DNA from: Jiangella muralis
GTDB lineage: Bacteria > Actinomycetota > Actinomycetes > Jiangellales > Jiangellaceae
Reading direction: 5' to 3'
DNA length: 64,000 nucleotides
Assembly (NCBI RefSeq): GCF_001270745.1
Contig: NZ_LFXL01000038.1
Location: 1 to 64,000, forward strand
In this document: positions 1 to 64,000 of the stretch, piece by piece
Numbering within the stretch: the first letter of the stretch is position 1
How the letters are laid out: each line of letters opens with the position of its first letter
Made by a program: the position numbers and the translations under genes
Notes under the pieces: generated by a model
The model's database searches: none
Seen by the model: only the letters and a program-made list of their open reading frames with translations
What the model was told of the DNA's origin: nothing

Positions 1-50
1 TGAACCGTTGCTTACACCGCTGGACGCCGCCCCGGTAGATACCGCGAAAA

Positions 51-63
51 CTCCAAGATCAAC
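51..63. repeat. Single arm of the CTCCAAGATCAAC hairpin family
   Basis: CTCCAAGATCAAC here is identical to the right arm of the inverted repeat at 14881-14954. Its partner arm would lie to the left of the window edge. It is probably the tail of a terminator-like hairpin belonging to the preceding, unseen gene; this is inference from one shared 13-mer. Confidence 0.4.
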
Positions 64-130
64 GTCGGCGGGGTGGCCGGGGGACGGGAAAGCGCTCGCC
101 GCCGTGACCTGGGTACGTCATCACGAGGTG

Positions 131-177
131 TTGACAGGATGGAAACCGGTGTCCATCATCTCCGGATACCGGTTTCC
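131..177 (+). promoter_or_regulatory. Promoter with two tandem LacI-type operators
   Basis: A consensus -35 box TTGACA is at 131-136, with a plausible -10 around 154-160 (CATCAT). Two palindromes flank the -10: ATGGAAACCGGTGTCCAT at 139-156 (one mismatch between half sites) and GGATACCGGTTTCC at 164-177 (one mismatch). Their centres (147.5 and 170.5) are 23 bp apart, about two helical turns. A central CG inside a GAAACC/GGTTTC palindrome is typical of LacI-family operators, and a LacI gene closes this operon at 9304. The outermost arms also form a perfect 14-bp inverted repeat (137-150 with 168-181). Repression of the whole operon by that LacI protein is inferred. Confidence 0.65.
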
Positions 178-220
178 ATCCGTCCTACCCACACCGCAAC
201 ATGTCGCCAAGGGAGGCCAC

Positions 221-1681
221 ATGCGCGAGAAGGGCCGACGCACCACCCGGGTCACGGCCCGCACCAGAACCCGCGCCGCCGCCTGGCTCCGAACCCGGGG
301 ACGAACCCCGGCCCGCGCCCGAACCCGGGCCGCCGCCGCTGCCACCGCGGCGTCGACCCTGGTACTGGCGCTGGTGCTGACCGGCTGCGGCGACGACTCG
401 ACCGCCGCCGACGGCCGGGTCGAGATCACCGTCTGGCACACCGAGTCGACGCCGACGACGGTCGCGGCGATGGACGAGATCATCGCCGACTACGAGGCCG
501 CCAACCCGGGCGTCACCGTCAGCCAGGAGTCGGTCGGCTGGGGTGACCTGCAGGTGAAGTTCCAGGCGGCGCTGGCCGCCGGCGACCTGCCGGAGATCAC
601 CCAGGTCGAGCCGATGTTCGTCCGCACGCTGTACTCGCAGGACCTGCTGGTGCCGCTGGACGACGTCGTCGACGGGCTCGGCGACGACTACCTGCCGCAG
701 CTGCGCGACATGTTCGCGCTGCCCGACGGGCACGACTACGGGGTGGTGCACGCGTGGGGCACCGACTCCGTCGTCTACCGCGCCGACCTGTACGCGAACG
801 CACCCGGCGCCGGCACCCCGGAGGACCTGGAGACGTGGGACGACTCGGTCGAGCAGTGGCGGGCGGTGTCCGAGGCGAACGACGACGCCTACGGCCTGAT
901 GCTGGCCGGCGACGCCGCGCACAACGTCAACGAGGAGGTGTACCTCTGGCTCGGCTCCAACGGCGGGCACCTGTTCGACGAGAACGGGCACGTCACCATC
1001 GACACGCCGGAGATGCGTGAGGTGCTGGAGTACTGGGTCGAGCTGCGCGACAGCGGGGCACTCTCGCCGGCGTGGTCGTCGCAGACCTACGCCGACAGCC
1101 TCAGCTCGCTGGCGCTGGGCGAGGCCGCGACGATCTTCTCCTTCGGCCGGGCCACGTACACGTTCGAGGACCAGGCGCCCGGCCTCGTGCCGGGCGAGGA
1201 CATCAAGGTCGCGCCGAACCGGCCGGTCGGCCCGTCCGGTGACGACTGGATCACCCAGCTCGACGCCGAACCGTGGGTGGTGTTCAAGGACTCCCCCGAC
1301 GCCGAGGCGGCCGCGGACTTCCTGGAGTTCTTCTTCGAGCGGCAGAACTACCTGCGCTGGATCGGCTCCGTGCCCACCCAGCTGCTGCCGGTGCTGTCGT
1401 CGACGTTCGACGACGCCGAGTACCGGGCGCTGCCGGAGGTGCGCGACTGGGGGTTCTGGATCGACCAGCAACGCCAGATGCTCGAGTCCGGTCAGGCGTA
1501 CCCGCTGATGGTGACGCAGTGGTCGGACCTGGAGCTGCCGTACGTGAGCGACCTCTACGGCTCGGAGATCCTCGTCGACATGGTCATGGACGTCGTCGAG
1601 AACGGCGAGGACGTCGACGAGGCGCTGTCCGACGCCCAGGCCCGGGCCGACGAGCTGCTCTCCCCGCTCTACGACGACTGA
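221..1681 (+). CDS. ABC transporter extracellular solute-binding lipoprotein (sugar type)
   Basis: Predicted carbohydrate-type solute-binding lipoprotein (COG1653 family), 486 aa, which delivers substrate to the two permeases that follow. The ATG at 221 has a GGGAGG ribosome site at 211-216; the frame stays open upstream but without such a site. The N-terminus is odd: about 35 residues rich in Arg, Thr and Ala precede the hydrophobic segment and the lipobox LTGC (Cys56), far longer than a usual signal-peptide n-region. The mature part begins with the expected VEITVWHTES-type strand, and aromatic residues typical of sugar binding are frequent. No ATPase is encoded nearby, so a shared MsiK-like ATPase is presumed. 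The ligand is unknown; the CoA enzymes downstream suggest it is, or is converted to, an organic acid. Confidence 0.85.
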   Translation: MREKGRRTTRVTARTRTRAAAWLRTRGRTPARARTRAAAAATAASTLVLALVLTGCGDDSTAADGRVEITVWHTESTPTTVAAMDEIIADYEAANPGVTVSQESVGWGDLQVKFQAALAAGDLPEITQVEPMFVRTLYSQDLLVPLDDVVDGLGDDYLPQLRDMFALPDGHDYGVVHAWGTDSVVYRADLYANAPGAGTPEDLETWDDSVEQWRAVSEANDDAYGLMLAGDAAHNVNEEVYLWLGSNGGHLFDENGHVTIDTPEMREVLEYWVELRDSGALSPAWSSQTYADSLSSLALGEAATIFSFGRATYTFEDQAPGLVPGEDIKVAPNRPVGPSGDDWITQLDAEPWVVFKDSPDAEAAADFLEFFFERQNYLRWIGSVPTQLLPVLSSTFDDAEYRALPEVRDWGFWIDQQRQMLESGQAYPLMVTQWSDLELPYVSDLYGSEILVDMVMDVVENGEDVDEALSDAQARADELLSPLYDD

Positions 1682-1701
1682 CCAGCGCGAAGGGAACGAC
1701 G

Positions 1702-2640
1702 ATGTCTCTGACGCGAACGACGACGCCCGCGCCGCCCCGCGCCCGCGCCGACGGCCCCCGCCCGCGCCGCCGCATGCCCGGCTGGTTCTGGGGCGCACTG
1801 CTGCTCTCCCCCGCGTTCCTGCTGGTGGCCGGCGTCATCGCGGCGCCGATCGCCTACCTGGTGCGGCTCAGCTTCACCGACGCGCACGCCTACCTGCCGA
1901 AGTTCGGCTCGGTCGGGTTCGACAACTACGTGGCGCTGCTGCGCGCGCCGCACTTCTGGGACAGCGTCCGCACCACGGTCTGGTACGCCGGGCTGACGGT
2001 GGGCCTGCAGCTGGTGCTCGGCGTGCTGATCGCGCTGCTGCTGCACCAGCGCTTCCGCGGCCGCGGCGTCGTCCGGCTGGTCGCGCTGGCGCCGTACATG
2101 GTGCCGTCGATCGTGGTCGCGCTGGTGTTCCGCTGGCTGCTCGACCCCACGACCGGCGCCTACTCGTGGGCGATCGACAAGGTCTGGCCCGGGTCGGAGC
2201 CGCCGAACCTGCTCAGCCCGAACCTGATCTTCTGGTCGCTGGTCGCGGTGTCGGTGTGGATGTTCACCCCGTTCATCGTCATCAGCGTGCTGGCCCGGCT
2301 GCAGACCATCGACCCGTCGGTGGTCGAGGCGGCGACGGTGGACGGCGCGGGCGCCTGGCGGCGGTTCTGGCACATCGTGCTGCCGGAGCTGAAGCCGGTG
2401 CTCTACACGCTGATCCTGCTGCGCTTCATGTTCATGTTCACCAAGTTCGACGTGGTCTATCTCTTCGCCGGGACGGGGACCGAGGTGCGCACGCTGCCCG
2501 TCCTGACCTTCCAGCGCATCTTCGGCGAAGCCCGGCTGGGGTCCGGCGCCGCTGTCGCGATGGTGCTGTTCGTGCTGCTGATGATCTTCACGACGGTGTA
2601 CCTGCGCACGCTGTACCGCGAGCGGGAGGAGACGGCATGA
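1702..2640 (+). CDS. ABC sugar-type transporter permease (MalF-like)
   Basis: Inner-membrane permease, 312 aa, six predicted membrane spans, of the binding-protein-dependent transport family (COG1175). The EAA loop that contacts the ATPase is visible as EAATVDGAGAWRRFWHIVLP near residues 210-230. The start at ATG 1702 has AAGGGA at 1690-1695 and lies 20 nt after the binding-protein stop. A proline- and arginine-rich cytoplasmic N-terminal stretch precedes the first span. It ends in an ATGA overlap with the next permease, so the two are translationally coupled and presumably form the heterodimeric channel. Confidence 0.88.
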   Translation: MSLTRTTTPAPPRARADGPRPRRRMPGWFWGALLLSPAFLLVAGVIAAPIAYLVRLSFTDAHAYLPKFGSVGFDNYVALLRAPHFWDSVRTTVWYAGLTVGLQLVLGVLIALLLHQRFRGRGVVRLVALAPYMVPSIVVALVFRWLLDPTTGAYSWAIDKVWPGSEPPNLLSPNLIFWSLVAVSVWMFTPFIVISVLARLQTIDPSVVEAATVDGAGAWRRFWHIVLPELKPVLYTLILLRFMFMFTKFDVVYLFAGTGTEVRTLPVLTFQRIFGEARLGSGAAVAMVLFVLLMIFTTVYLRTLYREREETA

Positions 2641-3476
2641 CCACCGCCCTGCACCGGCTGAGCCGGGTCCGCTGGTACCTGGTGACCGGCATCGTGCTGC
2701 TGGTCGCGATCAACGGGTTCCCGTTCTACTGGATGGCGCTGACCTCGGTGAAGCCGGGGACGGAGCTGTTCTCGTACCCACCGAGGTTCATCACGACGGC
2801 GCCGGACTTCGGCGGCTTCCAGCGGCTGTTCGAGACCACGAACTTCCTCACCTACGCGAAGAACAGCCTGATCATCGCGACCGGCGCGACGGTGCTGTCG
2901 GTGGTGGTGTCGGCGCTGGCGGCGTACGGGCTGACGCGGTTCCCGTTCCCCGGCAGCCGCGCGTTCAGCACGGCGATCCTCTACGCGTACACGTTCGCGC
3001 CGATCGTCATCGTCGTGCCGTTGTACGGGATGTTCCGCGAGGCCGGGCTGATCAACAGCCACCTCGGCATGATCCTCGCGTACGCCTCGTTCGGCGTGCC
3101 GTTCAGCCTCTGGCTGCTGCAGCCGTTCTTCCGGGCGATCCCGGGGGAACTGGAGGAGGCGGCGTTCGTCGACGGCGCCAACCGGGTGAAGAGCGCGTGG
3201 TACGTCGTGTTCCCGCAGGCGCTACCGGGGCTGATCGCGGTCTCGGTGTTCACCTTCCTGCTGGCGTGGGAGGACTATCTGTTCGCCCGGGTGCTGATCA
3301 CGCGGGACGACCTGAAGACGCTGCCGATCGCGCTGCACGACCTCTACAACGCCAGCCTGCAGGACTGGCCGCTGCTGATGGCCGCCGCCGTCCTCATCAA
3401 TCTGCCCGTCCTGATCGCGTTCCTGTTCGTCCAGAAGTACCTGGTCGCGGGCTGGGGCGCGGGAGCCATCAAGTAG
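2637..3476 (+). CDS. ABC sugar-type transporter permease (MalG-like)
   Basis: Second inner-membrane permease, 279 aa, COG0395 type. Six hydrophobic spans are visible and the EAA loop reads EEAAFVDGANRVKSAWYVV at about residues 172-190, followed by P. The ATG at 2637 overlaps the TGA of the previous gene (ATGA). It pairs with the 1702-2640 permease to form the translocation channel. The next gene starts 20 nt later with its own strong ribosome site, so the importer and the CoA enzymes probably share one transcript. Confidence 0.88.
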   Translation: MTTALHRLSRVRWYLVTGIVLLVAINGFPFYWMALTSVKPGTELFSYPPRFITTAPDFGGFQRLFETTNFLTYAKNSLIIATGATVLSVVVSALAAYGLTRFPFPGSRAFSTAILYAYTFAPIVIVVPLYGMFREAGLINSHLGMILAYASFGVPFSLWLLQPFFRAIPGELEEAAFVDGANRVKSAWYVVFPQALPGLIAVSVFTFLLAWEDYLFARVLITRDDLKTLPIALHDLYNASLQDWPLLMAAAVLINLPVLIAFLFVQKYLVAGWGAGAIK

Positions 3477-3496
3477 ATCGCAGGGAGAGGGGACGC

Positions 3497-4270
3497 ATGT
3501 ACGTCGGTTACGAGGTCCGTGAGGGGACCGCCTGGATCCGGATCGAGCGCCCGGAGAAGCTGAACGCGCTCGACCTGTCCGGCTGGCACGCCATCACCGC
3601 CCACCTGGCCCGGGCGGCGGACGAGGCGCCCGGCCCGGTGGTGCTGACGGGGACGGGGCGGGCGTTCTGCGCCGGCGACGACATCAACACCTTCCATCAG
3701 CACGCCACCCCCGAGCAGGGCATGGACTTCTTCATCGGCGGGCTGTACGCCACCATCGAGGCGATCGTCACGCACCCGTACCCGGTGATCGCCGCGGTCA
3801 ACGGCATCGCGTTCGGCGGCGGCTGCGAGCTGGTGCTGGTCAGCGACCTCGCCATCGCCGCCGACGACGCGACGTTCAGCCTGCCGGAAGGCCGCATCGG
3901 CGCCTGGCCGACGGTCGCCGTCGGGGTCGCGGCGCACGTCAGCGGGCGCAAGCTCGCGGGCGAGCTGTCCTACGAGATGCCGGTGCTGGACGCCGCCGAG
4001 GCGCGCCGCTTCGGCCTGGTCAACCGGGTCGTCCCGCCGGACGGGCTGGAGGACGAGGTGCGCGCCACGGTCGCGCGCATCGGGGCCGCGTCGCCGCACG
4101 CGATCCGTCAGACCAAGCGGTTCCTCACCGAGGAGCTGGTCACGACCGGGCTGCCGAAGGTGCGCCGGGCGCTGACGGCGCTGGTCGAGGAGACGTTGCC
4201 CACGCACGACCTCCAGGAGGGCACCGCCGCCTTCCTGGAGAAGCGCACGCCGGTCTTCGACGGGAAGTGA
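3497..4270 (+). CDS. Enoyl-CoA hydratase/isomerase (crotonase) family enzyme
   Basis: Crotonase-fold enzyme, 257 aa, acting on an acyl-CoA thioester in the cytoplasm. The oxyanion-hole segments are present (FCAGDD about 57-62 and GIAFGGGCE 103-111). Both glutamates used by true hydratases are retained: Glu111 in GGGCE and Glu131 in LPEGRIG. The start ATG 3497 follows a GGGAGAGGGG ribosome site. Hydration of a 2-enoyl-CoA is the simplest role, but a MaoC hydratase is encoded three genes on and no thiolase is present. This paralogue might therefore do a different crotonase reaction such as isomerisation or C-C hydrolysis; that is inference. Confidence 0.85.
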   Translation: MYVGYEVREGTAWIRIERPEKLNALDLSGWHAITAHLARAADEAPGPVVLTGTGRAFCAGDDINTFHQHATPEQGMDFFIGGLYATIEAIVTHPYPVIAAVNGIAFGGGCELVLVSDLAIAADDATFSLPEGRIGAWPTVAVGVAAHVSGRKLAGELSYEMPVLDAAEARRFGLVNRVVPPDGLEDEVRATVARIGAASPHAIRQTKRFLTEELVTTGLPKVRRALTALVEETLPTHDLQEGTAAFLEKRTPVFDGK

Positions 4271-4273
4271 GCC

Positions 4274-5461
4274 ATGACGACCCTCCCCCTGGACGGCGTC
4301 CGCGTTCTCGACTTCGCCCACATGATGCAGGGCCCGTGGGCCGCCGAGATGCTCGGCGACCTCGGCGCCGACGTGATCAAGGTCGAGGTCGTGGGCACCG
4401 GCGAACGCGGCCGGCAGGCCGGCACCACGTTCCTGAACGGTGTCAGCGCGCAGTTCCTCGCGATGAACCGGAACAAGCGCTCGCTCGCCGTCGACCTCAA
4501 GCACCCGGACGGGCTGCGCGTCGCGGAGGCGCTGATCCGGACCGCCGACGTGCTGATCCAGAACTTCCGGCCGGGGGTGATGGACCGGCTCGGCCTCGGG
4601 TGGGAACAGGCGCGGGACGTGAACCCGTCACTCATCTACTGCACGGCGAGCGGCTACGGCGCCGGCGTGCCGGACCCGCGCAAGCCCGGCCAGGACCTGC
4701 TGGCCCAGGCCCGCACCGGCGCGCTCTGGCTCACCGGCACCGCGGCCGACGCGCCCACGCCGGCCGGGCCGTTCGTCGCCGACGTCCACGCGGCGACGAT
4801 GCTGGCCCTCGGCGCGACGGCGGCGCTGCTGGACCGCGCTCGCACCGGCCGCGGCCGCCTCGTCGAGGTCGACCTCGTCGGCGCGATGCTGCACCAGACC
4901 GTGCAGGAGGTGGTGTCGACGCTGAACTCCGGCGAACCGCCGCGCCGCCCGGCCGCGGTGCCGGGCAGCGCGTACCTCGAGGCGCCCTACGGCGTGCACG
5001 CGGCCGCCGACGGGTTCGTCGCGATCTCGCTGACGACGATGGAGGCGCTGGCCGCCGGGCTGGGCGCGCCGGAGATCGTCGAGCGTTTCCCGGACAAGGA
5101 GGCCGCGACGGCCGGCCGTGACGAGCTGAACGCCCTGGTCAGCGCACTGGTCGCGGACCGTCCGGCGCGGGAGGTGCTGGCCGCGCTGGACGCGGCCGGC
5201 GTGTGGTGCGCGCCGGTCAACGACCACCGCGCGATGACCACCGACCCGTACGTGCGCTGGGACCGGCGCCGGCTCGAGGTGAAGCACCCGGTGGCCGGGA
5301 CCGTCGAGCTGGCCGGCAACCCGATCACGCTGGACGGCGAGGCGCTGCCGGCCCGGCGGCCCGCTCCCCTGCTCGGCGAGCACACCGCCGAACTGCTGGC
5401 CGAGCTCGGCCTCGACGCGGACGCGCTGCTGGCGGACGGTGTCGTGGGGGTGCCCCGATGA
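4274..5461 (+). CDS. CaiB/BaiF family (family III) CoA-transferase
   Basis: Family III CoA-transferase, 395 aa, which moves CoA between carboxylic acids through an aspartyl-CoA anhydride intermediate. The N-terminal signature GVRVLDFAHMMQGPWAAEML and GADVIKVE are typical, and Asp170 (FVADVHAATM) sits where formyl-CoA transferase has its catalytic Asp169. Length is normal for the family. It begins 3 nt after the crotonase stop and ends in an ATGA overlap with the MaoC gene. It probably loads the imported acid with CoA, since no acyl-CoA ligase is encoded here; the donor thioester is unknown. Confidence 0.87.
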   Translation: MTTLPLDGVRVLDFAHMMQGPWAAEMLGDLGADVIKVEVVGTGERGRQAGTTFLNGVSAQFLAMNRNKRSLAVDLKHPDGLRVAEALIRTADVLIQNFRPGVMDRLGLGWEQARDVNPSLIYCTASGYGAGVPDPRKPGQDLLAQARTGALWLTGTAADAPTPAGPFVADVHAATMLALGATAALLDRARTGRGRLVEVDLVGAMLHQTVQEVVSTLNSGEPPRRPAAVPGSAYLEAPYGVHAAADGFVAISLTTMEALAAGLGAPEIVERFPDKEAATAGRDELNALVSALVADRPAREVLAALDAAGVWCAPVNDHRAMTTDPYVRWDRRRLEVKHPVAGTVELAGNPITLDGEALPARRPAPLLGEHTAELLAELGLDADALLADGVVGVPR

Positions 5462-5886
5462 CGTGGTTCCCGCCGGTCGGCGCGCGCAGTGTGTTCCGCA
5501 AGACCGTCACCGAGTCCGATGTCGGCCTGTTCGCCGGCATCACCGGCGACTTCGCGCCGCAGCACGTCGACGACGAGTACATGCGTTCGCGGCCGCAGGG
5601 CCGCCGCATCGCGCACGGCGTGCTGACGCTGGGGCTGACGTCGACGGCGGCGGCCCGGTTGTGCGACGCGCACGGCGTGACGGCGGTGTCGTACGGCTAC
5701 GACCGGGTGCGCTTCCTCCGCCCGGTGTTCCTGGGCGACACCGTCACCGTCGACTACGTGATCGACCGCGTGGACGAGCCGGCCCGCAAGGCGTTCGCGG
5801 CGATGACCGCGACCACGCAGGACGGCGAGCGCTGCCTCGTCGGCACGCACGTCCTCTACTGCTACCCGCCGGAAGGAGCCGCGTGA
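5458..5886 (+). CDS. MaoC-type (R)-specific enoyl-CoA hydratase
   Basis: Single hot-dog-fold MaoC-like dehydratase, 142 aa. The hydratase 2 motif is seen as FAGITGDFAPQHVDDEYMRS with the D-x(4)-H pair (D and H about residues 31 and 36), then the GRRIAHGVL stretch. It would hydrate a trans-2-enoyl-CoA to a 3-hydroxyacyl-CoA, directly supplying the SDR two genes downstream. ATG 5458 overlaps the previous stop. Proteins of this class also act on non-fatty acyl-CoAs such as mesaconyl-CoA, so the chain type cannot be read from the sequence. Confidence 0.85.
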   Translation: MTWFPPVGARSVFRKTVTESDVGLFAGITGDFAPQHVDDEYMRSRPQGRRIAHGVLTLGLTSTAAARLCDAHGVTAVSYGYDRVRFLRPVFLGDTVTVDYVIDRVDEPARKAFAAMTATTQDGERCLVGTHVLYCYPPEGAA

Positions 5887-7040
5887 TGCTGGCCGAGGTC
5901 GACCATTTCGTCGAGACGCGGGTCGCGCCGTCGGCGCGCGCCATCGACGCCGAGGCGGCGTTCTTCCCGGACCTGCTGGCCGACGCGGCGGCGCTGGGCC
6001 TGCAGGGCCTCGTCCACTCCCCCGGCGGCGGGCTGGACGTGGCGCGCATGGACCTCGCCCGCGAGGTGACCGAGCGCATCGCGGCGGCCAGCCCGGCGGT
6101 CGCGCTGGGCGTCGCGGGGGCGCGGCTGTCGGCGTACCTGCTGGCCAAGTACGCACCGCCGCACCTGCGCGAACGCTGGGTGGCGCCGATCCTGTCGGCC
6201 CGGGCGTACGGGTCGTTCGCGATCACCGAGCCCGAGGCGGGCACCGACATCCGAGCGCTGAGCACCGTCGCCGTCCCCGACGGCGACCACTACCGGCTCA
6301 CCGGGCACAAGTGCTGGGTCGGCTTCGCGCCGGTCGCGGACGTCGCGATCGTGCTGGCCAAGGTCGGGAGCACGCAGCGGGACGCGCCGATGGTCGCGCT
6401 GGTCGTCGACATGTCCTCCGCCGGAGCGTCCGGGCGGCCCGGCCCGGAGCTGTCCGGTTTCCGCGGCCTGCCCAACGGCGAGCTGGTCTTCGACGGCGTC
6501 CGGGTGCCGCGCGGCGACCGGCTCGACGTCGAGGGGTTCGCCGGGATGATGGACGGACTCAACATGGCCCGCATCGACGCCGCCGCCTACGCGTGCGGGC
6601 TGCTGCGGGCGTCGCTGCTGGCCAGCCTCGCGCGGGCCAACGCACGGCAGGCGTTCGGGCGGCCGATCGGCGACCTGCAGGTCGTCCAGCGCAAGCTGGG
6701 CCGCATGGCCGCCGACTACCGCGCGGCCTGCGAGTTGACCCGCCGCGCCGCCGAGTCGTTCGCCCGCGGGGGCGGCGGCGACCAGGACGTCGTGTCGATG
6801 GCGAAGCTGTTCGCCTCCGACGCCGCCCGCCGGCACACCGACGAGGCCATGCAACTGCACGGCGCCCTCGGCGTCGTCGTCGACGAGGACGTGAACCGCA
6901 TGCACCGCGACGCCAAGGTGACGCAGATCTTCGACGGCACCAGCGAGATCCACGAGACCATGCTCGGCCGCCGGGCGCTGCGGATGCAGGCCCGCGGCGA
7001 GCCGCTGACCGCGTTCCTCGACCTGGAGGTGGGGGCGTGA
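5886..7040 (+). CDS. Acyl-CoA dehydrogenase family flavoprotein
   Basis: FAD-dependent acyl-CoA dehydrogenase, 384 aa, introducing the alpha-beta double bond of an acyl-CoA. The substrate/FAD segment FAITEPEAGTDIRA (about 111-124), RQAFGRPIGDLQ, and the C-terminal IFDGTSEIHETMLGRR are all recognisable. At the position of the usual catalytic glutamate (YEGT in medium- and short-chain enzymes) this protein has Asp350 (FDGT), an unusual replacement. The start ATG at 5886 shares one base with the MaoC stop. Electrons would leave through ETF, which is not encoded in this window. Confidence 0.87.
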   Translation: MLAEVDHFVETRVAPSARAIDAEAAFFPDLLADAAALGLQGLVHSPGGGLDVARMDLAREVTERIAAASPAVALGVAGARLSAYLLAKYAPPHLRERWVAPILSARAYGSFAITEPEAGTDIRALSTVAVPDGDHYRLTGHKCWVGFAPVADVAIVLAKVGSTQRDAPMVALVVDMSSAGASGRPGPELSGFRGLPNGELVFDGVRVPRGDRLDVEGFAGMMDGLNMARIDAAAYACGLLRASLLASLARANARQAFGRPIGDLQVVQRKLGRMAADYRAACELTRRAAESFARGGGGDQDVVSMAKLFASDAARRHTDEAMQLHGALGVVVDEDVNRMHRDAKVTQIFDGTSEIHETMLGRRALRMQARGEPLTAFLDLEVGA

Positions 7041-7786
7041 GCGGGCCGCTGACCGGCGAGGTCGCGCTGGTGACGGGCGCGACCGGCGCCCTGGGCGCGG
7101 CGATCTGTCGCGACCTCGCCCGGGCCGGCGCCGACGTCGCCGTCCACCACCTCGACGAGCCGGAGGCCGCCCGCGCGCTGGCGGACGAGCTGGCCGCGTT
7201 CGGGGTGCGTACGACGACGGTGGCGGCGGACGTGACGTCGTGGGACCAGGCCGGCGCGGCGGTGTCGGCCGTCGGACACTCACTCGGGACCATCACCGTC
7301 CTGGTGAACAACGCCGGGTTCATGGAGCCGGTGCGCATCGTCGACTCGTCGCTGGCGGACTGGCGGCGGACCCTGGGCGTCGACCTCGACGGCGTCTTCG
7401 TCGTCACCCGGCACGTGCTGCCCGGGATGCTGGAGACGCACGGCCGCATCGTCAACGTGTCGTCGCAGCTGGCCTTCAAGGGCGCCGTCGACTACGTCGC
7501 GTACGCCACCGCGAAGGCCGGGGTGCTCGGCTTCACCAAGGCGCTGGCCAGGGAGGTCGGGCCGCGCGTGCGCGTCAACGCCATAGCGCCGGGCCCGATC
7601 GACACCCCGATGGTGCGCCCGTACGCGACGCCGGACTGGGTCGACGCCCGCACCCGCGACTCCGTCACCGCCCGGCTCGGGACGCCGGAGGAGATCGGGC
7701 CGGCCGTCGTCTTCTTGGCCGGCCCCGGCGCCGAGTTGATGCACGGGCAGACGCTGCACCTCAACGGCGGCGGGGTGATGACGTGA
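7037..7786 (+). CDS. SDR family oxidoreductase (probable 3-hydroxyacyl-CoA dehydrogenase)
   Basis: Short-chain dehydrogenase, 249 aa. The Rossmann motif TGATGALG is near residues 14-21 (the sixth position is Ala rather than Gly), NNAG is present, the catalytic serine lies in NVSSQ and the active-site pair in YATAK. C-terminal PGPIDTPM is typical of FabG-like enzymes. The GTG at 7037 overlaps the previous TGA. By context it oxidises the 3-hydroxyacyl-CoA made by the MaoC or crotonase enzyme to a 3-ketoacyl-CoA, probably with NAD. The real substrate is unknown. Confidence 0.82.
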   Translation: MSGPLTGEVALVTGATGALGAAICRDLARAGADVAVHHLDEPEAARALADELAAFGVRTTTVAADVTSWDQAGAAVSAVGHSLGTITVLVNNAGFMEPVRIVDSSLADWRRTLGVDLDGVFVVTRHVLPGMLETHGRIVNVSSQLAFKGAVDYVAYATAKAGVLGFTKALAREVGPRVRVNAIAPGPIDTPMVRPYATPDWVDARTRDSVTARLGTPEEIGPAVVFLAGPGAELMHGQTLHLNGGGVMT

Positions 7787-9303
7787 CCGTCCGGTTCCTG
7801 ACGGCCGAGGCGGCGGCCGACCTCGTCCAGGACGGGCAGACGCTGGCGATCGGCGGGTCCGGCGGCGGGCTGCTGGAACCGGACGCGCTACTGGCGGCGC
7901 TGGGGCGGCGGTTCCGGGCGACCGGCACGCCGCGCGACCTGGACCTCGTCCACACCACCGGCATCGGCGACCGCGAGGGCGGCGGGATGGACCACCTCGC
8001 CCAGCGCGGGCTGGTGCGCTCCGTCGTCGCCGGGAACTGGGGCATGGCGCCGGCGATGAGCGCGATGGCCGTCGCCGGCGAGTTCGAGGCGTACAACTTC
8101 CCGCAAGGCGTGATGAGCCAGCTGTTCCGCGAGATCGCCGCCGGCCGGCCCGGAGTCGTCACGCACGTCGGGCTGGGCACGTTCTGCGACCCGCGGGTCG
8201 AGGCCGGCCGGCTCAACGACGTCAGCCCGCAGACCCGGGTCGAGGTGGTCGAGCTGGCGGGGCGGGAGTGGCTGTTCTACCCGGCGTTCGACCTCGACGT
8301 GTGCTTCATCCGCGGCACCACCGCCGACGAGCGCGGCAACCTGTCCTTCGAGCAGGAGGGTGCGCGGCTGGAGATGCTGGCCATCGCGCAGGCCACCCGC
8401 AACCGCGGCGGACTGGTGATCGCGCAGGTCAAGCGGGTGGCGAAGGCCGGGACGCTGGACCCGCGGCTGGTCGTCGTCCCCGGCATCTGCGTCGACGTCG
8501 TCGTGCACCACCCCGCGCAGAAGCAGGTGGTGACGCACGAGTACGAGCCGGCGTTCTCCGGCGAGCTGCGCGCCGCCGCGTCCACGCTGCCGCCGTTCCC
8601 GCTGGACGCACGGAAGGTGGTGGCGCGGCGGGCGCTGTCGGAGATCGTGCCCGGCGACGTCGTCAACCTCGGCGTCGGGATCGCCGACGGCATCGCGTCG
8701 GTGGCCGCCGAGGAGGGCCGGCTGGACGAGTTCACGACGACGATCGAGCAGGGCGCGGTGGGCGGCATCCCGGCCCGCGGCGTGATCTTCGGCGTCGCGA
8801 CGAACCCGGAGGCGATCCTGGACCAGGCGGCCCAGTTCGACTTCTACGACGGCGGCGGGCTGGACATCGCGTTCCTCGGGTTCGCGCAGGTCGACGCCGC
8901 GGGGAACGTCAACGTGTCGAAGTTCGGGTCCCGGGTCGTCGGGACCGGCGGGTTCGTCGACATCAGCCAGAACGCCGGCACCGTCGTGTTCTGCGGCACC
9001 TTCACCGCCGGCGGGCTGGACGTCCGCGTCGGCGGCGGTGAGCTGCGGGTGCTGGCCGAGGGCGCGCACGCGAAGTTCGTCCCCGCCGTCGGCCAGGTGA
9101 CGTTCAGCGCGCGCGAGTCGGTGGCCCGCGGGCAGCGCGTCCGCTACGTCACCGAGCGGGCCGTGTTCGACCTGACGGCGGACGGGCTGCGGCTGCTGGA
9201 GGTGGCGCCCGGGGTCGACGTGCGCCGCGACGTCCTCGACCTCATCCCGTTCGGCGTGCTCGTCGAGGACGTCCGGACGATGGAGCCCGAGTACTTTCAG
9301 TAG
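7783..9303 (+). CDS. YdiF/Pct-type fused CoA-transferase
   Basis: Family I CoA-transferase with alpha and beta halves fused in one 506-aa chain, like acetate CoA-transferase YdiF and propionate CoA-transferase. The N-terminal half contains the GSGGGLLEPD and HTTGIGD regions. The C-terminal half carries the catalytic glutamate, Glu322, in TIEQGAVGGIP, equivalent to Glu324 of clostridial Pct, and then NVNVSKFG. GTG 7783 overlaps the SDR stop (GTGA). With the CaiB-type enzyme this makes two unrelated CoA-transferases in one operon, one perhaps loading the substrate and one recovering CoA from the product. Confidence 0.85.
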   Translation: MTVRFLTAEAAADLVQDGQTLAIGGSGGGLLEPDALLAALGRRFRATGTPRDLDLVHTTGIGDREGGGMDHLAQRGLVRSVVAGNWGMAPAMSAMAVAGEFEAYNFPQGVMSQLFREIAAGRPGVVTHVGLGTFCDPRVEAGRLNDVSPQTRVEVVELAGREWLFYPAFDLDVCFIRGTTADERGNLSFEQEGARLEMLAIAQATRNRGGLVIAQVKRVAKAGTLDPRLVVVPGICVDVVVHHPAQKQVVTHEYEPAFSGELRAAASTLPPFPLDARKVVARRALSEIVPGDVVNLGVGIADGIASVAAEEGRLDEFTTTIEQGAVGGIPARGVIFGVATNPEAILDQAAQFDFYDGGGLDIAFLGFAQVDAAGNVNVSKFGSRVVGTGGFVDISQNAGTVVFCGTFTAGGLDVRVGGGELRVLAEGAHAKFVPAVGQVTFSARESVARGQRVRYVTERAVFDLTADGLRLLEVAPGVDVRRDVLDLIPFGVLVEDVRTMEPEYFQ

Positions 9304-10347
9304 GTGCAGATGCAGGATGACACCGCGCCGGAGCACCCCCGGCGGCCGACCATCAAGGACGTCGCCGAGCGCGCCGGCGTCACCAAGGCGACCGTCTCGA
9401 AGTACCTGAACCGCGCGCACGGCTACGCCATGGCGGCGTCGACCCGGGAACGGATCAGGGTCGCCGTCGAGGAGCTCGACTTCCAGCCCAGCCCGCTGGC
9501 CCGCGGCCTCTCCCGCAGCGCGACGTCGACCCTCGGGCTCGTGGTGGCCGACATCCGCAGCCAGTTCTACCCCGACCTCGTCGCCAGCATCCAGACCGCG
9601 GCCGAGGCGGCCGGCTACACCCTCGTCCTCGGCAGCTCCGGCGACGACCCCGGCCGCGAACTGGACATCATCCGCTCCATGGCGCACCGCCGCGTCGACG
9701 GCGTCGTGCTCGTCGCCGTCCGGTCCGAGGGCGACCACATCGACTACCTGCGCCGGCGCGGCATCCAGATCGTGCTGGCCAGCCGCGACCTCCCCGACCT
9801 CGTCGCCGACACCGTCGTCGTCGACAGCCTGGCCGGCGGGCGCGCGGCCACCCGGCACCTGCGCTCGCTCGGCCACCGCCGGCTGGCGCACGTCGCCGGC
9901 GAGCCCGCCGTCAAGCCGTTCGCCGACCGCGCCCGCGGCTTCGCGCTCGAGACCGCCGACCTCCCCGGCCTCCCCGTCGAGGTCGCACCGTCCTCCATCG
10001 AGGGCGGCCGGGCGGCGGCGCACGTACTGCTCGACGTCGCCGCGCCGCCCACGGGCATCTTCTTCGCCAGCGACACCATGGCCCTCGGCGGCCTGATGGC
10101 CTGCGCCGACCTCGGCCTGCGGGTCCCGGACGACGTGTCCGTCGCCGGGTTCGACAACGTGACGGTGGGCCAGCTGCCCGGCATCGGCCTCACCACCATC
10201 GACTCCGACGCCGTCCGGGTCGGCGAACTGGCCACCGAGCTCCTCCTCAAACGCGTCCTCACCCCCGCCGAGGCCGCCCCCGACCCCGTCCTCATCACCC
10301 GACCCGCCGACCTCGTCGTCCGCACCTCCACCGCCCCGCCACGCTGA
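9304..10347 (+). CDS. LacI family transcriptional regulator
   Basis: LacI-type repressor, about 347 aa. The N-terminal helix-turn-helix is RPTIKDVAERAGVTKATVSK followed by the hinge region, then a periplasmic-binding-protein-like effector domain (LGLVVADIRSQFYP onward). The first possible start is GTG 9304, adjoining the previous stop; ATG 9310 has an AGG at 9302-9304 and may be the real start. It is the last gene of the operon, and the two LacI-type palindromes at 139-177 are its likely targets. The inducer is presumably the transported compound or a CoA-pathway intermediate's free acid. Confidence 0.88.
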   Translation: MQMQDDTAPEHPRRPTIKDVAERAGVTKATVSKYLNRAHGYAMAASTRERIRVAVEELDFQPSPLARGLSRSATSTLGLVVADIRSQFYPDLVASIQTAAEAAGYTLVLGSSGDDPGRELDIIRSMAHRRVDGVVLVAVRSEGDHIDYLRRRGIQIVLASRDLPDLVADTVVVDSLAGGRAATRHLRSLGHRRLAHVAGEPAVKPFADRARGFALETADLPGLPVEVAPSSIEGGRAAAHVLLDVAAPPTGIFFASDTMALGGLMACADLGLRVPDDVSVAGFDNVTVGQLPGIGLTTIDSDAVRVGELATELLLKRVLTPAEAAPDPVLITRPADLVVRTSTAPPR

Positions 10348-10435
10348 CGCTGTTCCGCCGGTCACATCGGGGCCGGAACCTGTCACGAAACGACCCCCTG
10401 CGCCGTCGTCCGGTTGAGAGCACGAGGAGGCAGCG

Positions 10436-11821
10436 ATGCGCAGGATCCTGATCGTCGGCGGCGGGTACGCCGGGTTCTACACCGCGTGGCGGCTGGAGAA
10501 GAAGCTCCGCCCGCACGAGGCGCACGTGACGATCGTCGACCCGCGGCCGTACATGACCTACCAGCCGTTCCTGCCGGAGGTGACGGCCGGCTCGGTCGAG
10601 GCGCGGCACGTCGCGGTGTCGCTGCGGCGGCACCTGCGCCGCACCCACGTCATCGCCGGCAGCGTCGTCGACATCGACCACGAGCACCGCACCGCGACCG
10701 TCAGCATCGCCGACGGGCCGGACCGGGAGCTGGGCTACGACGTCATCGTGGTGACGGCGGGCGCCGTCACGCGCACGTTCCCGATCCCGGGCGTCGCCGA
10801 CGAGGCGATCGGGCTCAAGCACGTCGAGGAGGCGGTCGCGATCCGGGACCGGCTGCTGACGGCGTTCGAGCGGGCCGCCGTGCTGCCGCCCGGCCCGGAC
10901 CGGCGGCGGCTGCTGACGGTGACGGTGGTCGGCGGCGGCTTCACCGGCGTCGAGGGCTTCGGCGAGCTGTTGTCGCTGGGCACCGCGCTGCTGAAGCACT
11001 ACCCGGAGCTCGACCCCGGCGACCTCGCGTTCCACCTGGTCGAGGTGCGCGACCGCATCCTGCCGGAGGTCACCGACAAGCCCGGCGCCTGGGTCGTCCG
11101 GCACCTGGAGGGCCGCGGCGCGCACGTGCACCTCGGCACCAAGCTGGTGTCGGCGCGGGACGGGCACATCGTGCTGTCGGACGGCTCGGAGTACGAGAAC
11201 GAGCTGCTGATCTGGACCGCCGGCAACCAGAGCAACCCGGTCGTCGCGCGGCACACGGACCTGCCGGTGGACGAGCAGGGGCTGTTCCGGGTCCGCGCCG
11301 ACCTGCGCATCGGCACCGACGACGCGCCGGTGCCGGACGCGTGGGCGGCCGGCGACAACGCGGCCGTCCCGGACCTGACGTCGGACCTGCCCGGCGCGCA
11401 CGTCGTGCCGAACGCGCAGAACGCCGTCCGCCAGGGCAAGCGGCTGGCCAAGAACATCGTCGCCGACCTGCGCGGGCGCCGGACGAAGCCGTACGTGCAC
11501 CACAGCCTCGGCACGATCGCCACGCTCGGCCTGGGCCAGGGCATCTTCCAGTACCGCCGCATCGTCATCACCGGACTGCCGGCCTGGCTGATGCACCGCG
11601 GCTACCACGTGCTGGCGGTGCCGACGTGGGAGCGCAAGATCCGGGTGTTCCTCGTCTGGGCGGCGGCGCTGTTCTACGGCCGCGACGTCGTGTCGCTGCT
11701 GTCGGTGCAGCACCCGCGGGCCGCCTTCCTCGCGGCGACGCTGGGCGCCCGCAGCCGGCGCGGGTCATCCGGAACGGGTGAGGCGGGCGACACGGCACCG
11801 CGGGAGGGTGGAGGAAGCTGA
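10436..11821 (+). CDS. Type II NADH dehydrogenase-like FAD oxidoreductase
   Basis: Pyridine nucleotide-disulphide family flavoprotein, 461 aa, resembling NDH-2. The FAD-binding GGGYAG is at residues 8-13, the YMTYQPFLPEVTAG segment follows, the NAD-binding GGGFTGVE is at 166-173, and AAGDNA marks the second FAD contact. A hydrophobic C-terminal stretch (VFLVWAAALFYG) fits the membrane-attachment region of NDH-2, which passes electrons from NADH to quinone without pumping protons. A GAGGAGG ribosome site precedes ATG 10436. It starts the plus-strand set with G6P dehydrogenase and an MFS exporter. Confidence 0.82.
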   Translation: MRRILIVGGGYAGFYTAWRLEKKLRPHEAHVTIVDPRPYMTYQPFLPEVTAGSVEARHVAVSLRRHLRRTHVIAGSVVDIDHEHRTATVSIADGPDRELGYDVIVVTAGAVTRTFPIPGVADEAIGLKHVEEAVAIRDRLLTAFERAAVLPPGPDRRRLLTVTVVGGGFTGVEGFGELLSLGTALLKHYPELDPGDLAFHLVEVRDRILPEVTDKPGAWVVRHLEGRGAHVHLGTKLVSARDGHIVLSDGSEYENELLIWTAGNQSNPVVARHTDLPVDEQGLFRVRADLRIGTDDAPVPDAWAAGDNAAVPDLTSDLPGAHVVPNAQNAVRQGKRLAKNIVADLRGRRTKPYVHHSLGTIATLGLGQGIFQYRRIVITGLPAWLMHRGYHVLAVPTWERKIRVFLVWAAALFYGRDVVSLLSVQHPRAAFLAATLGARSRRGSSGTGEAGDTAPREGGGS

Positions 11822-11841
11822 CCGCCCCGCTGGAGGTGGCG

Positions 11842-13239
11842 ATGACGACGACAGCCGCGCGCCCGGCCGATGTCCTCGTGGTCTTCGGGATCACGGGAGA
11901 CCTGGCCAGGGTGATGACGTTCCGTTCGCTGTACCGGCTGGAGGCCCGCGGGCTGCTGCAGTGCCCGGTGGTCGGGGTCGCCGCCAACGACTGGACGGTG
12001 GACCGGCTGGTGCAGCGGGCCCGGGCCTCGATCGAGGGGTCCGGCGAGCGGGTGGACCCGGCGGTGTTCGACCGGCTCGCCGCCCGGCTCTCGTACGTGA
12101 GCGGCGACTTCGCCGACGCCGCGACGTACGGGCGCGTCGGTGACGCGATCAAGGGCGCGGAGTCGCCGGTCTTCTACCTGGAGATCCCGCCGTTCCTGTT
12201 CGGCCGGGTGGTCGAAGGGCTGTCGGGCGCGGGCCTGACGGATTCGGCCCGGGTCGTGGTGGAGAAGCCGTTCGGCCACGACCTCGCCTCCGCGCATGCG
12301 CTGGCCGAGGAACTGCACCAGTACGTCGACGAGTCGCAGCTGTACCGCATCGACCACTACCTCGGGAAGATGGGCATCGAGGAGATCCTGTACCTGCGCT
12401 TCGCCAACTCGATGCTGGAACCGGTCTGGAACCGCGACCACGTGCGGTGCGTGCAGATCACCATGGCCGAGAGCTTCGGCGTCGAGGACCGCGGCCACTT
12501 CTACGACCCCGTCGGCGCGCTCCGCGACGTCGTCGTCAACCACCTCATGCAAGTGGTCGCGGCCGCCGCCATGGAGGCGCCGTCGCGCGGTGACGTGCGG
12601 ACGATCAAGGAGGCGCAGGTCGCGCTGTTCCGGGCCATCGCCGACGCCGACCCGGCCCACTACGTGCGCGGCCGGTACGACGGCTACCTCGGCATCGACG
12701 GCGTCGCGGCGGACTCCACGACCGAGACGTACGCCGCGCTGCGGCTGGAGATCGAGAACTGGCGCTGGTCCGGCGTGCCGTTCTTCATCCGCACCGGCAA
12801 GCGGCTCGCGGCGACGCAGACCGAACTGCGGCTGGTGTTCAAGCACCCGCCGCGGCTGGGCTTCTGGCCGCGCGGCCACCGCCCGGGTTCGGACGCGATC
12901 GTCGTGCGGCTGGACCCGTCGACCGGCGTCCGGATCGTCCTCGACGCCCGCCGCGCCGACCAGGAGGGCGCGGCGCCCGTCGACCTGGACATGGAGTTCG
13001 CGGCCGAGGGCGGCGAGGGCCCGACGCCGTACGAGGTGCTGCTGCTCGCGGCCATGCGCGGCGAGTCGACCCGGTTCGCGCGGCAGGACGGCGTCGAGGA
13101 GACCTGGCGGATCATGCAGCCGCTGCTGGACGCGCCGCCGCCGGTGCACGCGTACGAACCGGGCACGTGGGGCCCGTCGGCGGCGGACGCGCTGCCCGCC
13201 GGCGAGGGTGGCTGGCAGGAGCCGTGGGTGTCGCCGTGA
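11842..13239 (+). CDS. zwf: Glucose-6-phosphate 1-dehydrogenase
   Basis: Oxidises glucose 6-phosphate to 6-phosphogluconolactone with NAD(P). The nucleotide-binding FGITGDLA (about residues 14-21) and the substrate-binding RIDHYLGK active-site motif are intact, and the C-terminal domain is complete though the protein (465 aa) is shorter than the usual ~500. ATG 11842 has GGAGG at 11832-11836 at good spacing; GTG 11836 would bury that site. No opcA, tal, tkt or pgl is adjacent, so this is probably an accessory copy outside the main pentose-phosphate operon. It lies between NDH-2 and a drug-type MFS exporter, an unusual context. Confidence 0.88.
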   Translation: MTTTAARPADVLVVFGITGDLARVMTFRSLYRLEARGLLQCPVVGVAANDWTVDRLVQRARASIEGSGERVDPAVFDRLAARLSYVSGDFADAATYGRVGDAIKGAESPVFYLEIPPFLFGRVVEGLSGAGLTDSARVVVEKPFGHDLASAHALAEELHQYVDESQLYRIDHYLGKMGIEEILYLRFANSMLEPVWNRDHVRCVQITMAESFGVEDRGHFYDPVGALRDVVVNHLMQVVAAAAMEAPSRGDVRTIKEAQVALFRAIADADPAHYVRGRYDGYLGIDGVAADSTTETYAALRLEIENWRWSGVPFFIRTGKRLAATQTELRLVFKHPPRLGFWPRGHRPGSDAIVVRLDPSTGVRIVLDARRADQEGAAPVDLDMEFAAEGGEGPTPYEVLLLAAMRGESTRFARQDGVEETWRIMQPLLDAPPPVHAYEPGTWGPSAADALPAGEGGWQEPWVSP

Positions 13240-13264
13240 CGGCCGCCGGACCGTAGGCGTCCCG

Positions 13265-14863
13265 GTGGCCGCGACGCCCCGCGCGCCCGCGCGGGCCGGG
13301 CTGGTCCTCGCCGCGCTGATCCTGGTCGCGGCGGTGGCGAACCTCAACCTCGCGGTGGCCAACGTCGCGCTGCCCGACATCGGCAAGGCGTTCGGCTCGT
13401 CGCAGACCACGCTGGACCTCGTCGCCGTCGGCTACTCGCTGGGGCTCGCCGCGTCGGTGCTGTACCTCGGCGGGCTGGGCGACCGCTACGGCCGCAAGCT
13501 GATGCTGATCCTCGGCGTCGTGCTCTCCGTGCCCGCCTGCCTGCTCGCGGCCTACGCCCCGAGCGACGAGGTGCTGGTGCTCGCGCGGGTGCTGGGCGGG
13601 GTGTCCGCCGGCATGGCGTACCCGACGACGCTGGCGCTGATCACGGCCCTGTGGGCCGGCCCGGCGCGGACCAAGGCGATCGCGCTGTGGTCCGGCATCG
13701 GCGGCGCCATCGCCTCGCTCGGCCCGCTGTTGTCGGGCTGGCTGCTGGAGCACTTCTGGTGGGGCTCGGTGTTCCTGGTGACGCTGCCGCTCGCGGTGGT
13801 CGCGCTGGTGCTCGCGCTGCTGTTCGTGCCGAGCCACGTCAACGAGACCACCGACCCCGTCGACAACCTCGGCGGAGTGCTGTCGATCGTGCTGGTCGCG
13901 TCGCTGGTGCTGGCGATCAACTTCGCGCCGGTCCCCGGCAAGGGAGCACTCTCAGTCGGGCTGGCCGTCCTCACGCTGGCCGCGACCGCCGCGTTCGTTC
14001 TCCGGCAGCGCCGGGCACCGAACCCGCTCTACGACCTGAACATCGCCGGCCGGCGGGTGTTCTGGGTGGCCGCGGTCGCCGGCATCATCGTGTTCGGGAC
14101 GTTGATGGGCGCGATGTTCGTCGGCCAGCAGTTCCTGCAGAACGTGCTCGGCTACTCGACGTTCGAGGCCGGCCTGTCGATCCTGCCCGCGGCCGCTCTC
14201 ATGGTGCTGGTGGCGCCGCGGTCGGCCGCGCTGGTGGAGTCGCACGGGTCGCGGGTCGTGCTGCTGATCGGCTACGCCTGCTGCCTGCTCGGGTTCGTCG
14301 CGATGCTCCTGCTGTGGGACCAGGACACCTCGTACTGGGCGGTCGGGCTGGCCTACGCGCTGGTGGGCGCCGGGGTCGGGTTCGCCGGCACCCCGGCGTC
14401 GCACTCGCTGACGGGGTCGGTTCCGGTCCGCCGCGCCGGTATGGCGTCGGGCACCGCCGACCTGCAACGCGACCTCGGCGGCGCGATCATGCAGTCGATC
14501 CTCGGCGCGCTGCTCACCGCCGGCTACGCGTCCGCCGTCTCGGCCGCGATTGCCGCCGCCCCCAACCGGCAGGACATCAGCGACAGCGTGCAGGCGCAGC
14601 TGATGAAGTCGTTCGGCTCGGCCGAGGCCACCGCCGAGCAGTACCCGCAGTACGCCGACGCCATCTCCTCCGCCGCCGCGCAGTCCTTCCTCGACGGCGC
14701 CGACTGGGCCTACATCGCCGGCATCGTCGCGATCGTGATCGGGTCGGTGCTGGTCTACCTGCTCTTCCCGGTCAAGGAGGACGAGGTCCGGCTGCTGGCC
14801 GAGTACCACGCGACGGACACCCGCGCACTCCCCCACCCGGCCCCGCCGCCCGACGACCCATGA
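13265..14863 (+). CDS. MFS transporter, DHA2 (14-TM) family
   Basis: Proton-driven exporter of the 14-span drug:H+ antiporter-2 type, 532 aa. The first span holds ANLNLAVANVALPDIG, the loop 2-3 signature is GDRYGRKL, and motif C-like glycines and prolines occur in span 5. The start is taken as GTG 13265, the first in-frame start after the zwf stop (13239); the ribosome site is weak. The substrate cannot be read from sequence. It ends 120 nt before the convergent GMC gene, with a hairpin in between. Confidence 0.82.
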   Translation: MAATPRAPARAGLVLAALILVAAVANLNLAVANVALPDIGKAFGSSQTTLDLVAVGYSLGLAASVLYLGGLGDRYGRKLMLILGVVLSVPACLLAAYAPSDEVLVLARVLGGVSAGMAYPTTLALITALWAGPARTKAIALWSGIGGAIASLGPLLSGWLLEHFWWGSVFLVTLPLAVVALVLALLFVPSHVNETTDPVDNLGGVLSIVLVASLVLAINFAPVPGKGALSVGLAVLTLAATAAFVLRQRRAPNPLYDLNIAGRRVFWVAAVAGIIVFGTLMGAMFVGQQFLQNVLGYSTFEAGLSILPAAALMVLVAPRSAALVESHGSRVVLLIGYACCLLGFVAMLLLWDQDTSYWAVGLAYALVGAGVGFAGTPASHSLTGSVPVRRAGMASGTADLQRDLGGAIMQSILGALLTAGYASAVSAAIAAAPNRQDISDSVQAQLMKSFGSAEATAEQYPQYADAISSAAAQSFLDGADWAYIAGIVAIVIGSVLVYLLFPVKEDEVRLLAEYHATDTRALPHPAPPPDDP

Positions 14864-14880
14864 TCACCGGCCCACCCGAA

Positions 14881-14954
14881 AGTTGATCTTGGAGAAAAGG
14901 CTGAACTGTGGCCCGGTTTGTCCGATTGATTCCGCAGTTGCTCCAAGATCAACT
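14881..14954. terminator. Inverted repeat between convergent operons (bidirectional terminator candidate)
   Basis: AGTTGATCTTGGAG (14881-14894) and CTCCAAGATCAACT (14941-14954) are a perfect 14-bp inverted repeat. Inside them AACTGTGG and CCGCAGTT (one mismatch) extend the fold. It lies exactly between the ends of the MFS gene (14863, plus) and the GMC gene (14983, minus), so it could stop transcripts from both sides. No T-run follows, as is common in actinobacteria. The right arm recurs alone at 51-63. Confidence 0.6.
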
Positions 14955-14982
14955 GGGGGTCCGCGGCCGGGCGGTCGGGGCG

Positions 14983-16536
14983 CTAGGCGAGGCGGGCGAG
15001 CAGGTGGTCGCCGACCCGCAGGGCGTTCGCCATCACCGTCAGCGCCGGGTTCACCGCGCCGATGCTCGGGAAGAAGCTGGTGTCGACGACGTACAGGTTG
15101 TCCACCTCGTGCGCCCGGCAGTCGCGGTCGAGCACGGACGTCGCCGCGTCGGCCCCGAACCGGACGGTGCCGGCCTGGTGCGCGCAGCCGGCGACCGGGA
15201 TGTCGTTCTTCATGTAGACGTCGCGCGGGACCAGGTGGTGCGGATGCATCCCCAGGTGGCCGAGGTGCCCGGTGACCCGCCGGTACAGCTGCTCCAGCGG
15301 CTCGCGGTTGTTCGGCGTGTAGTGCAGTGCGACGTCGCCGGACGGGCTCAGCGTGACGCGGTTGTCCGGGTCCGGCAGGTCCTCTGCGGAGAGCCAGAAG
15401 TCGACGGCGTGCTCGGCCACCTCGTCCAGGGTGAACATCGGCGCCAGCCGGGCCAGCACCGGCTTCTCCCCGCGGTACATCGGCGCCGACGACTTGCCGA
15501 CCATCTGCACGTTGCCCATCGGGTACTCGAAGTCGGCGTCGCCGAAGTAGTAGTCGTTGACACCGAGGGTCTTCTGGAACCGGGTGTCGTTCTTCTCCGT
15601 CGAGATCGCCAGGAACGCCCGGCTGTTGTGGAACAGGTAGTTGCGCCCGACCTGGTCCGAGCCGTTCGCCAGCCCGTTCGGGTGCCGCTCGTTCGCGCTG
15701 GCCAGCAGCAGTTTCGCCGTGTTCGCCGCGCCGGCGGCGACGACCACCACCGACCCGGTGAACCGCTGCTCCGCACCGGCGACGTCCGCGACCACGGTCG
15801 TCACCGTCCGCCCGGACGCGTCGGTCTCCAGCCGTCGCACCACCGCGTTGCGCAGCAGCGTCACACCAGCGTGTCGCAGCGCCGGCCGGACGGCGATGAC
15901 GTCGGCATCGGACTTCGCGTGCACCAGGCACGGGAAGCCGTCGCAGGTGGCGCAGCGGATGCAGGTGCTGAGCTCGGGGTTGGCCTCGTCCAGCATGATC
16001 CCGCAGGGTGCGTGGAACGGGTGCAGCCCCACCCGGTCCAGGTCGTCGAAGAGCCGCTGGATGCGCGGCTCGTGCGAGACCGGCGGATACGGGTAGGGCG
16101 CCGTCGACGGCGGCTCGGTCGGGTCCTCGCCGCGGGCGCCGTGCACCTGGTACAGCTCCTCGGCCCGGGTGTAGTACGGCTCCAGCTCGTCGTACCCGAT
16201 CGGCCAGGCCGGCGAGACGCCGCCGTGGTGGCGCAGCTCGCCGAAGTCGCGCTCGCGCAGCCGGTACAGGGCGGCGCCGTAGAACTTCGTCGCGCCGCCC
16301 ACGTAGTAGTGGATCTGCGGCTGGAACGGCTTGCCGTCGCCGTCGTACCAGGTGTCGGCCGACACGTAGCGGTTGTCGACGAAGACGGCGGCCGCGTCCC
16401 AGTTCTCGGCCTCACGCGGCAGCCAGTCGCCCCGCTCCAGGATGAGGACCCGCTTCCCCGACGGTGCCAGCCGGTGCGCCAGCGTGCCGCCGCCGGCCCC
16501 GGATCCCACGATGACGACGTCGTATTCGTCGGCCAT
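14983..16536 (-). CDS. GMC family oxidoreductase with cysteine cluster
   Basis: Glucose-methanol-choline flavoprotein, 517 aa, oxidising an alcohol or sugar. FAD binding is shown by VVIVGSGAGGGTLA at the N-terminus and by GGATKFYGAALYR. The C-terminal GMC end is complete: VDNLYVVDTSFFPSIGAVNP, with catalytic-region His in AGCAHQAGT. Unusual for the family are four closely set cysteines, C192-x2-C195-x2-C198-x4-C203, which resemble an iron-sulphur or metal ligand set. A GGGGGAGG ribosome site precedes ATG 16536. It is the last gene of the LAL-cydAB-GH15-NDH-2 operon, 23 nt after the NDH-2 stop; sugar or sugar-alcohol oxidation feeding the respiratory chain is inferred. Confidence 0.85.
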   Translation of the reverse strand: MADEYDVVIVGSGAGGGTLAHRLAPSGKRVLILERGDWLPREAENWDAAAVFVDNRYVSADTWYDGDGKPFQPQIHYYVGGATKFYGAALYRLRERDFGELRHHGGVSPAWPIGYDELEPYYTRAEELYQVHGARGEDPTEPPSTAPYPYPPVSHEPRIQRLFDDLDRVGLHPFHAPCGIMLDEANPELSTCIRCATCDGFPCLVHAKSDADVIAVRPALRHAGVTLLRNAVVRRLETDASGRTVTTVVADVAGAEQRFTGSVVVVAAGAANTAKLLLASANERHPNGLANGSDQVGRNYLFHNSRAFLAISTEKNDTRFQKTLGVNDYYFGDADFEYPMGNVQMVGKSSAPMYRGEKPVLARLAPMFTLDEVAEHAVDFWLSAEDLPDPDNRVTLSPSGDVALHYTPNNREPLEQLYRRVTGHLGHLGMHPHHLVPRDVYMKNDIPVAGCAHQAGTVRFGADAATSVLDRDCRAHEVDNLYVVDTSFFPSIGAVNPALTVMANALRVGDHLLARLA

Positions 16537-16559
16537 GACGGCCTCCCCCGGTCGATCGA

Positions 16560-17843
16560 TCAGTCCACCGTGATGTGCGGCCGGTCGGCCTGGTCGTCGC
16601 CCCAGGCGATCCGCTGCGGCGTCGAGGTGGCCTCGATGGTGGCCGTGCGGTCGCGGTCGAAGTAGTCCCAGGCCCACGTCACGAACGCGTCGGTCTTGCT
16701 GTGCACGCCGCTCATCAGCATCATGTGCACCCCGAGCCAGGCGGCGAACGCGACCGGCCCCTCGACCTGGTGGTGACGTTTGCCGACCTCGGCGACGGCG
16801 GCGTTGCGGCCGATCATCGCCATGATGCCCTTGTCCTTGTACCGGAACGGGCGGGCCGGCTCGCCCCGCCGCTCGCGCAGGATGTTCTCCGCGGCCCACT
16901 TCCCCGACTGCTGCGCGACGGAGCCCAGCTGCGGCCACGTCCCGGACGCCCCCGACGGGATGTTCGCGGCGTCGCCGACGGCGTAGGCGCCCGGGTAGCC
17001 GTCCAGGGTGAGGTCGGGCCGGACGTCGAGCCGCGCGCCCCGGCCCGGCTCCGGCCCGGCGCTCGCGGCGACGGACGAGCCCAGCTCGCCGCCGCCCCAC
17101 ACCACCGTCCGGGCCGCGATGCTGCCGCCGTCGTCGAGCTCGACGCGGTCCGGGTGGACGGCCGCGACCCCGGTGCGCAGCCGCACCTCGGCGCCCGCCT
17201 CGCGCAGCTTGCGGACGACGTACTCCTGCGCGTGGGTGGAGAACTCGCCGAGCAGGGCGTCGCCGCGGTCGACGATGGTGATCCGGCCCGGCTGGTCCAG
17301 CCGCACGGACGCGCGCAGGGCGTCCGTCAGCTCGGCGAGGGCGCCGGTGGTCTCGACGCCGGTCGGGCCGCCGCCGACCACCACGACGTCGAGGGTTCCG
17401 GGCGCCGCGTCGCGCAGCAGGGCCTGCAGGTGCAGCCGCAGCCGCTCCGCGTCGGCGACGGAGTACAGCGGGAACGCGTGCTCGGCGGCGCCCGGGATGC
17501 CGAAGAAGTTCGGCCGGGCGCCCGCGGCCACGACGACGTGCGACCCGGTGAGGGTCCGGCCGTCGGCCAGGACGAGGCCGCGGTCGGCCAGCCACACCTC
17601 GGCGACCTCCGCGGTCACGACGTCGACCGTCGCGTCGTCCTGGAAGATGGCCCGGTGCGGCCGGGCGATGTCCTCGGCCGGCAGCTGCGAGCTGGCCACC
17701 TGGTACAGCAGCGGCTGGAACTGGTGGTAGTCGTTGCGGTCCACCAGCGTCACCGCGACGTCCTCCTCGGCCAGCCGGCGGGCACAGGCGACGCCGGCCA
17801 TCCCGCCGCCCAGGACGAGCACGCGGTCGGCCGGCCCGGTCAC
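16560..17843 (-). CDS. ndh: Type II NADH dehydrogenase (NDH-2)
   Basis: Single-subunit NADH:quinone oxidoreductase, 427 aa. Diagnostic NDH-2 features are VLGGGMAG near the N-terminus, NDYHQFQPLLYQVA (about 37-50), a second dinucleotide site VVGGGPTGVET, YAVGDAA, and the C-terminal membrane-surface region WLGVHMMLMSGVHSK with AWDYF. GTG 17843 overlaps the GH15 stop (GTGA). It sits in the same transcript as cytochrome bd, so together they would form a short NADH-to-oxygen chain without a proton-pumping complex I. It is distinct in sequence from the other NDH-2-like gene at 10436. Confidence 0.87.
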   Translation of the reverse strand: MTGPADRVLVLGGGMAGVACARRLAEEDVAVTLVDRNDYHQFQPLLYQVASSQLPAEDIARPHRAIFQDDATVDVVTAEVAEVWLADRGLVLADGRTLTGSHVVVAAGARPNFFGIPGAAEHAFPLYSVADAERLRLHLQALLRDAAPGTLDVVVVGGGPTGVETTGALAELTDALRASVRLDQPGRITIVDRGDALLGEFSTHAQEYVVRKLREAGAEVRLRTGVAAVHPDRVELDDGGSIAARTVVWGGGELGSSVAASAGPEPGRGARLDVRPDLTLDGYPGAYAVGDAANIPSGASGTWPQLGSVAQQSGKWAAENILRERRGEPARPFRYKDKGIMAMIGRNAAVAEVGKRHHQVEGPVAFAAWLGVHMMLMSGVHSKTDAFVTWAWDYFDRDRTATIEATSTPQRIAWGDDQADRPHITVD

Positions 17844-19708
17844 AGCGACAGCTCCGCGAGCCGTTCGTGCAGGACGATCCGGCCGGCCGCCTGGATGAGG
17901 GCGAGGTGCGAGAACGCCTGCGGGGTGTTGCCCAGGTGCCGGGCGCGGCCGACCTCGTACTCCTCGGCGTACAGGCCCAGCGGCGAGGCGATGGCGAGCA
18001 GGCGTTCCATCAGGGCGGTCGCCCGGTCCATCTCGCGCACTGCCGTCAGCGCCGACACCAGCCAGAACGAGCAGATGAGGAAGGTGCCCTCCTTGCCGGC
18101 CAGGCCGTCGTCGGTCTCGTCGGTCCGGTATCGCAGCACGAAGCCGTTCTCGGTGAGCTCCTCGTCGATGGCGTCGATGGTGGCCCGGATCCGCTCGTCG
18201 TCGTCGGGCAGGAACCCGAACAGCGGTGCGAGCAGCGTCGACGCGTCCAGGGCGTCGGTGTCGTAGTGCTGACGGAGCACGCCGCGGTCGCTGACGCCGT
18301 GGTCGAGGATGTCCTGACGGATCTCCTCGGCGGTCGCCGCCCATGCCTGCTGCCGCTCGGGGTCGTCCCGGATGGCCGCCAGCTGGGCGGCGCGGTCCAT
18401 GGCGACCCAGCACATGAGCTTGGACGACACGTAGTGCTGCGGCTTGCCGCGGGCCTCCCAGATGCCCTGGTCGGGTTCGCGCCAGACCGCCGCTGCCGCC
18501 TCGGCCTGCGTCTTCACCAACGGCCACAGCCGCCGCGGCAGGTGCTTGCTGCGGCGGGTGTGCAGCAGCAGCGCGTCGAGGACCGCGCCGTACACGTCGT
18601 TCTGCCGCTGGTCGAAGGCGCCGTTGCCGATGCGCACCGGCCGGGCGCCCTCGTAGCCGGACAGCTCGTCGCGGGTCGACTCGGTGAGGTCGCGCCGTCC
18701 GTCGATGCCGTACATGATCTGCAGGCCGCCGTCGGCACTCGGCTCGACGTCGGCGACGAACTGGATGAACTCCTCGGCCTCCCAGTCGAGGTTGAGGTAG
18801 TGCAGCGCCTGCAGGGTGAACGTGGTGTCGCGCATCCACGTGTACCGGTAGTCCCAGTTGCGCTCGCCGCCCGGCGTCTCCGGCAGCGACGTCGTCAGTG
18901 CGGCCACGGTCGCCCCGGTGGGCATGTAGGTCAGGCCCTTGATGGTCAGCGCGGACCGCTCGAGCGGGTGCCGCAGCGGGTGGTCGGGGATGCGGGCGCG
19001 GGCCAGCCAGTCGCGCCAGAACACGATGGTCCGGTCCAGGCGCGCGAAGGCGTCGTCGTCGCTCTCGGGCGCCGCCAGGTCGTGGCTCCACGACAGTGCG
19101 CACCACGCCCGCTCGCCCTTCCGAAGCACGTGCCGGGCGCGGGCCGAGCCGCCCTCGATGCCGATCGACAGGTCGGTGCTCAGCCGGATGGTCTGCCCGG
19201 TCCCCGCCGCGTCGGCCGCGTGGGCCCCGTCGTCGGCGTCGACCACCGTCCAGGTGGCGAGCTCGCGCCCGTAGTCGAAGACCGCCTCGCAGACCGCCTC
19301 GATCTCGACCTCGCCGTCCAGGCACTCGGCGGTCCGCACCAGCAGGTGCTCGGCGTCGTCGTCGGTGGGCGGCCGGGTGTGCGGGGTGACGATGTCGGCG
19401 CCACGCCGCGGGCCCATCACGAGGGCGTCGCGGATGCGGACCCACCCGCCGGGCGTGTGCCACGTCGTCTCCAGCACGTTGGTACCGGGGACGTAGTACC
19501 GCGCCGTCGGCACGTTGATGCCGTAGGGGCCCCACCGGAACGAGCCGGCGCCACGGTCGAGCAGGTTGCCGAAGACGCTCGGCCCGTCGAACGCGGGCAG
19601 GCACAGCCAGTCGACCGAGCCGTCCGGGGCGACCAGCGCGCCGGTGTGACAGTCGGACAGGAACGCGTAGTCCGCGATGGGCGGGAACGGCGATGTCGAC
19701 AAACTCAT
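17840..19708 (-). CDS. Glycoside hydrolase family 15 protein (glucoamylase/trehalase-like)
   Basis: GH15 enzyme, 622 aa, with no signal peptide, so cytoplasmic. It has the N-terminal beta-sandwich (YAFLSDCHTGALVAPDGSVDWL, first 20 or so residues after 12) and the (alpha/alpha)6 catalytic barrel with RNWDYRYTWMRD and, near the C-terminus, GKEGTFLICSFW containing the likely catalytic glutamate. Actinobacterial GH15 proteins of this size include trehalases and glucoamylases; the substrate is not decided here. ATG 19708 has GGAGGAG upstream and overlaps the cydB stop. Being inside an operon with cytochrome bd suggests that released glucose is oxidised under low-oxygen or stress conditions. Confidence 0.87.
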   Translation of the reverse strand: MSLSTSPFPPIADYAFLSDCHTGALVAPDGSVDWLCLPAFDGPSVFGNLLDRGAGSFRWGPYGINVPTARYYVPGTNVLETTWHTPGGWVRIRDALVMGPRRGADIVTPHTRPPTDDDAEHLLVRTAECLDGEVEIEAVCEAVFDYGRELATWTVVDADDGAHAADAAGTGQTIRLSTDLSIGIEGGSARARHVLRKGERAWCALSWSHDLAAPESDDDAFARLDRTIVFWRDWLARARIPDHPLRHPLERSALTIKGLTYMPTGATVAALTTSLPETPGGERNWDYRYTWMRDTTFTLQALHYLNLDWEAEEFIQFVADVEPSADGGLQIMYGIDGRRDLTESTRDELSGYEGARPVRIGNGAFDQRQNDVYGAVLDALLLHTRRSKHLPRRLWPLVKTQAEAAAAVWREPDQGIWEARGKPQHYVSSKLMCWVAMDRAAQLAAIRDDPERQQAWAATAEEIRQDILDHGVSDRGVLRQHYDTDALDASTLLAPLFGFLPDDDERIRATIDAIDEELTENGFVLRYRTDETDDGLAGKEGTFLICSFWLVSALTAVREMDRATALMERLLAIASPLGLYAEEYEVGRARHLGNTPQAFSHLALIQAAGRIVLHERLAELSL

Positions 19709-20709
19709 GATGACTCCTCCGGCAACAGTCCGCGCTGGTCCAGGACGTAGAGCAGGACGAAGCCCGGCAGCACGACGAGTGCGGCCAGCCCCACGACGAC
19801 CAGAACGGTGATCAGGGTGGCGTCCGGCGCGGCGGCCGCGGACACCTTCAGGCTCTCGGGCAGCAGGTACGGCCATTGCGCCACGCCCCACGCCGCGACG
19901 ATGCTCGCGACCGCGCCGACGGCGAGCAGCCGGCCGCCGCGCGCGGCGTCGCGGACCAGCAGCACCAGGGCGCCGATGCCGCAGGCGACGCTCAGGATCA
20001 CCAGCGGCAGTGCCCGCCCGGTCAACCCGTCGAACACGTACTCCGCGTCGGCGCGCAGCACGAACACGCCCACCGCCGCGATGACGGCGACGGCGGCCGC
20101 GGCGGCCACCGCGCGGCGGCGGAAGTACGCCGCCATCGCCGCGTCGCTCAGCCGCCGCGCGTCCCACACGAGATAGGCGGCGGCCAGGTAGGCGACGGCC
20201 GCGACCGCCAGCACGCCGCCCAGGATCGACGTCGGGTTGACCCAGCTGGACACCGGATCGCCGGCCCGCCCACCCGCCGGCACCCGCCCCGACGCGATGG
20301 CACCGGCGATCGAGCCCAGCGCGTACGGCACGATCACCGAGGACAGCGCGAACGCCGCGCCGAAGACCCGGCGATACTCCACCCGCTGCACCGACTTCCG
20401 GAACGCGAAGCCGGCGCCGCGCAGCACGATGCCCAGCGCGGCGATGGCCAGCGGCACGAACAACGTCAGCGTGATGGACGCGTAGGCCTGCGAGAACGAC
20501 GTCCACAACACCGCGAACACGAAGATCAGCCAGACGTGGTTGGCCTCCCACACCGGCCCGATCGAGTGCTCGATGACCGCCCGCGGCCGGGCGCCGCGGC
20601 CGGCGCCGCCCGCGACGAGGTCCCAGAAGCCGGCCCCGAAGTCGGCGCCGGCGAAGACCGCGTACGCCACGATCGCGACCATCAGCACGATGGCGACCGC
20701 CGTGCTCAC
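19705..20709 (-). CDS. cydB: Cytochrome bd ubiquinol oxidase subunit II
   Basis: Membrane subunit II of cytochrome bd oxidase, 334 aa, with about eight hydrophobic spans. The N-terminal GADFGAGFWDLVAGG and GPVWEANHVWLIF segments are hallmarks of CydB, and VNPTSILGGVLAV is also typical. GTG 20709 overlaps the cydA stop (GTGA) and its own stop overlaps the GH15 start. No cydCD assembly exporter follows; it must be encoded elsewhere. Confidence 0.93.
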   Translation of the reverse strand: MSTAVAIVLMVAIVAYAVFAGADFGAGFWDLVAGGAGRGARPRAVIEHSIGPVWEANHVWLIFVFAVLWTSFSQAYASITLTLFVPLAIAALGIVLRGAGFAFRKSVQRVEYRRVFGAAFALSSVIVPYALGSIAGAIASGRVPAGGRAGDPVSSWVNPTSILGGVLAVAAVAYLAAAYLVWDARRLSDAAMAAYFRRRAVAAAAAVAVIAAVGVFVLRADAEYVFDGLTGRALPLVILSVACGIGALVLLVRDAARGGRLLAVGAVASIVAAWGVAQWPYLLPESLKVSAAAAPDATLITVLVVVGLAALVVLPGFVLLYVLDQRGLLPEESS

Positions 20710-22130
20710 GGCGCCACCTCCTGCTCGTCCGGCGCGCGCCCGGCCGGGGCACGCGGACCGTAGGGCGCGTCGTCGTCGGTGAAGCAGTCGCCGCGCCGCC
20801 ACCGCCGGCTCATCCCGCGCAGCACCAGCACCGTCGTGACGCCGAGCGCGGTGTAGAGCAGCACGACCGCGACGAACATGATCCAGACGCCGGTGTTGGA
20901 CGTGGCGGCGTCCTCGACCTTCATGTGGCCGTAGACGATCCACGGCTGCCGGCCGACCTCCGTGACGACCCAGCCGGCCTCCATCGTGATGACCGCGAGC
21001 ACACCCGACGCCGCGGCGGCGCGCAGGAACCACTTGCTCCGCGGCATCCGGCGGCGGACCGCCCAGACGAGCCCGTACCAGACGGAGAGCAGGAACAGCA
21101 GCGTGCCGAGGCCGACCATGACGTCCCACGACAGGTGCACGATGTTGACCTGCCGGGTGGTGGGCCGCTCGTCGGCCGGGAAGGCGTCGAGGCCCTGGAC
21201 GACGGTGTCCCTGCCGCTGCTCGGGTCGGACAGCCACGAGGCCAGTCCCGGGATCGCGAAGCCGCCGCTGACGGTGCCGTCGTCGTTCAGCCGGCCGAGC
21301 AGCGTCTCGGGCACGTCGCTGGCGGTCTCCGGCACCAGTTCGATGGCGGCGAACTTGGCCGGCTGGTTGTCGTAGACCCAGCGGGCCAGCGCGTCGCCGA
21401 CGACCAGTTGCACCGGCGTCATGGCCGCGGCGACCGAGAACGCGATGATGAAGCCGACCCGGTGGTAGCGGTCGCGGCGGCCGCGCAGCATCCCCGTCGC
21501 GTACACGGACGCGACCAGGAACCCGCCGACGATGTAGGCGGCGATGATCATGTGGGCGGCCTGCAGCGGCATCGCGTCGTTGAAGATCACCCGCCACGGG
21601 TCGACGTCCACGATGGTGCCGGACGAGTCGAGGGTGAAGCCCGTCGGCGCGTTCATCCAGGCGTTCGCGGCGACGACGGAGGCGCTGCCGAAGATGCCGG
21701 CCAGCACGATCGGGACGCCGGTCCAGAAGTGCGTCCAGGGCCGCAGCCGGCGCCAGCCGAAGATGTAGATCGTGATGAAGATGGCCTCGGTGAAGAAGAA
21801 GATGCCCTCGAACAGGAACGGGATGCCGAACGCCTCGCCCCACTGCCCCATGAACCGGGGCCAGAGCAGGCCGAACTCGAAGCTCAGGACGGTGCCGGTC
21901 ACCGCGCCGACGGCGAACGTCACCGCCATGTACTTCGACCAGCGCTGGGCCAGCAGCAGCGCGTCGCGGTCGTCGTGCTTGAGCGCCCGGTAGTTCGCGA
22001 TCAGGGTGAAGAACGCCCACGACACCCCGAGCGGCACCAGGATGATGTGGAAGGCCAGGGTGAAGGCCATCTGCCCCCTCGCCCACGGGACGGGGTCGAC
22101 GGCGGCGAGCGTGGCGGCGAGCGTGCTCAT
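20706..22130 (-). CDS. cydA: Cytochrome bd ubiquinol oxidase subunit I
   Basis: Haem-binding quinol oxidase subunit, 474 aa, reducing oxygen to water in the cytoplasmic membrane with high affinity. His28 (MAFTLAFHIIL) matches a haem ligand of the family, and FLFEGIFFFTEAIFI, QAAHMIIAAY and GWVVTEVGRQPW are conserved landmarks. The quinol-binding Q-loop is of the short type, as in other Gram-positive enzymes. ATG 22130 lies 1 nt beyond the stop of the LAL regulator, so regulator and oxidase are on one message. Confidence 0.95.
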   Translation of the reverse strand: MSTLAATLAAVDPVPWARGQMAFTLAFHIILVPLGVSWAFFTLIANYRALKHDDRDALLLAQRWSKYMAVTFAVGAVTGTVLSFEFGLLWPRFMGQWGEAFGIPFLFEGIFFFTEAIFITIYIFGWRRLRPWTHFWTGVPIVLAGIFGSASVVAANAWMNAPTGFTLDSSGTIVDVDPWRVIFNDAMPLQAAHMIIAAYIVGGFLVASVYATGMLRGRRDRYHRVGFIIAFSVAAAMTPVQLVVGDALARWVYDNQPAKFAAIELVPETASDVPETLLGRLNDDGTVSGGFAIPGLASWLSDPSSGRDTVVQGLDAFPADERPTTRQVNIVHLSWDVMVGLGTLLFLLSVWYGLVWAVRRRMPRSKWFLRAAAASGVLAVITMEAGWVVTEVGRQPWIVYGHMKVEDAATSNTGVWIMFVAVVLLYTALGVTTVLVLRGMSRRWRRGDCFTDDDAPYGPRAPAGRAPDEQEVAP

Positions 22131-22131
22131 G

Positions 22132-24732
22132 TCAGACGAGGCCCAGCTGGCGGGCCCGCCGGACCGCCTCGTTCCGCCGCGACGCGGACAGCTTGCTCAG
22201 GATGCCGCGGACGTGGGTGCGCACGGTGTTGACGGAGATGTACATCGCCGACGCGACCTCCTCGGTCGTGAGCAGCGACGACAGGTGGCGCAACACCTCC
22301 AGCTCGCGGCCGGACAGCGCGCGGCCGACCGGCGGGACGTCGGTCTCCGGTCCGGGCGTGCGCCGCGGTGGCGGATTCGGCTCGGGGCGCAGCCAGTCCG
22401 CCCGCGCCGACACCACGGTGTCGGTGCGGATCAGCCGGCGGACCTGCGGCGAGACGTGCGTGAACGGGCGCCGCAGCCGCTCGCGCCGGGCCATGGCCAG
22501 CGCCCGGACGAGGTCGGACCGGCCGGTTCCGCCGGCGCCCCGGCCGAGCTGCCGGTGCGCGTGCCGGAGCAGTTGCTCCACCCGGGCGGCCTGCGACTCG
22601 ATCCCGGGCGGGCGGGGTTCGGCGACGAGGCCGCCGTCGAGGGCGGCCGCTTCGGCGCTGATCAGGGCGCGGACCCAGGCCGGGCCGGCGTCGTCCCCGC
22701 GCAGCAGCCGCCGGGCGCCGTCTGCGTCGCCCTGGTCGCGCCGCAGCCGGACCTGCAGCAGCGTCGCGACCGACGACAGCAGCGTGTCGGCTCGGCACTC
22801 CGGCACCCGGAGGGCGCGGCGCAGCCAGTGCTGGGCGGCGGTCAGGTCCTGTTGCTGGGACGCCACCCATGCGCGAGCCAGATGGGCGGCGGCGGGCCGG
22901 TCCGTGGCGGCGACGGCTCGCCCGGCCGCCAGCTCCTCGGCGGCGCCGGCGAGGTCCGCGACCCGCGACAGCGCTCCCCGGCCGGCCTCGGCCAGCGCCA
23001 GCATCCCGAGGATGCGCAACCGGATCGCCGCGGCCACGCCGTCATCCGGGCCGCCGCGCTCGCCGTGGTCCCCGGTCACGGCGAGCGCGGCGGTCAGGTC
23101 CGTGCGGGCGGCGCCCGGGTCGCCGGCCCGCAGCCACGCGGTGCCGGCCGCGAGCAGCGCCAGCGCCAGCAGTTCGTCGTGCCGGCCCGAGCGCGCGGCG
23201 GACGGCGAGCGCAGCGCGTCCCGCGCCTGACCCGCGGCCGCGAGCGTCGCGTCCGTGTCACCGGCCGCGTCGGACAGCACGGTGCGGGTGACCGCGGTGG
23301 CCAGGGCCAGCGCGGCGCCGGCCGCGTCGTCCCCCACCGCGGCGAGGTGCTCGTCGCACCGGGACAGCTCCCGTGCGGCCCGGCTCAGGTCACCGTGCCG
23401 CACGGCGAGCGCCGCCCGCAGCACCGCGACGGCCGGGGCGTCCACGTCATCGGGCAGTCGCTCCAGCCGCCCGGACAGCTCCGGCGACGCGCCCCGTACC
23501 AGCAGCGGGGCGAGCGCGGCGCCGTCGACGACGAGGGTCGCTGCACCGGCCCAGTCCTCCGCGGCCGCCAGTTGCTCCACCGCCTCGGCGAGGCGGCCCG
23601 CCCCGGCGAACCAGTAGGCGGCCCGGCGGCGCAGCTCGCCGGTCGCCGCGGGGCTCTCGTCGGCCAGCACCGTGCCCAGCAGGCCGCGGACCAGCGGGTG
23701 CGTCCGGTAGCTGCCGGCCGCACCGGGCACCGGCAGGACGAAGGCGTTGCCGCGCGCGAGCTCGGACAGCAGCCGTTCGCTGTCGTCCCGCCCGGTCAGC
23801 TCGCGCGCCAGGCCGGGCGGCAACTCGGATGCGACGCTGACGCGGGCCAGGAAGTCCAGGCGGTCCGGCGGCAGCGCCTCGAGCACCTCCGCCGCCAGGT
23901 ACTCGGCCAGCGCCGAACCGGCCGGCACGAGGGCGGCGCGGGCGACGTCGGCCGCGGCGCTGGCGGGGCGCTGCTGCGCCGCGAGTGCCAGGAACCGGAC
24001 GCCCGCCGCCCAGCCCTCGGTGCGATCGGCGACGATCCTCGCTAGTTCCGGGGTGCGCACGCCGTGCAGCTCGAGCAGCGCGCCGACCTCGGGGAGGGTG
24101 AAGGCGAGGTCGTCGTAGCGGACCTGGGCCACCGTCCCGTCCAGCAGGTACCGGTGCAGCGGCAGCACCGGCTCGGCGCGAGTGACCAGGACCAGCCGGA
24201 ACCGCGGAGCGGCGGCCCGCAGCAACTGGTCCAGCTGACGGCCGATGCGGCGGTCGGTCAGGCGTTCGGCCTGGTCCAGCACGAGCGCCACCGGCGCATC
24301 GTGTGCGAGCAGCCCGGCCGCGAGGCGGTCGATCCGCGCCGGGTCGGCATCGCGTGCGATATCCGGCGCGCCGTCTACGAACACGCCTGCCCGGGCGATG
24401 GCGGCGGCCACGTCCGACCAGAACGCGCCGGGCCGGTCGTCGACCTCGTCGAGCGTCAGCCACGCGGGCGGGCCGGCCAGCGCGACCGTCGACGCACCAC
24501 GAGTGGGCTGGGCCGCCCAGGTCGCGGCGGCCACCGTCTTGCCGGACCCCGCGGGCGCGCGGACCAGGGTGAGCGGCGCGCCGCGGACGCCTTCCCCGAT
24601 CGCGTCGGCCAGGCGGCGCCGGCTGACTGCGGGGAACGCGTGCGGCGGCGGGCTCAGGCGGGTGACGGGCGGCAGCGGCCGGCCCCCGTCCACGCGCACA
24701 CCTTCGGCCGTTCTGGCAGCGTGCCCCGTCAC
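22132..24732 (-). CDS. LAL-family (MalT-like) LuxR-type ATPase regulator
   Basis: Large transcriptional regulator, 866 aa. It has an N-terminal STAND ATPase with Walker A APAGSGKT at residues 59-66, the VALVLDQAERL Walker B-like segment, a long helical/TPR-like middle, and a C-terminal LuxR helix-turn-helix of about 65 residues (LSGRELEVLRHLSS ... SVNTVRTHVRGILSKL). MalT-like proteins bind a small inducer and ATP, then activate transcription. Start GTG 24732 is the first clear start. It is the first gene of the operon with cydAB, GH15, NDH-2 and GMC genes and most likely activates it; the inducer is unknown. Confidence 0.88.
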   Translation of the reverse strand: MTGHAARTAEGVRVDGGRPLPPVTRLSPPPHAFPAVSRRRLADAIGEGVRGAPLTLVRAPAGSGKTVAAATWAAQPTRGASTVALAGPPAWLTLDEVDDRPGAFWSDVAAAIARAGVFVDGAPDIARDADPARIDRLAAGLLAHDAPVALVLDQAERLTDRRIGRQLDQLLRAAAPRFRLVLVTRAEPVLPLHRYLLDGTVAQVRYDDLAFTLPEVGALLELHGVRTPELARIVADRTEGWAAGVRFLALAAQQRPASAAADVARAALVPAGSALAEYLAAEVLEALPPDRLDFLARVSVASELPPGLARELTGRDDSERLLSELARGNAFVLPVPGAAGSYRTHPLVRGLLGTVLADESPAATGELRRRAAYWFAGAGRLAEAVEQLAAAEDWAGAATLVVDGAALAPLLVRGASPELSGRLERLPDDVDAPAVAVLRAALAVRHGDLSRAARELSRCDEHLAAVGDDAAGAALALATAVTRTVLSDAAGDTDATLAAAGQARDALRSPSAARSGRHDELLALALLAAGTAWLRAGDPGAARTDLTAALAVTGDHGERGGPDDGVAAAIRLRILGMLALAEAGRGALSRVADLAGAAEELAAGRAVAATDRPAAAHLARAWVASQQQDLTAAQHWLRRALRVPECRADTLLSSVATLLQVRLRRDQGDADGARRLLRGDDAGPAWVRALISAEAAALDGGLVAEPRPPGIESQAARVEQLLRHAHRQLGRGAGGTGRSDLVRALAMARRERLRRPFTHVSPQVRRLIRTDTVVSARADWLRPEPNPPPRRTPGPETDVPPVGRALSGRELEVLRHLSSLLTTEEVASAMYISVNTVRTHVRGILSKLSASRRNEAVRRARQLGLV

Positions 24733-24808
24733 GATGCCTCACCCCCCGTGTGCCCACTCTCGGCGCGGGCCGGGTGCGCGCCATCACCCGGAACGGGTTA
24801 GAGCGCTC

Positions 24809-25606
24809 TCATCCACGCGTGAAGAATCCGGTGTCGAGGTCGCTGACCACCGCGTCGATGGCATCGCCGCCGACGGTGATCGGCCCGCGCCACGGCGCGC
24901 TGAGCGCGAACAGCAGCGCGAGGCTGAGCCCCACCACCCCGGCCAGGCCGACGACCAGCAGCGAGATCCGCGTCCCGCCGCGGACGGCCAGCGCGCTGGC
25001 GTTGACGATCAGCGCGACGCCGCTGGCCACCAGCGTGCCGACGTAGAGCCCCGGGATCTGGTGGTCGGCGGCGACGATGCGGGCCCGCCGGGTGCTCGTC
25101 ACGGCGTCCACCGAGGTGAGCAACTCGGTCGACGCCGGGGTGCCGATGTCCGGCCAGCGGGCCGCCTCCGTGCGGACCGCCCGCTCCAGCGCGGCGACCG
25201 CACGCTCGGTGTCGGGGTCGTCGCCGCTGGCGGCGGCCGCGCCGCTCCACTCGCGGTCGCGGGTGGTCGTCAGGTAGTCGCGCAGTGCGGCGTGGACGGG
25301 CTCGGGGTCGACGCCCGGGTTGGTGGCGGCCCAGGCCAGCCGGGCCGCGGCGGCACCCTCGTCGCTGACGTAGCCCTCCGCCGTCCGCAGGTAGCCGGCC
25401 TCGCTGGACAGCGTCAGCGCGGTGAGGATGGCGAACGCCGCGCCCAGCGCCGGCATCAGCGGCGCGGCGATCTGCTGCACGCGATCGCGTCCGGCCTCCG
25501 GCACCAGCGCCCGCACGGCCACCGTCGACGCGACGACGACCAGCAGCGCCAGCACCAGGCAGCCCACCACGAGCACGCCGGCCGGCAGCGAGCTGAGCCA
25601 GCTCAT
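24809..25606 (-). CDS. DUF4239-like membrane protein
   Basis: Membrane protein of 265 aa with two N-terminal spans, a soluble helical stretch of about 120 residues and two C-terminal spans. The layout, including the RARIVAADHQIPGLYVGTLVASG turn into the third span, fits the DUF4239 (bestrophin-like) group. It overlaps the upstream paralogous gene by ATGA (25603-25606), so the two may form one hetero-oligomer. Function unknown; no catalytic motif is visible. Confidence 0.65.
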   Translation of the reverse strand: MSWLSSLPAGVLVVGCLVLALLVVVASTVAVRALVPEAGRDRVQQIAAPLMPALGAAFAILTALTLSSEAGYLRTAEGYVSDEGAAAARLAWAATNPGVDPEPVHAALRDYLTTTRDREWSGAAAASGDDPDTERAVAALERAVRTEAARWPDIGTPASTELLTSVDAVTSTRRARIVAADHQIPGLYVGTLVASGVALIVNASALAVRGGTRISLLVVGLAGVVGLSLALLFALSAPWRGPITVGGDAIDAVVSDLDTGFFTRG

Positions 25607-26439
25607 CCGCCGGCCGCCGGCGCGACGCCACGCTCGTCACAGGGCGGCGGGTTGGTGTCGCCCACGAGCTCGAGCTCCTGGTCGATGACCTGCAGCGCCC
25701 GCTCCATCGCCACCGGCCGCAGCCCGCCGATGCCCGGGTGGAACGGGTCGTCGAGCGCCTGCACGAGCAGCAGCAGCGCCGTGATGACGGAGACGACGGT
25801 GCCCATCAGCAGCGCCTGCACCTGGATCGCCTCGCCGCTGTCGGCGAAGAACAGCATGTACACGAAGATCAGCCCGGACGTGAGCATCAGCACGATCCAC
25901 ATGGGCGCCGGGATGACGCCGACCGCGCCGTGGATGCGGTCGTTGCGCGCCTGCTCCCGCGCGGACGTCTGGCTGAGCCAGGTGTCGAACGCCGACTCCT
26001 GGACCGGGGTCTCCGGCTGGACCGTCCGGATGGTGCGGAACAACTGCGCGCCCCACGGGTTGAGCTCCTCGCCGAGGTTGCCCGCGTACATGCGCTCCCA
26101 CTGCACGCCGGCGACCGACCGCGCGTAGCAGACCAGCTGTCCCGTCAGTTCCGCGGCCGTGGGCTGCGGCAACAACTGCGCCGTCTCGACCTGCTGCGCG
26201 ACCAGCAGCGCCTCGTCCTCGGCGCCGGTCCGTGCCGCGTCGTAGCTGGTGAAGGAGAGGAAGACGACGAACCCGAGCAGCACCGCGAACCCCGTGGCCA
26301 GGACGCCGAACACCCCGGCGGCGCGGTCGCCGTCGTGGAAGTAGCTGCCGTCCGGGGCACGCCGCCGGACCAGCAGCATCGCGGCGATCGCCACCGCCGT
26401 CACCGCCACGATGATCACGGCGGCGACGACGATGTTCAT
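25603..26439 (-). CDS. DUF4239-like membrane protein (paralogue)
   Basis: Membrane protein of 278 aa with the same plan as its downstream neighbour: one N-terminal span, basic stretch (RRRAPDGSYFHDGDRAAG), second span with FAVLLGFVVFLSF, a soluble helical region, then two C-terminal spans. FSSYDxAR-type residues (FTSYDAARTGAEDEA) after span 2 are characteristic of DUF4239. ATG 26439 lies 18 nt after the DUF7144-like gene stop and its own stop overlaps the next start. Function unknown; co-translation with a paralogue suggests a two-component membrane complex, by inference. Confidence 0.68.
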   Translation of the reverse strand: MNIVVAAVIIVAVTAVAIAAMLLVRRRAPDGSYFHDGDRAAGVFGVLATGFAVLLGFVVFLSFTSYDAARTGAEDEALLVAQQVETAQLLPQPTAAELTGQLVCYARSVAGVQWERMYAGNLGEELNPWGAQLFRTIRTVQPETPVQESAFDTWLSQTSAREQARNDRIHGAVGVIPAPMWIVLMLTSGLIFVYMLFFADSGEAIQVQALLMGTVVSVITALLLLVQALDDPFHPGIGGLRPVAMERALQVIDQELELVGDTNPPPCDERGVAPAAGG

Positions 26440-26457
26440 CGGCGCCCGCCGGCCGGC

Positions 26458-26889
26458 TCAGCCGTCGGCGATGTCGCGGCCGTGCACCGTCAGCGCCCAG
26501 ATGACGGCGGTGGACGCGGCGACGATGAGGACCGCCCACACCGGTTGGTACGGCAGCCACGCGAACGCCGCCACCATGCTGATCGCGGCGAACGCGACGC
26601 CGACCGCGCGGGCCACGACCGACCCGGTGATCAGGGCGGCGCCGGCGATCACCAGCACGATGCCCAGGATGAGGTTGATCCAGCCCCAGGTGGTCGCGTC
26701 GAAGTCGAAGACGTACTCGCGCACCTGGGTGAAGAAGTCATCGTCGAACAGCGCGACCAGCCCAGCGATCGCGTGCCACGTGCCCGTCATCGCCATCATG
26801 ACGGCGGCGAACACAGTCCAGCCGACGGCCCACGCGGACGGCTCGCGGCGGCCCGGCGGTGCATCGATCGGCGTCTCGATGTCGGTCAT
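26458..26889 (-). CDS. DUF7144-like four-span membrane protein
   Basis: Small membrane protein, 143 aa, with a short charged N-terminus and four hydrophobic spans. The segment WHAIAGLVALFDDDFF followed by TTWGWINLILGIVLVIAG is typical of a widespread actinobacterial membrane family (DUF7144). Start ATG 26889 follows GGGAG and GGGG upstream. It is the first gene of a three-gene minus operon with the two DUF4239-like proteins. No enzymatic motif is visible. Confidence 0.72.
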   Translation of the reverse strand: MTDIETPIDAPPGRREPSAWAVGWTVFAAVMMAMTGTWHAIAGLVALFDDDFFTQVREYVFDFDATTWGWINLILGIVLVIAGAALITGSVVARAVGVAFAAISMVAAFAWLPYQPVWAVLIVAASTAVIWALTVHGRDIADG

Positions 26890-27097
26890 ACCCCGACACT
26901 CCCGCGCCGCCGTGACCTGGCGCATCACCCCGGGCGGGTGATGGCCCACGCCAGGAGTCCCGCGGATGGACGAGCCGACGATCGGTGGCGGCCAATGCGC
27001 CACTCGCTGTCTAGTTCCTCGGAAAGGCGTACCTCTGGCAGACCAACCCCGTGTTGTTGGTACAACTCGACAAGCGGTGCGGCGTTCGCCGTTCGCC

Positions 27098-27225
27098 CGT
27101 TCCTGCCGGTGCACCGTTGGGTGTCCTCGACTTCCGGAGCCGTCTTCGATGGCGGGAGTCGTGTTCGTCGAGGGGCCTTTCGGACGTTTCTCGCTATCGA
27201 AGACGGCCCAGGGCGTCGACGTCAC
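27098..27225 (+). repeat. Dispersed repeat family R2, copy 1
   Basis: Runs from CGTTCCTGCCGGTGCACCG to CGTCGACGTCAC and matches the reverse complement of 60114-60237 over most of its length. Conserved blocks include GGTGTCCTCGACT, CGTCTTCGATGGCGGGAGTC and ATCGAAGACG. The two TCTTCGAT/ATCGAAGA boxes can pair with each other to form a long stem. The flank GCGCGCGTGAAGTG at 27314-27326 is also shared with the second copy, but here it is displaced by a 76-bp hairpin. Confidence 0.75.
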
Positions 27226-27234
27226 TCGCGTGGT

Positions 27235-27310
27235 GGGCACCTCACCCGCCGCAGCACCGGATGAGCGTCTTCGCCGGCGGCTATGCGATGCTCACGCGGG
27301 TGAGGTGCCC
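27235..27310. repeat. Perfect 15-bp stem hairpin nested in repeat R2
   Basis: GGGCACCTCACCCGC (27235-27249) pairs perfectly with GCGGGTGAGGTGCCC (27296-27310), leaving a 46-nt interior. The corresponding place in the other R2 copy (reverse strand, about 60087-60113) lacks this hairpin but keeps the sequences on both sides. The hairpin therefore looks inserted into, or deleted from, the repeat as a unit. Confidence 0.65.
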
Positions 27311-27331
27311 CCGGCGCGCGTGAAGTGAGGC

Positions 27332-27486
27332 GTGCCCAGTCTTTCCCCGTCCCCCTGATAGGTGCCCGTTCTTGGCCGCGTGCGTGCGGGTCAAGTCCAA
27401 GCCCCCGGCCACAGCGAACGCCGACCACAGCGGGCGCGGACTTGAGGCGCGCGTGCGCGGCCAAGAAAATGGGCGCCAGGGGGACG
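27332..27486 (-). repeat. Covarying hairpin repeat R1, copy A
   Basis: Read on the minus strand, this 155-bp unit starts CGTCCCCCTG, has GCCCATTTTCTTGGCCGCG, a second arm CGCGGCCAAGAA, and ends CTATCAGGGGGACGGGGAAAG then GGGCAC. It matches 47977-48120 in order and flanks. The stem halves CTCAAGTCC/GGACTTGA here correspond to CTCAAGCGG/CCGCTTGA in the other copy, so base changes are paired. This indicates a structured RNA or a mobile hairpin rather than protein coding. Confidence 0.75.
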
Positions 27487-27535
27487 ACCAACGTGCGACC
27501 CCCGGCGAACGCGGCAGACCCAGGCACACCACCGT

Positions 27536-27619
27536 GTGAGATCGCTGCGCCGGGTGGGGTGGATCACTGCTGCTCTGGCAACAGCTACGCCACCCGGCAA
27601 GCACAGTGATCTCACCCCG
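27536..27619. repeat. Imperfect palindrome with GTGAGATC ends
   Basis: GTGAGATC (27536-27543) and CCGGGTGG face CCACCCGG and GATCTCAC on the right, giving a two-block stem with a short internal loop. The left block GTGAGATCGCTGCG recurs as a direct repeat at 27694-27707. The right end runs into the tandem 14-bp units. Role unknown. Confidence 0.55.
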
Positions 27620-27651
27620 GTGGGCTCACCCCGGTGGGCTCACCCCGGTGG
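27611..27651. repeat. Three tandem 14-bp units
   Basis: The unit CTCACCCCGGTGGG occurs at 27611-27624 and 27625-27638 and, lacking its last base, at 27639-27651. There is no spacer, so it is a short tandem array and not CRISPR-like. Confidence 0.85.
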
Positions 27652-27804
27652 CGCGCCGGGGGTGGGCGCAGGGTCGTCGCGGCCGAGATCGACGTGAGAT
27701 CGCTGCGGAAACGACGCGGCATGCGTCTGCACATGTGGAGCGGAACCGGCCACGCGACACCCGTTCACACCCGGTTCGAGTGCCGGAGTTCGGAGACCGA
27801 GAAG

Positions 27805-29121
27805 CTAGAGCGCGGAGCGGTCCGCGAGCAGCGTCGCGTCGGGCACCGGCAGGGCGTCGGTGGCCGGCCGCTCGGGGGTGTCCGGCAGCGGTTCCGGGAC
27901 GGCGGTGAGGTCGCCGTCCAGGCCGGGCTGCGGGCCAGGGAGCGTCACGTCGAGGAACGGGACGCCGGGCGGTGCGGCCGGGACGTCGGTCAGCGCCACC
28001 CCGGAGATCGCCGCCGTCCCCGCCGGGCACACCGCCGCCGCGATGGCCTCCGGCAGCACCGACGCGAACCCGTTCCCGTCCAGGCACGTCCCGGTCGACG
28101 GCGCCCGCTCGGTGGAGACGTCGGCGATGTCGACGCGGTTGGCCGCGAAGGTGTTGGCGACGAACCGGTTGTCCAGCGACGGCACGTCCTCGGCGCTGGA
28201 GATGAGGGTGCCGGCGGTGGTGTTGCCGCCGATCAGGTTCCGCTCGATGACGTTCTGCTGGCCGCCGGCGATGCCGATGCCGATGCCGAACCCGCCCTCG
28301 GCCTGCGCCGGCGAGTCGGGCTGCACGTTGTCGCTGATGACGTTGCCGACGACGAGGTTGTCGCGCTGCGGGACGAACGCCTCCTGGTAGTCCGACGTCA
28401 GCGTCAGCCCGACCCGGTTGCCGGCGAACCGGTTCCCGGTGATCAGCACGCCGCCGGAGGCGTTGGCGTTCTCGAACCCGACGGCGTTGCGCTCGGCCAC
28501 GTTCCCGCTGACGACGGCGTCGCAGTCCTCGCACTGGCCCAGGTAGAACCCGGAGTCGGCGCCGCCGGAGGCGTAGCTGTCGACGATGGCGCCGTGCTGG
28601 GAGTGGAACGCGTAGATGCCGTACAGGCCGTTGTTCGTGGAGGTCACGTTGCGGACCTCGTAGCGCTGCAGCAGTTCCGCCTCCGGCGCCTCGCTGCTGT
28701 AGCCGTCGCCGGGGACGTTGCCGGACGCGTCGTGCACGCCCGAGATCAGCACCCCCGCCAGCGTGTGCCGGGTCGCGGTGAGGTTCTGCACCCGGACGCC
28801 GTCGGCGATGCCGAGGATCCCGATGGCCCGCTCGCCCTCGCCATCGACGACGACGCCGTCGCGGTCCTGCCCGCGGATGGTGACGTCGGCCTTGTCGACG
28901 ACGACCGCCTCGGCGTACGTCCCGGCCTCGACCAGCACCAGGCCGCCCTCGGCGACCGCGGCCACCGCCTCGGTGATCGTCGCCGCGTCGGCCGGCACCC
29001 GCACCACCTCGGCGCCGCCCCCGGAAGGGCTCGGGCCGGACGAGGTGGAGTCGTCGCCGGAGCATCCGGCGGCGACGAGGGCGACGACGAGCAGGGCCGC
29101 GGGGCGCAGACGTGGACTCAC
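27805..29121 (-). CDS. Secreted right-handed parallel beta-helix lipoprotein
   Basis: Predicted lipoprotein, 438 aa, with signal peptide and lipobox VAAGC (Cys20), then a low-complexity Ser/Gly linker and a long run of short beta-helix coils. The start of the helix (VRVPADAATITEAVAAVAEGGLVLVEAG-like, then TIRGQDRDGVVVDG) is typical of the NosD/pectate-lyase-like repeat class. Coils are rich in N-N and N-x-F/I steps (NVISDNV, NRFAGNRVGL, NLIGGNTT). A cysteine pair lies in GQCEDCD. It could bind or cleave a polysaccharide, but no catalytic set is clear. Start GTG 29121 lacks an obvious ribosome site. Confidence 0.72.
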   Translation of the reverse strand: MSPRLRPAALLVVALVAAGCSGDDSTSSGPSPSGGGAEVVRVPADAATITEAVAAVAEGGLVLVEAGTYAEAVVVDKADVTIRGQDRDGVVVDGEGERAIGILGIADGVRVQNLTATRHTLAGVLISGVHDASGNVPGDGYSSEAPEAELLQRYEVRNVTSTNNGLYGIYAFHSQHGAIVDSYASGGADSGFYLGQCEDCDAVVSGNVAERNAVGFENANASGGVLITGNRFAGNRVGLTLTSDYQEAFVPQRDNLVVGNVISDNVQPDSPAQAEGGFGIGIGIAGGQQNVIERNLIGGNTTAGTLISSAEDVPSLDNRFVANTFAANRVDIADVSTERAPSTGTCLDGNGFASVLPEAIAAAVCPAGTAAISGVALTDVPAAPPGVPFLDVTLPGPQPGLDGDLTAVPEPLPDTPERPATDALPVPDATLLADRSAL

Positions 29122-29176
29122 CGCCGCACGGTAACCGGGCCGCCCCGCCGCGTGCGGCCGGTTCCGCCGAATGTGA

Positions 29177-29875
29177 TCAGTTAGGCAGCCAGCGGTAGCC
29201 GTGCTCCGGCCGGCCCGCCGACCCGTACCGGGGCGCCACCGTCGCGCGCCCCGTCGCCGCCAGGTGCTCCAGGTAGCGCCGCGCGCTGATCCTCGACAGC
29301 CCCACCCGCTCGGCCAGCTCGGACGCGGACAGGTCGCCGCCGGCGCCGGCCAGTTCGGCCGACACCAGGTCCAGCGTCCGTTCGGACAGCCCTTTCGGCA
29401 GCTTGACGGCACCCGCGGCCGGGCTGCGCAGCAGCTCGTCGACCTGGTCCTGGTCCAGCCGACCGCCGGCGGCCCGGGCCGCGGTGCGGCGCAACTGCTC
29501 GCGGCGGGCCAGATAGGTGTTCATCCGGTCGGCGAACACGTCCAGCGTGAACGGCTTCACCAGGTAGTCGATGACGCCGCCGGCCATCGCGGCGCGGACG
29601 GTGGCCAGCTCGCGCGCCGCGGTGATCGCGATGACGTCGACCTGCGGCGCGGACCTGGCCCGCAGCCGGTTGAGGAACTCGATGCCGGAGATGTCCGGCA
29701 GGTAGATGTCGAGCAGGATCAGCTCCGGCTCCAGTTCCTCGACGGCGCGCAGCGCGTCGGCGCCCAGGTGCACCTCGCCGACGACGGCCAACCCTGGCAC
29801 CGCCTCGACGAACCCGCGGTGGATCGCGGCGACCGCGAAGTCGTCGTCGACGACGAGGGTGCGGACGTCGCTCAC
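29177..29875 (-). CDS. CitB/DctR-type response regulator
   Basis: Response regulator, 232 aa. The receiver domain carries the acidic pair DDD (10-12), the phosphorylation site Asp56 in LLDIYLPD and the conserved lysine in DYLVKPF. The C-terminal domain is the winged-helix type seen in CitB/DcuR regulators, with SASELAERVGLSRISARRYLEHL as the likely DNA-contact segment. GTG 29875 overlaps the kinase stop (GTGA). It is the partner of the kinase encoded just upstream and should control the divergent tctCBA genes. Confidence 0.9.
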   Translation of the reverse strand: MSDVRTLVVDDDFAVAAIHRGFVEAVPGLAVVGEVHLGADALRAVEELEPELILLDIYLPDISGIEFLNRLRARSAPQVDVIAITAARELATVRAAMAGGVIDYLVKPFTLDVFADRMNTYLARREQLRRTAARAAGGRLDQDQVDELLRSPAAGAVKLPKGLSERTLDLVSAELAGAGGDLSASELAERVGLSRISARRYLEHLAATGRATVAPRYGSAGRPEHGYRWLPN

Positions 29876-31455
29876 GGGCGGGCACCTGCCGGGACCCGCG
29901 CGGGCAGCACGACCTCGAACTCCGCTCCCCCGCTGGCGGCGTCGCGCACCGTCACCCGGCCGCCGCGGCGCTGCACGATGCGGTGCACCAGCGCCAGCCC
30001 GATGCCGCGCCCGCCGCCCGGCGACGCGGTCTTCGAGGTGAACCCGGCGGCGAAGATCAGCTGCCGCTGGCCGACCGGCACGCCCGGGCCGTCGTCGGCG
30101 ACCAGCACCCGCACCTCACCGCTGTCGGACTGGTCGATGCGGACGTCGACGGTGCCGCCGTGGCCGGTCGCGTCGGCGGCGTTGTCGACCAGGTTGCCGA
30201 GGATCGTCACCAGCTCGTCGCCGTCGTCGTCCAGCCGGGACTCGGCGTCGACCCGCAGCGTCAGCCCGCGCTCGCGGCAGGTCGCGGCCTTGGCCAGCAG
30301 CAGCGCCGAGACCGCGGGCGCCGTCACCCCTTCGGCGACGGTGCGGGTGACGGTGCCGCCGCGCCCGACCCGGTCGATGAACGACACGGCGTCGTCGGTG
30401 CGGCCCAGCTCCAGCAGCCCGGACACCACGTGCAGGTGGTTGGAGAACTCGTGCGCCTGCGCCCGCAGCGCCTCGGTCAGCGACCGCGCGCCCTCCAGCT
30501 CGCGCAGCGCGTCGTGCAGCTCGGTGCGGTCGCGCAGCGTCAGCACCACGCCGACGGAGCGGCCGTCGGACGTCGCGGACCGCCGGTTCACCACCAGGAT
30601 CCGCACCCCGGCCAGCACCAGCCGGTCGGTGACGTCGGCGTCGTCGGTCGCGACGGCGGCCAGCGTCGGCTCCAGCACGTCGGCGGCGGGCCGGCCGGAC
30701 ACGTCGCCGTCGAGGTCGAGCAGCCGCCGCGCCTCGTCGTTGACCAGCGCGACCCGGCCCGCGTCGTCCAGCGCGACGACGCCTTCGCGGATGCCATGCA
30801 GCATGGCGTCGCGGGTCTCCAGCAGCGTCGCGATCTCGTCCGGCTCCAGCTTGAAGATGCGCCGCCGGACGACGTGCGTCACCCAGGTCGCGCCCAGCGT
30901 GCCGAGCACCGCGGCGCCGGCCAGCCAGGCCAGCAGCGTCGGGATGTCCTCGAGCAGGTCGTCCTGCAGCTCCGACTCCAGCGTGCCGACCGACACCGTG
31001 CCGATGACCGTCCCGCCCGCGTCGAACACCGGCACCTTCACCCGCCACGAGCGGCCCAGCGTGCCGGTCTGCGTCCCCACGTACACCTCGCCGGACAGCG
31101 GCACGCTCGGGTCGGTGGAGACCGGCTCGCCGATGCGCTCCGGGTCCGGGTGCGAGTAGCGGATGCCGTCCCCGTCTGTGACCACGACGTAGGTGACGTT
31201 GGAGGCCTCGCGGATCAGCTCGGCCAGCGGCTGGATGGTCGACGACGGGTCCGGGTCGTCGAACGCGTCGAGCACCGACGGCAGCCCGGCGACGCTGTCG
31301 GCGACCGCGACCATGCGGTCCTGGTAGCTGTCGCGGATCTGCTCGGCCTGCAGCCACGCGGCCAGCCCGCCCGCGGAGACGACCGTGACGAGCACGATCG
31401 CCAGCTGCAGCGCGAGCAGTTGCACCCGCAACGAGACCGACCTGAGCATGCGCAT
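29872..31455 (-). CDS. CitA/DcuS-type sensor histidine kinase
   Basis: Membrane sensor kinase, 527 aa. Spans at about 12-34 and 172-194 enclose an extracytoplasmic PAS-like sensor domain with the YSHPDPERIGEP motif typical of citrate and C4-dicarboxylate sensors. A cytoplasmic PAS domain (about 205-310) precedes the dimerisation helix with phospho-acceptor His335 in QAHEFSNHLHV, and the ATPase domain has NLVDNAADA, DDGPGVP and GGRGIGLALV. ATG 31455 or 31449 may start it. It probably senses a tricarboxylate or related acid outside the cell and drives the divergent transporter operon. Confidence 0.9.
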   Translation of the reverse strand: MRMLRSVSLRVQLLALQLAIVLVTVVSAGGLAAWLQAEQIRDSYQDRMVAVADSVAGLPSVLDAFDDPDPSSTIQPLAELIREASNVTYVVVTDGDGIRYSHPDPERIGEPVSTDPSVPLSGEVYVGTQTGTLGRSWRVKVPVFDAGGTVIGTVSVGTLESELQDDLLEDIPTLLAWLAGAAVLGTLGATWVTHVVRRRIFKLEPDEIATLLETRDAMLHGIREGVVALDDAGRVALVNDEARRLLDLDGDVSGRPAADVLEPTLAAVATDDADVTDRLVLAGVRILVVNRRSATSDGRSVGVVLTLRDRTELHDALRELEGARSLTEALRAQAHEFSNHLHVVSGLLELGRTDDAVSFIDRVGRGGTVTRTVAEGVTAPAVSALLLAKAATCRERGLTLRVDAESRLDDDGDELVTILGNLVDNAADATGHGGTVDVRIDQSDSGEVRVLVADDGPGVPVGQRQLIFAAGFTSKTASPGGGRGIGLALVHRIVQRRGGRVTVRDAASGGAEFEVVLPARVPAGARP

Positions 31456-31478
31456 CAGTGTGCACCGAGGCGGCGCCG

Positions 31479-31583
31479 GACCGAAACACGACCGAAATGA
31501 TCAATACGACCAGTACGACCGGAGAGTTCCGGGAAGGACCGCTCCGCTCCTAGCCTCCAACGTCACCACGCCACTGTGGCGTG
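31479..31583 (+). promoter_or_regulatory. tctC control region: direct repeats and palindrome
   Basis: Between the divergent kinase and tctC genes, GACCGAAA occurs at 31479-31486 and 31490-31497, exactly 11 bp apart, and TACGACC at 31505-31511 and 31514-31520. Helically phased direct repeats suit a CitB-type response regulator. A -10-like TAGCCT is at 31551-31556. Downstream, CACGCCAC-T-GTGGCGTG at 31567-31583 is a perfect palindrome in the likely 5' leader, either a second operator or an RNA hairpin. Confidence 0.5.
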
Positions 31584-31606
31584 CACCACAGACACCAGGA
31601 GGAGTC

Positions 31607-32608
31607 ATGCGAGGTCCCATCCGGCTCGCGATCGGCGCGATGGCGCTGACGGCGGTGCTGACCGCCTGTGGCGGCGACGACGGCGACTCGACGACGGACT
31701 CCGGTTCCAGCGTCGACGATCTGTCCATCATGGTTCCGGCCGACCCGGGCGGCGGCTGGGACCAGACCGGCCGCGCGTTCCAGAAGGCGCTCGACGAGAC
31801 CGGCCTGGCCAGCGGCGCCGAGGTGACCAACGTCGGCGGCGCCGGCGGCACCGTCGGGCTGGCCCAGCTGGCCAACCAGCGCGGCGGCGGCACGACGCTG
31901 ATGGTGACCGGCCTGGTCATGGTCGGCGCCGTCGAGACGAACCAGTCGCAGGCCCGGCTCGAGGACACCACCCCGATCGCCCGGCTGACGTCGGAGGACC
32001 TCATCGTGGTCGTCCCGGCCGAGTCGCCCTACCAGACCGTGAACGACCTGGTCGACGACATCGTCGCCACCGGCAAGGACGTCGCCGTCACCGGCGGATC
32101 GGCCGGCGGCGCCGACCACATCCTCGCCGGGCTGCTGCTCAAGGACGCCGGGGTGCCGGCCGAGGAGCTGATCGACACGCTCAACTACATCGCCTACTCC
32201 GGTGGCGGCGAGTCGCTGGCGGCGCTGCTCGGCGGCCAGGTCGACGCCGGCATCTCCGGCATCGGCGAGTACTCCGAGCAGGTCGCGGCCGGCGAGCTGC
32301 GCGCGCTCGCGGTGTCCGGCCCGGAGCGGGTCGACGGCATCGACGCGCCGACGCTGACCGAGGCCGGCTACGACGTCGAGCTGACGAACTGGCGCGGGCT
32401 GGTCGCGGCCGGCGACATCTCCGACGAGGACCGCGCGGCGCTGGTCGACCTCGTCACCGAGCTGCACGAGTCCGAGGAGTGGAAGGCCGAGCTGGACCGG
32501 GCCGGCTGGGGCGACACGTTCCTCGCCGGTGAGGAGTTCGACGCGTTCATCGGCGAGGAGATCACGTCCGTGCAGAACGTCCTGCGCGACATCGGGCTGG
32601 TGCAGTGA
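31607..32608 (+). CDS. tctC: Tripartite tricarboxylate transporter substrate-binding protein
   Basis: TctC-family lipoprotein, 333 aa, with lipobox LTAC (Cys21). The mature protein starts with LSIMVPADPGGGWDQTGRAF, the characteristic first strand and loop that grips a carboxylate. TNVGGAGGTVGLAQLA and GGSAGGADHI contribute the other loops. It captures a carboxylic acid outside the membrane for TctAB. AGGAGG at 31598-31603 precedes ATG 31607. It is controlled, presumably, by the divergent CitAB-like system. The exact acid (citrate, aromatic or other) is undecided. Confidence 0.9.
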   Translation: MRGPIRLAIGAMALTAVLTACGGDDGDSTTDSGSSVDDLSIMVPADPGGGWDQTGRAFQKALDETGLASGAEVTNVGGAGGTVGLAQLANQRGGGTTLMVTGLVMVGAVETNQSQARLEDTTPIARLTSEDLIVVVPAESPYQTVNDLVDDIVATGKDVAVTGGSAGGADHILAGLLLKDAGVPAEELIDTLNYIAYSGGGESLAALLGGQVDAGISGIGEYSEQVAAGELRALAVSGPERVDGIDAPTLTEAGYDVELTNWRGLVAAGDISDEDRAALVDLVTELHESEEWKAELDRAGWGDTFLAGEEFDAFIGEEITSVQNVLRDIGLVQ

Positions 32609-33207
32609 CGGTGCCCGCCATGGACGGGCCGGTGCCAACCGCGAGCGGCACCGGCCTCCCCGGCCCGCCGGACTCCGGCGGGCGGCTCGGCGGGCCGGGG
32701 CCCGGGCGTTCCTTCCTCGGCCGGGCCGAGGAGTACGTCATCGGCGCGCTCATCGCCGGTCTCGGCGTGTTCGTGCTGTTCGACACCGCGACGATCGCGG
32801 TGCCCGGGTCGTCGAACGCGATGGGGCCGCGGACCTTCCCGTACGTCGTCGGCGCGGTGCTCGTCGGCGCGGGCATCGCGGTGCTGGTGGCGACCGCACG
32901 CGGCCGGGTCGGCGCGGCCGAGGACGGCGAGGACGTCGACCCCAACGCCGGCACCGACTGGCGCACCGTCGTGCAGCTGGTCGCGGTGTTCCTGGCGCAC
33001 GCCTGGCTGATCGAGCGGATCGGCTGGCCGCTGGCCATCACCGTCCTGTTCGCCGGGGCGGCGTGGACGCTGGGCGCACGGCCGTGGTGGCGGCCGGTCG
33101 TGGTGGGCCTGCTGCTGGGGCTGGTGCTGCAGGCGGTGTTCGGGACCGGGCTCGGGCTGTCGCTGCCCGTCGGCTGGCTCGAGGGGGTGCCGCTCATCGA
33201 TGGCTGA
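32605..33207 (+). CDS. tctB: Tripartite tricarboxylate transporter small membrane subunit
   Basis: TctB-like membrane protein, 200 aa, with four hydrophobic spans after a proline/glycine-rich cytoplasmic N-terminus of about 40 residues. [18 protein letters not shown] is typical of the family. GTG 32605 overlaps the tctC stop (GTGA); its own end overlaps the tctA start by 8 nt. It is required with TctA for solute uptake. Confidence 0.85.
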
Positions 33208-34726
33208 CGCGACCGCGGTGCTGGACGGCTTCGCCAACGCCCTCCAGCCCATGTACCTGCTGTACGCGCTGCTCGGCGTGTTCGTCGGGACGGCCGTCGG
33301 CGTGCTGCCCGGCATCGGCCCGGCGATGGCCGTCGCGCTGCTGCTGCCACTGACCTACGAGCTGGACGTCACCGCCGCGATGATCGTGTTCGCCGGCATC
33401 TACTACGGCGGCATGTACGGCGGCTCGACGACGTCGATCCTGCTCAACACGCCCGGCGAGTCCGCGTCGATCGTCACCGCCGTCGAGGGCAACAAGATGG
33501 CGCGCACGGGCCGCGGAGCCGCCGCGCTGGCGACGGCCGCGCTGGGGTCGTTCGTGGCGGGAACCATCGGCACGCTGCTGCTGACGCTGCTGGCGCCGGT
33601 GATCGCCGACTGGGCCGTGCAGCTGGGCCCGGCCGACTACGTCGCCTTGATGGTCGTCGCGTTCGTGACGGTGGGCGCGCTGCTCGGGTCGTCGGTGGCG
33701 CGCGGGCTGGCGTCGCTGGCGCTGGGCCTGTTCGTCGGGCTGATCGGCACCGACACGCTCACCGGGCAGCAGCGGTTCACGTTCGGCGTCCCGCTGCTGG
33801 CCGACGGTGTCGACGTCGTGGTCGTCGCGGTGGGCGTGTTCGCCGTCGGCGAGGCGCTGCACGTCGCGTCGCGGCTGCGGCACGGGCCGGTCGAGGTGAT
33901 CCCGGTGCCGCGCGGCTGGCGCTCGTGGATGTCGCGGGCCGACTGGTCGCGGTCGTGGCGGCCGTGGCTGCGCGGCACCGCCATCGGCTTCCCCGTCGGG
34001 ACGATCCCGGCCGGCGGCGCCGACGTCTCCACCTTCCTCTCCTACGCGACGGAGAAGAGGCTGGCCAAGGGCCGGCACAAGGACGAGTTCGGCAACGGCG
34101 CCATCGAGGGCGTCGCCGGTCCCGAGGCGGCCAACAACGCCGCGGCCGCCGGCGTGCTGGTGCCGCTGCTGACCCTCGGCCTGCCGACGACCGCGACCGC
34201 CGCGGTGATGATCGCGGCGTTCCAGACGTACGGCATCCAGCCCGGGCCGCTGCTGTTCGAGAACCAGCCGGTACTGGTGTGGACGTTGGTGGCGAGCCTC
34301 TACATCGGCAACCTCATGCTGCTGGTGTTCAACCTGCCGCTGGTCGGGCTGTGGGTGAAGGTGCTGCAGATCCCCCGTCACTACCTGTACGCGGGCATCC
34401 TCACCTTCGCCGCGCTGGGCAGCTACGCGCTCAACTTCTCACCTGTCGACCTGCTGTTGCTGCTGGGCATCGGGCTGGCCGGGTTCTTCATGCGCCGGCA
34501 CGGCTACCCGGCCGCGCCCCTCGTCGTCGGCATGATCCTCGGCCCGATGGCGGAGGAGCAGGTGCGCCGGACGCTCGCGATCAGCCAGGGCGACCTGACG
34601 GCGCTCGTGACCAGCCCGTTCGCGGCCGTGGCGTACGGCCTGCTGTCGGTGCTGCTCGGCCTGGCGCTGTGGGCGCGGCAGCGCGAGCGGCGCCTGAACG
34701 AGAAGGAGCCGGCCGTGATGTCGTGA
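33200..34726 (+). CDS. tctA: Tripartite tricarboxylate transporter large permease
   Basis: TctA permease, 508 aa, about 12 spans. The signature [22 protein letters not shown] lies near residues 65-85, and a second conserved segment, [16 protein letters not shown], is in the C-terminal half. It forms the sodium- or proton-coupled channel of the TctCBA system. The ATG at 33200 overlaps tctB by 8 nt. It is the last gene of the operon and is followed by hairpins. Confidence 0.92.
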
Positions 34727-34740
34727 TCTTTTCGGGCCCT

Positions 34741-34798
34741 TGTGATCCACCTCGGCACCACGGCGCCGTGGAAGCGTGGTGTCGTCTCGGCGATCACA
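34741..34798. terminator. Nested palindrome just after tctA
   Basis: TGTGATC (34741-34747) pairs with GATCACA (34792-34798), and inside it CACCACG (34756-34762) pairs with CGTGGTG (34775-34781). It lies 15 nt after the tctA stop and may end that transcript. It also resembles the TGATCA-type palindromes that follow. Confidence 0.5.
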
Positions 34799-34837
34799 TG
34801 GAAGCTCGGTGCGCTCGGCCGTGACGGCGGACCAACG

Positions 34838-34887
34838 TGATCATCAACCGGTAGCGACATCATGACGTCGCCACCAGTCGATGATCA
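34838..34887. repeat. TGATCAT-type palindrome
   Basis: TGATCATCAACCGGT (34838-34852) faces ACCAGTCGATGATCA (34873-34887), a 15-bp stem with two mismatches. The interior GACATCATGACGTC adds further pairing, so nearly the whole 50 bp can fold. Confidence 0.6.
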
Positions 34888-35109
34888 TGGTCGGCCGGGG
34901 GACGTGCTGACACGAAGTGGGCGCGGCAACACGAGCGCCGCCTGAACGCGAGCAGCTCACAGGTAAGTCGCCGCGGTGAATGCGAAGGTCAGGGCGTTGG
35001 CGGTCCTACATCGTTGGTGACGCCGACCGTGGGTCGAGGCCTCGATGTCGGGGACCGTGCACTGGCGAGTATCGAGGACGCGTTTTGCCATCGAACGCGC
35101 CGCCCCACT

Positions 35110-35166
35110 TCCATGATCATGTTCCCTCGCGGCGTGTCAGCGACCGCGAGGGAACATGATCATGGA
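35110..35166. repeat. Perfect 23-bp inverted repeat
   Basis: Arms 35110-35132 and 35144-35166 are perfect reverse complements with an 11-nt loop. Each outer end contains CCATGATCATG / CATGATCATGG, itself a palindrome, and the inner part is GTTCCCTCGCGG / CCGCGAGGGAAC. It lies just upstream of the VOC-ECF42 promoter candidate. Confidence 0.85.
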
Positions 35167-35180
35167 GGGAGCTGCCGCGT

Positions 35181-35208
35181 TGTCGTAAACGCCGCCGTCC
35201 CGTTCGTC
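35181..35208 (+). promoter_or_regulatory. Candidate ECF42-type promoter
   Basis: TGTCGT (35181-35186) and CGTC (35205-35208), 18 bp apart, resemble the TGTCGA / CGTC type elements reported for ECF42 sigma factors. Self-activation by the sigma factor encoded two genes downstream would fit. Based on one site only. Confidence 0.35.
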
Positions 35209-35244
35209 TCCTGGGTAGAAAGGACCGAAGACTCAGGAGGACCC

Positions 35245-35721
35245 ATGAGCGTGACACCGATCCCGGACACCTACCGCCGGATCACCCCCTGCCTCGTCGT
35301 GCGCGGGGCGGCGCGGGCGCTGGAGTTCTACGCCGACGTGTTCGGCGCGACCGAGCGCATGCGCTTCCCCGGGCCCGGCGGCAGCGTCGCCCACGCCGAG
35401 ATCGTCATCGGCGACTCTGTGCTGATCGTCGAGGACGCGTCGCCGATGATGGGCACCGAGCCGCCGCCGTCCGGCGGGCTGGCGGGGACGCCGGCGTTCC
35501 TGTTCCTCTACGTCGAGGACGTCGACGCGGTCGTGGCCCGCGCCGTCGAGCGGGGAGCGACGCTGAAGCGGGCGCCGGAGGACCAGTTCTACGGCGACCG
35601 CGACGGCTACGTCGTCGACCCGTTCGGGCACGGCTGGACCATCGCGACGCACGTCGAGGACGTCGCGGCGGACGAGCTGACACGTCGCCTCGCCACCATG
35701 CAGGGAGCCGGACCGACGTGA
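35245..35721 (+). CDS. VOC family (glyoxalase/bleomycin-resistance-like) protein
   Basis: Vicinal-oxygen-chelate fold protein, 158 aa, with two beta-alpha-beta-beta-beta modules: RITPCLVVRGAARALEFYADVFGA at the start and PAFLFLYVEDVDAVVARAVERGA in the second half, ending in DRDGYVVDPFGHGWTIATH. This is the PhnB/YdeN-like subgroup. AGGAGG at 35235-35240 precedes ATG 35245. It is co-translated (GTGA overlap) with the DGPF protein and ECF sigma factor. Whether it is an enzyme or binder is unknown. Confidence 0.85.
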   Translation: MSVTPIPDTYRRITPCLVVRGAARALEFYADVFGATERMRFPGPGGSVAHAEIVIGDSVLIVEDASPMMGTEPPPSGGLAGTPAFLFLYVEDVDAVVARAVERGATLKRAPEDQFYGDRDGYVVDPFGHGWTIATHVEDVAADELTRRLATMQGAGPT

Positions 35722-36059
35722 AGTACGTGCTGTTGTTCGTCGACACCGAGCAGTTCCACGCCGATCTCGAGGCGTTGACGCCGGACGACCGTGCCCGCGC
35801 GTTCGCCCTCGTGGACGAGTGGATGGCCGAGCACCGTCAGGTCATCCGCGGCGGCAGCAAGCTGCAGGACCGGCACACCGCGACCACCGTCCGCCTCGAC
35901 GGGCCGGAGCCGATCGTCACCGACGGCCCGTTCGTCGAGGGCAAGGAGGTGGTCAGCGGCTACCTCGAGGTCGAGGTCGCCGACCTGGACGAGGCGCTGG
36001 CGATGGCACGGACGTGGCCGGGCTGCCCGGTGGTCGAGATCCGGCCGCTGGAGTCGTGA
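35718..36059 (+). CDS. YciI-related DGPF-domain protein
   Basis: Small protein, 113 aa, of the YCII-related/DGPF family, with the family-defining sequence VTDGPFVEGKEVVSGYLEVEV near residues 72-92 and a ferredoxin-like fold predicted. These proteins are the usual partners of ECF42 sigma factors, one of which is encoded next. GTG 35718 and the following GTG 36056 overlap preceding stops. Its role is not established; it may pair with the sigma factor's C-terminal extension. Confidence 0.88.
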   Translation: MKYVLLFVDTEQFHADLEALTPDDRARAFALVDEWMAEHRQVIRGGSKLQDRHTATTVRLDGPEPIVTDGPFVEGKEVVSGYLEVEVADLDEALAMARTWPGCPVVEIRPLES

Positions 36060-37252
36060 GCCCCGGCGACGCTCACGACGAGCTGGCCCGGGTGGTGCGC
36101 GAGCACGCGGGCCGGCTCGCGGCCGCCCTGGTCCGGCTGATCGGCGACTTCTCCACCGCCGAGGACCTCGTCCAGGACGCCGTCGTCGCGGCGTTGGAGC
36201 GCTGGCCGGTCGACGGCATCCCGGACCGGCCGGACGCCTGGCTGTTCACCGTCGCCCGGCGGCGCGGCCTGGACGTGCTGCGACGCGAGGCCCGGTACCG
36301 GGAGAAGCTGGCGCGGGTGCGGTGGCCGGTCCCGCCGGAGCCGGACGAGCGGCTGCGGCTGGTGTTCACCTGCTGCCATCCGGCGCTGCCGCGGCCGGCT
36401 CAGGTCGCGTTGACGCTGCGGGTGGTGTGCGGGTTGACGACGGCGCAGGTCGGCCGCGCGTTCCTCGTCCCCGAGGCGACGGTGGCGCAGCGGATCACCC
36501 GGGCGAAGCGGAAGATCGCCGACGCCGGCATCCCGTACCGGCTGCCGTCCGACGCCGACCTCGGCGACCGCGTCGGCGAGGTGCTCACCGTCGTCTACCT
36601 GATGCTGAACGAGGGCTACCTGTCCTCCGGCGGTGAGGTGGCCTCGCAGCGGCTGGTCGACGACGCGGCGTGGCTGGCGGCGCTGCTGCACGAGCTGCTG
36701 CCGGACGAGCCGGAGGTGGCCGGGCTGCTGGCGCTGATCCGGCTGCACCGGGCCCGGCAGGGCGGCCGCTTCTCCGCCGACGGCGGCCTCGTCCTGCTGG
36801 CCGACCAGGACCGGTCCCGCTGGGACCACGTGGCCATCGCCGACGCCGTCGCGCTGCTCACCCGGGCGGCGCGGCGGCAGCGGCCGGGCCCGTACCAGCT
36901 GCAGGCCGCGATCGTCGCCTGTCACGCCGAGGCGGCCCGCTGGGAGGACACCGACTGGGAGCAGATCGTGCTGCTCTACGACCTGCTGCTGACCGTCGCG
37001 CCGTCGCCGGTGACGCGGCTGCACCGGGCGGTCGCGCTGCGCTACGTGGCCGGGCCGTCGGCGGCACTGCGGTCGCTGGACGAACTGGGCGACCAACTGG
37101 ACCGGTACCACCTGCTGCACGCGACCAGGGCCGGGCTGCTGCGCGACCTCGGCCGTCCGGACGAGGCGCGGGCGGCGGACGAGCGGGCGCTGCGGCTGAC
37201 CAGCAACCCGGCCGAGCAGGCGATCCTGCACGAGCGGCTGCGCTGGACCTAG
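36056..37252 (+). CDS. ECF42-type RNA polymerase sigma factor with C-terminal extension
   Basis: Extracytoplasmic-function sigma factor, 398 aa, more than double the normal ECF length. Region 2 (about 10-75: FSTAEDLVQDAVVAALERWP, DAWLFTVARRRGLDVLRR) and region 4 (LTTAQVGRAFLVPEATVAQRITRAKRKI) are followed by about 200 residues of helical TPR-like repeats (LLNEGYLSSGG, ALLHELLPDEPEVAGLLALIRLH, LHRAVALRYVAGPSAALRSLDEL). The extension and the upstream DGPF gene identify the ECF42 group. No anti-sigma factor is encoded; the C-terminal extension is thought to control activity in this group. Confidence 0.9.
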   Translation: MSPGDAHDELARVVREHAGRLAAALVRLIGDFSTAEDLVQDAVVAALERWPVDGIPDRPDAWLFTVARRRGLDVLRREARYREKLARVRWPVPPEPDERLRLVFTCCHPALPRPAQVALTLRVVCGLTTAQVGRAFLVPEATVAQRITRAKRKIADAGIPYRLPSDADLGDRVGEVLTVVYLMLNEGYLSSGGEVASQRLVDDAAWLAALLHELLPDEPEVAGLLALIRLHRARQGGRFSADGGLVLLADQDRSRWDHVAIADAVALLTRAARRQRPGPYQLQAAIVACHAEAARWEDTDWEQIVLLYDLLLTVAPSPVTRLHRAVALRYVAGPSAALRSLDELGDQLDRYHLLHATRAGLLRDLGRPDEARAADERALRLTSNPAEQAILHERLRWT

Positions 37253-37290
37253 CCGATGAGTGCCGCCGGCCCGCCTGGTCTACTCCTGTC

Positions 37291-38079
37291 ATGACCTACA
37301 TCGAGGTGAACGGCGCCCGCTGCTGGGTCGCGGAGGACGGCGCCGGCCCGCCGCTGGTGCTGCTGCACGGCGGCTTCAGCGACGGAAGCGAGTTCACCGG
37401 CGACCTGGGCGGCTTGGCCGGCCGGTTCCGCGTCGTGCGGCCGGACCGGCGTGGGCACGGCCGCTCCCCCGACGTCGAGGGGCCGCTGTCGCAGCACGTC
37501 ATGGCCGACGACACTGTCGCGCTGCTGGAGCGGCTGGACGGACCGGCCCGGGTCGCCGGGTACAGCGACGGCGCCGTGGTCGCGCTGCTGACCGCGCTGC
37601 GCCGGCCCGACCTCGTCGAGCGGCTGGTGCTGATCAGCGGCGTGTTCGACCCGTCCGGCTGGCTGTTCGCGCCGGAGCCCGGCCCCGACGACGGCGACGA
37701 CCCGCTCGCGGGGATGCCGGCCGAGGTCGTCGACGCCTACGCGGAGGTCTCGCCGGACGGCCGCGACCACTTCCCCGTCGTCGCGGCGAAGATCATGGCG
37801 CTGGCGGCGGAGGACCTCCGCATCACGCCAGACGACCTCGCCCGGCTGGACGTCCGGACCCTCGTCGTCGCGGCCGACGACGACATCATCGCGCCGGAGC
37901 ACACGCTCGCCCTCTACCGCGCCCTCCCGCGCGGCGAGCTGGCCGTCGTCCCCGGCACGTCTCACGACCTGCTGACCGACAAGCCGGCCGCCGTCACCGC
38001 CGTCGTCGCCGACTTCCTCACCCAGGACCCGGTCACGACGTCGCTGCCGATCCGCCGGGCCGCGGTTCAGGCGCGGTAG
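37291..38079 (+). CDS. Alpha/beta hydrolase
   Basis: Alpha/beta-hydrolase fold protein, 262 aa. The oxyanion turn LLHGGFSD, RRGHGRS and the nucleophile elbow GYSDGA with Ser92 are clear, with an acid in VVAADDDIIAP and histidine in PGTSHDL completing the triad. ATG 37291 has no ribosome site in the preceding bases, so translation may be leaderless. It starts 38 nt after the sigma factor stop and its 3' end overlaps the convergent hydrolase by 13 bp. Substrate unknown. Confidence 0.82.
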   Translation: MTYIEVNGARCWVAEDGAGPPLVLLHGGFSDGSEFTGDLGGLAGRFRVVRPDRRGHGRSPDVEGPLSQHVMADDTVALLERLDGPARVAGYSDGAVVALLTALRRPDLVERLVLISGVFDPSGWLFAPEPGPDDGDDPLAGMPAEVVDAYAEVSPDGRDHFPVVAAKIMALAAEDLRITPDDLARLDVRTLVVAADDDIIAPEHTLALYRALPRGELAVVPGTSHDLLTDKPAAVTAVVADFLTQDPVTTSLPIRRAAVQAR

Positions 38080-38873
38080 AACGCGGCCAGCTCGGGCGCC
38101 AGCAGCGCCGGATCGGCGACGTGGCCGGCGACCTCGACGGTGAGCCGCCGGGCGTCCGGCAGGCTCGCCGCGGCGACGTCGGCCGCGGCGCCGAAGAAGT
38201 CGACCGGCAGCCCGGCCGAGTGCGGGTCGACGGTCGCGCCGGTGGACAGCAGCACCGGTTGCCCGACGACCGCCAGCCGGTCCGCCGGCGGCGGGCCGTC
38301 GCCGAGGCAGGCGGCGTCGTAGCGCAGCGTCGGGGCCAGTTCGCGCAGTGCCGGCCAGACCGGCGCCGCCTCGGCCGCCGCGATCTGCTCCTCCGGCGAC
38401 CCGGCCAGCCGCATGAACAGCCGCAACGCCTCGTCGCGGTCGCCGCGGTCCAGGGCGGCCCCGAGGCCGTCGACGTACGCGCGCCAGGCCCCGACCAGCG
38501 GCTCGCCGACCAGGTACGGAACCTCGTGGACGGCGATCCGCTGCGCCGGCAGCCCGGCGGCCGCCGCCTCCAGCGCCAGCGCGCCGCCCGACGACGCGCC
38601 GAACAGGTGCGCCCGCCCGCCGGCCGCGTCGATCACCGCGGCGAGGTCCTCGACCTCCCGTTCGACGGCGTACGGCGCGGTGTCGCCGCTGTCGCCCCGC
38701 CCGCGGCGCCGGTAGTTGACGACGGCGAACCCCGAGGCGGCGAGATGCTCGCCCAGCGGCACGTTCTCGCTGCCGTCGTCCAGCCCGCCGCCGACGAGTA
38801 CCACCGTCGGCCCGTCGTCGCTCATCCGGTCGTAGCCGATCGCCGTACCGTCGGCCGAGCTCACGTGCGGCAT
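38067..38873 (-). CDS. Alpha/beta hydrolase
   Basis: Alpha/beta hydrolase, 268 aa, with nucleophile Ser94 in FGASSGGALALEAA and the RRRGRGDSGD loop. It resembles the protein at 59219-60019 in the segment around the nucleophile (RRGRGxSGD ... IDxxGGRAxL), so the two are paralogues of one hydrolase subgroup often found beside ArsR/AHSA1 genes. The ATG at 38873 is 13 nt upstream of, and divergent to nothing else on this strand; the GH36 gene ends at 38887 on the same strand. Substrate unknown. Confidence 0.82.
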   Translation of the reverse strand: MPHVSSADGTAIGYDRMSDDGPTVVLVGGGLDDGSENVPLGEHLAASGFAVVNYRRRGRGDSGDTAPYAVEREVEDLAAVIDAAGGRAHLFGASSGGALALEAAAAGLPAQRIAVHEVPYLVGEPLVGAWRAYVDGLGAALDRGDRDEALRLFMRLAGSPEEQIAAAEAAPVWPALRELAPTLRYDAACLGDGPPPADRLAVVGQPVLLSTGATVDPHSAGLPVDFFGAAADVAAASLPDARRLTVEVAGHVADPALLAPELAAFYRA

Positions 38874-38886
38874 GGGTCGAGAGTAC

Positions 38887-40209
38887 TCAGCGGGTCAGCA
38901 ACCGCCGAGTGGTCTCGAGGCCCCAGTCGTCCAGGCCGGCCAGCCGGTCGCTGCTGACGACGGCGCCGCCCACCGACTCGACGTGCGCCGCCCACGCCTC
39001 GCGGTTCTCGACCTTGGGGCCGACGATGAGGCAGTCGGGGTCGTTGGCGAAGAACACGCCGTTCATGAACTGCCGCCCATGCGCACTGAGCAGGGCCGCC
39101 TCCTGGCTGGGCGAGCACATGTCACCGTCGTCGGGAGCGAAGGTGTGGCCGGTGTCGGCGCTGACCCGGATGGAGTCGACGAGGCCGACGGACGGCAGGA
39201 CGGGCGCCCCGCAGCCCAGGATGTGAGCGGACGGACCCACCGCGGACCGGATCAGACGCAACCCGTCCCGGTACGCCGTCACCGGATCGGCCCCCGAGTG
39301 CCGTCGGCCCGGGATCGCCCCCGCCGCGATGAAGTCGATCTTGAAGTAGTCGATCCCCCACGACGCGAACGTCGAGAACACCGTCTGCATCCACTCCGCC
39401 GCGCCGGGGTGCGACAGGTCGAGCGAGTACAGGTCCTGGTTCCAGTTGTTCCCGGCGTGCAGCGCGCCGCCGTGCGGGTGCCGCAGCAGCCAGTCGGGGT
39501 GCTCGGCGGCCAGCCGGGACCGCGCGCCGGCGAAGAACGGGGCCAGCCAGATGCCGGCCCGGCGGCCCTCGCCGCGGATCTTCTCCACCAGGCCGCGCAG
39601 GTCGGCGAAGGTGTCGGACGGAGTCAGCCAGTCGCCGATCTCGGCGGAGTAGCCGTCGTCGATCTGGACGACGTCGACGGGGAGATCGAGGCTGCGCATC
39701 GCGTCCAGGTTCTCGACGATGTCCTCGCGGCGCACGCCGCCCCAGTACTCGTACCAGGAGCACCAGGCGGTCGGCGCGGGCCGGGCCGCCGGCAGCCCCG
39801 CAGCCGCAACGGCCGACAGCGCCCACGACCGCAGCGCGGCCTGCACGTCCGACCCGGGCAGGACGCTGACGGCCACCGGCCCGTCCGCGCCCACCACGAC
39901 CGACGACCCCGAGACGACGGCCTGCAGCCGCACCCCCGTCGTGAACGGGTCCTCGGCCGCCACGACGTGCACGGATCCGGCGCCGTCGGCGACCGCGAGC
40001 ACGCCCTCGCCGAAGTAGCCGTCAGGACCAGGGTGCGAGGACTGCCGGTAGTTGAGCATCCGGTTCCGCTCCGACGTGGGCCGGTGCGGCCGCACGCCCA
40101 GCGCGTACGTGGTGGTCGGGCTGAACGACTGCCAGCCGTGCTCGAAGATCTCGGCGCCGTCGGAGACAGCAACCTCGTGGACGACGTCGAAACCGGGCGA
40201 GAGAGTCAT
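38887..40209 (-). CDS. Alpha-galactosidase, GH36/melibiase type
   Basis: Cytoplasmic clan D glycosidase, 440 aa, shorter than typical ~700-aa GH36 enzymes because the N-terminal beta domain is reduced. The catalytic barrel has AWCSWYEYWGGV, DVVQIDDGYS, GIWLAPFFA and the nucleophile region YFKIDFI, with SADTGH as the acid/base segment. It would release alpha-linked galactose from imported oligosaccharides. It is the last gene of the ROK-GH97-ABC operon, 27 nt after the permease stop, ATG at 40209. Confidence 0.85.
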   Translation of the reverse strand: MTLSPGFDVVHEVAVSDGAEIFEHGWQSFSPTTTYALGVRPHRPTSERNRMLNYRQSSHPGPDGYFGEGVLAVADGAGSVHVVAAEDPFTTGVRLQAVVSGSSVVVGADGPVAVSVLPGSDVQAALRSWALSAVAAAGLPAARPAPTAWCSWYEYWGGVRREDIVENLDAMRSLDLPVDVVQIDDGYSAEIGDWLTPSDTFADLRGLVEKIRGEGRRAGIWLAPFFAGARSRLAAEHPDWLLRHPHGGALHAGNNWNQDLYSLDLSHPGAAEWMQTVFSTFASWGIDYFKIDFIAAGAIPGRRHSGADPVTAYRDGLRLIRSAVGPSAHILGCGAPVLPSVGLVDSIRVSADTGHTFAPDDGDMCSPSQEAALLSAHGRQFMNGVFFANDPDCLIVGPKVENREAWAAHVESVGGAVVSSDRLAGLDDWGLETTRRLLTR

Positions 40210-40236
40210 GGAGACAGAGCTTTCGGGTAGGGGCCG

Positions 40237-41064
40237 TCAGGCCTTGATTCCGGACATCGCGATGCCGCGGATGAACTGTTTCTGCAGCAGGACGAAGACC
40301 AGCACCATCGGCAGGATCGTCAGCAGTGAGCCCGCCATCAGGACGGGGTAGTCGGTGCCCTGGGCGCCCTGCAGCGTGGCCAGCCCGACCGGCAGCGTCA
40401 TCCGGTCCGGGACGGTGTTGACGATCAGCGGCCACAGCAGGTCGTTCCAGGAGAACAGGGACGTGAGGATGGTCAGCGCGGCCAGCGCCGGCCGGCACAG
40501 CGGCAGGATGATCCGCAGGTAGATCTGGAGCGGGTTGGCGCCGTCCATGCGCGCCGCCTCGTCCAGCTCCGTCGGCAGCGTCCGCATGAACTGGTAGAGG
40601 ACGAACACGCCGAACGCGCTGAACATGCCGGGCAGCGCCAGCGCCTGGACGGAGTTCAGCCAGCCCATCGTCCGGATCACCTCGTACTGCGGGATCACGA
40701 ACAGCTGCGGCGGCACCATCAGCACGACGAGGAACCCGGCCAGCAGCGGCCCGCGGAACCGGAACCGCAGCCGGGCGAACACGTACGCCGCCAGCGACGC
40801 CACCAGCAGCTGCCCGGCGACGCGCAGCACCAGCGCCAGGAAACTGTTCACCGCCATCGACCCGACCGGGACGATGTCGAAGAAGGCCGAGTAGTTCTCC
40901 CACCGCGGCGACGCCGGCAGCACCGTCAGCGGGATTCGGGTCGACTCCCCCAGCGTCTTCAGCGACGTGAGGAACTGCCAGAGGAACGGCGACACCATGA
41001 GCAGCGCGCCGGCCATCAGGACGACGTGCGTCACCAGGTGACGGGATCGCAGCCGCTCACGCAT
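40237..41064 (-). CDS. ABC sugar transporter permease (MalG-like)
   Basis: Inner-membrane permease, 275 aa, six spans. The EAA loop reads ELDEAARMDGANPLQIYLRI at about residues 183-202, and the C-terminus ends QKQFIRGIAMSGIKA as in most MalG-type sugar permeases. ATG 41064 overlaps the end of the upstream permease by 8 nt. Together they import an oligosaccharide, predicted to contain alpha-galactose from the enzymes around them. No ATPase gene is present. Confidence 0.9.
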   Translation of the reverse strand: MRERLRSRHLVTHVVLMAGALLMVSPFLWQFLTSLKTLGESTRIPLTVLPASPRWENYSAFFDIVPVGSMAVNSFLALVLRVAGQLLVASLAAYVFARLRFRFRGPLLAGFLVVLMVPPQLFVIPQYEVIRTMGWLNSVQALALPGMFSAFGVFVLYQFMRTLPTELDEAARMDGANPLQIYLRIILPLCRPALAALTILTSLFSWNDLLWPLIVNTVPDRMTLPVGLATLQGAQGTDYPVLMAGSLLTILPMVLVFVLLQKQFIRGIAMSGIKA

Positions 41065-42001
41065 AGGTCACCCACCGTCGCTGGAGGCGGAACTGCACGG
41101 CCGTCACCGCGAGCGTCACCACCAGGGTGACCAGCGCGATCACCGCGCCGAGCGGGCGGTCGTTGCGCACGAACGCCTCCTCGTAGAATAGGTAGACGAT
41201 CGTCTTGGAGTCGGCCAGCGCCGGGTTGGTGCGGCCGAGCATGATGAACAGCAGGTCGAACATCTGCAGCGACCCGATCACCGACAGCACCGACACCAGG
41301 AAGATCGACGGCGTCAGCAGCGGCACGGTGACGGAGAAGAACCGCCGGATCGGCCCGGCGCCGTCCAGCATCGCGGCCTCCTCCAGGGTCTGCGGGACGG
41401 ACTCCAGCCCGGCCGCCAGGATGATGAGGTTGGTGCCGAGCGCCATCCAGATCCCGACGACGGCGACGGCGTACAGCGCGGTGTCGGGGTCGGCCACCCA
41501 CGCGCGAGTCGGCCCGCCGACGGTGTCGAGCACCTCGTTGAGCAGCCCGAAGTCGCCGTTGTAGATGTAGCGCCACACCATCGCGACGGCCACCGGCATG
41601 GTCACGACGGGCACGAAATACAGCGTCCGGTAGAACGACCGGCCGCGTAGCCCGCGCTGGTGCAGCAGGGCGGCGATCACCATCGCGATCGGCACGCCGA
41701 GCAGCACGATCGCCGCGTACACCAGCGTGTTGAGCAGCGCCCGCCAGATGTCGTCGCCGTTCTCGAACAGCCGCTGCCAGTTGTCCAGCCCGGTGATGGT
41801 GTAGCCGGAGAACGCGGTCCCCTCGGAGAAGCTGAGCAGGACGGTGCGCAGCAGCGGCCACAGGTAGAAGACCACCAGCCCGCCGAACGGCACCGCGAGC
41901 AGGATCACCGCCCACGCGTTGTCCGGATGCCGGTTCGGCCGGCGGCGGGGCTCGGCGGCGCCGGGTGGTGCCGCCGGGCCCTTCGTCCGCATGAGGGTCA
42001 T
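41057..42001 (-). CDS. ABC sugar transporter permease (MalF-like)
   Basis: Inner-membrane permease, 314 aa, six spans after a proline-rich cytoplasmic leader. EAA loop: TLEEAAMLDGAGPIRRFFSV. The start is placed at ATG 42001, 2 nt after the binding-protein stop and preceded by GAGG; the frame remains open upstream only through the overlapping binding-protein gene. ATG 41992 is a second possibility. Partner of the 40237-41064 permease. Confidence 0.88.
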   Translation of the reverse strand: MTLMRTKGPAAPPGAAEPRRRPNRHPDNAWAVILLAVPFGGLVVFYLWPLLRTVLLSFSEGTAFSGYTITGLDNWQRLFENGDDIWRALLNTLVYAAIVLLGVPIAMVIAALLHQRGLRGRSFYRTLYFVPVVTMPVAVAMVWRYIYNGDFGLLNEVLDTVGGPTRAWVADPDTALYAVAVVGIWMALGTNLIILAAGLESVPQTLEEAAMLDGAGPIRRFFSVTVPLLTPSIFLVSVLSVIGSLQMFDLLFIMLGRTNPALADSKTIVYLFYEEAFVRNDRPLGAVIALVTLVVTLAVTAVQFRLQRRWVTYA

Positions 42002-42003
42002 CC

Positions 42004-43299
42004 TCAGCCCTGGTTCTCCTGCGCCAGCGCCTCGTTCATCGCGCCGGCCAGCCCGGCCGCGGCATCCTCGACGCTCTGCTCGCCGGTCCACGCCGGGGTG
42101 AGGAACTCGCCCTCGCGGCTGGCCCACGCGTCGGTGTTGCGCGACACCGGCAGGACGACGCCGTTCTCGGCCTGGTCGAGGAACGCCTGCAGGTTGAACT
42201 GCGGGAACGCGTCGACGAACGCCTGCTGGGTGCCCTCGTAGGAGCCGATGACGGTGCCGGTCTCGCTGGAGATCTGCGAGGCCTCCTCACCGCTGAGGAA
42301 GACGGCCAGCCGGGCGGCCTCCTCGGGGTGCTCGGTCGAGGCGAGCGCCACGTTGCCGATGCCGTTGATGATGGTCGCCTCCTGGGCGCCGGCCGGCAGC
42401 TCGGTGACGTCGAGGTTCGCGGACGCGTACTCGTCGTTCGCGAACCGGATCGCGTAGAACGAGCCGGTGGTCAGCATGGCCAGCCGGCCGGACATGAACT
42501 GGGCGACCGACTCGGTGTCGGCGAACGACTCCAGCGTGGGCGACACGTGGTGCACGTTGATCATGTCCGTCCAGAACTTGATGCCCTCGATCGCCTCGGG
42601 GCTGTCGAAGCCGGACGTGGTGCCGTCCTCGGAGATGACCTCGCCGCCGGCCTGGTAGATCGTGTTGTAGTACGTGGCCTGCGGGTCCATCGGCGCGCCG
42701 ATGCCGTAGACGCTGCCGTCGGGCTTGGTCAGGGCCTGCGCGTTGGCGATGACGTCGTCCCAGGTCCAGTCCGGCGTCGGGTAGGCCACGCCGGCCTCGT
42801 CGAACAGCGCCTTGTTGTACCAGAGCCCGATGGTGTCGAAGTCCTTGGGCAGCGCGTACGTGGTGCCGTCGTCGACGAACAGGTCGACCAACTGCTCCGG
42901 GTACTTGTCGATGTCGAGGCCGGACTCCTCGAACGCGTCGTCCAGCGGCAGCAGCACCCCGCCGTCGACGTACTGGCCGATCTTCGCGCCGAGCATCCAG
43001 GCGACGTCCGGGCCGGTGCCGCCGGCGGTCGACGTCTGCAGCGTGCTCCAGTAGTCGGTCCACGGGATGATCTGGATCTCGACCGAGACGCCCGGGTTCT
43101 CCTCCTCGAACACGTCGAGGATCTGCCGGATGGCCGGCTCCTGGTCGGGCGAGAACGTCGCGAAGGTCAGGTTGACCTCCTCGCCGTCGCCGCCGTCATC
43201 GCCGGAGCCGCCGGCCGAGGCGCCGTTGTCGCCGCACGCGGCCAGCGTCAGGACGGCCGCGGTGGCCGCCAGGGCCAGCAAGGTCTTCGTCGACTTCAT
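42004..43299 (-). CDS. ABC transporter solute-binding lipoprotein (sugar type)
   Basis: Carbohydrate-binding lipoprotein, 431 aa, COG1653 family. Lipobox LAAC (Cys22) follows a standard signal peptide, then a Gly/Asp-rich linker and LTFATFSPDQEP. Aromatic residues (WTDYW, TPDWTWDDV, YYNTIYQAGG) line the typical sugar cleft. Start ATG 43299 has GAGAGG about 10 nt upstream. Genes on both sides encode alpha-galactosidase-type enzymes, so an alpha-galactoside such as melibiose, raffinose or a galactomannan fragment is the inferred ligand. Confidence 0.9.
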   Translation of the reverse strand: MKSTKTLLALAATAAVLTLAACGDNGASAGGSGDDGGDGEEVNLTFATFSPDQEPAIRQILDVFEEENPGVSVEIQIIPWTDYWSTLQTSTAGGTGPDVAWMLGAKIGQYVDGGVLLPLDDAFEESGLDIDKYPEQLVDLFVDDGTTYALPKDFDTIGLWYNKALFDEAGVAYPTPDWTWDDVIANAQALTKPDGSVYGIGAPMDPQATYYNTIYQAGGEVISEDGTTSGFDSPEAIEGIKFWTDMINVHHVSPTLESFADTESVAQFMSGRLAMLTTGSFYAIRFANDEYASANLDVTELPAGAQEATIINGIGNVALASTEHPEEAARLAVFLSGEEASQISSETGTVIGSYEGTQQAFVDAFPQFNLQAFLDQAENGVVLPVSRNTDAWASREGEFLTPAWTGEQSVEDAAAGLAGAMNEALAQENQG

Positions 43300-43327
43300 C
43301 GTCGTGTGCCTCTCGTGAGTGGGGTGA

Positions 43328-45805
43328 TCAGGTTCGGGGCCGCACGTGCGGATCGATCCAGTCCACGTGCGCGGGCTCGGCACCGTCGGGCGACCGGACG
43401 ACCAGTCGCAGCCGGGTGACGCCGGCGAGGTCCACGTCGAGCTCCTGCGCGGGATCGCCCGCGGTGAGCTCGACCGTGGTGAGGACGCGGCCGTCGCCGA
43501 CGACGGAGCAGGTGGCCGTCGTGCCGGCGGGGCTCTCGTCATCGACGCCGACGGACGCGGTGAGCCGCGCCGCCGTGCCGTCGAGCACCCAGGTGACGTC
43601 CGACGGGGCGCAGACGCCGAGTCCCTTGGGGTGGTGCGCGCCGGCCACGGACATCGGCCGGCCGTCGGCGGGGTTGCCCTCGCCGTTGGACATGTCCCGC
43701 TCGACCGGGCCGCTGCCGTTGGCGGCGGCGACGGGGGTGAGCGCGACCAGCGACGCGGGGTCCGCGCCGAGGGGGCTGACGACGCGCACGTGCGCGAGGG
43801 TGGAGCGGCGGGCGCCGAGCGGGTCGCCGGCGTGCACGGCGAGGACGGCGACGTGGCCGGGCTCGGTGTCCGCGGGGACGGTGACCGACCACACGCCCGG
43901 GCGGACCGTCCTGGCGTGGTCCCAGCCGGGCGGCACGACGAGGTGCGGCTCGGCGCCGCTGACCACGGCGGCGATCTCGACGCTCTCGCCGGGGACGCCG
44001 CGCACGATCGGGTCGGCGACGGCGACCGTCGGGCGCGGCTCGGGCGCCGGGCGGGTGTGGCCGGACGGCGCCAGCAGCACCAGCGCGCCGCCGTTGGGCC
44101 GCAGCGTGACCTCGACCGTGTCTGCGCCGGTGACCGTGCGGGTCGCCTGCGTGAGCCGGTCGCCGTCGTCGTCGGTGACGATCGTGGCGGCGTGGTCGCC
44201 GTCGAGACCGAGCGTCGCGAGGTCGACGGTGAGCTGCTTCGGCTCGGGCAGCGCCGACAGCGCGCCGACGCTCCACTCGTCGCCCGAGCGCCGGGCCAGC
44301 ACGACGTACTCCCCCGGCCGCCCGGCCAGCAGCCGGGTCTCGTCCCAGTGCGCCCGGATCCGCTCGATCGCCGCCTCCGCGATGGGCCGCTTCGCGTACT
44401 CGTCGACGTCGTCGGCGTAGTTCAGCAGCCCCGACTCCAGCACGACGGCCAGCGCCAGCTCGTGCGCCTCGGTGGTCAGCCGCGCGGCAGCCGAGAACGC
44501 CACCGGGGTGTAGTCGGCCGACCCGACGACGTTGCGGGTGAACGGGACGATGGTGTTGTGCTCGGGGGTCAGCGGCTCGCTGTAGAAGACGTAATACTCG
44601 GCGCCGCGGACCGCCTCGTAGCTCATGACGTGTGGATACGTGCGGGCCCAGCCGCGCGGGATGACCGAGCCGTGGAAGTTGATCATCAGGCCGACGCGGG
44701 CGCACTCGGCGATGACCTCGTCGTACCAGCGGTACCGCTCCTGCGCCTCGGACTCCATGAAGTCGACCTTGACGCCGACGACGCCCCACGACGCCCACTC
44801 GGCCAGCTTCGTCCGCTGCTCCGGCGTCGCCAGGTGGTCCCAGACCACCCAGACGAACACGCCGACGCCGCGCTCGCTGGCCGCGGCCGCCAGCTCGGGC
44901 ATCCAGACACCGTCCCAGCCGCAGTCGACCAGCACGTACTCCCAGCCGCGCTCGGCGGCGTAGTCGAGCATGCGCAGCTGCTTGGACAGCTGGGCGCCGC
45001 TGTAGAAGTCCGACCACCACGACCAGGCGGCCCGGCCCGGCCGGGCCCACACCGGCACCTCGGCGGCGGCCGGTGCGAGGTCGTCGACCAGGTGCGACGC
45101 GACGACGGTCGCGAGGTCGCCCAGGATCACCACCCGCCACGGCGTCGCCACGCTGTCGCCGTCGAGCACCACGTCGTTCGCCAGCGTGACGGTGAGCGCG
45201 CCGCCGCCCGCGTACCGCGCCAGCGAGCCGCCGTACCGGCCGTCCAGGTCCGCCTCGGTGACCAGCGCGAAGGTGTCGTCGGCCAGTTCGGCGAGGAACG
45301 GGAAGCCGTAGTCGCCGGGCTCCAGGGCGTCCAGCGTGCTGCTGAACCGGGTGGTCTCATACCAGGGCGTGTACGTGAGCGGCCACACCGGCGCCGTCGC
45401 CGGGAGGTGCAGGGCGACGTCGCCGCCGGTCACCGTCGCGCCGTCGAGGCCGTGCAGCACGAACCGCAGCGCGACGCCGTCCGCCCCGGCCCGCAGGACC
45501 ACCGAGACCTCGCCGCCGCCCGCGCAGGCGAACCGGACCGACCGTTCACGGTGGTCGACGGTGTGCCGGCCGACCCGCTTGCCGACGACCAGCTCGTACT
45601 CCTCGGCCACGTCGCGGGCGGAGTCGGACACGTACGTGACGCCGGACAGCAGGTCGCGGCCGTCGCCCGTGCGCAGGTGCAGCGGCGCGGGCGGGGTGAC
45701 CTGCACGCCGCCGGACAGCACCGTCCAGGTGAGCCGGCCGCGGAACCAGGTGACGGCGACGGTGTTGGCGCCGTGGGACACGGACCAGGTGGAGGACTCA
45801 GACAC
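43328..45805 (-). CDS. Cytoplasmic GH97 glycosidase with NEW3-like and NPCBM domains
   Basis: GH97 enzyme, 825 aa, no signal peptide. The N-terminal beta-supersandwich is followed by the catalytic barrel with GVVGVKVDFM, whose Asp matches the nucleophile of retaining GH97 alpha-galactosidases, and SYEAVRGAEYYV for the acid/base. After the GH97 C-terminal sandwich come a NEW3-like segment (GVPGESVEIAAVVSG) and a C-terminal NPCBM domain (about 700-825; HPKGLGVCAPSDVTWVLDG). Start GTG 45805 overlaps the ROK gene by 8 nt and has GGAG upstream. A carbohydrate-binding module on a protein with no export signal is unusual. Confidence 0.85.
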   Translation of the reverse strand: MSESSTWSVSHGANTVAVTWFRGRLTWTVLSGGVQVTPPAPLHLRTGDGRDLLSGVTYVSDSARDVAEEYELVVGKRVGRHTVDHRERSVRFACAGGGEVSVVLRAGADGVALRFVLHGLDGATVTGGDVALHLPATAPVWPLTYTPWYETTRFSSTLDALEPGDYGFPFLAELADDTFALVTEADLDGRYGGSLARYAGGGALTVTLANDVVLDGDSVATPWRVVILGDLATVVASHLVDDLAPAAAEVPVWARPGRAAWSWWSDFYSGAQLSKQLRMLDYAAERGWEYVLVDCGWDGVWMPELAAAASERGVGVFVWVVWDHLATPEQRTKLAEWASWGVVGVKVDFMESEAQERYRWYDEVIAECARVGLMINFHGSVIPRGWARTYPHVMSYEAVRGAEYYVFYSEPLTPEHNTIVPFTRNVVGSADYTPVAFSAAARLTTEAHELALAVVLESGLLNYADDVDEYAKRPIAEAAIERIRAHWDETRLLAGRPGEYVVLARRSGDEWSVGALSALPEPKQLTVDLATLGLDGDHAATIVTDDDGDRLTQATRTVTGADTVEVTLRPNGGALVLLAPSGHTRPAPEPRPTVAVADPIVRGVPGESVEIAAVVSGAEPHLVVPPGWDHARTVRPGVWSVTVPADTEPGHVAVLAVHAGDPLGARRSTLAHVRVVSPLGADPASLVALTPVAAANGSGPVERDMSNGEGNPADGRPMSVAGAHHPKGLGVCAPSDVTWVLDGTAARLTASVGVDDESPAGTTATCSVVGDGRVLTTVELTAGDPAQELDVDLAGVTRLRLVVRSPDGAEPAHVDWIDPHVRPRT

Positions 45806-47033
45806 GACGGACTCCGGGACGGCGGCGCACGTCGGGGGCGACGCGCTGGCGGGACGGGAAGACGAGTTCCTGGATGGCGACCGCGGCGGCGCCGCGGGCC
45901 CATTCCTCGAACGGCAGGTCGCGCACGTGGATGGGCACCTGATGGGCGGCGCCGAACGCCTGCTCGGCGAACGCCTCGCGGATGGCGCTCTCGAACAGGT
46001 CGTAGCTGGACACGCCCTCACCGGCGACGATGACGCGTTCCGGGCCCAGCAGGTTGGCCACCGAGGCCAGCGCCAGCCCGATCAGCCGGCCGGCCCGGGC
46101 GAAGATCGCCCGCACCCGCTCGTCGCCGGACCGGGCCAGTTCGACCGCGGTCTCGATGGTGAGGTCGTCGCGGCCGGTGGCGGCGCGGCAGCTGTCCAGC
46201 AGCGCCTTCGTCGACGCCTCGGCCTCGACGCAGCCGTGCGCGCCGCAGTGGCACTGCACCGCCGGGTCGCCGAGCGGCAGGTGCCCGATCTCGCCCGCGA
46301 CGCTGTGGGCGCCGCGGACCAGGCCGCCGTCGACGACCAGCGCGCAGCCGATGCCGGTGCCGATGGTGACGACGGCGAAGTTGGTGATGCCGCGGCCGAG
46401 CCCGAACCACTGCTCGGCGACGGTGAGCGCCTTGACGTCGTTCTCGACGACGACGGGGGCGCCGACGGCCCGCGACACGGCCGCGCCGAGGTCGACGTCG
46501 CGCCAGCCGAGGAACGGCGAGTAGCGGACGTAGCCGGTGTCGTGGTCGATGTCGCCGGACAGGCTGAGCCCGAGGTCGTGCGGCGCGACCACGAACCCGG
46601 CGGCCTCGGCCCGCTCGACCAGTTCGCGGTAGAACGCGGCGATGGCCGCCACCGCGGCGTCGACCGTGGGGTCGGCCAGCGGGCGGCGTTCGGACACCCG
46701 CGGCGCGCCGGCGAGGTCACAGACCATGCCGATCAGCTCGTCGCGCCGGACGATGATGCCGAACGAGCCGGTCTGCCGCGCGTGCACCCGCAGCGGGCTG
46801 CTCGGCCGGCCCATCCGGGCCTCGTCGCCGTTGTTCGGCTGCGGCTGGTCCGGCGCGTACTCGAGGTAGCCCTCGTCGATGAGCAGCTTCGCCACCCGGG
46901 TGACGGCCGCGGACGACAGCCCGGTCTCACGGGCGATGTCGACGCGGGCGATGGGCCCTGCGGTCAACGCGGAGAGGAAGACGGCGCCCTCGGCCGGGGT
47001 TCCCTCGACCGGGCCGCCTCGCTGGATCGGCAC
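45798..47033 (-). CDS. ROK family transcriptional regulator
   Basis: ROK repressor, 411 aa, with an N-terminal winged helix (ARVDIARETGLSSAAVTRVAKLLIDEGYL) and a sugar-kinase-like domain. The ROK zinc motif is intact as CHCGAHGCVE, preceded by GEIGHLPLG, and the ATP-fold glycines TIGTGIG are present. It heads the minus-strand alpha-galactoside operon and probably represses its own promoter in the 47041-47091 region. GTG 47033 lies 7 nt from the -10 box, pointing to a leaderless transcript. Confidence 0.9.
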   Translation of the reverse strand: MPIQRGGPVEGTPAEGAVFLSALTAGPIARVDIARETGLSSAAVTRVAKLLIDEGYLEYAPDQPQPNNGDEARMGRPSSPLRVHARQTGSFGIIVRRDELIGMVCDLAGAPRVSERRPLADPTVDAAVAAIAAFYRELVERAEAAGFVVAPHDLGLSLSGDIDHDTGYVRYSPFLGWRDVDLGAAVSRAVGAPVVVENDVKALTVAEQWFGLGRGITNFAVVTIGTGIGCALVVDGGLVRGAHSVAGEIGHLPLGDPAVQCHCGAHGCVEAEASTKALLDSCRAATGRDDLTIETAVELARSGDERVRAIFARAGRLIGLALASVANLLGPERVIVAGEGVSSYDLFESAIREAFAEQAFGAAHQVPIHVRDLPFEEWARGAAAVAIQELVFPSRQRVAPDVRRRPGVRRV

Positions 47034-47040
47034 AGGACCG

Positions 47041-47091
47041 ACGCTACGAAGACTTAATAAACTTTGTCAAGTATGTAACTCGTGCCATACT
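47041..47091. promoter_or_regulatory. Divergent leaderless promoters sharing a ROK-type operator
   Basis: An AT-rich imperfect palindrome, ACTTAATAAA-c-TTTGTCAAGT (7 of 10 pairs), spans 47052-47072. Minus strand: -35 TTGACA (47070-47065), 18-bp spacer, -10 TAGCGT (47046-47041), then 7 nt to the ROK GTG. Plus strand: -35 TTGTCA (47064-47069), 16-bp spacer, -10 CATACT (47086-47091), then 7 nt to the AraC GTG 47099. Both -35 boxes overlap the palindrome, so one bound repressor could shut both genes. Confidence 0.6.
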
Positions 47092-47098
47092 CGGAACC

Positions 47099-47962
47099 GT
47101 GCCAGCCCGCGACGGTCTTCGCCCGCAGCGGCTCTACGCCGTCCCGCGGCGGCAGGTCACGGCGGCGCTGACGGCGCCGGTCACGCGGCGTCTCGTGGTC
47201 ACCGACGCCGGCTACTCCCCCGCGTCGGCGCTCTTCGAGGCGGCCCGGCCCGAGGGGTCGCGGCACACCGTCCTCGCGGTGTGCGCGAGCGGCAGCGGCT
47301 GGGCCGACGTCGCCGGCCGGCGGCACCGCATCGGCGCCGGGTCCGCGCTGGTCGTCCCGGTTGCGACGGCGCACGCGTACGGCGGGTCGGCGTCGTCGCC
47401 CTGGACGGTGTGGTGGTGCCACCTGCGCGGCAGCGACGTGCCGGAGCTGGTCGAGGCGCTGGGCCCGCCAGTCGTGCCGATCCGGCACCTGGACCGCGCC
47501 GTCGCCCTGGCCGACGAGATCGTCGGGCGGCTCGCCCGCGACGACGACGGCGCACCGGCGCGGCTGGTCGGGGTCGCCGGGGCGGCGTGGAAGCTGCTCA
47601 CCCAGCTGATCGCGGACCGGTCCGCGGCGCCGCCCGCCGACGACGACCCGCTGTCCCGGGCGATGGACTACCTGGCCTCCCGGCTGGACGGGACGGTTCG
47701 GGTGCCGGAGCTGGCCGCGCTGGTCGGCGTGTCGCCGTCACACCTGACGACGCTGTTCCGCCGGGCCACCGGCGGCGGGGTGCACGCCTACCAGACGACG
47801 CTGCGGATGACCCGGGCCCGGCTGCTGCTGACGACGACGGCCGCGACGGTCAGCGAGATCGCCCGCGACGTCGGCTACGGGGACCCGTTCCACTTCTCCC
47901 GCCAGTTCCGCCAGCTGCACGCGATGAGCCCCACCGAGTTCCGCTCCACGGCCGCCCCCTGA
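47099..47962 (+). CDS. AraC family transcriptional regulator
   Basis: AraC-type regulator, 287 aa. The N-terminal half is a cupin-like ligand domain (ALFEAARPEGSRHTVLAVCASGSGWADV ... VVPVATAHAYGG), the C-terminal ~100 residues hold the two helix-turn-helix units: VPELAALVGVSPSHLTTLFRRATG and VSEIARDVGYGDPFHFSRQFRQLHAMSPTEFR-type signature. Divergent from the ROK-led alpha-galactoside operon. It probably activates that operon or the secreted GH97 gene on sensing a sugar. GTG 47099 has no ribosome site and appears leaderless. Confidence 0.9.
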   Translation: MPARDGLRPQRLYAVPRRQVTAALTAPVTRRLVVTDAGYSPASALFEAARPEGSRHTVLAVCASGSGWADVAGRRHRIGAGSALVVPVATAHAYGGSASSPWTVWWCHLRGSDVPELVEALGPPVVPIRHLDRAVALADEIVGRLARDDDGAPARLVGVAGAAWKLLTQLIADRSAAPPADDDPLSRAMDYLASRLDGTVRVPELAALVGVSPSHLTTLFRRATGGGVHAYQTTLRMTRARLLLTTTAATVSEIARDVGYGDPFHFSRQFRQLHAMSPTEFRSTAAP

Positions 47963-47976
47963 TCCGCCACGTGGGC

Positions 47977-48120
47977 CGTCCCCCTGCTGCCCATTCTCTT
48001 AAGCCGCGCACCCGCGCCTCAAGCGGACTGACGGCGCTTCGCGCGACGATGACCGCTTGACCCGCGGGCCCGCGGCCTAAGAACTGGCAGCTATCAGGGT
48101 GACGGGGAAGAACCGGGCAC
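47977..48120 (+). repeat. Covarying hairpin repeat R1, copy B
   Basis: 144 bp starting CGTCCCCCTG, with TTCTTAAGCCGCG facing CGCGGCCTAAGAA and CTCAAGCGG facing CCGCTTGA, and ending CTATCAGGGTGACGGGGAAG then GGGCAC. Same order of blocks as the reverse complement of 27332-27486. Arms differ between the copies but stay paired, while loops differ freely. It lies immediately after the AraC gene, so it could also end that transcript. Confidence 0.75.
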
Positions 48121-48381
48121 AACCCGCGCCCGATACACACCGTTCGCCCGGCTTTGCGCCGTGGGCCTCCTGGTCTGCCGTCACGTCCTGGTCCCCAGTC
48201 ACGCCACCAGCCCCGAACCCGCCATAGAGCGCAACCACAGACCACGACGTCACCCCAGACCAGGACCCACCCCGCCGTCCTCACCAGCAAAAGCCGTCCT
48301 CGCGGCCCATCGAAGACGGCTCGCGCGATCGAAGACGACTGCCGTCATCGACGACCCAGCCGTCGCCAGTCTCCCCCACGA

Positions 48382-48418
48382 AACGCCCGGCACCACCGAA
48401 GCGGCGGCGCCGGGCGTT
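48382..48418 (-). terminator. Terminator hairpin after the secreted GH97 gene
   Basis: AACGCCCGGC (48382-48391) and GCCGGGCGTT (48409-48418) are a perfect 10-bp stem 20 nt after the stop of the minus-strand gene that ends at 48439. G+C-rich stem without a T-run, as usual in actinobacteria. Confidence 0.65.
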
Positions 48419-48438
48419 CGTCGTCGACTCGACCCCCG

Positions 48439-51093
48439 TCAGTTGGTGACGGTGATCCGGTCGAGGTCGGGCGCCGGGCCGGACGTACCCGCGACGGTGA
48501 TCGTGTTCGCCGCGCCGCCGGTCAGGCCCAGCCCGAGCGTGACCGGCGCGGTCGCCGTCGCCCCGCCGGTCGACGGGAACGAGACCGTGACCGGCGTCCC
48601 GCCGTTGACGCTGACCTGCGCCGTCGCGTCGGCGGTCGCGGCGTAGTCGAGGCGGACGGTGTGGTTGCCGGCCGCGCCGGCCGTCACCCCGTTGAACGTC
48701 ACGGAACCGCCGCCGGACAGCCCCGTCACCACGGACCCGCCCGAGCACGGCCCGCACGCCGCCACCGTCGCGCCACCGGCCAGCGTGTTGCCGGCCGCCT
48801 CCGCCTCGGTGTGCCGCGACACGATCAGCGCGTCGATGTCCGGACCGAACGCCGACGGGTTGGCGAAGCGGATCGTGTTCGCGCCGGCGTTCAGCGGCAC
48901 GTCGAGGGTCCACTTGTTGACGAACTCCCAGCCGCCGGAGTCCTTCAGCGCCTCCGTGCCGACGACCGACCCGTTGACCTCGATCTGGATCGACCGCGGG
49001 TCGCCGGAGGTGTAGGTGAAGGTCAGCTCGTGCGTGCCGGCGGCCGGCGCCATGACGTTGGTGAACTGCACCGCGCCGCCCTGGCCGAGGTAGCCGACCT
49101 TCGCGCCGCCGGAGCAGCCCTTGCACCCGTCGACCAGCGCTCCGCCGGACAGCGTGTTGCCGGGCGCCTCCGCCTCGTACCGGACGTCGCCGCTGCCGAT
49201 CTGCGCCAGCGGGGTCTTGGAGAGGTGCACGGCCGCGCCGCCGGTCGCGATCATCGGCAGCGACAGCGTCGACGCGCTGGTCACGGTCTGCGTCGTCACG
49301 GAGGACACCCGCCCGGCGCCGTCGTCGGCGAAGATCGTGGCGGTGTAGGTGCCCGAGCCGAGGAAGTCCAGCGGCACGGAGGCCGTCCGGGCCGGCGAGG
49401 TCATCGCGCCGACGAACCAGTCGTCGCCGCTGCGCCGGGCCATCGTCACGTGGTCGCCCGGGAAGCCCTCGACGACGCGGGTCTCGTCCCACACCGTCGG
49501 GACGGCGCGCATGAGGTGCCGGCCCGGCCACTGCTCGTACGCGGCCGCGGAGTCGGAGTAGTTGACCATGCCGGACGTGAACACGATCGACTGCGCCAGC
49601 GTGTGCGCCTGGGTGAGGATCGACCCGTTCAGCGAGATCATCGTCGGCGTGTAGTCCATGCCACCGATCGGGTTGCGGACGAACGGGAAGGTCGCGTCCA
49701 GCCGGGCCGTCGTCGGTGGCGGGTACAGGTAGTGCTCGGTGCCCGCGACCGCCTCGGACGTCACGACCCACGGCCAGGTGCGGTTCTCGCCGCCGGGCTT
49801 GGTGCTGCCGTGGAAGTTCAGCATCAGCTCGTGCTCGCCCGCGGCGTCGCCGATCGACTGGTACCAGCCCATGACGTTCTGCGAGTCGTTGAGGAAGAAG
49901 TCCACCTTCAGCCCGACGACGCCGTACTCCTTGTGCTCGGCGGCCAGCGCGTCGGCCTGGGCGGGTGTGGCGAACGGCTCGGCCGTCACCCACGCGAAGA
50001 TGTCCACGTTGCGCTGCGCGGCGTACTGCGAGATGGCCGGCAGGTCGACGTCGGGGTCGTAGCAGCAGTCGACGGTGACGTACTCGAAGCCCATCGACGC
50101 GGCGAAGTCGACCATCTGCTCCTGCTTGTCCAGGTCGGCCGCGCTGTCGCCGTCGCTGAACCACGACCACGCCGCCCGGCCCGGCTTCACCCAGTCCGCG
50201 TCCGCCGTCGCCGGCGGGTTCAGGTGCTGGACGAGGTCGGAGTTGACCAGCACGTTCAGGTCCGACGCGACGATCGCGGCCCGCCACGGCGTCTGGAACG
50301 GATACGTGCTGGCGATCGGGAACGCCTGGTCCGGCGTCCGCTCGACGTTCAGCAGGCCGTCGTTGCCCTGACTGCCCTTCAGCAGCGACGGCGCGAAGCT
50401 GGCCCCGGCGTTGTAGACGTTCGCCTCGGAGATGACGGTGAAGTAGGCGTTGTCGTCGATCGACGCCAGTAGCGGCATCGTCAGCTCGGTGCCGTCGTTC
50501 AGGCCCGCCGCGTTGCGGTAGAGGTAGTCCTGCTCGTAGTTGCCGTTCCACACCGCGGCCCAGCCGCCGGTCGGCGCCGGCAGCCGGAACCCGCTCGTCT
50601 CGTCGGTGATGCTGACGGCGCCGCTGCCGCCCGGCAGCACGTACCGGTAGGCGACGCCGTCGTCGTAGGCGCGCACCACCAGCCGCATGGTCTGGCCGCC
50701 CTTGGTGTAGCTGAGCACCAGCTCGTTCGCGTGGTCGCGGTACGACGGCTTGGTGCCGGCCGGCAGCGTGTACGTCTGGTCGATGGTGGTGCGCGTCTGC
50801 GACGCATAGGTGAGGCCGGTGGTGAAGTCGACGGCGCTGGTGGCGATGCCCAGCGGCGACTCCTCGAAGATCTGGGTGGTGCCGGCGGTGACCTCGTAGG
50901 TCAGCGCGCCGGAGGGCTGCTCGTGGACGGCGAAGGTGATCTCGCCGTCCGGGGACGTGACGGTGTGCGTGGTCAGCGCCTGCGCCGGGACCACGCCGAT
51001 GTCGGTCGCCGTCAGCGAGGCGACGACGGACGCGGTGACGGCGACGGTGGCGAGGGCGAGGGTCGATCGGCGGCGTTTCGAGCCTGCGAACAC
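48439..51093 (-). CDS. Secreted GH97 glycosidase with two C-terminal CBM-like modules
   Basis: Exported glycosidase, 884 aa. A signal peptide (KRRR then ALATVAVTASVVASL, cleavage near VPAQA) precedes the GH97 N-domain and barrel. GVVGLKVDFF supplies the nucleophile Asp of the retaining alpha-galactosidase branch, and TSEAVAGTEHYLYP the acid/base region. After the GH97 C-domain come two related CBM35/CBM6-like modules: YEAEAPGNTLSGGA... and AEAEAAGNTLAGGA..., each with a C-x2-C pair (DGCKGC, AACGPC). GTG 51093 has GAGGAGG upstream. It would trim an alpha-galactoside-decorated polymer outside the cell for import by the neighbouring ABC system. Confidence 0.88.
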   Translation of the reverse strand: MFAGSKRRRSTLALATVAVTASVVASLTATDIGVVPAQALTTHTVTSPDGEITFAVHEQPSGALTYEVTAGTTQIFEESPLGIATSAVDFTTGLTYASQTRTTIDQTYTLPAGTKPSYRDHANELVLSYTKGGQTMRLVVRAYDDGVAYRYVLPGGSGAVSITDETSGFRLPAPTGGWAAVWNGNYEQDYLYRNAAGLNDGTELTMPLLASIDDNAYFTVISEANVYNAGASFAPSLLKGSQGNDGLLNVERTPDQAFPIASTYPFQTPWRAAIVASDLNVLVNSDLVQHLNPPATADADWVKPGRAAWSWFSDGDSAADLDKQEQMVDFAASMGFEYVTVDCCYDPDVDLPAISQYAAQRNVDIFAWVTAEPFATPAQADALAAEHKEYGVVGLKVDFFLNDSQNVMGWYQSIGDAAGEHELMLNFHGSTKPGGENRTWPWVVTSEAVAGTEHYLYPPPTTARLDATFPFVRNPIGGMDYTPTMISLNGSILTQAHTLAQSIVFTSGMVNYSDSAAAYEQWPGRHLMRAVPTVWDETRVVEGFPGDHVTMARRSGDDWFVGAMTSPARTASVPLDFLGSGTYTATIFADDGAGRVSSVTTQTVTSASTLSLPMIATGGAAVHLSKTPLAQIGSGDVRYEAEAPGNTLSGGALVDGCKGCSGGAKVGYLGQGGAVQFTNVMAPAAGTHELTFTYTSGDPRSIQIEVNGSVVGTEALKDSGGWEFVNKWTLDVPLNAGANTIRFANPSAFGPDIDALIVSRHTEAEAAGNTLAGGATVAACGPCSGGSVVTGLSGGGSVTFNGVTAGAAGNHTVRLDYAATADATAQVSVNGGTPVTVSFPSTGGATATAPVTLGLGLTGGAANTITVAGTSGPAPDLDRITVTN

Positions 51094-51291
51094 GGATCCT
51101 CCTCGAGGTGCTGCGGTTTCCCGTCGCGTGACGGTAGCCGTGACTCCGTGTTGCGCGGAATGACGAAAACGCGCCCGGACCTGGAGAAAGCGATGATCTT
51201 GGTCTAGCCGCCGACAACGCCGGAAACGGGGACGGAGCGGACGGTGAACACCCGGCTCCGGGCTGGATTCCGGTCCGGCCGTCCGGCAAGA

Positions 51292-51306
51292 TGCGACTTA
51301 GTCGCA
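51292..51306 (+). promoter_or_regulatory. Palindromic operator candidate upstream of the metal-chelate importer
   Basis: TGCGACT-T-AGTCGCA is a perfect 7+1+7 palindrome centred at 51299, 27 nt before the start of the permease gene. Position and shape suit a repressor site controlling the whole ABC operon, for example of a metal-responsive regulator. It does not look like the classical iron box TTAGGTTAGGCTAACCTAA. The binding protein cannot be named. Confidence 0.5.
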
Positions 51307-51332
51307 GGTGCGATCTCGTCTCCGGAGGTGTT

Positions 51333-52439
51333 GTGAGTCTGACCGGCGCGGTCCCCGAACCCCACGTCGAGGACCCCTTCGACGACGATCTCGGGCGGGC
51401 GGCGCAGCGGCGTCGCACGGTGCTCTGGATGGGCGGCCTGTCCGCCGGCCTGCTGGTCACCGTGGTGCTCGCGGTCGGCATCGGTGCCGTCGGCATCGAC
51501 CCCGGCACCGTCGCGCGCATCGTCGGGCACCACACGCTGGGCAGCCCGGCCGACGTCACGTGGACGCAGGCCGAGGACTCCATCGTCTGGCAGGTACGGC
51601 TCCCCCGCGTGCTCCTCGGCGTCGTCGTCGGCGCGGCGCTGGCCGTGTGCGGCGTCGCGCTGCAGGCGATGGTGCGCAACCTGCTGGCCGACCCGTACCT
51701 GCTCGGCGTCACGTCCGGCGCGTCGACCGGCGCCGCGGCGGCGATCCTGTTCGGGCTCGGCGCCGGGTTCGGTGAGAACGCGCTGCCGGCGAGCGCGTTC
51801 CTCGGCGCGCTGGCCGCGTCGGCGGCGGTGTTCGTGGTGGCGCGGGCGGGCGGGCGGATCACGTCGCTGCGGCTGCTGATGGCCGGCGTCGCGGTCGGGT
51901 ACGCGCTGTACGCCGCGACCAGCTTCCTGATCTTCGCCGCCGACTCCGCCGAGGGCGCCCGGTCGGTGCTGTTCTGGCTGCTCGGCTCGCTCGGCCTGGC
52001 CCGTTGGGGCACGCCGCTGGCGATCGTCGTCGTGGTGGTGGCGCTGACGCTGGCGGCGCTGCTGCTGTGGAGCCGGCGGCTGGACGCGCTGGCCATCGGC
52101 GACGAGACCGCGCACACGCTGGGCGTGCCGCCGACCCGGTTCCGGGTGCAGTTGCTCGTCGTCGTGTCGCTGTGCATCGGCGCCGTGGTGGCGGCGTCCG
52201 GCGGCATCGGCTTCGTCGGCCTGGTCATCCCGCACGTCGCCCGCCGGTTCGTCGGGGCGGCGCACGGCCGCGTCGTCCCGGTGGCGGCGCTGATCGGCGC
52301 GATCTTCCTGGTCTGGGCCGACGTCGCCGCGCGGACGCTGCTGGAGCCGCGCGAGCTGCCGATCGGCATCATCACCGCGCTCGTCGGCGCACCGTTCCTG
52401 CTGATCCTGGTCCGGCGGTTCCACTCCGCCGGCGTCTGA
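51333..52439 (+). CDS. FecCD-type ABC transporter permease (siderophore/cobalamin class)
   Basis: Permease of the BtuC/FecCD family, 368 aa, about ten spans after an acidic N-terminal tail. The LPRVLLGVVVGAALAVCGVALQAMVRNLLADPYLLGVTSGAS region and GGIGFVGLVIPHVARRF contain the family hallmarks, including the loop that contacts the ATPase. GTG 51333 has GGAGG at 51324-51328. It begins a plus-strand operon with a binding protein and an ATPase, so the importer is complete, unlike the sugar importers in the window. Confidence 0.92.
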   Translation: MSLTGAVPEPHVEDPFDDDLGRAAQRRRTVLWMGGLSAGLLVTVVLAVGIGAVGIDPGTVARIVGHHTLGSPADVTWTQAEDSIVWQVRLPRVLLGVVVGAALAVCGVALQAMVRNLLADPYLLGVTSGASTGAAAAILFGLGAGFGENALPASAFLGALAASAAVFVVARAGGRITSLRLLMAGVAVGYALYAATSFLIFAADSAEGARSVLFWLLGSLGLARWGTPLAIVVVVVALTLAALLLWSRRLDALAIGDETAHTLGVPPTRFRVQLLVVVSLCIGAVVAASGGIGFVGLVIPHVARRFVGAAHGRVVPVAALIGAIFLVWADVAARTLLEPRELPIGIITALVGAPFLLILVRRFHSAGV

Positions 52440-52456
52440 CCCCTCCGAGGAGACCC

Positions 52457-53406
52457 ATGCGCTACCTGCCGCCCGTCGCCGCGCTCGTCCTGCTGGCCAC
52501 CGCGGCCTGCGGCACGGACGACGAGCCCGCCGACGCGGCCGTCACCGTCGACAACTGCGGCGTGGACGTGACGTTCGACGCGCCGCCGGAGCGGGTGGTG
52601 CTGCTGGAGAGCGCGCCGGTGACGATCATGCACGAGCTCGGCGTGCTGGACGCCGCGGTGCTGCGGGCCGGCGCGTTCCCCGAGGCGTACTACGACGACG
52701 AGACGAACGCCGCCATCGCGGCCGTCGAGTCGCTCGGCGACGACGTCGACACCAGCGGCCACCTGCAGATCTCGCAGGAGGTCATCATCGCCCAGCAGCC
52801 GGAGCTGGTGCTGGGGCTGCCCGACGGCATCACCCGCGAAGGGCTGTCCGGCGTCGGCATCAACGCGCTGATCCAGCCGGTGTACTGCCCCGACGGCGTC
52901 GACGCGACGACGTTCGACGACGTGTACGAGCAGGTCGAGACGTACGGCCGGGTCTTCGATCGCGCCGACGAGGCCGACGCGCTGGTCGGCGAGCTGAAGG
53001 ACCGGGTCGCCGCGGTCGAGGCGGCCGCCGGGGGCGCACCGGAGCGCACCGCCGCCGTCCTCTTCCCCACCGTCGGCGGCGGCGCCGGCTACGCCTACGG
53101 CAACCGCAGCATGGCGCACCCGCAGCTGGCGGCGGCCGGCCTCAGCAACGTCTTCGGCGACGTCGACGAGCGGGTGTTCGAGGTGACGCTGGAGCAGATC
53201 ATCGCCGCCGACCCGGACGTCCTGGTGCTGCTGCACGTCGACGGCGACCCGGCCGCCGTCGAGGACGCGGTCGTGAACCTGCCCGGCGCACAGGACCTGA
53301 CGGCGGTCCGGAACGACGACCTCCTCGTGCAGCTGTTCAACTTCACCGAGCCGCCCACGCCGCTGTCGATCGACGGGCTGGAGCGGATCGCCGAGCGGTT
53401 CCTCCC

Positions 53407-53410
<4 letters not shown>
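52457..53410 (+). CDS. ABC transporter substrate-binding lipoprotein (metal chelate type)
   Basis: Class III binding protein (PF01497-like), 317 aa, lipobox TAAC (Cys18). The first strand VTVDNCGVDVTFDAPPERVVLLESAPVTIMHELGVLD and the segment IIAQQPELVLG are typical of siderophore and cobalamin binders, and an Asn/Ser-rich cleft is suggested by YGNRSMAHPQLAAAGLSNVFGD. ATG 52457 follows CGAGGAG. Ferric siderophore, haem, cobalamin or another metallophore are all possible; no biosynthesis genes are present. Confidence 0.88.
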
Positions 53411-54185
<775 letters not shown>

Positions 54186-54189
<4 letters not shown>

Positions 54190-54398
54190 CCGACGTCACC
54201 ACCGCTCAGGACAGCATCACCCGGTACTGGACCGACCGCGCCGACTCCTACGACGCGCACCACCGCGAGCAGCTGGCCAACGCCGAGGTGAAGGCCGGCT
54301 GGACGGACGTCTGGCGGCGCGCGCTGCCGGCGCCACCGGCCCGGGTGCTCGGCACCGACCTCTCCCCCGGCATGCTGGCGAAGGCCCGGGCGGCATGA
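54186..54398 (+). pseudogene. Gutted class I SAM methyltransferase remnant
   Basis: A 70-aa frame starting by ATGA overlap with the ATPase gene. The N-terminus (ITRYWTDRADSYDAHHREQL) is that of an UbiE-like methyltransferase, but the sequence jumps from PPARVL directly to GTDLSPGMLAKARAA. The glycine-rich SAM-binding motif (normally VLDVGCGTG plus about 15 residues) is missing, and everything after the second strand is gone. The reading frame and the ATGA coupling to the next gene are preserved, so it is probably still translated as a non-functional peptide. It was most likely a full-length partner methyltransferase of the importer. Confidence 0.7.
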
Positions 54399-55138
54399 AC
54401 CGGCTGGACAGCTGGGACCGCCAGCAGGAGGTCTACATCCGCGACCGCGAGCGGCGCTACGACGTCATGCTGGCGTTCCTGGCGGAGCTGGCGCCGCCCG
54501 AGCCGCTGGTGCTCGACCTCGCGGCCGGGCCCGGCTCGACGGCGGTCCGGGTGCTGGACCGGCTGCCCGGCGCCCGCTGCCTCGCCGTCGACGTCGACCC
54601 GGTGCTGCAGCGGCTCGGCCGCGACGCGTACGGCGACGCCGGCGGCCGGCTCACCTGGATCCGGGCCGACCTGCGCGACCCTTCGTGGCCGTCGGCGCTG
54701 GGCGTGGGCCGCGTCGACGCCGTCGTGTCGACGACCGCGCTGCACTGGCTGCGGCCCGAGGAGCTGGCGCCGCTGTACCGGACGCTGCGCGAGCTGCTGG
54801 CGGAGTCGGGCGGGCCGTTCCTCAACGGCGACCACCTGCCGTTCCCCCGCGAGACGCCGCGCATCCGGGCGGCCGCCGAGCGGGTCGACCAGCGCCGCCA
54901 GGACGCCGCCGTCGCCGCCGGAGCCGACGACTGGGCCGCCTGGTGGGAGGCGCTGCGGGCCGACCCGGACCTCGCCGCCGAGCACGCCGAACGCGACGCG
55001 CTGTGGGCCGGGAGCCGCCGCGACTTCACGTCGGCGTCGCTGGCGTTCCACCAGGCGGCGCTGGACACGGCCGGGTTCACCGAGTCCGCGATCGTCTGGC
55101 AGGACCTCGACGAGCGGGTGCTGCTGGCGCTGCCCTGA
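54395..55138 (+). CDS. Class I SAM-dependent methyltransferase
   Basis: Intact methyltransferase, 247 aa. Motif I is VLDLAAGPGSTA (about 35-46), the acidic residue after strand 2 is in CLAVDVDP, and VDAVVSTTALHWL is the motif IV region. Unlike the remnant before it, all core strands are present. ATG 54395 overlaps the remnant's stop. The target is unknown; methyltransferases of this type often accompany metallophore or corrinoid importers. Confidence 0.85.
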   Translation: MNRLDSWDRQQEVYIRDRERRYDVMLAFLAELAPPEPLVLDLAAGPGSTAVRVLDRLPGARCLAVDVDPVLQRLGRDAYGDAGGRLTWIRADLRDPSWPSALGVGRVDAVVSTTALHWLRPEELAPLYRTLRELLAESGGPFLNGDHLPFPRETPRIRAAAERVDQRRQDAAVAAGADDWAAWWEALRADPDLAAEHAERDALWAGSRRDFTSASLAFHQAALDTAGFTESAIVWQDLDERVLLALP

Positions 55139-56875
55139 CTACTCGACCAGCTTGCCCTCGGTCGAGACGTCCCGGATGAGCGCGGCGATCTCGCCGGGCA
55201 CCGGCGGGATCTCCTCGCGCGCCACGCCCGTCCCGGGCGACCACACCAGGTTGACCCGCAGCGCGGGGTCGAGCTCGGGGTAGTCGGCGCGGTTGTGGCA
55301 GCCGCGGGTCTCGCGACGTTCCAGCGCGGCCTCCAGCGTCGCCCGGGCGGCCAGCGCGGACGCCTTGAGGTCGAAGGCGTGCGCGAGGTCCTGGAACCCG
55401 GCGATGTCGGGGTGGATGCCGACGTCGGTCATGCGCTCCTCGAGCTGATCGAGCTCGGCCAGGCCCGCCTTCAGCCCGGTCTCGTCGCGGACGACGCCGG
55501 CGTGCTCGGTCATCGTGTTGCGGATGGACCGCTGCAGGGCGCGCACGTTCTCGCGTCCGTCCGCCGCCAGCAGGTCGTCGACCTCGGCCCGGGCCTGCGC
55601 GACCGCCGCGGGCGAGCGGCGCTGGGCGTCGAGGCCGGCGGCGTGCGCGACCGCGGCCCGGCCCACGATGCGGCCGAAGACCAGCAGCTCGATCAGCGAG
55701 TTGCCGCCGAGCCGGTTGGCGCCGTGCAGCCCGCTGGACGCCTCGCCGACCGCGTACAGGCCGCCGACGTCGGTGCCGTGGTCGTCGGGCCGGACCCACA
55801 CGCCGCCCATGGAGTAGTGCGCCGTCGGCGCGACCTCGATCGGGTCGGCGGTGATGTCGAGCATCTGCACCTCGAGCATGGTCTGGTAGACCCGCGGCAG
55901 CCTGCTCATGATGTCCTGACGTGGCAGGTGCGACACATCGAGCCAGACGCCGCCCTTCGCGCTGCCGCGGCCGGCCTTGATCTCGGTGTACGCGGCCAGC
56001 GCGACGCGGTCGCGGGTGGACAGCTCCAGCCGCTCGGGGTCGTACTTCTCCATGAACCGCTCGCCGAGCGCGTTGCGCAGGATGCCGCCCTCGCCCCGTG
56101 CGGCCTCGGAGATCAGCGTCCCCGCCGCGTTCTCGGGCTCGATGATGCCGGACGGGTGGAACTGCACCAGCTCGGGATCGCGCAGCCGGGCGCCGGCGTC
56201 GACGGCGAGCCGGAACGCGTCGCCGGTGTTCTCGTCGCGCCGCGACGACGTGCGCCGCCAGATGCGGGTGTGTCCGCCGGCCGCCAGCACGACCGCGTCG
56301 GCGTGGATGAGGTAGCGGGTGCCGTCGCGCAGGTCGAAGCCGTAGGCGCCGAAGACGACGTTGTCGCGCACCAGGATGCGGGTGACGTAGACGGAGTCGA
56401 GGATCGGGATGCCCAGCTGCTCGGTGCGCCGCACCAGCGTGCGCTGGATCTCCAGGCCCGTGTAGTCGCCGGCGAACGCGGTGCGGCGGAACGTGTGCGC
56501 GCCGAAGAAGCGCTGCGAGATGCGGCCGTCGGCCTCGCGGGCGAACTCCATGCCGTAGCGCTCGAGGTCGCGGATGCCGCGCTCGGCGCCCCGCGTGACG
56601 ATCTCGACCGTGTGCGGGTTGGCGAGGTCGTAGCTCTCCTTGATGGTGTCGGCGGCGTGCTGCTGCCAGCTGTCGCCGGGGTCCATGGTGCCCAGCGCCG
56701 CGTTGATGCCGCCGGCCGCGAGCGCGGTGTGCGCGTCGTCGCGGGGGCGCTTGCCGACGGCGAGCACGTCGACGCCCTGCTCGGCGACCTCGATGGCCGT
56801 CCGCAGGCCCGACCCTCCCGTCCCGATCACGAGCACGGTGGTGGACAGCTGCCGATGGGAGATGCCTGCGCTCAT
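55139..56875 (-). CDS. SdhA/FrdA-like flavoprotein (orphan fumarate reductase/succinate dehydrogenase flavoprotein)
   Basis: FAD flavoprotein, 578 aa, of the succinate dehydrogenase/fumarate reductase/aspartate oxidase superfamily. N-terminal VLVIGTGGSGLRTAIE, then DDAHTALAAGGINAALG with His49 at the place of the covalent-FAD histidine, QFHPSGI, TAHYSMGGVWV and GANRLGGNSLIELLVFG, and a helical C-domain. No iron-sulphur or membrane-anchor subunit is adjacent, and no nadA/nadC, so neither complex II nor NAD synthesis is supported by context. ATG 56875 lies 6 nt after a -10-like TAGCGT, suggesting a leaderless message. A divergent LysR gene probably controls it. Confidence 0.82.
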   Translation of the reverse strand: MSAGISHRQLSTTVLVIGTGGSGLRTAIEVAEQGVDVLAVGKRPRDDAHTALAAGGINAALGTMDPGDSWQQHAADTIKESYDLANPHTVEIVTRGAERGIRDLERYGMEFAREADGRISQRFFGAHTFRRTAFAGDYTGLEIQRTLVRRTEQLGIPILDSVYVTRILVRDNVVFGAYGFDLRDGTRYLIHADAVVLAAGGHTRIWRRTSSRRDENTGDAFRLAVDAGARLRDPELVQFHPSGIIEPENAAGTLISEAARGEGGILRNALGERFMEKYDPERLELSTRDRVALAAYTEIKAGRGSAKGGVWLDVSHLPRQDIMSRLPRVYQTMLEVQMLDITADPIEVAPTAHYSMGGVWVRPDDHGTDVGGLYAVGEASSGLHGANRLGGNSLIELLVFGRIVGRAAVAHAAGLDAQRRSPAAVAQARAEVDDLLAADGRENVRALQRSIRNTMTEHAGVVRDETGLKAGLAELDQLEERMTDVGIHPDIAGFQDLAHAFDLKASALAARATLEAALERRETRGCHNRADYPELDPALRVNLVWSPGTGVAREEIPPVPGEIAALIRDVSTEGKLVE

Positions 56876-56881
56876 CTCTTC

Positions 56882-56945
56882 ACGCTAAGCGCAGCGCTTC
56901 GATGTGGCCAATGCATTGTTCGGGTCGTTTCGATGCACCTAGGCT
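56882..56945. promoter_or_regulatory. Divergent leaderless promoters of the flavoprotein and LysR genes
   Basis: Minus strand: -10 TAGCGT (56887-56882), 6 nt before ATG 56875. Plus strand: TTGTTC (56916-56921), 18-bp spacer, -10 TAGGCT (56940-56945), 7 nt before ATG 56953. A 10-bp palindrome CAATGCATTG (56909-56918) overlaps the plus -35 and is a likely LysR recognition element; TTCGATG occurs on both sides (from 56899 and 56929). Confidence 0.5.
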
Positions 56946-56952
56946 ATGAAGC

Positions 56953-57918
56953 ATGAACCTGGAGCAGTTGCGCGGATTCGTCGAGGTCGCCCGGCTCGGC
57001 CACTTCACCCGCGCCGCGGAGCACCTGCACCTGGCGCAGCCGTCGCTCAGCCGGCAGATCTCGGCGCTCGAGTCCGATCTCGGCGCCGAGCTGTTCCATC
57101 GCGCCCGCGGGCACATCTCGCTCACCGCGGCCGGCGAGGCGCTGCTGCCGCTGGCCCGGCGCATGCTGGCCGACGCCGACACCGTCCGCAGCGAGATGGC
57201 CGAGCTGGCCGGGCTGCGCCGCGGCCGGGTCCGGCTGGGCGCCACGCCGACGCTGTGCATCAGCCTGGTGGCCGAGGCGGTCAGCGCCTTCCTCGGCGCC
57301 CACCCGGGCATCGACCTGCACGTCACCGAGGGCGGCTCGCGGGCCCTGATCGACGAGCTGGCCGGCGGCGCGCTGGACCTCGCACTGATCACCGCGGCCG
57401 AGGGGCGGCCGGCCGCCGGCGCCAGCCTCACCCGCACGCCGCTACTCACCGAGGAGCTGGTGGTCGTCTCGTCCGCGGCCCGGCCGCCGGTCTCGTCCCG
57501 CCCGGCCATCGACCTGCGGCAGCTGGCCCGGCTGCCGCAGATCGTCTTCCACGAGAGCTACGACCTGCGCGTCACCACCGAGGCGGCGTTCCGCGCCGCC
57601 GGCCTCACCCCGTCCGTCGTGCTGGAAGGGGCCGAGATGGACGCCGTGCTGCGCTTCGTCGAGCGCGGCCTCGGCGTCGCCGTCGTGCCCGCGATGGTCC
57701 TGCTGGACCGCCCGGCCCTGCGCTCGGTGCGGCTCACGGCGCCGCGGCTGACCCGCACCGTCAGCCTGGCGCACCGCTCCGACGTCACGCTGACGCGGGC
57801 GGCCGCGGCCATGCAGCGGGTCGTCGCCGCCACGGCCGAGGCGCTCGCGGCCGGCAGCGCGCTGGTCAGTCCGGCACCGGCTCCGGGTCGGGCCCGCCGG
57901 TCCACGCCCACCGGGTGA
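56953..57918 (+). CDS. LysR family transcriptional regulator
   Basis: LysR-type regulator, 321 aa. The N-terminal winged helix is canonical (MNLEQLRGFVEVARLGHFTRAAEHLHLAQPSLSRQI), followed by the linker helix and a periplasmic-binding-like effector domain beginning GRVRLGATPTLCISL. Divergent to the SdhA-like gene, 77 bp between starts, the classical arrangement for a LysR and its target. The last 53 bp overlap the convergent PPOX gene. No ribosome site; start appears leaderless. Confidence 0.92.
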   Translation: MNLEQLRGFVEVARLGHFTRAAEHLHLAQPSLSRQISALESDLGAELFHRARGHISLTAAGEALLPLARRMLADADTVRSEMAELAGLRRGRVRLGATPTLCISLVAEAVSAFLGAHPGIDLHVTEGGSRALIDELAGGALDLALITAAEGRPAAGASLTRTPLLTEELVVVSSAARPPVSSRPAIDLRQLARLPQIVFHESYDLRVTTEAAFRAAGLTPSVVLEGAEMDAVLRFVERGLGVAVVPAMVLLDRPALRSVRLTAPRLTRTVSLAHRSDVTLTRAAAAMQRVVAATAEALAAGSALVSPAPAPGRARRSTPTG

Positions 57919-58342
57919 ACGTCGACCCCGTCAGCGCCTCCCACCACGCCAGCGCGCGCTCCGGGCGCAGCTCCCAGAGCCGGTTCGGCGGGTCCATGTC
58001 CAGCCGGTACGCGCGGCCGTCGGGCGTGACGTACTTCGCCGCCATGGCGTCGTCGACCCGCGCCCGCACCTCGTCGTCGTCGACCCGGGCCGTCGCCCCC
58101 TCGATGACCAGCACGTTCTGCCCGCCGTCGAGGTGGACGGCGGCCCGCGGCTCGGCCGTGAGATTGCGGCCCTTCACCGAGGCGGGGTCGGTGCTGAAGT
58201 ACAGGCGGCCGTCCTGCCAGACGCCCCACATCGGCACCACGTGCGGGCGGCCGTCGGGGCGGGTGGTGGACAACCAGTAGTCGACGGCGCGCTCGAGGCG
58301 GTGACGCTGCAGCGGCCACGGGACGCGATGAGTGGCGGTCAT
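57866..58342 (-). CDS. Pyridoxamine 5'-phosphate oxidase-like flavin-binding protein
   Basis: PPOX-fold (split-barrel) protein, 158 aa, of the actinobacterial F420/FMN-dependent type. Landmarks: YWLSTTRPDGRPHVVPMWGVWQDGRLYFST near the N-terminus, KGRNLTAEPRAAVHLDGG in the middle, and WxWTGGPDPEP at the end. Possible roles include F420- or FMN-dependent reduction of small molecules or biliverdin; not decided. It overlaps the LysR 3' end and is divergent from the ArsR gene. Confidence 0.8.
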   Translation of the reverse strand: MTATHRVPWPLQRHRLERAVDYWLSTTRPDGRPHVVPMWGVWQDGRLYFSTDPASVKGRNLTAEPRAAVHLDGGQNVLVIEGATARVDDDEVRARVDDAMAAKYVTPDGRAYRLDMDPPNRLWELRPERALAWWEALTGSTFTRWAWTGGPDPEPVPD

Positions 58343-58364
58343 GTCGGCAGGTTTTCATATCTGC

Positions 58365-58393
58365 TTGCATGTATATATGTGCTCATGTATGTT
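58365..58393 (+). promoter_or_regulatory. Leaderless promoter of the ArsR operon
   Basis: TTGCAT (58365-58370), a 17-bp spacer and TATGTT (58388-58393) lie 6 nt before ATG 58400, fixing that start. The spacer contains the AT-rich imperfect palindrome GCATGTAT/ATATGTGC (58367-58382, 6 of 8 pairs), a reasonable site for autorepression by the ArsR protein. Confidence 0.55.
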
Positions 58394-58399
58394 CGGGGC

Positions 58400-58732
58400 A
58401 TGGACGAGCTGCAGCACCAGCTGAGCGTGATCGCGGAACCCAGCCGGTTCCGCATCGTGGAGCTGCTGCGGTCCGGCCCGCACAGCGTCGGCGGCATCGT
58501 CGACGCGCTCGGGATGGCGCAACCGCACGTGTCACGGCACCTGCGGCTGCTGGCCGAGGCGGGTCTCGTCGACGCGACCCGGCAGGCGCAGCAGCGCATC
58601 TACCGGCTGCGACCCGAGCCGCTGCGCGACATCGGCGCCTGGGCGCAGAGCTTCGCCGTCCTGTGGACCGAGCGGCTGGACCGCCTCGGCGACTTCCTCG
58701 ACGACACCGACCCGAACGGAGACCGCACGTGA
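58400..58732 (+). CDS. ArsR-type winged-helix regulator
   Basis: Small helix-turn-helix regulator, 110 aa. LSVIAEPSRFRIVELLRSGPHSVGGIVDALGMAQPHVSRHLRLLAEAGLV is a standard ArsR fold and recognition helix, followed by the beta-wing RQAQQRIYRL. No metal-binding cysteines occur, so it is of the non-metal group that usually precedes AHSA1 genes. The start at ATG 58400 is supported by the leaderless -10 box; an earlier ATG at 58385 is in frame but would lie upstream of the expected transcript. It overlaps the AHSA1 gene by GTGA. Confidence 0.87.
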   Translation: MDELQHQLSVIAEPSRFRIVELLRSGPHSVGGIVDALGMAQPHVSRHLRLLAEAGLVDATRQAQQRIYRLRPEPLRDIGAWAQSFAVLWTERLDRLGDFLDDTDPNGDRT

Positions 58733-59208
58733 GCGCCGACGGCATCGTCATCGACGAGCAGAACAACACCCTGACCATCGCGCGGCGCTACCCCGCGGCG
58801 GCCGGCCGGGTGTGGGCCGCGTGGACCGACCCGGTCGCTGTCGCCCGCTGGTGGGGACCGCACGGCTGGACCACCACGGTCGAGCGCATGGACGTCCGCC
58901 CGGGCGGCCAGTGGCGCTTCTCCATGGCCCCCGACGACGGTTCGGCCGACGCCGTCCACATCGTCGTCACGTACCGCGAGGTGCGGCCGCACGAGCGGCT
59001 GCGCTACCTCGACCAGTTCGCCACCGCGGATTGGACCATCACCGGCGACGGCGTATCCACCGACGTCGCCTTCACCGCCGACGGCACCGGCACCCGGGTC
59101 GCCATCACCGCCGTGTTCGCCGACCGCGACGCCCTGCACCAGGCCGTCGCACTCGGTATGGCGGAGGGCTACCAGGAGGCGCTGGCCCGCCTCGGCACGA
59201 TTCTCTGA
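58729..59208 (+). CDS. SRPBCC/AHSA1 domain protein
   Basis: START-like (SRPBCC) fold protein of the AHSA1/activator of Hsp90 ATPase-like family, 159 aa. ARRYPAAAGRVWAAWTDPVAVARWWGPHGW near the N-terminus and WRFSMAPDDGS in the middle define it. GTG 58729 overlaps the ArsR stop. ArsR-AHSA1 pairs are common in bacteria; the ligand is unknown. Confidence 0.87.
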   Translation: MSADGIVIDEQNNTLTIARRYPAAAGRVWAAWTDPVAVARWWGPHGWTTTVERMDVRPGGQWRFSMAPDDGSADAVHIVVTYREVRPHERLRYLDQFATADWTITGDGVSTDVAFTADGTGTRVAITAVFADRDALHQAVALGMAEGYQEALARLGTIL

Positions 59209-59218
59209 AGGAGTCACC

Positions 59219-60019
59219 ATGAAGAACCTGACCTCCAAGGACGGCACCACCATCGCGTATGAGACGACGGGCTCGGGCCCTGCCGTCATCGTCATCAGCA
59301 CCGTCGCCGAGGACCACACCGGCGTCGCCGGCATCGCGGCCGAGTTGGCGAAGCACTTCACCGTCGTCAACTTCGACCGGCGCGGCCGCGGCGGCAGCGG
59401 CGACCCGCAGCCGTACGACCCGGCCCGCGAGATCGACGACATCGAGGCGCTCATCGACACCGTCGGCGGGCGGGCGGCGCTGGTCAGCGGCTCGGCCGGC
59501 GGCATCCTCGCGCTCGACGCCGCCACCGCGCTCGGGCCCAAGGTCACCGGCCTGCACCTGTACGAGCCGCCGTTCATCATCGACGACGCCCGGCCGCCGG
59601 CGCCCGACGGCTACGTCGCGCACCAGGAGGCGCTGGTCGCCGCCGGCAAGCGCAGTGAGGCGGTCGAGTACTTCATGAGCGACGTGCTGCTGGTGCCGGC
59701 CGAGTGGATCGCGGGCATGAAGCAGGATCCGTCGTGGGACGCCATGGCCGCGCTCGCGCACACCTACGCCTACGACGGCCGCATCGTCGAGGGCCTCCTG
59801 TCCGGCCGGCCGCTCCCCCGCGACCGCTGGTCCACCGACGCGCCGATCCTGGTGCTGGTCGGCGAGAACAGCGAGCAGTTCTTCCTCGACGGCGCCCACG
59901 CGCTGGCCGACGTCCTGCCCGCCGTCACCGTCGAGACGCTGCCCGGTCAGGACCACGGCGCGTTCTGGCTGGCCCCCGACGCCGTCGCCGAGTCCGTCCG
60001 CGCCTTCCTGACCCGCTGA
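59219..60019 (+). CDS. Alpha/beta hydrolase
   Basis: Alpha/beta hydrolase, 266 aa. Nucleophile Ser92 lies in VSGSAGGILAL, the preceding loop is RRGRGGSGD, the acid is in LVGENSE and the histidine in PGQDHGAF. It shares the loop and nucleophile layout of the 38067-38873 protein, so both belong to one subgroup. AAGGAG precedes ATG 59219; it is the third gene of the ArsR-AHSA1 operon and ends just before a strong terminator. Substrate unknown. Confidence 0.85.
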   Translation: MKNLTSKDGTTIAYETTGSGPAVIVISTVAEDHTGVAGIAAELAKHFTVVNFDRRGRGGSGDPQPYDPAREIDDIEALIDTVGGRAALVSGSAGGILALDAATALGPKVTGLHLYEPPFIIDDARPPAPDGYVAHQEALVAAGKRSEAVEYFMSDVLLVPAEWIAGMKQDPSWDAMAALAHTYAYDGRIVEGLLSGRPLPRDRWSTDAPILVLVGENSEQFFLDGAHALADVLPAVTVETLPGQDHGAFWLAPDAVAESVRAFLTR

Positions 60020-60031
60020 GCGGTCGACGGG

Positions 60032-60055
60032 GGCGGCCCCCGCGCGGGGGCCGCC
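60032..60055 (+). terminator. Perfect 24-bp palindromic terminator
   Basis: GGCGGCCCCCGC followed directly by its reverse complement GCGGGGGCCGCC, 12 nt after the hydrolase stop. A very stable G+C stem with no T-run. Confidence 0.75.
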
Positions 60056-60113
60056 GCCGGCTCACTGGCATCGCCACCGATGGGCGGCCACTTCACGCGC
60101 GGCGGGTGCACGT

Positions 60114-60237
60114 GTGACGTCGACGGCCTGGGACGTCTTCGATGGCCAGAATCGTCCAACGGCGCCCGGAACACGACTCCCGCCATCGAAGACGATGGCG
60201 GGAGTCGAGGACACCAAACGGTGCACCGGCAGGAACG
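60114..60237 (-). repeat. Dispersed repeat family R2, copy 2
   Basis: Reverse complement matches 27098-27225. In this copy a perfect 15-bp stem with a 4-nt loop is seen: CGACTCCCGCCATCG (60174-60188), AAGA, CGATGGCGGGAGTCG (60193-60207). The left flank CTTCACGCGCGGCGGGTGCAC (about 60090) is also shared with copy 1 beyond its inserted hairpin. The 296-bp gap 60020-60315 otherwise holds only the terminator and nothing recognisable. Confidence 0.75.
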
Positions 60238-60315
60238 GTGCACCGGGCGCGGGCCTGTGCCCGCACTTCCCTCGTCCCCGGCCCGGGGTCGCCGCCGGCC
60301 GTCTGCCGTGACCCG

Positions 60316-62370
<2,055 letters not shown>

Positions 62371-62448
62371 CCAACGATCAGAAGCCCGCCGCGTCGGGAG
62401 GGAGTTTCCCTCGCTCCAGCGGGCCGAACTCCCACCCGACGACCCGTC

Positions 62449-62490
62449 AAGGTCGAGTTGCTACCGCCAGAGCAGTAGTAACTCGACCTT
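62449..62490 (-). terminator. Hairpin after the winged-helix regulator gene
   Basis: AAGGTCGAGTTGCTAC (62449-62464) and GTAGTAACTCGACCTT (62475-62490) pair at 15 of 16 positions around a 10-nt loop. It lies 20 nt beyond the stop of the minus-strand gene ending at 62511 and is the likely terminator. Confidence 0.65.
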
Positions 62491-62510
62491 CACACCGCTG
62501 GGCCGGAACC

Positions 62511-63077
62511 TCAGTCGTCGCCGGGGGCGGGGTCGGGCAGGGCCGGGTGCTCCGTCGGGTACAGGCCGGCGACGAAGCCGAAGACGGTGTCGCCGGACCG
62601 TTCCAGCGTGCTGAACTCGCGGACCAGCTCGAGGACCTTCTCCCAGAACTCCATCCCCCGCTCGCGCGGGATCCGGGCGTGCCGGTGGATGCTCATCATC
62701 ACGTCCGCCTCGTACGCGGCCCGCGCCTCGGCGGCCGCGACGGAGAGGTCGTTCTCCCAGATGACGGGGTGGTCGATCCTGCCGATGCGGAACAGCCGGG
62801 CGGTGCGGCCGTAGTAGCGCTCGTCGATGGCCCGTACCCGCCGGGTCCGGACGACGCGCAGCATGCCGGCGTCGACCAGGACGCCGACGTGGTGGGCGAC
62901 GGTCGACTTGGGCCGCCCGACGGCGGCGGCCAGCTCGGTGACCGTCGCGGCACGCTCGAGGACGAGATCGAGAATGGTCGATCGCAGCGGGTCGGACATC
63001 GCGCGCAGCTGCGCCGGCGCCGTGACGACGGCCTGGTCGTCCAGGTCGTAGTCGGGCATCGCGCGATCGATCGACAT
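62511..63077 (-). CDS. ArsR-like winged-helix regulator with C-terminal effector domain
   Basis: Regulator, 188 aa. LRAMSDPLRSTILDLVLERAATVTELAAAVGRPKSTVAHHVGVLVDAGMLRVV is an ArsR-type helix-turn-helix, and the wing is RTRRVRAIDERYY. The C-terminal ~90 residues (EARAAYEADVMMSIHRHARIPRERGMEFWEKVLELVREF) form a helical domain typical of regulators linked to small-molecule sensing. Divergent from an alpha/beta hydrolase gene, which it probably represses. ATG 63077 is the first start; ATG at residue 7 is possible. Confidence 0.85.
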   Translation of the reverse strand: MSIDRAMPDYDLDDQAVVTAPAQLRAMSDPLRSTILDLVLERAATVTELAAAVGRPKSTVAHHVGVLVDAGMLRVVRTRRVRAIDERYYGRTARLFRIGRIDHPVIWENDLSVAAAEARAAYEADVMMSIHRHARIPRERGMEFWEKVLELVREFSTLERSGDTVFGFVAGLYPTEHPALPDPAPGDD

Positions 63078-63141
63078 TTCCGGTCCGTTCCACTAGGTTG
63101 GATTTATCCGTAGATCTGGATCATAACCCGAGAGGCGAACC

Positions 63142-63846
63142 ATGCACATCGTTCTGATCCCCGGCCTCTGGCTGGACGGGTCGTCGTGGGACCGGGTGAT
63201 CCCCGTCCTCGAGCGGGCCGGCCACACGACGCATCCGCTCACGCTGCCCGGCCTGGAGTCCCGCGACGCCGACCGGTCCGCCGTCACGCTGCGGGACCAC
63301 GTCGACGCGATCGTGGCGGCGGTCGACGCGGTGCCGGAGGACGAGGGCGAGGTGCTGGTCGTCGGGCACTCGCTCGGCTCGGGGCTGGCCTACCTCGCCG
63401 CCGACGCGCGGCCGGGCCGCGTCGCCCGTACCGTCTACATCGGCGGGTTCCCGGCGAGGGACGGCGAGCCGCTCGGCGGGTTCGCGGCCGAGAACGGCGA
63501 GATCCCGCTGCCCAGCTGGGAGGACATCGGCGAGGACGACCTGAAGGACCTCGACGACGCCGCCCGCGCCGACTTCCGTGCCCGCGCCGTCCCGTCGCCC
63601 GAACGGGTCACCACCGACCCGGTCCGGCTCACCGACGAGCGCCGCCACGACGTCCCGGTCACCGTCATCTGCCCGGAGTTCTCCGCGGCCCAGCTGCGCG
63701 CCTGGATCGACGGTGGCGAACCGTCCGTCCAGGAGTTCACCCGGCTGCGCGACGTCGAGTACGTCGACCTGCCGACCGGGCACTGGCCGCAGTTCAGCCG
63801 TCCCGACGACCTCGGCCGCGCGATCAACGAGGCGGCGGCCGAGTGA
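63142..63846 (+). CDS. Alpha/beta hydrolase
   Basis: Small alpha/beta hydrolase, 234 aa, of the RsbQ/salicylate-esterase-like group: MHIVLIPGLWLDGSSWDRVIPVL at the start, nucleophile Ser77 in VVGHSLGSGLAY and the histidine in PTGHWPQFSRP. GAGAGG precedes ATG 63142. The 64-bp gap to the divergent regulator contains GGTTGGAT facing ATCATAACC, a possible operator. Its stop overlaps the next start (GTGA). Confidence 0.88.
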   Translation: MHIVLIPGLWLDGSSWDRVIPVLERAGHTTHPLTLPGLESRDADRSAVTLRDHVDAIVAAVDAVPEDEGEVLVVGHSLGSGLAYLAADARPGRVARTVYIGGFPARDGEPLGGFAAENGEIPLPSWEDIGEDDLKDLDDAARADFRARAVPSPERVTTDPVRLTDERRHDVPVTVICPEFSAAQLRAWIDGGEPSVQEFTRLRDVEYVDLPTGHWPQFSRPDDLGRAINEAAAE

Positions 63847-64000
63847 GCGACGTCGACGAGCACGGCCGTCCCGAGCCCTCGGTCGACGGCGACGAGCTGC
63901 GCACGCTGACCGGGTTCCTCGACTACCAGCGCGCCACGCTGGCGTGGAAGTGCCGCGGCCTCGACGCCGCCGGCCTGAACACCACCGTCGGCGCGTCGAC
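63843..64000 (+). CDS. DinB/DUF664 family protein (N-terminal fragment, runs off the window)
   Basis: Starts at GTG 63843 by GTGA overlap with the hydrolase stop and is open to the window end (about 52 residues). LRTLTGFLDYQRATLAWKCRGLDAAGLNTTVGAST matches the start of DUF664/mini-circle DinB proteins, which bind a metal with three histidines in a four-helix bundle. The histidines and the end lie outside the window. Confidence 0.75.
   Translation, partial: MSDVDEHGRPEPSVDGDELRTLTGFLDYQRATLAWKCRGLDAAGLNTTVGAS

Follow-up and report, generated by a model that had tools for sequence, protein, structure and literature searches.

Gene content of the locus

The window analysed here, a stretch of 64,000 nucleotides from the genome of Jiangella muralis, contains a run of seven genes in which no gap exceeds 28 bp and which is headed by a gene for a ROK-family transcriptional regulator and lies back to back with a gene for an AraC-family regulator (araC):

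38067-38873, minus strand, alpha/beta hydrolase, final gene of the run
38887-40209, minus strand, alpha-galactosidase related to 1zy9 and 5m0x (8.7e-63 to 1zy9)
40237-41064, minus strand, ABC transporter permease 2 (PF00528)
41057-42001, minus strand, ABC transporter permease 1 (PF00528)
42004-43299, minus strand, sugar ABC transporter binding protein (PF01547)
43328-45805, minus strand, GH97 glycosidase carrying an NPCBM domain, start deduced from the frame
45798-47033, minus strand, ROK-family transcriptional regulator (PF00480), GTG start, leading gene of the operon
47099-47962, plus strand, AraC-family regulator, GTG start (PF12833, 1.2e-21; PF02311, 1.1e-8)

The ROK protein matched PF00480 with an E-value of 1.2e-48 and a score of 166.6 bits (cut-off 22.9). 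Its putative N-terminal HTH scored 26.7 bits against MarR_2 (residues 20-63), just under the cut-off of 27, and is backed by the long alignment of the protein with the ROK regulators 1z05, 1z6r and 3bp8, which begins at residue 15-19. ROK/Mlc regulators are among its nearest solved relatives, and with its probable HTH ahead of the ROK domain it resembles the E. coli ROK repressors Mlc and NagC, solved chains of this type being among its matches. The scores of 144.2 and 142 bits were, however, far below the NCBIfam equivalog cut-offs of 530 and 650 for Mlc and NagC, respectively, and an assignment to either was rejected. The whole 7.27-Mb genome (G000) contained 22 ROK-domain matches.

The alpha-galactosidase and sugar ABC transporter genes are co-directional with the ROK gene, and the first six genes, from the ROK gene to the alpha-galactosidase gene, were found together in all 10 other Jiangella genomes fetched. 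With an alpha-galactosidase, an ABC transporter, a GH97 glycosidase and the same neighbours throughout, the description of the run as an alpha-galactoside operon in the first-pass annotation of this DNA holds. The GH97 enzyme best matched 5xfm, named alpha-glucosidase, followed by the alpha-galactosidases 3a24 and 5e1q, and its sugar may therefore be of either kind. The hydrolase gene was found in 8 of the 10 other stretches, in 5 of the 8 more than 700 bp from the alpha-galactosidase gene, and its membership in the operon is therefore doubtful.

Overlapping divergent promoters in a 65-bp gap

The GTG start codons of the ROK gene and araC are divided by a gap of 65 bp (47034-47098), at which the G+C content drops to 0.55 over 100 bp, as compared with about 0.7-0.8 in the surroundings. 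The gap contains the following features:

47070-47065, minus strand, -35 box TTGACA of the ROK operon
47046-47041, minus strand, -10 box TAGCGT of the ROK operon, 7 nt from the GTG at 47033-47031
47064-47069, plus strand, -35 box TTGTCA of araC, overlapping the ROK -35 box on the opposite strand
47086-47091, plus strand, -10 box CATACT of araC, TGN-extended, 7 nt from the GTG at 47099-47101
47052-47072, no strand assigned, 21-bp imperfect palindrome ACTTAATAAACTTTGTCAAGT, 8 of 10 arm pairs, centre at 47062
47050-47079, minus strand, conserved AT-rich 30-bp block GTTACATACTTGACAAAGTTTATTAAGTCT, proposed ROK operator, spanning both -35 boxes

The promoters read TTGACA-18-TAGCGT-7-GTG on the ROK side and TTGTCA-16-CATACT-7-GTG on the araC side, and the two -35 hexamers have 5 bp in common and together span 7 bp (47064-47070) on opposite strands. 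The layout thus agrees with what had been annotated at first pass: 65 bp between the two start codons, -10 boxes 7 nt from both GTG codons and both -35 boxes inside one 21-bp imperfect palindrome. Among 5000 dinucleotide shuffles of the gap, the promoter score at 6-7 nt from the start was reached in 0.08% on the ROK side and 0.14% on the araC side, and in none of the 5000 were both reached jointly.

No usual ribosome site was seen upstream of the ROK or araC start. In 6 of the 8 araC-bearing Jiangella genomes, the araC GTG is preceded at 2 nt by GGAA or GGAG, which is nearer to the start than ribosome sites usually are. The promoter geometry predicts leaderless mRNAs for both genes, strongly so for the ROK gene. 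Leaderless genes in actinobacteria are described as having TANNNT some 12 bp ahead of the start codon (PMC3160421, PMC3898074); they make up 19.2% of genes on average in Actinobacteria (PMC3160421) and 26% of the genes with a primary start site in Mycobacterium tuberculosis (PMC3898074), where GTG is reported to be equally frequent in leaderless and leadered genes (PMC3160421, PMC3898074). The Jiangella pair would not differ from the leaderless genes described in these sources; it would be the common case, present on two divergent genes.

The TANNNT of the ROK promoter is retained in all 11 Jiangella genomes with a ROK ortholog, whereas CATACT on the araC side matches TANNNT at A2 and T6 only, not at T1. 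Among the 8 genomes with araC, this box was CATACT in six, CATAGT in one and CCTACT in one (L031), none with T1, and the key A of the -10 box is missing in L031. These deviations are what would be expected if the araC box were fortuitous, so that araC starts elsewhere or with a leader and the leaderless promoter exists on the ROK side alone. We consider this unlikely, since the spacing of 6-7 nt to the GTG and the TGN extension are retained in 8 of 8 genomes despite a change of 1 nt in length in two of them, the placement was rarely matched in the shuffled gaps, and just 65 bp separate the two starts.

A conserved block over both -35 boxes

To the -35 boxes belongs a longer conserved element. 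ROK orthologs were identified in 11 of the 12 Jiangella genomes and araC in 8 of the 12. In the alignment of the 11 Jiangella gaps, 29 of the 30 columns of the block were invariant (10 orthologs); the corresponding figures were 110 of 231 for fourfold columns within these ROK genes and 8 of 16 for the columns adjoining the start. Because its alignment is offset, the eleventh ortholog, L034, was omitted from the column count; its block is retained and on visual inspection differs at about 3 positions. Three genomes (L026, L029 and L034) contain the ROK gene with no adjacent araC, and in these the block is retained while the -10 box of araC is lost. The block is thus conserved independently of araC, indicating selection that does not depend on this gene. 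Beside the ROK gene in L029, which has no araC, is a 35-bp araC remnant (L029:2779-2813, 91% match), consistent with loss by deletion.

The 21-bp palindrome within the block was exact in 9 of the 11 Jiangella orthologs, with 1 change in L029 and 2 in L034. A palindrome of equal quality occurred somewhere in the gap in 16% of the 5000 shuffles, and the palindrome alone was dropped as evidence. The best dyad axis, counted from the first T of TTGAC, was at +8 in Jiangella versus +2 in the distant orthologs described below, and no common axis was found. For this reason we do not claim the 21-bp palindrome as the operator dyad, and the earlier proposal that the dyad is itself the operator is not upheld, its symmetry being at chance level and its axis not conserved. 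A second imperfect inverted repeat, AGTATG-N10-CATACT (47070-47091, 8 of 11 pairs), overlaps the -10 box of araC.

With up to 3 mismatches allowed, the 21-mer had no second copy in the 7.27-Mb genome (control 0), and a looser 17-bp pattern matched this site alone in the same genome, while the reversed control gave 3 matches. Loci of other ROK genes in the genome and the family yielded no match to the 21-mer above 14/21. In a public genome collection, a relaxed 21-bp pattern matched 15 stretches, of which 5 were named Jiangella and 10 were from unrelated taxa and are taken as chance matches; the motif is present in records of J. anatolica, J. aurantiaca, J. ureilytica, J. asiatica and J. rhizosphaerae.

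Promoter geometry and block in distant ROK orthologs

We searched 393 genomes of the class, plus 24 and 250 genomes of two families around the matches, under strict E-value limits. This yielded 41 further ROK loci with 45-60% identity from four families (f17, n=29; f19, n=9; f47, n=2; f36, n=1). No close ROK orthologs were found elsewhere in the family and order of Jiangella (22 genomes), where the best identity was 38-39%.

With start codons picked among the in-frame starts within 75 nt, 36 of the 41 distant orthologs had TANNNT 6-7 nt ahead of the start (f17, 28/29; f19, 8/9; f47, 0/2; f36, 0/1). Over the range of 0-25 nt, no other spacing was seen in more than 4 of the 41. A TTGACA-like box at 16-19 nt accompanied the TANNNT at 6-7 nt in 27 of the 41. 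The five failures were L078, L080, L088, L090 and L113; in L078 and L090, the closest loci outside Jiangella, the position 6 nt from the start is occupied by GACGGT and CATGGT. By contrast, none of 30 ROK paralogs from the same genome and family had TANNNT at 6-7 nt; these were drawn from 40 loci after alignments beginning after residue 30 had been dropped, and at least two genes are counted twice (L010 is L051, and L012 and L018 are the same gene). This distribution supports the geometry behind the earlier claim that the ROK gene is leaderless. In a different group of ROK genes of this family (L010, L039, L042, L045, L050, L052 and L053), the start is closely preceded by a 14-bp palindrome, GACTAACTTTAGTC, that is the same in all, and GACAAAAGTTTTTGTC-like palindromes occur further up in several members.

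A block centred on CTTGAC could be anchored in 26 of the 41 distant orthologs, all in f17 and f47, where anchoring demanded CTTGAC by construction. In f19 the leaderless geometry is retained but the CTTGAC block is not, most loci having ATTGAC in a different AT-rich flank. Judged by this distribution, the element is a feature of the ROK lineage, which fits the earlier suggestion of one element over both -35 boxes that is tied to the ROK protein.

Two other origins of the block were weighed. One is that it represents a strong promoter core, used in both directions, together with an AT-rich element upstream, the ROK protein acting elsewhere or not at this site. The TTGAC box and the AT-rich flank are promoter features in themselves, the dyad symmetry is weak with an axis that shifts between clades, and the genome provided no further copy of the site, all of which this explanation would accommodate. 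Yet a promoter alone would not need the near invariance that is seen in the spacer and in the flank preceding the -35 box, the ROK paralogs lack TANNNT at the ROK spacing (0/30), and the element accompanies the ROK group in two other families, in one of them under or beside adjacent alpha-galactosidase promoters. A mere promoter core is thus rather improbable. The other is that the block is a site for the AraC protein itself, for autoregulation or for activation of the divergent operon, as might be suspected from the position of araC next to the block and from the AGTATG-N10-CATACT repeat over its -10 box. This is weakened by the conservation of the block in the absence of araC, which extends from 3 of 3 ROK-bearing Jiangella genomes of this kind to the 26 anchored distant orthologs, and no AraC match was present in the 41 distant loci, which extend up to 1.5 kb on each side of the match; we regard such a role as very improbable.

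Exchange of the divergent partner

In 20 of the 41 distant loci (19 in f17 and 1 in f19; L093 and L102 included), the gene divergent from the ROK gene encodes a GH36 alpha-galactosidase according to Pfam. Of these 20 gaps, 18, all from f17, contain a -35-like box for the GH36 gene that starts 8 bp after the first base of GTCAAG and has 3-4 of 6 matches; the likely -10 box (TACGCT, TACACT or TAGGCT) is 31-32 bp from GTCAAG. The -35-like box is TTGATT or TTGAAT in 12 of the gaps and a weaker TTTAAT or TTTATT in 6, and the two exceptions, L104 and L082, have no GTCAAG. The GH36 starts are located further from the -10 box, so these genes do not look leaderless. After the ROK gene there is a GH97 gene in L078 and L090, a GH27-type melibiase gene in L084, a GH95-like gene in L091 and a binding protein gene in L102.

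The divergent partner is on this comparison exchangeable, being araC in Jiangella and a GH36 alpha-galactosidase in another family. Across these loci the block is associated with the ROK group and with alpha-galactosidases, and one block between two divergent promoters is a recurring design. By analogy, the f17 arrangement provides the strongest indirect support for a double switch in Jiangella, although in Jiangella another part of the block serves the araC promoter.

A predicted double switch under one ROK operator

Overall, a pair of divergent promoters under one predicted ROK operator is probably the best explanation of the locus, and the prediction of such an operator, with the ROK gene leaderless, is well supported by the comparisons. 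The ROK protein, made from its own operon, would bind the block at 47050-47079 and hinder the polymerase at both -35 boxes, so that its own alpha-galactoside operon would be shut off and araC inevitably with it. An alpha-galactoside or its galactose product would be the inducer that releases the protein. Because the -35 boxes overlap on opposite strands, RNA polymerases should not be able to use both promoters at once, and the promoters would compete even without the repressor. We strongly infer autoregulation of the ROK gene; binding to the block, repression of araC, the inducer and the competition are predictions from the arrangement of the sites. A double switch of this kind, with one repressor, would be a fairly ordinary bacterial switch, a reading that is well supported.

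Related systems have been described. RokB of Streptomyces coelicolor is a ROK regulator, likewise actinobacterial, that binds its own bidirectional promoter, with two sites in the interval that separates rokB from a divergently oriented gene, one of them over the rokB start codon; these two sites lack a perfect inverted repeat, as is the case here (PMC4856308). According to the same account, however, the RokB sites are two separate ones and the regulator is concerned with amino-acid metabolism and transport, whereas in Jiangella there is one block over both -35 boxes and the genes point to alpha-galactosides. RafR of Bifidobacterium breve, which is listed as a ROK protein (PMC4856308), is by its description comparable, being an actinobacterial regulator that acts locally on raffinose use (PMC4746261). 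In the E. coli acrA/acrR pair, as it is described, the polymerases compete at divergent promoters and AcrR shuts both, but there the -10 is shared rather than the -35, and both Jiangella genes are leaderless-looking (PMC12825309).

Genes of the alpha-galactosidase type adjoin the ROK gene of this group in Jiangella and in loci sampled from three other families, while the leaderless geometry and the operator block are each present in Jiangella and two other families. An alpha-galactoside role can be predicted for the group because neighbours, geometry and block are conserved across families. The individual parts are known, and it is their combination and its conservation that look new; among the titles listed in a text search of the literature, which covered few subscription journals, none concerned such a combination. 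The locus offers a compact test case, with a single predicted repressor site that would control two apparently leaderless genes whose -35 boxes overlap.

Association of araC with a second GH97 gene

Beyond araC, two further features are relevant to its role:

48439-51093, minus strand, second GH97 with CBM6/35-like domains, signal-like N terminus by reading, co-occurring with araC
51159-51191, minus strand, conserved 33-bp promoter element of the second GH97 gene, core in 8 of 8

In the first-pass annotation araC was attributed to the alpha-galactoside operon as its AraC regulator. This attribution is not supported, in that araC is missing from 4 of the 12 Jiangella genomes, 3 of which have retained the ROK operon, and tracks with the second GH97 gene, the two being jointly present in 8 genomes and jointly absent in 4 (12/12 in step). 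The end of the second GH97 gene is located 0.5 kb beyond araC in the window; the two genes are 5.4 kb apart in G002 and on separate contigs in G011, where the araC contig ends early. The co-occurrence is suggestive only, as near neighbours may simply be lost together.

No second match to the element at 51159-51191 was found in the genome, and it is a possible target of the AraC protein. Direct repeats are typical of AraC-type sites. One, with a 21-bp period, was found before the second GH97 gene and was not significant, being equalled in 42% of shuffles. From the gene distribution, araC probably does not regulate the ROK operon, and the AraC protein would more likely serve the second GH97 gene. 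As a tentative extension, which we find more doubtful than probable, the locus might form a two-tier switch, in which release by the inducer starts the operon and araC in competition and the AraC protein then activates the second GH97 gene through the element at 51159-51191; the ROK-operator module would be old and its divergent slot filled differently by family. Further along, the region is followed by a set of genes for an ABC transporter of the iron-siderophore type (51339-54189, names from translations), which is also present in 5 of the 10 other Jiangella stretches.
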